DNA from: Planctomycetota bacterium
GTDB lineage: Bacteria > Planctomycetota > Planctomycetia > Gemmatales > Gemmataceae
Length of the DNA: 34,862 nucleotides
Reading direction: 5' to 3'
NCBI GenBank assembly: GCA_021413475.1
Contig: JAIOQJ010000256.1
Span: 1 to 34,862 of the forward strand
Shown here: positions 1 to 34,862 of the stretch, piece after piece
Position numbering within the stretch: position 1 is the first letter of the stretch
How the letters are laid out: each line of letters starts with the position of its first letter
Notes under the pieces: model-generated
Database searches by the model: none
Told to the model about the DNA's origin: nothing
What the model saw: the letters and a program-made list of their open reading frames with translations, nothing else
Translations under genes and position numbers: made by a program

Positions 1-863
1 CGATCCCCATTGGGCAGCACGGCCATGTTTCGCTGGCGGCCCATGATTCGTTTCAACACCGGCAAGCCGCGACCGCATGGGCAGGCGGCTCCCACCTCGG
101 CATAGTCGCCAATGTCGTAACGCAGCAGCGGCATGGCAAAGTTATGCAGCGGCGTGACAACCACGCGGCCATCTTTTTCCTGGTATTGTTCAAACTCGAA
201 CATCGCCAACCAGTAGCGAGCACGAGCGTTCTCGGGTTCCACTTTGAGGATGTCGCGCGACAGGCGTTCAATGACTGTCCAGTCGGGGACCGCTTGCACC
301 ATTTCCAGCCGATGGGCCGCCAGCAGAATGGGCACCGAATCACGCACGCGCGCCGCCGCCTCGCGCAAACAGCCAACCGCTTCGTTACGAACCGTCGCGT
401 CCGGGATTCTCATGACGGTCCGAAATTTTTCGCGCGTGATCGAGTCATCCATCGCTTCGAGCGGCTCGCCGCTGGCCTGCGCTTTGGCATAGGCCGTATC
501 GCAGAGGATGCGCGACTTCAACCAAAGAAGTTGCCCCTGAAGATTGGACCATTTCTTCGTCTGTTCCGGCGTGGGTGTGCGTGTTTTTTCGATCTCTTCC
601 TTGAGGTCCTTCATCGCCTTTGCGTTGAGGATGTTCGCTTCATCAAAATGCGCGATCGATGCCTGCGCCCCCGTTTTAGGGTCCGCCGTCGACTCCAGCT
701 TCTCACGCCCTTTTTCGTAAACCTGTTCCGCCTGCTTGAGCGTGTCGGCGACCGTCGAACTGGGAATCATCCAGCGAACGAGGAAAAATCCTCCCACGAG
801 CAGCACGACGATCGAGCCGATGAGCAAGGTACGCCGGTAAGCTCGGGATTTTCGATTGGCCAT
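1..863 (-). CDS. Partial CDS (runs off the window start): membrane-anchored helical/TPR-like protein, in-frame with a phenylacetate-CoA ligase-type C-terminal segment
   Basis: Hand-read reverse-strand frame from ATG at 863-861 is open to base 1 (~287 codons). N-term MANRKSRAYRRTLLIGSIVVLLVGGFFLVRWMIP (TM anchor), then ...DILKVEPENARARYWLAMFEFEQYQEKDGRVVVTPLHNFAMPLLRYDIGDYAEVGAACPCGRGLPVLKRIMGRQRNMAVLPNGDR. GAAGAG-type RBS upstream. Not in the supplied ORF track, probably because it has no stop inside the window. Confidence 0.75.
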   Translation of the reverse strand, partial: MANRKSRAYRRTLLIGSIVVLLVGGFFLVRWMIPSSTVADTLKQAEQVYEKGREKLESTADPKTGAQASIAHFDEANILNAKAMKDLKEEIEKTRTPTPEQTKKWSNLQGQLLWLKSRILCDTAYAKAQASGEPLEAMDDSITREKFRTVMRIPDATVRNEAVGCLREAAARVRDSVPILLAAHRLEMVQAVPDWTVIERLSRDILKVEPENARARYWLAMFEFEQYQEKDGRVVVTPLHNFAMPLLRYDIGDYAEVGAACPCGRGLPVLKRIMGRQRNMAVLPNGD

Positions 864-911
864 GATAATCTCTCTTCCGGGTCTATTCAGCAAAATCGAT
901 AAATGATGACT

Positions 912-1970
912 TTACTCACGCAATAGCGCAACTGGCAAACGCGTCGCCCCGATGACCGCGCTGGCCGGCAATTGTTCATGTCTCAAGGCTGCATCGAGTG
1001 CCGGTAGAAAACTCGCTTCAATCGCCTTCAAATCGGCCTGGTGAGCGGAATTCACACTCACCTGAACAGTTAAACTCGGCGGCGTCTGTCCCAGACGCTG
1101 ATGAATTGTCTGCAAAAACGTATTGTTTGTCGATGCGGGCAATAAGGTATAGTGCCAGTAGTAGACGGCCGTACGACCTGTCGTCCCCGTGAGAAAAACA
1201 AAACGTTGTACCTGCCTCCGTTGTTCCGGATCGAGGGAAATCAACTGGCGTGCCGACAGATCCTCCGGAGCCCCCGTCACCTCTCGAATGCAGATCTCAG
1301 GATGGTGCTTGCGATCCTCGCCGATTCGGGAGTAGGCCAAGTATAGTTGAACCACCAGGCCGCTCCCTTGCAACTGATAATCCCTTAATAGCAAATCGTC
1401 GGCCGCATAGGGTAGGCGAGCTTGCAGTTCCGTCAATTCCGGACGATCGTGACCGTTCCAAACGCGGTTGCTTCCCCCATCATTGAAGGTGAACTGTTCC
1501 GGAAGAACTCGCAGCGAAGCTGCCATGCCGGGGAACGAATCGGCACCTGCCGCTTGCAAATGAATCTTGAGTGCCACTTGCAATACGATCGTCAAGCCAA
1601 GACAGATCGCCACCGGACGCAGGCGGACGGCGAGCGACCAGGATCGCTCGCCCGTCGATTGAGTTGGCTTGGGGAGCACGGTACGCCGACCGAGCAGATA
1701 ATCGACGCCGATTAAGAGAGCGAAACCCACGGGAATCGTAAATCCCGCCGGAGCGTGATGCAGCCATCCGTTCATCCATTCCGTTCCAAAGCGAATGGCT
1801 CCGAAACTCATTAGTAATACGCGTAAAACGTTGGCCAAGACAGCGAACGGTACCGCCAGGGCGACCAGGAGAACGCGGTGCCACGTGGGCCGATCGAGCA
1901 TTAGGCCGAGCAAGACCGCAAACGCTAGAAACCCGACGAGTTGCCGTAAACCGCTGCACTCTTCACCCAC
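912..1970 (-). pseudogene. Exosortase C-terminal half (EECSGLR / ANVLRV / LHHAPAG catalytic motifs) fused to an EpsI-like domain; lacks its own N-terminus
   Basis: GTG-start ORF begins exactly at the catalytic Cys motif (MGEECSGLRQL). Conserved Arg and His motifs follow. C-terminal half (YSRIGEDRKHHPEICI...) resembles exosortase-associated EpsI. Confidence 0.75.
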
Positions 1971-2277
1971 GTTCAGATCCTGGGATCAACGTAAGCAAGG
2001 CCATGCGAGTATCGCCCGACTCCGGATCACCCGCCCGTGTCCAGGACCTTGCAAACAACCAAATGCAGATGATGGGAATGAGGTACCCGTGGCTATAGTT
2101 CTGGTCCTTACGCCACGCCAGTTCCACGGGAATGAACAAGGGGAAAAAGAGGACAAGTAAAATCAGAACGGTCACGGCAAGAACGATCGACGAGGCCGTG
2201 TTCATTCGCCATGTGCGCGAAAGACCAGCGGCAACGGGAAAGGACGAACCAGAGGGTATCACATCACGCATGGCCAC
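1963..2277 (-). pseudogene. Exosortase N-terminal fragment (first TM helices, WRKDQNYSHGYLIPIICIWLF motif)
   Basis: The D-x-NYSHG(F/Y)L-P motif is typical of exosortase N-termini. The ORF ends in a frame different from, and overlapping by 8 bp, the downstream catalytic fragment. Confidence 0.7.
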
Positions 2278-2278
2278 G

Positions 2279-2313
2279 AAAAAAAAAGCGACGGGTTTTT
2301 CGGACCCGTCGCC
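2279..2313 (-). terminator. Rho-independent terminator for the PEP-CTERM gene
   Basis: Perfect 9-bp stem GCGACGGGT/ACCCGTCGC (2288-2296 / 2304-2312) with a 7-nt loop. On the minus strand it is followed by a run of about 8 T. Confidence 0.85.
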
Positions 2314-2373
2314 TTCCTTGCAAAGGGAAGTTGATCATTCGAATGATGTCGTGATTTCAAAACGCCCAGGCGT

Positions 2374-3273
2374 TTAGCAGGCAACCGGAACCACTTGTTT
2401 GCGACGGCGATAAGTGTAACCGAGCAAGCCGACTACTCCAAGTCCGAGAACAGCCATGCTCGCCGGTTCCGGCACTGTTGCATTCACAGCACCATTGTTG
2501 GCATTTACGCCAAGACCGCTCAAAAAGGAGTATTGAGCCTCAATTAACGCATTCGGCCCGTTGGCCGCCACGAAAGCATCGATAGCCGCTTGAATTTGCT
2601 GTTGTGGAGTGCCACCGCCAACAGGAAGTTCGAAGCCGCTGATACCAACGGTCCACAGGAAATCAACCAGCGTTGTATCAGGGTCCACCCCCCCGATCGA
2701 ATCAACTAGGGTATCAATACCCGGGTCATAGAAGCCGTTTCCGTTGACATCGATTGCGCCGATGAAGCCACCGCCATATTGATTATTGTTATTGGCACTT
2801 GATAGCAATTGCGGCCCGCCGGAAACAGTGCTTCCATTGATATCAATGTTAAACTGCACGTCGGACAATGCGAATGGAGTTCCGTTGGACGTGAACGAAG
2901 CAGTGAAATAAACGGCATTTCCAAACTCACCCGCGAAGGCTCCCGATGGCGGCGTCACGCCCAACCATGAATTGAACGGGGTTGCAATAAAGTTGGAAAT
3001 GTTCGACGTAATGCTGGAACCGCCTGGAGAATAATAACCTGGAGTGCCGGCTGTTCCACCAGGTGCAAGAGGACTACCAGGGAATGTGGCGGCCGCTTGA
3101 AGTGCACTCACCGCATTGGCGGCAAAAGCAGCGTAGCTAGCCGGATTATACGTGGGTGCATTAGGGCTGGGACCGATTGCCGGGTAGATCGTTACCGAAA
3201 CTTGTGCCGAAGCGGCACTGGCCACCAATAGTCCCGCCACAAGTGAACCGACGAGAACGAAATGACGATTCAT
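2374..3273 (-). CDS. PEP-CTERM sorting-domain protein (secreted)
   Basis: Signal peptide MNRHFVLVGSLVAGLLVASAASAQ; C-term VPEPASMAVLGLGVVGLLGYTYRRRK = PEP motif + TM + basic tail. ATG at 3273 preferred over the 3384 start in the ORF track. Confidence 0.9.
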   Translation of the reverse strand: MNRHFVLVGSLVAGLLVASAASAQVSVTIYPAIGPSPNAPTYNPASYAAFAANAVSALQAAATFPGSPLAPGGTAGTPGYYSPGGSSITSNISNFIATPFNSWLGVTPPSGAFAGEFGNAVYFTASFTSNGTPFALSDVQFNIDINGSTVSGGPQLLSSANNNNQYGGGFIGAIDVNGNGFYDPGIDTLVDSIGGVDPDTTLVDFLWTVGISGFELPVGGGTPQQQIQAAIDAFVAANGPNALIEAQYSFLSGLGVNANNGAVNATVPEPASMAVLGLGVVGLLGYTYRRRKQVVPVAC

Positions 3274-3796
3274 GATTGAAGGGCAAGCGCCCCCTCGCAA
3301 GTCGATGATGGCGATCAGGAATGACGAGTCTTCCCACCCAGGATACACAATCTGAAAGTGCTCTGTCCAGCTTAAAGGTCGCATATTAGCACAAATTCAC
3401 GAAGTCTGCACATTCTCCCCCGCTTCGTTGATCGTCAATCTCTATCAAAAGGTTCTGACTGTAAGGCCGGCTGGCTATCAATAACTGAATTAAATTATAC
3501 CAAAATCAGGACAATTGTGCCCGAAACTCAAAATCTAATGGATTAAGAACCGGCCGAACTCGCTTATCGGCCTTGTCACTCAAACAAACGCTATTCTAAA
3601 AGCGATCTCAATTGATCGTTCAGCTCAGAGCCGATTCACGATAAAAAATAACCGTCTACTTTTTAGTATTTCAAATTCTACAGCACCAATTGCCAGTCCT
3701 TGATTGATGGTTGACTATTTCCGACTGGTTTCGCTCTACCCTCGCCGTTACGATGCAATCATTCGCAAAGAAACCCAAACGTCCTACGGTGCTGGC

Positions 3797-4615
3797 ATGA
3801 ATTCCATTCTCTTCCGCCGGTTTCTTTTTCTTCTCCTCTTCATGGGAAGCCCGTTTGTTTCCGTTCGTGCAAGTGCCCAGGAGAAGACGGTCGCCGTCCG
3901 CGAGATCGACAAACAGCTTTTCGATTCGCTCAAAGAATTGCACAACCAAGGGGCGGACCTGTTCAACGCGGGAGATTCGATCGGCAGCTATCGTCTTTTC
4001 GAAGGCACTTTGCGCACGGCTCGCGCCGTTCTTGCCCACCGGCCGGCCGAGCAGCAATTTATCGACTCGCAACTCGCCGAGGCTGGCAAGCAAACGACGA
4101 TCGGCCGACGCGCATTCACTCTACATGAAGCGATCGAGAAGTTACGGCAACGATTGCGGGTCGCTCCCGATGATGCCAAGATCGACAAGCAACCGGAATA
4201 CCTGAAGATTCCACCACGTGAGTTCAAGAACGCCCCCGAAGAACTCCTGATGCCCGAAAAGGTCAAATTGCCGGAAGAACTGACGATTCCACCGCGTGAA
4301 TTCAAGGCCCCAAAACCTGTGCCGCCGAAAGAAGGCGTTCTCGGACGGTTGCTCTGGAAGGGGACGCCGTTGCCCGGCGCGGAAGTGACGTTCGTCGCGC
4401 CAGGCCCCGTGGTACCGCTGGTGCTGATTGGGAAGACCAATGAAGTCGGTGAATACGTTCTCGTGAAAGTGCCACCCGGCCGATACACGGTGCTGTTGAA
4501 CATGCCCAAGGGCAAGTTCAATCCGTTGCCGGAACGCTACGCCAATTCGATGACGTCGCCGTTGATCGTCGATGTCAAGGGTGGCGGCGATACGCTCGAT
4601 TTCTTGCTGCAATGA
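3797..4615 (+). CDS. Secreted protein with C-terminal carboxypeptidase-regulatory-like (beta-sandwich) domain
   Basis: Signal peptide MNSILFRRFLFLLLFMGSPFVSVRASAQ from ATG 3797; C-term GRLLWKGTPLPGAEVTF...GKTNEVGEYVLVKVPPGRYTVLL. Confidence 0.7.
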   Translation: MNSILFRRFLFLLLFMGSPFVSVRASAQEKTVAVREIDKQLFDSLKELHNQGADLFNAGDSIGSYRLFEGTLRTARAVLAHRPAEQQFIDSQLAEAGKQTTIGRRAFTLHEAIEKLRQRLRVAPDDAKIDKQPEYLKIPPREFKNAPEELLMPEKVKLPEELTIPPREFKAPKPVPPKEGVLGRLLWKGTPLPGAEVTFVAPGPVVPLVLIGKTNEVGEYVLVKVPPGRYTVLLNMPKGKFNPLPERYANSMTSPLIVDVKGGGDTLDFLLQ

Positions 4616-4618
4616 TTG

Positions 4619-4653
4619 CCGGTGGCGACAGACCTCTGGTCTGTTGCCACCGG
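4619..4653. repeat. Intergenic hairpin of the GTGGCGACAGACC-TCT-GGTCTGTCGCCAC family
   Basis: 16-bp stem CCGGTGGCGACAGACC / GGTCTGTTGCCACCGG (one G.T wobble), TCT loop, between convergent genes. The same core recurs at 18880-18936. Confidence 0.85.
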
Positions 4654-4655
4654 AA

Positions 4656-6272
4656 TTACTCCGCCAAGGGAAAACGCACCCGAAACGTCGCTCCCTTTTC
4701 CGGCGCTGAATCAATTTCCATCGTCGCTTGATGATGTTCCAGCACCACCACCACGAACGAAAGGCCCAGGCCCATGCCGGCACTGTAGCCCTCATACAGG
4801 GCGTTATCCCGCTTGGTGCTGAAGTGTGTCTGGATACAGCGTTCGCGGACTTCCTCGCTCATGCCGATGCCGTTATCCTGAACTTCAAGGATAACGTGCT
4901 CTCCATCGCGCCGGCCGCGTAGGACGACTTGACCTTTCCACGATGCCGCCTCGATCAACGCCTGCTTTCTTCGTGCGGGATCGCTGATGCTTCGGGCCGT
5001 CTCGCGAACGTGATTGCGCATCTCGAACGACGCATCGCGTGCGTTGAACAACAGATTCTCGATGGCCTGCTGGAGATGCGAAAGATCTCCTCGAATCGGC
5101 AGCGGTTCCGGAGCCGTTTCCGCGCGAACCACCAGTTTCCATTTGTCCGCGGCCATTTCCGACCAGGTTTGTTCCGTCTCGCGTAATACGTCGTTCAGGT
5201 CGATCTGGGTCATTTCCGCCCGGCTGGGATCGCGGCGGACGGTCCGCAAGATTTGCTGCAACCGCTCCGTCACTGTGCCGAGTGTCGAACGCACCTCTTC
5301 GAGCATGGTCGCCTGCTCACCTTCCGCGTCGCTTGATTGCAGGCAGCGTGAAAGGAGATCATTCGGCCGGACCAGCAGGTTCTTGATGTTGTGGGCATAC
5401 GAACCAGCCATAATGCCGATACTGGCGTAAAGCTGGGATTTCATCTCCAGATTCGTCTTCTCCGCCTCGGCGGCACGGCTCTCCTGACGGGCCGCTTCGA
5501 GCCGCTGTTCAAGGAGGTGGCGTACCAGGTCGTCCTTGGCCCTTTCCGCATCCTGAGCGCGCAGTTGCTCGGCAAGGCGAAGATTTTCCGTGTGTTCAAG
5601 GGCCTGGTTCGCTTCGAGTTCCGTGAGTTCCCGCCGGCGTTCGCGGCGTAAGAAAAAATAGATCCAGATGATCGCCAAAAGGCTTCCGCCCAGAGCGACG
5701 CCGCCGACCGCCCAGACCCATTGCTGGCGCTCCGCTTCTTCTTGCTGAGCCTTGTGAAAGGCATGCATGCGGTAGTCGCACGTCACCACCACACGCGTGC
5801 CGTCTTTGGCGCGATAATCGAGAAGTGGCTCTGAACGTACTTGCGAGCCTTGCTGTGTCCGCGCCGGACGATCCGGAGATTGCCATTCCAGGGCCGCGAT
5901 GTCGCGGCGATCGGGAAACGAGATCCGAACCGAATAGAGATCGAGAAACAAGGGCGTGCCGCTGCGGAACATCATCAGCGGTTCCATCATGGCATCGAGT
6001 TGGTCCTCGATTTCCTCCGTGCGCTCCGCACTGGGTTCCTGGAGATAATCGTCAACGAGTTCCGTGAGATTCTTGCGATTGGGCCGGCGTTCCTCGACCC
6101 ATTCACGCAAGGCGGCACGGTCGTACTTTTCGCTGAAACGCGAGCGATCGTAGAGCAAGAACGCCGCCCCGGCGACGACCCCGCCCCAAAGGATCAGCGC
6201 CGGGATGATGGCCCGCGCGTAACGCCAGAAGGCGGGTGCAGGTGTTCGAGAGTTGACAGGCAAATCCGCCAT
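4656..6272 (-). CDS. Membrane sensor histidine kinase
   Basis: N-terminal TM segments, H-box AHNIKNLL, N box (ENLLFNARDA), G boxes (VQDNGIGM, GMGLGLSFV). ATG at 6272 lies 17 nt from the upstream gene's stop. Confidence 0.9.
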   Translation of the reverse strand: MADLPVNSRTPAPAFWRYARAIIPALILWGGVVAGAAFLLYDRSRFSEKYDRAALREWVEERRPNRKNLTELVDDYLQEPSAERTEEIEDQLDAMMEPLMMFRSGTPLFLDLYSVRISFPDRRDIAALEWQSPDRPARTQQGSQVRSEPLLDYRAKDGTRVVVTCDYRMHAFHKAQQEEAERQQWVWAVGGVALGGSLLAIIWIYFFLRRERRRELTELEANQALEHTENLRLAEQLRAQDAERAKDDLVRHLLEQRLEAARQESRAAEAEKTNLEMKSQLYASIGIMAGSYAHNIKNLLVRPNDLLSRCLQSSDAEGEQATMLEEVRSTLGTVTERLQQILRTVRRDPSRAEMTQIDLNDVLRETEQTWSEMAADKWKLVVRAETAPEPLPIRGDLSHLQQAIENLLFNARDASFEMRNHVRETARSISDPARRKQALIEAASWKGQVVLRGRRDGEHVILEVQDNGIGMSEEVRERCIQTHFSTKRDNALYEGYSAGMGLGLSFVVVVLEHHQATMEIDSAPEKGATFRVRFPLAE

Positions 6273-6288
6273 GAAGGGACGCTCCGGT

Positions 6289-7770
6289 TCAAGGGGGATC
6301 GCCGGCCAACCGCCGAGCTTTTCGCGAGGGATAGGGTGCTTGCAACGGTTGCGTTTCCTTGACCCGCTTCCAGTCGCCGCCAAGCGTTCGAGTCCAAACC
6401 TCAAGATCCGCGCGTGGATTGATACGGCCCATTTCTCCAATATCCGGTTTCAGATAGACGACGTACTCCGAGCCTTCGCGGCGGTTGCCGTCCTCGTCGA
6501 AAGAGATGAGCGTTTGGGAACGGATGTTCCGTTGCAGCCTATCGGCATCGCGGACCAGGTCGCCATCGTCGGGCCGGACGGCCGCCAGTACCACGCGCAT
6601 CAATTCCGTGTAGAGCAAGACATCGTCCGTCCCCGCGGGTGCCCGTAATTGATCGTCCCAGTCGATCGGGTTTTGGTGCGCGAAGAAGACGAGTGGAATC
6701 GACAAATCACGCATATTCCAAAGCAAGGCCCCGTCGCGATATACATCGTTGATGCTGATGGCATCTCCGTTGATGGCCACGAGGTTTCGGCCAATCAGCG
6801 GCGATTCTCCCGTCAATGCGCGAAGGAATCGGCGTGCCGGTGCCGTCGAGGTCGGCAAAATGAGCAGCGATCGTTGGCTCGGCAGCGTGGGAGCCTCGGC
6901 CAGAATGTACATCGCGTACTCGGCTTCGGCGCGGTTCGCTCGATCGAACAGCCCGACGCTGTATGGAGGATGGCTGATGAACGGCTGCTCGAAGCGGCCG
7001 GCCGTCTTGGTCTTCACCGCCTGGCGAAATTTCTCCGACAGGTCGATCGAGTAAGGATCGTCTTTCCATTCGACCGGAAAAATCACGGGTGGATCGTCGT
7101 TCTTCTGCTTTGACGGAGCGCCGCTGGGACGAAGCTCCGGCTTGTGCCAGACAAAATCGACAACGGCTCGAGCCATCTGCTCGTTCGTGAAGCAGAATCG
7201 AAACGACCGTTCGGGATAAATCTGAGTGAGCTTGGCACGCTCGCTCCCCTCGCCAACTTCGTTGGCCGTGGCCGTGGTGATGAGGAATAGGGGCCGAGGG
7301 CCGCGCCATTGCCTGCGTGCGTTGAGATCGCTGGCCAGATCGCGGGCCCGATCGCTCGAACCGCCGCCAATAATCGCGAGCGGCGGCGGATTTCGCTCGG
7401 CCAGGGCGTCGATCCATTGACGCGAATTCATTTCACTCGTTTGCTTGTACCAGCGAATTCGCATTTTCCCCGGGCGATTCTTCCACGAGATCACGACCTC
7501 GGGAATCCCGGTCGTCTGTTCGAGAAATGCCCGGGAATCATCAATCGAAAGGTCCGAGTTCGCGCGAGCGGCCCGGTTGATGCCGATGACGAAACGTTCC
7601 CAGGCCGCGTACGCGGTTGTCGTGTTGAACCAGGCGATCTCAATATCGCCATCGGGAACCGATAATACGCGGCCGGCCGGCCGTGCGACGAGCCGATCGC
7701 GGAAGGCAAATACAACGACGCCACCCAAGGCCGACAAGATTAAGAAGAGGAAGAGAATTCGCTTCCGCAT
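6289..7770 (-). CDS. Membrane-anchored or periplasmic protein of unknown function, co-transcribed with the histidine kinase
   Basis: 493-aa ORF; N-term MRKRILFLFLILSALGGVVVFAF; typical coding composition; short gap to the downstream kinase. Confidence 0.75.
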   Translation of the reverse strand: MRKRILFLFLILSALGGVVVFAFRDRLVARPAGRVLSVPDGDIEIAWFNTTTAYAAWERFVIGINRAARANSDLSIDDSRAFLEQTTGIPEVVISWKNRPGKMRIRWYKQTSEMNSRQWIDALAERNPPPLAIIGGGSSDRARDLASDLNARRQWRGPRPLFLITTATANEVGEGSERAKLTQIYPERSFRFCFTNEQMARAVVDFVWHKPELRPSGAPSKQKNDDPPVIFPVEWKDDPYSIDLSEKFRQAVKTKTAGRFEQPFISHPPYSVGLFDRANRAEAEYAMYILAEAPTLPSQRSLLILPTSTAPARRFLRALTGESPLIGRNLVAINGDAISINDVYRDGALLWNMRDLSIPLVFFAHQNPIDWDDQLRAPAGTDDVLLYTELMRVVLAAVRPDDGDLVRDADRLQRNIRSQTLISFDEDGNRREGSEYVVYLKPDIGEMGRINPRADLEVWTRTLGGDWKRVKETQPLQAPYPSRKARRLAGDPP

Positions 7771-7945
7771 CGGACGTCATCTCCCTCGTAATTCGTGAAT
7801 TGGCGAGCCGGCTCCCGTCAAGGGCCGGAGGAATTTTGCCAAGCCAATCGGACATTATAGAACTAGGATGAGCGGAGCACGGAATTCCGACAACGGCAAC
7901 TCTCGGCCGCTGCAAATACGAACATTCAATACCCAGGAAGGCATC

Positions 7946-9406
7946 ATGCCCCCCTTGACCATCATCATTTTCGGCGCGTCGGGCGATTTGACGTCGCGGA
8001 AACTGATCCCGGCTTTGTTTCACCTTGACATGGCGGGGCTCTTGCCGGACGACGCCAACATTGTCGGCGTGGCTCGCCGTCCGTTCTCGAACGATGCCTT
8101 CCGCAGTTCCGTCGAGCCGATGACCCGCGAGGCCATGCTCTCGATGGGCGAAAGCTGGTTCCCCGGTGCCTGGAACCGATTCGCCAAGCGGTTGTTCTAC
8201 GTCGCCGGCGATGCCACCACCACGGAAGGGCTGCAACATCTCACCGAATTCCTCCAGAAACGAGAAGGGACGACTGGCGGACAACGACTCTATTACCTCT
8301 CCGTTTCGCCGGACCTTTATCCTCAAATCGCCGCTCGCTTCGGCGAGGCCGGCTATGAAAAAGAAATCGGCGGGTTCCGCCGCGTGGTCATCGAGAAGCC
8401 GTTCGGCCACAATCTCGAAACGGGCCGCGCGGTGAACAAGAGCCTGCATGCGTGCTTCCGCGAGGATCAGATCTATCGCATCGATCATTATCTCGGCAAG
8501 GAGACGGTGCAGAATATCTTGATTTTCCGCTTCGCGAACACGATGTTTGAGCCGCTCTGGAACCATCAATACATCGATCACGTACAGATCACCGCGGCGG
8601 AGAAAGTGCCGGTCGGCAAACGCGGCGGCTATTACAACGATAGCGGCGTCCTCCGCGACATGTTCCAGAGCCATCTTCTTCAAGTCGTCACCATGGTGGC
8701 GATGGAGAACCCCGGCCGTTACACCGCCGACCGGCTTCGTAACGAGAAAATCAAAGTCCTCGAAGCGATGAAGATCTCAAAGGTCGAGGATGCCTTCAAC
8801 AACATTGCCGTTGGCCAATACGACGGCTACCGCAACGAGGAAGGCGTGCCGAAGGATTCGAAAACGCCCACCTACGCGGCCATCCGGCTCGAAATCGACA
8901 ACGGCCGCTGGAGTAACGTGCCGTTCTATGTGCGGTCGGGTAAATCGATGCGTTCCCGGTATAGCGAAGTGTCCATTCAGTTTCGTTGTCCGCCGCACAT
9001 GCTGATTCCGATGCCGCCGGGAGAGACGCTCGAGTGTAATCATTTGTCACTCATCCTTCAGCCGAATGAGGGGATCCGGCTGAATTTCCAGACGAAGGTC
9101 CCCGAAGTTGACGGCACACGCCTGCAAGCCCGCGATCTGGCGTTCGATTACCGCGACGCATTTACCGAACGCGCCCTTCCGGAAGCCTACGAACGCCTAC
9201 TGCTCGATGCGATCATGGGTGAAGCAACCCTGTTCATGCGCAACGACGAAATTGAACAAGCCTGGGAAATCATGGATCCGCTCATCGCGGCCACCGAAGC
9301 CGCCAACGCCCCGCAACCGGAAGTTTACGCTCCCGGCAGCGACGGCCCCAAGTGCGCGGATGCCCTCCTCGCCAAGGAGGGGAGAAAGTGGCAGAAGATT
9401 CGGTAG
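7946..9406 (+). CDS. zwf: Glucose-6-phosphate 1-dehydrogenase
   Basis: IIIFGASGDLTSRKLIPALF, VIEKPFGHN, IYRIDHYLGKETVQN and FANTMFEPLWN motifs. ATG at 7946 preferred over 7868. Confidence 0.97.
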   Translation: MPPLTIIIFGASGDLTSRKLIPALFHLDMAGLLPDDANIVGVARRPFSNDAFRSSVEPMTREAMLSMGESWFPGAWNRFAKRLFYVAGDATTTEGLQHLTEFLQKREGTTGGQRLYYLSVSPDLYPQIAARFGEAGYEKEIGGFRRVVIEKPFGHNLETGRAVNKSLHACFREDQIYRIDHYLGKETVQNILIFRFANTMFEPLWNHQYIDHVQITAAEKVPVGKRGGYYNDSGVLRDMFQSHLLQVVTMVAMENPGRYTADRLRNEKIKVLEAMKISKVEDAFNNIAVGQYDGYRNEEGVPKDSKTPTYAAIRLEIDNGRWSNVPFYVRSGKSMRSRYSEVSIQFRCPPHMLIPMPPGETLECNHLSLILQPNEGIRLNFQTKVPEVDGTRLQARDLAFDYRDAFTERALPEAYERLLLDAIMGEATLFMRNDEIEQAWEIMDPLIAATEAANAPQPEVYAPGSDGPKCADALLAKEGRKWQKIR

Positions 9407-9453
9407 TTCAACAATTTTCTCTTTCGCGTTTCTTTCGTGATACGGAGTTCTGA

Positions 9454-10536
9454 ATGTCGACGAGTCTTACCATCCCTAAAGGGGGAGCCCTGGATTTTCT
9501 TTCGCTGGGCGCACTAATTCACCGACTTGACCCGGGGATTATCCCGTTCCGCAAGGCGTCGGAGTGCAAGATCCACGTTAGCGGCGGCGAGTTCAACGTC
9601 GCCGCCAACCTGGCGGATTGCTTCCGCCTGAATACGGGAATCGCCTCGGCCATGGTCGATTACCCGATCGGCGATCTCATTGCCGAGCGGGTGCGTGGGA
9701 TGGGCGTGAAGCCTTTCTACAAGCACTTCGCCCACGACGGCGTGACCGGCCCGAACATGGCCACCGTATACAGCGACCAGGGTCTGGGCGTCCGTGCCCC
9801 CATCGTCTTCTACAATCGCTGCAACGAAGCCGCCGCCCGTCTCAAGCCGGGCGACTTCGACTGGAAGACGATCTTCGCGAACGGCGTTCGCTGGTTCCAC
9901 AGCGGCGGCATTTTCGCGGCCCTGTCGCCCACGACTCCCGAAATCATCATCGAGGGGATGAAGGCGGCCAAGGCGGCCGGCGCGGTCACGTCGTTCGACT
10001 TGAACTTCCGCGAAAAGCTCTGGAAAATTTTTGGCGGTCTGGAGCATGCCCAGGAAACCCTGCGGCGGATCGTCGCCCATGTCGATGTGCTGGTCGGAAA
10101 TGAAGAGGATCTGCAAAAAGGCCTCGGCATCCCCGGCCCCGAGGTGACTTCGAAGTCGAAGCTCGATCCCAGCACGTTCTTCGGCATGATGGATCAGGTC
10201 GTCAAAATGCAACCGCAGGTCAAGGTGGTGGCGACCACGCTCCGGGAAGTGCATTCCACGAACCGGCATAGCTGGGGCGCGGTGGCCTGGATGTCCGGCA
10301 AGACTTACATCTCGCCGACCTGCGAACTCGACGTCCACGACCGCATTGGCGGCGGCGACGGCTTCGCGTCCGGCTTCTTCTACGGCCTGCTCTCGGGGGA
10401 AACGCCCGAGGAGGCGGTCAAGATCGGCTTCGCCCACGGTGCCTTGATCACCACGTTCCCTGGCGATACCACGATGGCGACGGTCGAACAGGTGAAAGCG
10501 TTTGCCAAAGGCGGATCGGCGCGAATTCAACGCTGA
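9454..10536 (+). CDS. PfkB-family sugar kinase (possibly 2-dehydro-3-deoxygluconokinase-like)
   Basis: SGGEFNVAANLA near the N-term and DRIGGGDGFASGF near the C-term are PfkB signatures. Confidence 0.85.
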   Translation: MSTSLTIPKGGALDFLSLGALIHRLDPGIIPFRKASECKIHVSGGEFNVAANLADCFRLNTGIASAMVDYPIGDLIAERVRGMGVKPFYKHFAHDGVTGPNMATVYSDQGLGVRAPIVFYNRCNEAAARLKPGDFDWKTIFANGVRWFHSGGIFAALSPTTPEIIIEGMKAAKAAGAVTSFDLNFREKLWKIFGGLEHAQETLRRIVAHVDVLVGNEEDLQKGLGIPGPEVTSKSKLDPSTFFGMMDQVVKMQPQVKVVATTLREVHSTNRHSWGAVAWMSGKTYISPTCELDVHDRIGGGDGFASGFFYGLLSGETPEEAVKIGFAHGALITTFPGDTTMATVEQVKAFAKGGSARIQR

Positions 10537-10646
10537 TCTTTTACGCGAGCCGGCTCGCCAAATCATTTTCTTGTCCGCTTCCCTACATGAATTCGAATTA
10601 GCTTTCAGACGCTAATTTCAAAACGATTCGTAGTGGAGTTTTCGCC

Positions 10647-11924
10647 ATGGTTCGCGCGACAGGTGCCGGGAAAGTGCAAGAACTACCTCGCCAAGGTTTC
10701 GCCCGCATTCTTCGCAAGGGTTTGCTCTTCAATTTCGACATTGAAGGCGATGCCATCAAGAACGAGCATAAGCAGTGGCTGACAGCCAATGTCGTTCCTC
10801 TTCTCACGAATTCCAACCTGACTATCCGGCTTCGCGGCATGGCCAGCCGCTCCGGCTCGGATGCCTTCAACAAGGCCTTATCGGAACGCCGACTCGCGTC
10901 GGTTCGCCAGTTTTTGATCGGGAAGGGTGGAAAATCCGGCCAATTTCAGACCGTGGCGACCGGCGAAGACGATGCCGCCGCCGCCGGCGCGGCGAATGGT
11001 ACCGAGGACGAGAAGTTTCGAGGCGTCGTCGTTACCGTTGTGGGCGCTCCGCGCACCGCCAAAGTCAAATTTGAACAGGTCTTTCCATCGGATAAGGAAA
11101 ATGGCTTCGACACGACGGTCACACCCAACTGGTTGATGGTTCCTCATGAGGGCTTCGGTCGGGAGATTCGCGTCGTCAATGGGATGGGGTTGCGTGTCGT
11201 TAGCCGTAATCCGGCGATTGCGGTGCCGCTGACATTCATCAAATCGCTGCCGCTGACAACCCTCGAGTCCGACGACGAAGTGATTCGGGTTCGAAATCAC
11301 CTTCCTGGTACGACCTTCTTCGACGTGGTGGAAGCCGATGGCTCCGTGCTGGTTTCGCTCGAAGTCGCCGTTTTGCCGAAGCTACAAGTCAAGTCGGCCT
11401 TTCACTACGTGCAACACTCGACGGTCGGAACCCTCACCCGGAACCTGGGCGACGAAAAAAAGATCGTCGAGGATATGAACAAAATCTATTTGGCTCAGGC
11501 GAATATCGAATTCGTGATCTCGCTGGCGCGGAATCTGCCTCTCACCGACGCCTTCGGTAGCGAAATCAATGAATCGACGGTGATGGTCAATGGTAAGACG
11601 GAATGGGAGCAGTTGACGAAAAACCGCCAGGCCGGTGCCCGGTTTAACGTCTTCTTCGTGCGAGAACTCGAGCAAGGGGCCGAGGGGCTGGGACAAGACA
11701 CCGCAGACGCCCTGGCGACCATTGGCGGTGTCGATTGCGTTTTCGAAGATGACGCGGGGAACGATATGGGTGAGACGGTTGCCCACGAGGCCGGGCATTC
11801 ACTGGGATGCCGCCATAACTCGCCGATCACCTCGACCCAGGACATGCTCATGTGGGACACGACGGATCAACGCGGGCGATTTATTCCCAAAGTTCATGCG
11901 GAATTGATGCGGCAGAAGGTGTGA
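10647..11924 (+). CDS. OmpA-like domain fused to a zinc metalloprotease
   Basis: N-term FNFDIEGDAIKNEHKQWL...SRSGSDAFNKALSERRLASVRQFL (OmpA-like); C-term HEAGHSLGCRH (HExxHxxGxxH, metzincin-type). No obvious signal peptide. Confidence 0.75.
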   Translation: MVRATGAGKVQELPRQGFARILRKGLLFNFDIEGDAIKNEHKQWLTANVVPLLTNSNLTIRLRGMASRSGSDAFNKALSERRLASVRQFLIGKGGKSGQFQTVATGEDDAAAAGAANGTEDEKFRGVVVTVVGAPRTAKVKFEQVFPSDKENGFDTTVTPNWLMVPHEGFGREIRVVNGMGLRVVSRNPAIAVPLTFIKSLPLTTLESDDEVIRVRNHLPGTTFFDVVEADGSVLVSLEVAVLPKLQVKSAFHYVQHSTVGTLTRNLGDEKKIVEDMNKIYLAQANIEFVISLARNLPLTDAFGSEINESTVMVNGKTEWEQLTKNRQAGARFNVFFVRELEQGAEGLGQDTADALATIGGVDCVFEDDAGNDMGETVAHEAGHSLGCRHNSPITSTQDMLMWDTTDQRGRFIPKVHAELMRQKV

Positions 11925-11934
11925 TAACGAAACC

Positions 11935-12009
11935 GGCGAGCCAGGTTGCGTAAGCACCTGGAGGACTTGCTTGTCTAGTCCTCCAGGTGCTTACGCAACC
12001 TGGCTCGCC
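11935..12009. repeat. Perfect 33-bp inverted repeat: two head-to-head GGCGAGCCAGG...-family units
   Basis: Left arm 11935-11967 GGCGAGCCAGGTTGCGTAAGCACCTGGAGGACT; right arm 11977-12009 is its exact reverse complement; 9-nt loop. Lies between convergent genes. Confidence 0.95.
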
Positions 12010-12015
12010 AAACCG

Positions 12016-15000
12016 CTACCGCTGGGGCGGAGCCACATCGCGAATCAGCGCACCGCTATCCTCGCTTAATACCAACACCGCAAACCGTTCGATCGCCTGG
12101 CGTTCCGGCGTGTTGACCGAAACGTAGTCGAAGCGGCCGCGGAGATCGGTGTAGCCGTCCTTGTGGAACTTCACCGAACCGTCAGCGAGCTTGGCGTAAA
12201 CTTTCACGTAGACTTTCTGCAACGGCTTGGCCTGGTCGCTGACCACGCGGACCTGGCCGTAATTCTCGGTGAACTTCACTTCCATGGCGTTGGCATAGTA
12301 GGCTGCCGAGTGCGTCTTGCCCGCGGCCACCACTTCTACCAGCACGTTCCGCTTGACCAGATCGTCCGGCAGCGGGATGGCCATCTTGGTCTGACCGTTC
12401 GGCAGCTTGATTTCTCGCGTGAAGTTCGGCCGGATCGACGCGAACTGGCTGCCGGATTGTTGCACGAACGGATTACGGCTGAACAGAAGCTCGACGTCCA
12501 TCAGGTAATAGTTCACCTTCACGGTGTCGAGATTCTGCCAGGTCAATTGAATCGCCTTGTTATCCAGCGTGAACTCGAAGCCCGGTTCGGTCGCGGCCAG
12601 GACTTCCTGCTGCTGGGCCCGATCGAGCGGATCGACAACCTTGGCGACCTTGCCCTCGATCTCGTCGAGTTGAGCGAGAATCGACGCGAAGGTATTCTTC
12701 CAGCGATCGACCGGATAGTTCACATACTTGGCGACGATCGAGCGGGCCTTCTTCGGGTCGTCGTTGAACATTTCCAGATAGGCGGCACAGTAATCGTACT
12801 GCATCTTGGTCGCGATCTTGGCCGGGTTCACCAGGCCGAACATGTTCTCGGCCTCGGTGATGCGATCCTGGAGCAAGAGGTAGTACGTCACCGCCAGGCA
12901 ATCGGCGTCATCCAGTTGCTTCCGATATGAGAGCGTCGTCATCAACTTGTGGTACTGGTTGTTGAACGTGTCGTTGACGATCTGCCGTTTGCGGCCGAGC
13001 GAATGGGCGCGAGCGTTGACCAACGGCTTGTACTCCAGGTGCTCGTACTGATGGCGAGCGACCGGATCGATCTTCAAGAGAATCGATTCGAGCGGTCCAC
13101 CGCACTCGGCGACCAGTTGGTCCGAGTGGAGCAGGAACTGGCTGGCGGTGTTGACATCGCCATGTTGCAGGCCGTACGACCAGAGCGTCGGCTGGAAGAG
13201 ATGCCGTTCGTTGAGGAGCTTGGTCACCACTTCGAAGAAGGGGCGATCCTTCATGCGGAAGGCGATCTTTTCCAGATTCAGGGCCCGGACGTTTTCGCGA
13301 TTGAGGAACGCGAGGACGTCCTCGTCGGTGCCGTTCTGCGAGACGAAGTCCCACGAAGTGGTGTCGAGCTTGGTCGGCTTCTCGACGACTTCGAACGTGA
13401 ACGCCGGGGCGGCGGTGATGAACTGCTCGTTCTTCGCCACTTGCACCGGGAAGTGGCCGTACTTGCCTGCCTTCGGGAAGTAGAAGAGATAATCGACCGT
13501 CTGCGTGCGATACGGTTCGAGATCGAGCAGCACACTACGCGTGAACTGGCCGTTGGCGACCGGGATGGCTCCCACCGGCAGTTGCACGAGGACCGTCAGC
13601 TTCTGCCGTGACGAGGTCGGATTGGTGACCACGACCTGGCAGCCATAGACGGTGTGGACGACGAACTCCGCGGTCACAAACTTATCGTACTTTTCGCCAT
13701 TTTCTTCGCGGAAGCGGTCGCCGTTGCGATAGAAGTTCTGGCTGATCAAAATCGGGATCTGCCCGTTCTTGCCGTCGGCGGGGCGAACCTCTTCATGGAA
13801 GGCGATCATCGGGCTACCGGCCGTGAGCATCATGCGGCTGCCGTCAAACTTCACATCGTGCTTGCCGGCCTCGAAGGGGAGATCGATAACCGAGAGGGCG
13901 AACATCATCTCCGTGAAATTGCGCGAGGCGTCGGCCAGGTTCAGCGACAGGAATGGCGAATTGCGATCGTGTCGGGCGTAGTCGTACCAGAAGTCACCGG
14001 CCGGAATGAGGCCGGCAACCTGCAGTTGGATGACCTTCTTGTAGTAATTGTTCTCCGCCCACTCCTGGGTCGGGTCGAGTTTGCGGAACAGTTGGCGGAC
14101 CGCCTTGCGCTTCTCGATGGCGTCGTCGAAGTACTTCTCATCGGCGAGCACCTTGTTGAGCATCTCGCCTTCTTTACTGTCCGTATCGCTCTTGTCCTTG
14201 TCGCCGCTTTCGGTGGTCTTGCCGCTTTTCTTCGCGTTTTCCCTGCCGGGCCTGGGTGGGGATTTCGCCGACGGGCCGCCCATTCCAGCCGTCGGGACGG
14301 CCATGTCCGCGTTTGGCTTGCTTTCCGCACGGGGATCCGGTGCCTCGCCTGGAACCCTGTCTCTTCTTGCTTCTTCCAGCCGCTTGGTCTGCTCTTCGCG
14401 AATCAGGCCGACGGTCGCGTCGTCACTCTTGAGGCCGCCGGAATCGACGCCGACGTTGAAGAGGAACAATTGCCGATCGAGATTCGGCGGCAGCAGGCGC
14501 AAGAGATCGTTCAGGTGCCGGGCGGCCTTGTCTGGTTCGCCGGCGATCCGCTGGGCCAGGAGCACGCGTTCGACTGAGTTGAGTCGGCCGTATTCCCACG
14601 GCTGCATGAAGCGCGTCACTTCGTCGCCGAGCAGCCAGAAGTCGAGGAACGTCTTGTCCTTCTTGTTGCGCAGGTACGGCTTGATGACGTCAGCGAAGAA
14701 TTGCGGGTCCTTCTTGAAGAGGAAGAAGTGCAACTCGTGACACGCGAACTTCGAGTAAAGGGCGCGTTTCTCTTCCGGCTTCAGTTTCGGCCAGGTGAGG
14801 ATGAAGTTGAACTCGGCCAGGTTGGGATCCTTCGACAGGGTGGAGTAGAAGGAGTAGACTTTAGGCAGGCTGTCGTACATCTGGAACCGGCTGCCGACGA
14901 TATCGGCAATCGCGAAGGCCTGTCCCGATCCGACGACCGAAACCTGCTTCTGCTGGGTGAAATGCTTGCTGGGGTCGAGCCCGTTCTTCAATCGCAGATC

Positions 15001-18000
15001 GACGAATTCAGTCTTCTGTTCAGGGAGGGTGATGCTGCGAACGGTCGTGCTCAGCGGGTCCACGGCGACGATGTGAATCATCGAGTGGCTACCAATTTCC
15101 TTGAGCGCCACCTTGATATTGCCATCCCTGTCCGGAATCAAATTCAGCCCGATAGCCGTGGCCTCAGCGAGAAAATCGAGATTGGAGAATTCACCGGCGG
15201 CACCGGGTTGCCAGCCGTTGCTCGCATCCTGCTGGGGCTTCGGAGGCGCGAGGGGTGCTGCGGGATTGAAGCCGCCGCCTCGGCCGAACTGGTCGCCGCC
15301 GGCGGCGAGCTGCTCGCCCGTCTCGGTCGTGCGCACTGCCCACGGATTGAGCAGAATGCTGGGCCGATCGAGCATGTTGCCGGGATGTTTTTTCTGCCCA
15401 CGGCGATCGAGGACGTAGCGATACTCATCGCCGATGTTCCGGCCGGTCAGGTAGACCGACTCGGCATGACCGGGCAGCACGCCGCCCAGTTCGCTATCGC
15501 GGACTCGCGCCAGATCGGAGAAGACCGGGAACGCCGGCTGATAACGAGTCGCGAAGACATGAACGCGGGCGTACTTGGTCGCGTCACGCAGATGAATGAC
15601 GACGGCATCGGCATCGTTCTTGATCGATTGGATATGCAACGGCTTCAGGCCGGGCATCTGCATGTGCCGGGTGGTGCCGAGCACATGGCCGGTCTGAATG
15701 ACGCCATCGACGACACGGATACGAATCCGCTCACCGTTTCTTTTCTGATACAAATCGTAATCGCCGGCGGTCAGGCCGCGGAGTTCGAGTACGCCATCGT
15801 GGATCGCCAGGGCATCGAATTTGTCGGCCCGGATATTGCTGCCGAGAACTTCGAACAGTGCGAATTCCTCGTGGCTCGCTTTCTCCTGCGTGCCGAGGTA
15901 CGGCAAGGTGATCGCTTCGCCGGGTTGGGCGTGGATCAGTTGACGGAAGGTGTGCCGATCGATCGAAGGCACCCAGGTGTGCGCGGTCCCTTCCGGGCCG
16001 GTCGCGGTGACGCTGACGATTTCCAACAAGGCCCCGAGGTTCACGCGGCCCTGGGCGTCCGTCTTCAACGTGGTGTGGACCTGTTCCTTGAAGTCGCGAT
16101 GCTTGAACGCGAGTTGAATTGGCCGATCGGGCTTGGCTTCGCCGCTGCGGCCGAGGAGTTCGATCGTATAGTTCGCGCCGAATTTGGCGAAGTGGAGATC
16201 CTCGATCTTGTCGGTTCGTTCGATCTCGTTGAGGCCGAACGTGCGCGTGGCGACCAGGTCGACCAGCTTACCGCTGGCGAGGTTCCGCACCTTGGCCGTC
16301 AAGGTGATGCTGAGCGTGTGCAAGCGGGCGGGCACGCGAATCTCGTGGACCGATTCGCGATCCTCGAACAGTTTGAAGTTCGGCACATCGACGGAAGACG
16401 GGATCCCCGAGTGATCGACGGACGTGATCCGCAGGTTCACTTCTTCGAGGAGTTTCAGCGACACGGGGATATTGTTCAAGAAGAGGCCGGGCCGAATGAG
16501 AACCGGCGCGACCTTTTGCGTGATCAAGCTCTCCCGATCGACATGAATACCCGCGGCCAGACGGTACTGTTCCGGTTCATGGTTGATGAAATCGAGCGAC
16601 GCGAAATCGCCGCGGCTGATCACGATCGGCCGCCGACCGGGGGCCGCGGTGAACGGCACGATCACCAGGCCATCCTTGTCGGCCTTGTATTCGATATTGC
16701 TCAGCCAGACGGTCGCGTCGGACACGGGCTTATTCTGGTCGTCGATCACGCGGATCGACTGACCCGCCGTGCCGGTCACTACCAGCGGCCGCAACCGGCC
16801 CTTGCGGATGAGGGCCCGGCTGCTCTTGCCGCTGCCGATGAAATCGATGACGTAGATGCCCGGTTTGTTCAGCCCGGGGAAATCGAATTTTCGGGCCTGC
16901 CGGCTGAGCGGCGGGTCGTCGTACTTGATTGTTCGCTCGCTATTGGCCACCAGGCCGTCGAGATTGATGTCGGTGTCGATTTCCTGCAATCGCGAACGAT
17001 AGAGCGTGCGCGTGTTGATCTCGTAGACTTTTACCAGCATGGTCGAAACGTTCTTGACGAACAGGTCGAGAACAACTGGTTCATCGGCGGCGAAGTCGGT
17101 CTTGTTCGTGAAGGCGAAATCGATGTCGATGCGGTCCTTCAATTGGCGATAGAGTTCCGGCGGCAGTTTCGACGCCCAGGTTTCAGCATCGCCCTGGCCG
17201 AGTTCGATCTTCGTCTCCGCGAACAGGTGCCGCAGGTAAACGTCGTCGATCCAGGTCTCGTAGAACTTCGGCGATTCCGCATCGGCGAAGAAGTGCTTCA
17301 GGTAACTACGCACGAGCGGTTCATCCATGCCGATCCGCGGCAGCAGAGTCAGTGCCGTGAAGTCGGCATTCAAGTCGGCCGGGTGACGCGTGGACTCGAC
17401 CCGTTCGTTGAAGGTCCGGGCCATGTACGACTGGAAGCGGGGGAGCTTGATGTAATTGTTGAAGCGATCGAGGTTGTAGATATCCTGGGCGCGATCGAAG
17501 GCCAAGCGGTGGAACATGACGTGGGCCTTGAGCGCGTTATGCACGGGGTCGAGCCGATCGACGAACTTCTGCAGGCGTTCGAGATAGGCGAGCGTCAACT
17601 TGCGGTCGCGTTTCCAGTCGTCGTCCGCACCGGGTTGCAGTTTGGTGAGGTAAGTTCGGACGAAAGCGTTCTGATTGAGCACGCCCGGCTTCTGCTTGAC
17701 GAGTTCCTCGAGTTGATCGAGCGTCAGTTGAAAATCGATCGGATGCCCGCCGAACTCGCCGGCATGGGGCGAGTTCAGATCATCGACAATCAATTTCACC
17801 AGGTTGGCGATGTCCGGCCGTTGCAACCGCTGAAGCAGAATCCGGCGGCGCTCGTAGGAGAGGGGTTCCGCGGCCAGCCAATCGAGGGCGACGTCTTCGA
17901 AATTCTCCAGATGACGATTGGGGGCCAGCGAGTAGGCCTTGAGCCGTTCTCGGGAAATGATCGCCTGATCCAGCGACGTCGGCAGATTCGGCGCGGTACC

Positions 18001-18378
18001 GACGGTCTCTTTTTGGTGATTGTAGTTCAGGCCGAGACGGCCCTTGAGGTAGTTCAGCGTCTGTTGCGGGTTCTTGTCGTAGGCCAACAGGGCGTGCCGG
18101 GTCTGGATTTCGGTCAGCTTCGCCGTCTGCCCGTGCCGTTGGGCCCACGGCGTGATGAGGGCTTCGATCTTGTCGAATTGCTCGTTGTTCAGGAAGTGCA
18201 GGCAGTGGAAATAATAGTAGTCTTCCGTTCCCGGGATGAGTTGCTTCAGGCTCTCGGCCCGATCCTTGGCCAAGGCGAAATTCTCGATGTAGCGGATGTC
18301 TTGCCCCTGGGAAGTGGAAGTGAGTGCCAAGCCGGCCGCCAGGGTCACCCCTTGCAGCCACCCCATGAACTGTTTCAT
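12016..18378 (-). CDS. Giant secreted/periplasmic alpha-2-macroglobulin-like (MG-domain) protein
   Basis: ~2120 aa from ATG 18378 with signal peptide MKQFMGWLQGVTLAAGLALTSTSQGQ; MG2-like segment (AADEPVVLDLFVKNVSTMLVKVYEINTRTLYR...); charged low-complexity linker. No CGEQ-like thioester motif seen. Confidence 0.65.
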   Translation of the reverse strand: MKQFMGWLQGVTLAAGLALTSTSQGQDIRYIENFALAKDRAESLKQLIPGTEDYYYFHCLHFLNNEQFDKIEALITPWAQRHGQTAKLTEIQTRHALLAYDKNPQQTLNYLKGRLGLNYNHQKETVGTAPNLPTSLDQAIISRERLKAYSLAPNRHLENFEDVALDWLAAEPLSYERRRILLQRLQRPDIANLVKLIVDDLNSPHAGEFGGHPIDFQLTLDQLEELVKQKPGVLNQNAFVRTYLTKLQPGADDDWKRDRKLTLAYLERLQKFVDRLDPVHNALKAHVMFHRLAFDRAQDIYNLDRFNNYIKLPRFQSYMARTFNERVESTRHPADLNADFTALTLLPRIGMDEPLVRSYLKHFFADAESPKFYETWIDDVYLRHLFAETKIELGQGDAETWASKLPPELYRQLKDRIDIDFAFTNKTDFAADEPVVLDLFVKNVSTMLVKVYEINTRTLYRSRLQEIDTDINLDGLVANSERTIKYDDPPLSRQARKFDFPGLNKPGIYVIDFIGSGKSSRALIRKGRLRPLVVTGTAGQSIRVIDDQNKPVSDATVWLSNIEYKADKDGLVIVPFTAAPGRRPIVISRGDFASLDFINHEPEQYRLAAGIHVDRESLITQKVAPVLIRPGLFLNNIPVSLKLLEEVNLRITSVDHSGIPSSVDVPNFKLFEDRESVHEIRVPARLHTLSITLTAKVRNLASGKLVDLVATRTFGLNEIERTDKIEDLHFAKFGANYTIELLGRSGEAKPDRPIQLAFKHRDFKEQVHTTLKTDAQGRVNLGALLEIVSVTATGPEGTAHTWVPSIDRHTFRQLIHAQPGEAITLPYLGTQEKASHEEFALFEVLGSNIRADKFDALAIHDGVLELRGLTAGDYDLYQKRNGERIRIRVVDGVIQTGHVLGTTRHMQMPGLKPLHIQSIKNDADAVVIHLRDATKYARVHVFATRYQPAFPVFSDLARVRDSELGGVLPGHAESVYLTGRNIGDEYRYVLDRRGQKKHPGNMLDRPSILLNPWAVRTTETGEQLAAGGDQFGRGGGFNPAAPLAPPKPQQDASNGWQPGAAGEFSNLDFLAEATAIGLNLIPDRDGNIKVALKEIGSHSMIHIVAVDPLSTTVRSITLPEQKTEFVDLRLKNGLDPSKHFTQQKQVSVVGSGQAFAIADIVGSRFQMYDSLPKVYSFYSTLSKDPNLAEFNFILTWPKLKPEEKRALYSKFACHELHFFLFKKDPQFFADVIKPYLRNKKDKTFLDFWLLGDEVTRFMQPWEYGRLNSVERVLLAQRIAGEPDKAARHLNDLLRLLPPNLDRQLFLFNVGVDSGGLKSDDATVGLIREEQTKRLEEARRDRVPGEAPDPRAESKPNADMAVPTAGMGGPSAKSPPRPGRENAKKSGKTTESGDKDKSDTDSKEGEMLNKVLADEKYFDDAIEKRKAVRQLFRKLDPTQEWAENNYYKKVIQLQVAGLIPAGDFWYDYARHDRNSPFLSLNLADASRNFTEMMFALSVIDLPFEAGKHDVKFDGSRMMLTAGSPMIAFHEEVRPADGKNGQIPILISQNFYRNGDRFREENGEKYDKFVTAEFVVHTVYGCQVVVTNPTSSRQKLTVLVQLPVGAIPVANGQFTRSVLLDLEPYRTQTVDYLFYFPKAGKYGHFPVQVAKNEQFITAAPAFTFEVVEKPTKLDTTSWDFVSQNGTDEDVLAFLNRENVRALNLEKIAFRMKDRPFFEVVTKLLNERHLFQPTLWSYGLQHGDVNTASQFLLHSDQLVAECGGPLESILLKIDPVARHQYEHLEYKPLVNARAHSLGRKRQIVNDTFNNQYHKLMTTLSYRKQLDDADCLAVTYYLLLQDRITEAENMFGLVNPAKIATKMQYDYCAAYLEMFNDDPKKARSIVAKYVNYPVDRWKNTFASILAQLDEIEGKVAKVVDPLDRAQQQEVLAATEPGFEFTLDNKAIQLTWQNLDTVKVNYYLMDVELLFSRNPFVQQSGSQFASIRPNFTREIKLPNGQTKMAIPLPDDLVKRNVLVEVVAAGKTHSAAYYANAMEVKFTENYGQVRVVSDQAKPLQKVYVKVYAKLADGSVKFHKDGYTDLRGRFDYVSVNTPERQAIERFAVLVLSEDSGALIRDVAPPQR

Positions 18379-18526
18379 TGGTTGCCCTCGGAAAGACGTT
18401 GCCAATCGACGTGAAGTTCGCGCGAAGCCACGTGGTTCGCGGAAGAAAAAGAAAGTCGTTAGGTATAAGACGTACCAGAGAGGCCGATGGTTTGGCAAGA
18501 GTTTTATGTAACGGCGCGAATTTGGC

Positions 18527-18597
18527 TGGCGAGCCGGCTCCCGTAAAGCGGCCGGAGTAGTAAATACTCCGGCCGCATTACGGGAGCCGGCTCGCCA
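18527..18597. repeat. 33-bp inverted repeat (one mismatch): two head-to-head GGCGAGCCGGCTCCCGTAA units
   Basis: Arms 18527-18559 and 18565-18597, 5-nt loop. Confidence 0.92.
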
Positions 18598-18600
18598 AAG

Positions 18601-18843
18601 CTATTCCGGCACCGCAATAAAGGCATCTCCGGCCCGGACGACAATCGGCTTCGGAAGATCAACCCAACCGTTTTCGCCGACAGTTGCGTTGGTCAGAAGG
18701 CCCAAGCGTTCACCGGTGAGGGCATCGATCTTGAAAACCGCCACGCGCTGGCCAGAGTCTAGTCCTTCCAAATGAAATCGCGGAATGATGCGATCGTCCG
18801 CGAAACGGAAGGTGAAATGCAGTTCGTGGTGGAGGGGGAGCAT
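18601..18843 (-). CDS. Small hypothetical protein (80 aa)
   Basis: Complete ORF MLPLHHELHFTFRFADDRIIPRFHLEGL...; no antisense competitor; fits between two repeats. Confidence 0.55.
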   Translation of the reverse strand: MLPLHHELHFTFRFADDRIIPRFHLEGLDSGQRVAVFKIDALTGERLGLLTNATVGENGWVDLPKPIVVRAGDAFIAVPE

Positions 18844-18879
18844 GGTGATTTCATAATCTTATGGAACGAGCATCGGCTC

Positions 18880-18936
18880 GTGGCGACAGACCTCTGGTCT
18901 GTCGAAAATTACGACAGACCAGAGGTCTGTCGCCAC
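18880..18936. repeat. Perfect 25-bp inverted repeat of the GTGGCGACAGACCTCTGGTCTGTCG family
   Basis: Left arm 18880-18904, loop AAAATTA, right arm 18912-18936; each arm is itself imperfectly palindromic. Confidence 0.95.
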
Positions 18937-18960
18937 CAGGAGTGAGTGCCCTTCCATAAA

Positions 18961-19635
18961 ATGAGCGAATCCGAAACCTTCACCACCGGCCCGACGACCA
19001 GATCCGTGCGTTCAACGAGAGGTAAGATCTTCCCGGTGCCCGACGGCTGGGACCTTCTCCCTCCCGGCGATGCCGGCCTAACCCGTCGCGTTAAAGCCGC
19101 CGGCCCCTCGTGGACCGTCCAGGAAAAACGCGGCCGCAAGACATTCTCGCGCGGCGTGTGGGCACCCGCTGAGAATATCGCCGAAGCGCGTGCCGAGATC
19201 GAGGCCGAGCGACTGACCCCCGCGTACGCCAAGCGGCTCGAAGCGGATCGCAAGCGGCGGGAGAAGCAGCAACACGAATACGTCGCGGATTTTCAACGGA
19301 CGGTGCTGGAATATCTCGCGTTCGCCCCGTGCCATGCCGAACTAGGCGAGAAACTGGCGAAGGCGGTGACGGTACACGCCACGCCGGTCGGCAGCGGCAC
19401 CGTGGCCCGGACCAAGCGCATCCCGGTTGAACAACGGGCCGAGGCCGCGGTCATCGCCTGGATGCGGCATCAAACGACCGGATATGACTTCATGAAGATC
19501 GCACGAATCAAAGGCAAGCGACGCGAGGTGCGGCGGATGCTGGCCCAACGCTCGAAGGAGCTTCTAGAAGGATACCGGTCGGGGAAGATCATGGACACTG
19601 CCGTCTGTCCATTGGCGATCGCGCTGCATTCGTAG
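18961..19635 (+). CDS. DUF2293-like protein
   Basis: C-term VEQRAEAAVIAWMRHQTTGYDFMKIARIKGKRREVRRMLAQRS resembles DUF2293. ATG at 18961. Confidence 0.7.
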   Translation: MSESETFTTGPTTRSVRSTRGKIFPVPDGWDLLPPGDAGLTRRVKAAGPSWTVQEKRGRKTFSRGVWAPAENIAEARAEIEAERLTPAYAKRLEADRKRREKQQHEYVADFQRTVLEYLAFAPCHAELGEKLAKAVTVHATPVGSGTVARTKRIPVEQRAEAAVIAWMRHQTTGYDFMKIARIKGKRREVRRMLAQRSKELLEGYRSGKIMDTAVCPLAIALHS

Positions 19636-19671
19636 CACATCTTCATAAATCAACGAGAGGAGGACTTTCGC

Positions 19672-20826
19672 GTGCGTGTGGCTCATTTCGATTGCTTTAG
19701 CGGCATCAGCGGCGACATGACGCTGGCCGCGTTGATCGATGCCGGGGTCGATGTCGAGGCCATCCGGGCCGGGCTCGATTCGCTCGGCTTGCCCATCACG
19801 CTCGTGGCCGAGAAAATCAAACGCAACGGCTTCGTGGCCACGCAAGTGACGATCGAGGCCCCCGATCAGGAGAAGCACCGCTACCTCCCGGACGTCGAAG
19901 CGATCATCGCGAAAGGCAAGATTTCCCCGAAGCAGAAGGAACTGGCCCTCGCGATCTTCCTCCGGCTCGCGGTGGCCGAGGCGGCCGTGCATGGGCAACC
20001 GCTCGAAAAGGTGCATTTCCACGAAGTGGGGGCCCTCGACAGCATCGCCGACATCGTCGGGTCGGCCATCGGCCTCGATCTACTCGGCGTCGAACGTTTC
20101 ACGTCGCGGTCGGTGCCGCCGGGCAGCGGATCGGTGAAGTGCGACCACGGCATCATGCCGATCCCCACGCCCGCCACCGCGGAACTGCTGAAAGGCGTGC
20201 CATTGGCAAGTGCCCCGATCAAGGGGGAACTCGTCACCCCGACCGGTGCAGCGATTTTGACGACGCTCGTCTCCGAGTGGACCGACCAACCCGCGATGAC
20301 GATCGAGCACATCGGCTGCGGCGCGGGCCAGCGCGATTACTGGGAACAACCAAACATCCTGCGGCTTTTAGTCGGCCAGACCGCGAGCGTCTCCACGGAG
20401 CGTGATACTGTCTGGGTCCTCGAAACCAATCTCGACGACGTCTCCCCCGAGATCATCGGCTACTGTTTTGAGGAACTCTTCGCCGCGGGGGCACTCGATG
20501 TCTACACGATCCCCATCCAGATGAAAAAGAACCGCCCCGGCGTGCTGCTGAGCGCCATCGCCAGCGAAGCGACCATTCCGGCCCTGGAAACGATCCTCTT
20601 CCGCGAGACGTCCACGTTCGGCATCCGCCGTTACCCTGCCACCCGGAGCAAACTGCAACGCGAGGCCGTGACGGTGCAAACACCGTGGGGGCCGGTGAAG
20701 GCGAAGAAAGGTTGGCGCGAAGGATTGACGGTGATTACGCCGGAGTTTGAGGATTGTGCACGGGTGGCGAAGGAGCATCAGATTGCATTGCGAGACGTGT
20801 ACCGGCTGGTGCAGGCGGAGAAATGA
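19672..20826 (+). CDS. larC: Nickel insertion protein LarC (DUF111 family)
   Basis: HFDCFSGISGDMTLAALIDAG, VHFHEVGALDSIADIVG and CDHGIMPIPTPATAELLKG signatures. GTG start after GAGAGGAGG. Confidence 0.93.
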   Translation: MRVAHFDCFSGISGDMTLAALIDAGVDVEAIRAGLDSLGLPITLVAEKIKRNGFVATQVTIEAPDQEKHRYLPDVEAIIAKGKISPKQKELALAIFLRLAVAEAAVHGQPLEKVHFHEVGALDSIADIVGSAIGLDLLGVERFTSRSVPPGSGSVKCDHGIMPIPTPATAELLKGVPLASAPIKGELVTPTGAAILTTLVSEWTDQPAMTIEHIGCGAGQRDYWEQPNILRLLVGQTASVSTERDTVWVLETNLDDVSPEIIGYCFEELFAAGALDVYTIPIQMKKNRPGVLLSAIASEATIPALETILFRETSTFGIRRYPATRSKLQREAVTVQTPWGPVKAKKGWREGLTVITPEFEDCARVAKEHQIALRDVYRLVQAEK

Positions 20827-20835
20827 CGTTCAGTT

Positions 20836-21075
20836 TCAATCAACTTCGCCTACGCTTTCGGCATCATTCTCCAGTAGCGTGATTTCATTCTCCAGGATGC
20901 CAGGCTGAAGATCCGAATAATCTCCCCTCGATATCTCGATCAAGTAGTCTATGTGTCCATCGCCGTCAACGGTAATGGCAGAGATCGTTCCCGTTCCCCT
21001 GCAATGTTGCAGCACTGAATCGAAGCGGACGCGGTCCCCAAACGTGAAGCGTGTCCGAATGGTTAGCGTGTGCAT
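20836..21075 (-). CDS. Small hypothetical protein (79 aa)
   Basis: Complete ORF in the same orientation as, and 6 nt downstream of, the Uma2 gene. Confidence 0.5.
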   Translation of the reverse strand: MHTLTIRTRFTFGDRVRFDSVLQHCRGTGTISAITVDGDGHIDYLIEISRGDYSDLQPGILENEITLLENDAESVGEVD

Positions 21076-21081
21076 CGCCGA

Positions 21082-21747
21082 TCACCGCACTTCCAGCGAG
21101 TATTCCGGCAAGTTGCTTGACGTGACAGTCTGCACCAATCTGAACTGCCTGCAAAACACGCTCGACTTCATCCAGCCATCTTGCTTGCGCACCGCTTGAA
21201 AGGCTTTCGACGTCCGTCGCAGAATGTCGAACTGGAGCAACCCGCGCCGGGCGTCGACGAGCCAGTACTCTTTCACCCCGGCGGCCCAGTACGCTTGGCG
21301 CAAGACGACTTTGTCTTTGCGGACGGAGCTTCGGCTGACGATTTCAAGCACCATATCCGGCGAGCCTTGCAGCACCGTGAAGCGATCCGGACTTTCCGCG
21401 ACGAACTGGACCGAACCGTTCTGAACGCTCTCATGCGAGACGAAAAGCCCGTCGGGCTCGCCAGAGATGTCCGCTTCCGGGTTGCTGATCAAGACCCCAT
21501 CGGTGAATAGCAGCCCGGTCTTGGCCGCTTTGACGAGTGACCCCAACACGATCGCGAATTCCGTTTTCAGAAGCGCGTGCGAGAAAATCTCCTCCATGTC
21601 GTAATCCACCCATACCTGGCCTTGGAGCCACCAGTAGTGCCCGATTTCCGGAGATTCGTCGGAGTGCATCCAGTCCAGGTAACTACGAAGGTCCTTCACC
21701 GAATCGGGGAGGGTGCATTCGCGTTCATCGATTGCGACAGTGATCAT
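21082..21747 (-). CDS. Uma2 family endonuclease (DUF820)
   Basis: PDMVLEIVSRSSVRKDKVVLRQAYWAAGVKEYWLVDAR and SGEPDGLFVS motifs of the PD-(D/E)XK-like Uma2 fold. Confidence 0.88.
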   Translation of the reverse strand: MITVAIDERECTLPDSVKDLRSYLDWMHSDESPEIGHYWWLQGQVWVDYDMEEIFSHALLKTEFAIVLGSLVKAAKTGLLFTDGVLISNPEADISGEPDGLFVSHESVQNGSVQFVAESPDRFTVLQGSPDMVLEIVSRSSVRKDKVVLRQAYWAAGVKEYWLVDARRGLLQFDILRRTSKAFQAVRKQDGWMKSSVFCRQFRLVQTVTSSNLPEYSLEVR

Positions 21748-21756
21748 TGAGGGGCC

Positions 21757-21993
21757 TCAACTCTGAGTTTTCCAGTTCTTCAAGAACTTCAAGAGTTCTG
21801 GCGTCGTCATGTTTTTTCTCGGCATTTTCCGGAAGCGTTCAAGGTCCTCAGCACTCAGGGGAGGAGGCACTACGACGAGTGCCATCGGCTTAAGAGATCC
21901 GATTGGATTCCCTTTTTCATCCAAGATCAAGGTTTCTTCGATTACCGAAGTGAGCACAGCGAGAACCTCCGGAGTCACTTTCAATACTGCCAT
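21757..21993 (-). CDS. Small hypothetical protein (78 aa), 9 nt upstream of Uma2
   Basis: Complete ORF MAVLKVTPEVLAVLTSVIEETLILDEKGNPIGSLKPM..., same strand, operon-like spacing. Confidence 0.6.
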   Translation of the reverse strand: MAVLKVTPEVLAVLTSVIEETLILDEKGNPIGSLKPMALVVVPPPLSAEDLERFRKMPRKNMTTPELLKFLKNWKTQS

Positions 21994-22030
21994 GATGTTC
22001 TCCTATCGATATATGCAGCTTTTATCCGAC

Positions 22031-22399
22031 TTATTGACCTCGGACCTCTTGCTCAACCTGCCACCAAAGCGCGACCTCAAATTCGACATGCCAACTGCCA
22101 TCAATCTCGAAATTCTCGATCGGTATAGACTGATCGCCGAAAGTTAGTCCCATGGCGTTGATTTTCTGCAATGCCTCGATCCAGACTTGAAATGCGGCTA
22201 GATATTCATCCGGCACCGATTCATCGACAAGTCGGTACGCATTCACTGCGTGTTCGAAGTCTTGGCGGAAAATTCCGATTTCCCGTCCCTGCTCGAATTC
22301 TCCGCAAACGCGAGCGCCAATATTCGAGATGATTACGGACCCGACCACGGATGAGCCGCATTGAATCTCAACACTCGAACCAACATCCACGTTCACCAT
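22031..22399 (-). CDS. Hypothetical protein (122 aa)
   Basis: Complete ORF with plausible composition, same strand as the 20.8-22.0 kb cluster. Confidence 0.5.
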   Translation of the reverse strand: MVNVDVGSSVEIQCGSSVVGSVIISNIGARVCGEFEQGREIGIFRQDFEHAVNAYRLVDESVPDEYLAAFQVWIEALQKINAMGLTFGDQSIPIENFEIDGSWHVEFEVALWWQVEQEVRGQ

Positions 22400-22553
22400 G
22401 AGCGTCTTCCGGTGCCAATTTGACTTATATAGATGCTACCACGCCCTCTTCCAAACCGGAACCCAAAACCCCCGAACTCGCCACGCCCGCCGCCTGTCCG
22501 TAAAGTGAGTACAACGCGATAGATGTGCGTGATTTTAGATACCAGGATTAACC

Positions 22554-25256
22554 ATGCCGACTTCCAGTGAAATCCGTCAGCAGTTCATCGACTTCTTCGT
22601 TCAGAAGCACGGGCATACGTTCGTGCCGTCGTCGCCGGTCGTGCCGCACGAGGACCCGACGCTGTTGTTCGCCAACGCCGGGATGAACCAGTTCAAGGAC
22701 GTCTTCCTCGGCACGGGCACGCGGCCGTACAAGCGGGCGGTCAACACGCAGAAGTGCATCCGGGCGGGTGGGAAGCACAACGATCTCGACGACGTCGGCA
22801 AGGACACCTACCACCACACGTTCTTCGAGATGCTCGGCAACTGGTCGTTCGGCGATTACTTCAAGAAGGAAGCGATCTCCTGGGCCTGGGAACTGCTCAC
22901 GGAGGTCTGGAAACTCGATAAGACGCGGCTACACGTGACCGTCTTCGAAGGCGATCCCGAGAACAACGTGCCGCGCGACGACGAGGCGGCCGAGTGCTGG
23001 AAGGCCGTCGGCGTACCGCCGGAGCGGATCCACTTGGGCAACAAGAAAGACAACTTCTGGGAAATGGGCGAGACCGGCCCGTGCGGGCCTTGCACGGAGA
23101 TTCATTACGACGGCACTCCCGATAAATCGGGGGCGAAGTTGGTGAATCAGAGTTCGGATCAGGTGATCGAGATCTGGAACAACGTCTTCATCCAGTTCAA
23201 CCGCAACGCGGATAAGAGCCTGACGCCGTTGCCCGCCAAGCACGTCGATACCGGCATGGGTTTCGAACGCGTCACCAAGATCCTGCAAGGCAAGAACAGC
23301 AACTACGACACGGACGTCTTCACGCCGATCTTCGATGCGATTCAGAAGGTGACGAAAGCGCCGCCGTACACCGGAAAACTCGACGATCTGAAAGACACCG
23401 CGTATCGCGTGATCGGCGACCATATTCGGACGTTGACGTTCTCGCTCACGGACGGCGGAATGCCTGATCGTGTTGGCCGTGGCTACGTCATTCGTTCGGT
23501 GCTTCGCAGGGCCGAGCGATACGGCTGGCAGGTGCTTGGCACCAAAGAGCCGTTCCTTCACAACCTCGTCGCAGCGGTGGTGACCAACTTCGGTGACGCG
23601 TTCCCCGAATTGAAGCGGGATCCTCAGAAAGTGCGAAGTACCATCTACGAAGAAGAGGTGAGCTTCCTGCGTACGCTAGATCGTGGCATCAAGCTTTTCT
23701 CCGAGGCTGCTCAAGAAGCCCGTCGTTTAGGTCACAACACGATTTCGGGAAAAGCGGCGTTCACACTGCATACAGAGCAGGGACTCTATATCGATATTAC
23801 CCAGCAGATGGCAATCGAAGCTGATCTCAAGCTGGATCGCGCAGAATACGACCGCTTATTTAAGCAATTTCAGACAGACACCGGTGGGGGAGAGAGACCG
23901 ACCATCTCAGCCATTAAGGGCGAACTGCCGCCGACCGACGACTCTCCCAAGTACGACGCCCCGATCATCGATGCCAAGGTCCTCGGCTGGGTCGCGAACA
24001 ACGAGGTGTTTCGCTCGGGTAAAGTGCCGGCCGGCGAACCGGTCGCGATTCTGCTTGACCGCACGAGTTTCTACGCGGAACAGGGTGGGCAGGTGGGTGA
24101 TACCGGTCATCTCGATAACAAGTCGGCACCGGGACTCGAATTTCGCGTGGAGGATACGCAGCGGTTGGGCGACACGGTACTCCATGTCGGAACGCTGGTG
24201 GCGGGGGAAATCAAGGTCGGCGATATCGTCACTGCGGTGCAGAACACCGTCCGCCGGGTCGCGACCATGCGCAACCACACCGCCACGCATTTGCTGAACC
24301 ACGCCCTGCGGCAAGTTCTCGGCGGCGACATCGACCAGAAGGGTTCGCTCGTCGACGACGAGAAGACCCGCTTCGATTTCTCGCACGACAAGCCGTTGCA
24401 GCCGGAGGAACTGCGGCAGATCGAGGAACTCGTCAACATCCAGATCATCCGCGACCAACCGGTGACATCGGTGACGATGCCGCTCGCCCAGGCGAAGAAG
24501 ATCCAGGGCCTGCGAGCGGTCTTCGGCGAGAAATATCCCGATCCTGTCCGTGTTGTGATGATCGGTGCCGAGAGCCCCGACCACGCGACGCTCGATAACT
24601 CCGTCGAGTTCTGCGGCGGCACGCACATGCCGCGCAGCGGGACGATCGGCTACTTCAAGATCCTCAGCCAAGAAGGCGTTTCCAAGGGCGTCCGTCGGGT
24701 GACCGCGACCACCGGCCGGCAATCGCTGAACGTTTTGCAGAAGATGACCAGCGTGGTCGACACGCTCTCCTCCAAGCTCAACTGCCGGGCCGAGGAAGTA
24801 CCCGCCCGCGTCGATGCTTTGCAGGAAGAGATCAAGAAACTCCAGAAGCAGATTCAAAAGGGCGCGGCCGGCGACCTGAATAGCGCCGGCGACAAGCTAT
24901 TTGACGCGGCCACGGTCATCGGCTCCAGCAAACTACTGGTGGGCGAGGTGCCCGGTGCCCCCGTCGATCAAATGCGGGCCCAGGTCGATCGTCTGCGTCA
25001 AAAGGCGGGAAGCTCATTGATCGTCCTCGGCTGGAAGAACGACGACGGCACTGGCGGCTTCGTGGTCGGCGTGACCGATGACCTGATCAAGAAGGGAATC
25101 AAGGCCGGCGACATCATCAAGCCCGTGGCCGAGATCGGCGGCGGCAAAGGCGGCGGGCCTCCAAATCTCGCGAATGCGGGGTGCAAGGATGTTGCGAAAC
25201 TGGGGCCGGCGCTCGATAAGGCGATGGAGTTGGGGAAGGCGGCGCTGAGTAAATGA
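22554..25256 (+). CDS. alaS: Alanyl-tRNA synthetase
   Basis: IRQQFIDFFVQKHGHTFVPSSPVVPHEDPTLLFANAGMNQFKDVFLG; NHTATHLLNHALRQVLG; EFCGGTHMPRSGTIG. Confidence 0.98.
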   Translation: MPTSSEIRQQFIDFFVQKHGHTFVPSSPVVPHEDPTLLFANAGMNQFKDVFLGTGTRPYKRAVNTQKCIRAGGKHNDLDDVGKDTYHHTFFEMLGNWSFGDYFKKEAISWAWELLTEVWKLDKTRLHVTVFEGDPENNVPRDDEAAECWKAVGVPPERIHLGNKKDNFWEMGETGPCGPCTEIHYDGTPDKSGAKLVNQSSDQVIEIWNNVFIQFNRNADKSLTPLPAKHVDTGMGFERVTKILQGKNSNYDTDVFTPIFDAIQKVTKAPPYTGKLDDLKDTAYRVIGDHIRTLTFSLTDGGMPDRVGRGYVIRSVLRRAERYGWQVLGTKEPFLHNLVAAVVTNFGDAFPELKRDPQKVRSTIYEEEVSFLRTLDRGIKLFSEAAQEARRLGHNTISGKAAFTLHTEQGLYIDITQQMAIEADLKLDRAEYDRLFKQFQTDTGGGERPTISAIKGELPPTDDSPKYDAPIIDAKVLGWVANNEVFRSGKVPAGEPVAILLDRTSFYAEQGGQVGDTGHLDNKSAPGLEFRVEDTQRLGDTVLHVGTLVAGEIKVGDIVTAVQNTVRRVATMRNHTATHLLNHALRQVLGGDIDQKGSLVDDEKTRFDFSHDKPLQPEELRQIEELVNIQIIRDQPVTSVTMPLAQAKKIQGLRAVFGEKYPDPVRVVMIGAESPDHATLDNSVEFCGGTHMPRSGTIGYFKILSQEGVSKGVRRVTATTGRQSLNVLQKMTSVVDTLSSKLNCRAEEVPARVDALQEEIKKLQKQIQKGAAGDLNSAGDKLFDAATVIGSSKLLVGEVPGAPVDQMRAQVDRLRQKAGSSLIVLGWKNDDGTGGFVVGVTDDLIKKGIKAGDIIKPVAEIGGGKGGGPPNLANAGCKDVAKLGPALDKAMELGKAALSK

Positions 25257-25261
25257 GGCGA

Positions 25262-25348
25262 GATCCCGGAGGCTCGCAAAGCCTCGCCTCCGGGCTTGGT
25301 TGAAAATCCCTCAAGCCCAGAGGTGAGGCTTTGCGAACCTCTGGGATC
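25262..25348. repeat. Pair of inverted 37-nt hairpin units (GATCCC[GA]GAGG[CT]TCGCAAAGCCTC[GA]CCTC[CT]GGGCTTG)
   Basis: Unit 1 25262-25298; unit 2 25312-25348 (reverse complement) with four differences that preserve each unit's 9-bp stem. Confidence 0.92.
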
Positions 25349-25358
25349 CACTAAAAAT

Positions 25359-25790
25359 ATGACCCCCGATCTCAACCTCGAAGCCGATCCGCGATTCCCA
25401 TCGGGAAAATGGGTCGGCTTCTTCACGGATCGGCGGATGCCCGGCAAGCATGCGATGGATTTGTATTTGAGTTTCGCTCAGGGAATCATGACCGGCTCCG
25501 GGCGCGATCGTGTGGGCTCTTTCGCCATCCACGGCAGTTATCAGACCGGCGATGGACTATGCCTTTGGGTGAAGCAATATCTCGGCCAGCACGCGGTCAG
25601 TTATCGCGGCTTCAACGAAGGCAAAGGAATCTGGGGCACCTGGACGCTGACCGATCAAGGGCAGACGTTCACGGGCGGCTTTCACATCTGGCCCGATGGC
25701 ATGCCGGATCCAACGCAGCCGGTGTTACGAGAAGAGGTGGATCTGCCTTCGGAGGTTGAACAAGAAGAATTGGTGCCGATGGGGGTTTGA
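25359..25790 (+). CDS. Hypothetical protein (~143 aa)
   Basis: ATG 25359 MTPDLNLEADPRFPSGKWVGFFTDRRMPGKHAMDLYLSFAQGIMTGSGRDRVGSFAIHG; upstream ORF extension would overlap the repeat. Confidence 0.7.
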   Translation: MTPDLNLEADPRFPSGKWVGFFTDRRMPGKHAMDLYLSFAQGIMTGSGRDRVGSFAIHGSYQTGDGLCLWVKQYLGQHAVSYRGFNEGKGIWGTWTLTDQGQTFTGGFHIWPDGMPDPTQPVLREEVDLPSEVEQEELVPMGV

Positions 25791-25804
25791 TCGCAATTCT
25801 AAAT

Positions 25805-25884
25805 CTTCGTAGGACGGCCTTCCTTGGCCGTCTTCGCGGATACCAAAAACAAATAGGACGGCCAAGGAAGGCCGTCCTACGAAG
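25805..25884. repeat. 28-bp perfect inverted repeat of the CTTCGTAGGACGGCCTTCCTTGGCCGTC family
   Basis: Arms 25805-25832 and 25857-25884. Near-identical element at 31903-31969. Between convergent genes. Confidence 0.93.
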
Positions 25885-25902
25885 AATGTCACTTCGCAGA
25901 TT

Positions 25903-27051
25903 TCACTCAACCCCAATACTCACCTTCACGCGTTGTCCCATGCGAAGCGGCGGTGTCGTGGTTTCGACTGGTATGGCGCTAATAATGCATTCGAGAACGC
26001 GCGTGTCATTCAGCATCAGTCCTTCGGAAATCATGGAGCCCGTTCGTTTCGGCAAGAAGCCATCCGCCACACGGAGGACTTTGCCTTTCCACTTGATGTT
26101 GGGATTGCTTTCGTCCTGGATCGCGGCTTCTTGATCCTTGCTGACGCGAGAAGCGAACTCCTGATCGACCTCGGCTCGGACAATCAAAGCTCCTTCCGCC
26201 TGGAAGAGAAACGCCGGCTGTCGGGTTTGGGCACCGAAGGTCAATCCCTCGGCCACGAAACTTCGGACAATCCTGCCCTTGGTCGGAGCGTAAAGGACCA
26301 TCAACTTCTGGCCGTAGATTGCTTTGTTGAGCGTCGCTCTTTGCTTGGCAACCGCTCCGTCAGCTTCTTGCAGAGCGCCTTTCGCTTCATCGAGCTTGCT
26401 GGTCGGCGAGACCGCTTTCATCCCCGCCAGTTTAATCTGTTCCGCTTCGAGAGCCTTCTCGGCCGCTTTGAGTTTCGTCTCTGCCTCGCGAATCTTCGGG
26501 TCGCCTAGACCACCCACGGCGCCAGCTTTTCGCTTCGCTTCATCCAATTCGGTCTTGGCGGCATCCAGTTCGAATTGCTTGCCTTTCAATGTCGATTCCA
26601 ACACCAGGATCGCGCTCTTATGAGCTTTATTTGTCTGCTCGTCGTAGTGTTCGGCAGCCTTGACGACCGCGCCGGCTCGCTTCTGGGCTCCGATCGCCTG
26701 GGCCAATCCCGCTTCCGCTTCCTTCACCGTCAAATCGGCCAATTCCGGGTCGAAAGTGACGAGGGGCATGCCTTTTTCAACCGTCTGCCCTTCAAATGCA
26801 TGGACTTCGATGACCTTGCACGGTTGAGGGAACGTCTCGGGGAACAACGGCAGCAAGCCGCTGTCGGTGTCGCCGTTGCCGAAAAAGACCACGCCTTTGG
26901 AACCCGCTTTGACGGGCGTGATGATCTTCTGGGTTTCCTTCCCGGTGGTCTTGCCGTCGTCGCCGGACATTCGGGCAGCACCCAAAAAGGTGACGGCGAC
27001 GATCGATACGCCAACGATGCTGGCGATGGCGATTACACGGTTGCTTCTCAT
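25903..27051 (-). CDS. HlyD/DevB-family membrane fusion (periplasmic adaptor) protein
   Basis: N-terminal TM, VEKGMPLVTFDPELADLTVKEAEAGL barrel/hairpin pattern, long coiled coil, C-term VLYAPTKGRIVRSFVAEG. Confidence 0.85.
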   Translation of the reverse strand: MRSNRVIAIASIVGVSIVAVTFLGAARMSGDDGKTTGKETQKIITPVKAGSKGVVFFGNGDTDSGLLPLFPETFPQPCKVIEVHAFEGQTVEKGMPLVTFDPELADLTVKEAEAGLAQAIGAQKRAGAVVKAAEHYDEQTNKAHKSAILVLESTLKGKQFELDAAKTELDEAKRKAGAVGGLGDPKIREAETKLKAAEKALEAEQIKLAGMKAVSPTSKLDEAKGALQEADGAVAKQRATLNKAIYGQKLMVLYAPTKGRIVRSFVAEGLTFGAQTRQPAFLFQAEGALIVRAEVDQEFASRVSKDQEAAIQDESNPNIKWKGKVLRVADGFLPKRTGSMISEGLMLNDTRVLECIISAIPVETTTPPLRMGQRVKVSIGVE

Positions 27052-27803
27052 GATTGGTCTCTCCAGGCGTCGGCTGTCACGGGCTCGGCTAAAGGAAGTT
27101 CAGCCTCGGTTAGTTTACCGTCCTCGAGGTGGAAGTGTACATCCACATACGGCAAGATTCGGTGATCGTGCGAGACAACCAGGATTGTCGCATCGCGTTC
27201 ATGCGCGGCCGCCCGCAACAATTCGATCACTCGTTCGCCGCTCGACCAGTCGAGCGCGCTGGTCGGTTCGTCCGCGAAGCAGAACTTCGGGTTCTTGATG
27301 AGCGCGCGGCCGAGGGCCACGCGCTGCTTTTCGCCACCCGATAACTGCGACGGCTTCAGATGTCCCTTGTTCCCCAGCCCGAGTAGGGAAAGCATCTCTT
27401 CGGATCGCTTGCGGATATCGCTCTTGCTCGCGGCGTCTCCGCCCCAGCGAAGCACGATTTCGAGTTGTTGCCGGGCCGTCAAGGCGGGGAACAGGTTGTA
27501 GCCTTGAAAAATAAAGCCGCAGTTTCGCAAGCGATACTGCTCGCGTTCTCGCGGCGTCATATGCCAGACGTCGCGGAGTTTGGTGCCGTCCTCAACATAC
27601 ACCTGCCCGCCATCGGGCTTCAGTAATCCGGACATCACCGCCAACAGCGTCGATTTGCCGCTACCGGAAGGGCCCATCAATAGTACGAGCTGACCGCGAT
27701 AAAGGTCCATGGTCACTTCACGCAAGGCGTGCGTGAGTGTCGATCCTTCCCCATAAGTGCGGGATAGATGAATGCCACGGAGTGTCGGCTGCTCGTCGAT
27801 CAT
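27048..27803 (-). CDS. ABC transporter ATP-binding protein (DevA/MacB/LolD type)
   Basis: Walker A GPSGSGKST, signature LSGGEKQRVALGRAL, Walker B FCFADEPTSALD. ATG at 27803 preferred; the longer track ORF runs into a palindrome. Confidence 0.95.
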   Translation of the reverse strand: MIDEQPTLRGIHLSRTYGEGSTLTHALREVTMDLYRGQLVLLMGPSGSGKSTLLAVMSGLLKPDGGQVYVEDGTKLRDVWHMTPREREQYRLRNCGFIFQGYNLFPALTARQQLEIVLRWGGDAASKSDIRKRSEEMLSLLGLGNKGHLKPSQLSGGEKQRVALGRALIKNPKFCFADEPTSALDWSSGERVIELLRAAAHERDATILVVSHDHRILPYVDVHFHLEDGKLTEAELPLAEPVTADAWRDQS

Positions 27804-27841
27804 CCATAACCCCTGCGATGCGCTGAGCATCGAATTACTAG

Positions 27842-27875
27842 TTCGAAGTGACCCGCTAAAGCGGGTCACTTCGAA
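27842..27875. repeat. Perfect 16-nt inverted repeat TTCGAAGTGACCCGCT-AA-AGCGGGTCACTTCGAA inside the ABC operon
   Basis: Arms 27842-27857 and 27860-27875, between the permease stop (27885) and the ATPase start (27803). Confidence 0.95.
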
Positions 27876-27884
27876 ACAAATCAA

Positions 27885-29012
27885 TTACCGCAACAACGTC
27901 ATCGGCTCAATCTGGCGAACCGAGCGTAGGGCGAGCATGCCGGAGAACATGGCCATGAACATTGTCACGCCCGCGGCACCGGCCAGGAGCCACCATGGGA
28001 GCAAAACGTTGACGCCGCCCAGTGCCGCCAAAGCCGATAAACCGTTCACCGTCGGGTAGGCCACGATCACGCCGATGATGCCCACCCAGAACGATTGCAC
28101 GAGCACGGTGCCGGAAATCCGCCAGCGCGGGATACCGAGGGCGAGCAGGATGGCGTACTCACGGGCCGAGGCGGTAGTGGCGGCGTACAAGGTCTGACTT
28201 GTCACCACCATGCCGACCAGAAGGCCGAGGATTGCCGCGTAGCCGATCGCGATGCCGGCCTTGGTCTTCATCAACCAGTGTAATTGAGAATGAAGCGAGA
28301 AGTCCCGGCTGGTGAAGACCGCCATGTCCTCCGGGTATTGCTTTTGGAGATCCGCGGCCAAGCCGGCGGCATCCTCCGGTTTCTTGCATTTCAACAAGTA
28401 GTAAGTCGTATGATCGGACGGCATCACTGGTCGAAGCAGGTTCCGCGCGGTTTCTCGCGAACAGAACACGTACGCCCCGGCCAACGAACGCATGCCCTTG
28501 ACCAATCCGACGATTCGCACCGTCTGCCTGTTAATTTCGGCCTTGTCGTTTAGGCCCTTCACGCCCAAGCGGTCGAATTCACCCTCGTCCACGATGATGC
28601 TGCCGGGCTGCGTCAGAAGAACCCTCATTTCCGGTGTAAGTTCGCTGACGGCTCCCATGCTACTATCGTTAAGGTCGCAGCCAATGACGACACAGAGGTC
28701 GGAACCCCCATCCGGCCTCGTCCAGCTGGCGAACGCCTGAAAGTAGGCTTCCACCTCTTGAACTCTTGGATCCCCGGCGACGCGGGACATAAAAGCAATC
28801 GGAATCGGCCGGCCAAGATCGACACTGAGAACCTTCGGCGAGCCAACCCAGACGTCGGCTCGCGTGTGGTCGATCGGGATCGAGGTGATTGAAAACAGGC
28901 CAAGCAGCAAGCCGCACTGAAGCGCAATGAGCACGGCACTGAATGCCACGGCAAGAATGCCGGGCAAAAAGCGGGATCGCTCATGCCAGAGGGTCTGCAA
29001 CGCGTAATTCAT
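27885..29012 (-). CDS. ABC transporter permease (DevC/FtsX-MacB type)
   Basis: N-term TM, large extracytoplasmic domain, three C-terminal TMs (YAAILGLLVGMVVTSQTLYAATTASAREYAILLALGIPRWRI). Confidence 0.9.
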   Translation of the reverse strand: MNYALQTLWHERSRFLPGILAVAFSAVLIALQCGLLLGLFSITSIPIDHTRADVWVGSPKVLSVDLGRPIPIAFMSRVAGDPRVQEVEAYFQAFASWTRPDGGSDLCVVIGCDLNDSSMGAVSELTPEMRVLLTQPGSIIVDEGEFDRLGVKGLNDKAEINRQTVRIVGLVKGMRSLAGAYVFCSRETARNLLRPVMPSDHTTYYLLKCKKPEDAAGLAADLQKQYPEDMAVFTSRDFSLHSQLHWLMKTKAGIAIGYAAILGLLVGMVVTSQTLYAATTASAREYAILLALGIPRWRISGTVLVQSFWVGIIGVIVAYPTVNGLSALAALGGVNVLLPWWLLAGAAGVTMFMAMFSGMLALRSVRQIEPMTLLR

Positions 29013-29072
29013 TCCGTTGGTCCGTCATCCATGGTTGGTCGGTCCGTCTCGTCCACCCCGCCTGAATCGCCA

Positions 29073-29224
29073 GGCGAGCCGGCTCGCGTAAGCGGCCGGA
29101 ATAATCAGATAAACCAAATCAAAACTCCAGGAGCTTACGCAACCTGGCTCGCCGAAAACCTCCAGGAGCTTACGCGACCTGGCTCGCCAAAAAACCTCCA
29201 GGCGCTTACGCGACCTGGCTCGCC
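29073..29224. repeat. Cluster of four GGCGAGCC[GA]G hairpin units (one forward, three tandem inverted)
   Basis: 29073-29100 forward; 29125-29153, 29160-29188 and 29196-29224 inverted copies of CTCCAGG[AC]GCTTACGC[AG]ACCTGGCTCGCC separated by 6-7 nt A-rich spacers. Confidence 0.95.
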
Positions 29225-29229
29225 AAACC

Positions 29230-31281
29230 TCAAACACCACTCGTCGCCAGCATGGGTGCGGCATCCGGTTTGGGGTCGTTGTAGTCATTGTCCAAATTCG
29301 ATTGCCGCTGGGCCCTAGCCGGTAAATCGGCTAGATCGCCGGAAATATACAAATGATGCCAAAGCTGCGTGGCGGTCACGGCGACGAGGCCCATTTCGAC
29401 CGACGTTCGCTTCAAGCCCTTCCACATCTTCGGTAACTCGGCGCGGAAACGCGTGACGGCTTCGACGTCGAAGAAACCGGTTTTCTTCAGCGCTTCCGGG
29501 CTAAGCACCTGATCGATCCACTTGGGAACGTTGTCGCCCGTCAGATGGAAGCTATCGAGCGGGGCCCGGAACATCGCTTTGCGCCGCCAGGCAACTTCCT
29601 TCGGCAGCCATCGGGAAGCAACTTTCCGCAGCAGATATTTTTCGCGGAGCCCTCGCAGTTTCCAGCGTGGATGCAACTTTGCCTGGTACTCCCACAAATC
29701 CTCATCGAGGAATGGCGGCCGGGTTTCGACCGAGGCGTTCATCGCCACGCGATCGCCCTTGGCACACAGCAAGTGGCCGGGGAGCATGATGCGCTGGCCG
29801 AGGTAGAGCGATCGATTGAACGGATGCCACTTGTTGATGCGTTCGTGATTCAGGCCTATCATCCGATAGGGCGGGTCGATCGACAACTCATCCTTGAGGT
29901 ACTGCGAATAGAATCGCATCTTGGACATGCCCATCAGGCCATAGAGATCGAGCCAGCCGTTGTGGCCGCCGACCGCATCCTGGGCTCGCTGAATCAAGTC
30001 TTTCGAAAAGCGCGGCGAGCCGGTGACCATGCAGCCGAGATTACGCAGGGCCATGCCGAAGCCTTGCCCAAACGTACTGAGCACCTTGTGGATCTTGAAC
30101 CACGAGTAACCGGCCAGCGTTTCGTCGGCACCTTCGCCCGTGAGAGCGACCTTGTAGCCGTTAGCCCGGACCAACTTTGCCAACTGCATCAGCGAGGCCG
30201 CTGAGGTGTCGATCACCGGCATCTCGGCGGCCCAGGTGAAATCGGGGTACAGATCGCAGACGTCCGAGTCGCCAAATTTCAGCACGATCGATTCGGAACC
30301 GACATGGCGAGCGGTCTGAGCGGCCTCGTTCACCTCGTTCAGGCCCTTGGCCTGCACGGCGATGGTGAAGCTCGGGATCGGCCGGCCAAGCACTTTGCTG
30401 GCCATGGCGACGATCATGCTCGAATCGACCCCGCCGCTCAGATACGCGGCCACGGGAACGTCGGCACGCAACCGGCGTTCTACGGAGGCGAGAAGCAATC
30501 GTTCGTATTCTTCGACCACCTGCTTTTCAGGCGGGTCTTCTTCCTGGCCCCAGTCGGGGAAGTCGATTTCCCAATAAATGCGATCGCGGACGGCCGCCTC
30601 GGGGCTGATCCCCTCGCCGAGCTGAACGCGCAAATAATGTCCGGGCAGCAGCAGCTTCACGCCGTCGAAGCACGTACTAGGCCCCGGGATCGCGAAGAAG
30701 CTGAAGATCTGATTGATCCCTTGCGGGTCAGCCTTCGCCTCGACCATTCCCGACGCGAGCAGCGACTTGACTTCAGACGCGAACATGAAGACATTCGAGC
30801 CGGCCAGCGGGCCCTCCTTCGGCTGCTGGATCGAATAAAAGAGCGGGCAGATGCCGATGCGATCGCGAGCCAGGATCAGACAGTTCTGCCGGCTATCCCA
30901 GAGGCAGAACGCGAACTGACCCTTCAGGTGCTCGAACATCCCCTCCTGGTACTCTTCCCAAAGATGAGGAATGAGCTCCGTATCAGTATTCGTCCGGAAA
31001 ACATGGCCCTTGGATTCCAGGAGTTTGCGTTTTTCGGGGTAGTCGAAGAACTCGCCGTTAAACACGACCCAGGTCGATTGATCTTCGTTGCTGATCGGTT
31101 GCTTGCCGTCCGCCAGGCCGATGATGCTCAGCCGGCGATTGGCTAAAAGCATGCCCGACCGTTCGAGGAAACCGTCCTCATCCGGGCCGCGATGGAGCAT
31201 CGCCTTGGCCATGCGCTGGACCACTCGCCGTGGGGCCGAGCGTTTACCCGCCATGTCGATAACACCCGCGATTCCGCACAT
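29230..31281 (-). CDS. asnB: Asparagine synthase (glutamine-hydrolysing) / AsnB-type amidotransferase
   Basis: MCGIAGVID N-terminal nucleophile domain, LHRGPDEDG, VAAYLSGGVDSSMIVAMA PP-loop, ALTGEGADETLAGY. Confidence 0.93.
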   Translation of the reverse strand: MCGIAGVIDMAGKRSAPRRVVQRMAKAMLHRGPDEDGFLERSGMLLANRRLSIIGLADGKQPISNEDQSTWVVFNGEFFDYPEKRKLLESKGHVFRTNTDTELIPHLWEEYQEGMFEHLKGQFAFCLWDSRQNCLILARDRIGICPLFYSIQQPKEGPLAGSNVFMFASEVKSLLASGMVEAKADPQGINQIFSFFAIPGPSTCFDGVKLLLPGHYLRVQLGEGISPEAAVRDRIYWEIDFPDWGQEEDPPEKQVVEEYERLLLASVERRLRADVPVAAYLSGGVDSSMIVAMASKVLGRPIPSFTIAVQAKGLNEVNEAAQTARHVGSESIVLKFGDSDVCDLYPDFTWAAEMPVIDTSAASLMQLAKLVRANGYKVALTGEGADETLAGYSWFKIHKVLSTFGQGFGMALRNLGCMVTGSPRFSKDLIQRAQDAVGGHNGWLDLYGLMGMSKMRFYSQYLKDELSIDPPYRMIGLNHERINKWHPFNRSLYLGQRIMLPGHLLCAKGDRVAMNASVETRPPFLDEDLWEYQAKLHPRWKLRGLREKYLLRKVASRWLPKEVAWRRKAMFRAPLDSFHLTGDNVPKWIDQVLSPEALKKTGFFDVEAVTRFRAELPKMWKGLKRTSVEMGLVAVTATQLWHHLYISGDLADLPARAQRQSNLDNDYNDPKPDAAPMLATSGV

Positions 31282-31760
31282 ACCATTCCCCCGAAAGCGT
31301 GGAGCGAAAAACCTAGCAATGGCATGAACAATTGATCACGCCAACAAAACGCGCTCCGCGCGTTCGATCCCTTGCGACCCTATCACATCGAAACGATGGT
31401 TCAAACGGCGAAAGTCTCCCCCTCGAATTCTTTCGACCGATCACTACCAACTGTAAATCCCATTGTAACTAACGGTTCGGAGAATCCCCCATGTTCAGTA
31501 GACATGGAGCGCTTTTCATAGGTTGGTGATCAGACAGGATCGGCACAACCCGCACACATGGGACAAACTCTGTAGTTTCCGATTATTCTCACGATCGCCA
31601 AACCTTCGTTCATAAGTGTATTATCTTATGAATTTGATGAAGGTAAGGAAGAATCCAGGGCTGTGGAACATGACGGTCGTAACGATCGCGTCGGATGTTC
31701 CCGATAACCCGCCGTGCAAGCATGGGTTTGACTCTTCCCACACGCGGCGGACCGTTGGGA

Positions 31761-31836
31761 TGATTCTCACCGCTTTGAAATGATTCTCACCGTTTCGGGA
31801 TGATTCTCGTTGAGGGGAGGATAGAGTGAGAATCAT
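31761..31836. promoter_or_regulatory. Three 20-bp-spaced TGATTCTC[AC/GT] repeats followed by an inverted GAGAATCAT
   Basis: TGATTCTCACCG at 31761, TGATTCTCACCG at 31781, TGATTCTCGTTG at 31801, GTGAGAATCAT around 31826-31836; in the ~700-bp gap between asnB and leuS. Confidence 0.5.
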
Positions 31837-31902
31837 CTTCCCTTGCTCGTTGACAGGTTTCCAGATCGGGCATAAGCCAAGTCATACCGCAAGGCCTTTG
31901 TT

Positions 31903-31969
31903 TTCGTAGGACGGCCTTCCTTGGCCGTCCTTATTTGAGCGAGACGGCAAAGGAAGGCCGTCCTACGAA
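31903..31969. repeat. Second copy of the CGTAGGACGGCCTTCCTTGGCCGTC inverted-repeat element
   Basis: Arms 31903-31929 and 31943-31969 (one mismatch); same sequence as 25805-25884. Confidence 0.93.
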
Positions 31970-32008
31970 GGCGAAGAGAGAAAAACCTCACCACCAATCG
32001 GATCCTCG

Positions 32009-34834
<2,826 letters not shown>

Positions 34835-34862
34835 GATTTTGGCGAGCCGGCTCCCGTTAGGG

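Follow-up and report, generated by a model that had tools for sequence, protein, structure and literature searches.

The window analysed here comprises all 34,862 bp of contig C303, which belongs to a metagenome-assembled draft planctomycete genome (792 contigs, 6.3 Mb, contamination estimate 6.64%). It carries a planctomycete PEP-CTERM sorting locus of ordinary type, in the order PEP-CTERM protein, exosortase-EpsI, PrsT-like TPR protein, second TPR protein and secretin, of which the last two lie on another contig (C124, see below). The PEP-CTERM protein, a candidate substrate with PF07589 at its C-terminus, is encoded on the minus strand at 2374-3276. Five PEP-CTERM genes are detected in the genome with PF07589 above its cut-off, one of them being this neighbour of the exosortase. 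A strong, G+C-rich hairpin that leads into a T run (2279-2312, also given as 2288-2312, minus strand), recognized by its fold and not listed by the scan, is probably the terminator of the PEP-CTERM gene. The same hairpin comes immediately before GTG 2277, the earliest codon at which the exosortase could start, and is possibly relevant to exosortase expression. Close to these two genes lies a histidine kinase gene (HATPase_c, 4659-6296, minus strand), whose product could be a PrsK-like regulator. Elsewhere on the contig, an open frame of 2132 aa at 12019-18414 (minus strand) has no Pfam match and faces a 1237-aa open frame on the plus strand.

The exosortase gene is divided between two minus-strand reading frames, and both fragments, their different frames and an overlap of 8 bp (1963-1970) are as the earlier note described them. 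The N-terminal part corresponds to ORF 1963-2277, of which 1987-2277 is true coding sequence and the end is out of frame; it encodes 104 aa ending in MALLTLIPGSERG before the stop codon, contains the NYSHG motif and, in a profile search, matches positions 2-60 of PF09721 over 1987-2166. The C-terminal part occupies the open frame 912-1979 (coding 915-1979), which starts with DLNVGEECSGLRQL and has a GTG at 1970. It matches PF09721 positions of about 159-253 over 1695-1979 and carries PF11984 (EpsI) at its C-terminus (E=1.2e-9). The motifs ECSGLR (the C-x-G cysteine), NVLRVLL (Arg) and LHHAPAG (His) are all present in this second fragment and align with those of orthologs; the catalytic motifs and the EpsI-like C-terminus are thus intact, as had been claimed. 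Approximately 98 profile positions (about 61-158) are absent from both fragments, and with this profile gap and the broken frame no single chain carries the full-length membrane domain with its eight or more helices. Neither fragment has internal stops, and their third-position GC (0.60-0.71) falls inside the range of neighbouring genes. The closest subfamily models are XrtD and XrtW, with scores below their cut-offs, and no solved structure was matched by sequence.

Alignment to orthologs and reading in three frames place the break point at 1975-1992 (minus strand, local sequence TTGATCCCAGGATCTGAA), where about 97 residues are missing and the frame is shifted. Of the 14 orthologous ORFs aligned, one is truncated where its contig ends; in the 10 with both motifs matched, NYSHG and the cysteine are separated by 142-148 residues, compared with 48 here, so that 94-100 residues are missing. 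This spacing and the PF09721 gap bear out the proposal that some 100 residues had been lost and the frame broken. The break had also been put exactly at the Cys motif: the internal deletion and frameshift stand, but the site lies about 7 residues ahead of the cysteine, outside the motif itself. By arithmetic on the two frames, an insert that repairs the gene has a length in bases of 2 mod 3, and the gap is about 290 nt. At its end the N-terminal ORF runs out of frame into the C-terminal coding sequence, which gives rise to its last 5 or so residues (GSERG), and the 8-bp overlap is therefore a by-product of the break, meaningless by itself. The missing segment spans 13 columns that are invariant in the aligned orthologs and, by our own reading of the ortholog sequences, would carry about three membrane helices. 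A search of the assembly with the corresponding stretch of an ortholog (L028) did not find it elsewhere, the sole matches being the paralog described below and a non-significant one on contig C461. The break points could share about 10 bp at most, the junction contains GATCCCAGGATC, and the region as assembled has no long direct repeat.

Outside the genome, the C-terminal part matches best a 543-aa ORF of genome G007 (47% identity), and the N-terminal part finds its best match in the same ORF (38%). This common best match indicates that the fragments derive from one gene. Each strongly matching ortholog is encoded by one uninterrupted ORF (524-660 aa), and the split is private to this assembly among the relatives examined. 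The same junction is absent from the relatives searched with the C-terminal part, and a PF09721 search of 102 genomes of the order gave no split at this junction among the matches listed (about 140 bits or more). Four truncated exosortases were inspected (L046-L049); each either stops where its contig ends or has a frameshift at another site, and none has the junction. The frameshifts of three, L047, L048 and L049 in the planctomycete genomes G078, G079 and G026, fit errors or decay and not a split held in common. A family of homologous split exosortases sharing this junction, which the earlier note had considered, was thus not found. Set against its C-terminal counterpart, the N-terminal part has diverged somewhat further than in other ortholog pairs (ratio 0.59 here, compared with 0.78, sd 0.13, in those pairs, which are not independent of one another), and this may hint at relaxed constraint. 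The suggested search for another intact exosortase in the genome was positive: a second exosortase-EpsI of 527 aa from a TTG start lies on contig C483. Together with the five PEP-CTERM genes it indicates that the genome does possess a sorting system. At about 27%, the identity of this paralog to the exosortase studied is low, so redundancy is not evident.

The left end of C303, 1.8 kb from the exosortase gap, is itself anomalous. The frame at 3-863 (minus strand) reads as one protein, in which residues 1 to about 228 are TPR-like and residues 231-287 resemble a CoA ligase; automatic annotation would call this chimeric in-frame fusion (1-863, minus strand) a single protein. The TPR portion (177-863) is the N-terminus of a PrsT-like protein, about 228 of some 1355 aa, with 33-37% identity to proteins of about 1350 aa that adjoin exosortase-EpsI in L028, L025, L006 and other loci. 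The remaining piece (1-173, minus strand) is a fragment of 57 aa with 77% aa identity to full-length phenylacetate-CoA-ligase-like proteins of G051 and G055, planctomycetes of another family, and at the DNA level it is 71-72% similar to L034 and L035, a similarity confined to positions 4-174. This fragment is probably a foreign piece attached to the contig, and the left end of C303 is almost certainly chimeric, judging from these matches. Contig C124 supplies the other 1013 aa of the TPR protein, in a frame that lies at its right end and stays open up to the edge of the contig. That region (L058, G000:C124:16000-25185) contains the TPR remainder, another TPR gene and a secretin gene, and in L025 and L028 homologs of these TPR and secretin genes lie immediately upstream of the exosortase. 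The TPR remainder and its conserved neighbours imply that C303 and C124 belong side by side, with the ligase piece misplaced. The right end of C124 is likely the true neighbour of the left end of C303, and in the simplest reading the two contigs adjoin across about 240 nt, the ligase piece having been joined by mistake. A real rearrangement at the contig end is less likely, the two TPR parts being complementary and each stopping at a contig end.

The gap and the frame break in the exosortase gene probably reflect a local mistake in the draft metagenome assembly. This explanation is favoured because the chimeric end lies on the same contig, so short a distance away, and because the defects cluster at the contig end while conserved genes further along appear to be full length: glucose-6-phosphate dehydrogenase, alanyl-tRNA synthetase, asparagine synthase, a LarC-type nickel insertion protein and an ABC transporter all give profile matches of essentially full length. 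The gap of about 290 nt would have arisen in the poorly assembled end of C303, possibly when two contigs were merged on a short chance overlap, and the real genome would most likely carry exosortase-EpsI as one intact ORF of roughly 550 codons. Two observations count against an assembly error: the roughly 10 bp at most that the break points could share do not make evident a collapse of a repeat of assembler k-mer length, and the N-terminal part is relatively divergent. The chimeric end marks the region as unreliable, but it is no proof of an error at the exosortase gap.

A recent, real internal deletion of similar size, fixed or polymorphic and leaving a young pseudogene, is a possible but less likely alternative. 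The break is clean, and the junction sequence GATCCCAGGATC would fit a deletion that occurred possibly at a short repeat around GGATC. With an intact second exosortase-EpsI and only five PEP-CTERM genes detected, the C483 enzyme might handle the PEP-CTERM proteins. However, neither the gene nor its neighbours show further decay, the break lies near a misassembled contig end, and the low identity of the paralog leaves its redundancy in question. A real deletion would leave nothing more than a young pseudogene in a genome that keeps an intact paralog.

A new kind of split enzyme is less likely than either a fault of assembly or a gene that was broken recently. Of the three readings offered in the earlier note, the assembly error is thus the favoured one and the recent pseudogene a possible one, while the split sortase is unsupported. 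A functional two-part exosortase, with overlapping ORFs, a coupled start at GTG 1970 and assembly of the pieces in the membrane, would agree with the intact motifs and the 8-bp overlap, but it is very improbable: the segment with its 13 invariant columns is gone altogether and not merely separated, no ortholog of the relatives searched has the same split, truncated exosortases elsewhere break at other sites or at a contig end, and the overlap is accounted for by out-of-frame reading. The activity proposed for exosortases is cleavage of PEP-CTERM tails, in which a conserved Cys acts together with Arg and His (PMC1569441). The pieces would not be expected to work here, with helices and invariant columns missing, and a minimal exosortase acting as two coupled polypeptides without the central membrane segment of about 100 residues is scarcely credible; a working enzyme of this kind would be a surprise, and nothing supports one. 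A join at the break point of fragments from two organisms or genes, suggested by the foreign piece at the contig end and the relatively divergent N-terminal part, is highly unlikely given the common best match of the fragments and their complementary extents.

The case illustrates how, near a chimeric end, a contig of a draft metagenome can take on the look of an unusual split enzyme. In their domains, motifs and order the fragments resemble the exosortase-EpsI fusions (PF09721 and PF11984; NCBIfam TIGR02602/TIGR02914), and the neighbours, a PEP-CTERM protein and a PrsT-like TPR protein, are also typical of PEP-CTERM loci; unlike in these fusions, about 97 residues are missing between NYSHG and the cysteine, with a break in the frame. 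Metagenome-assembled genomes are documented to contain local assembly errors and chimeras (PMC7111523). Judged from the contig sequence, C303 resembles such cases: here too there are joins without support in relatives, a foreign piece at a contig end and a gene broken nearby.
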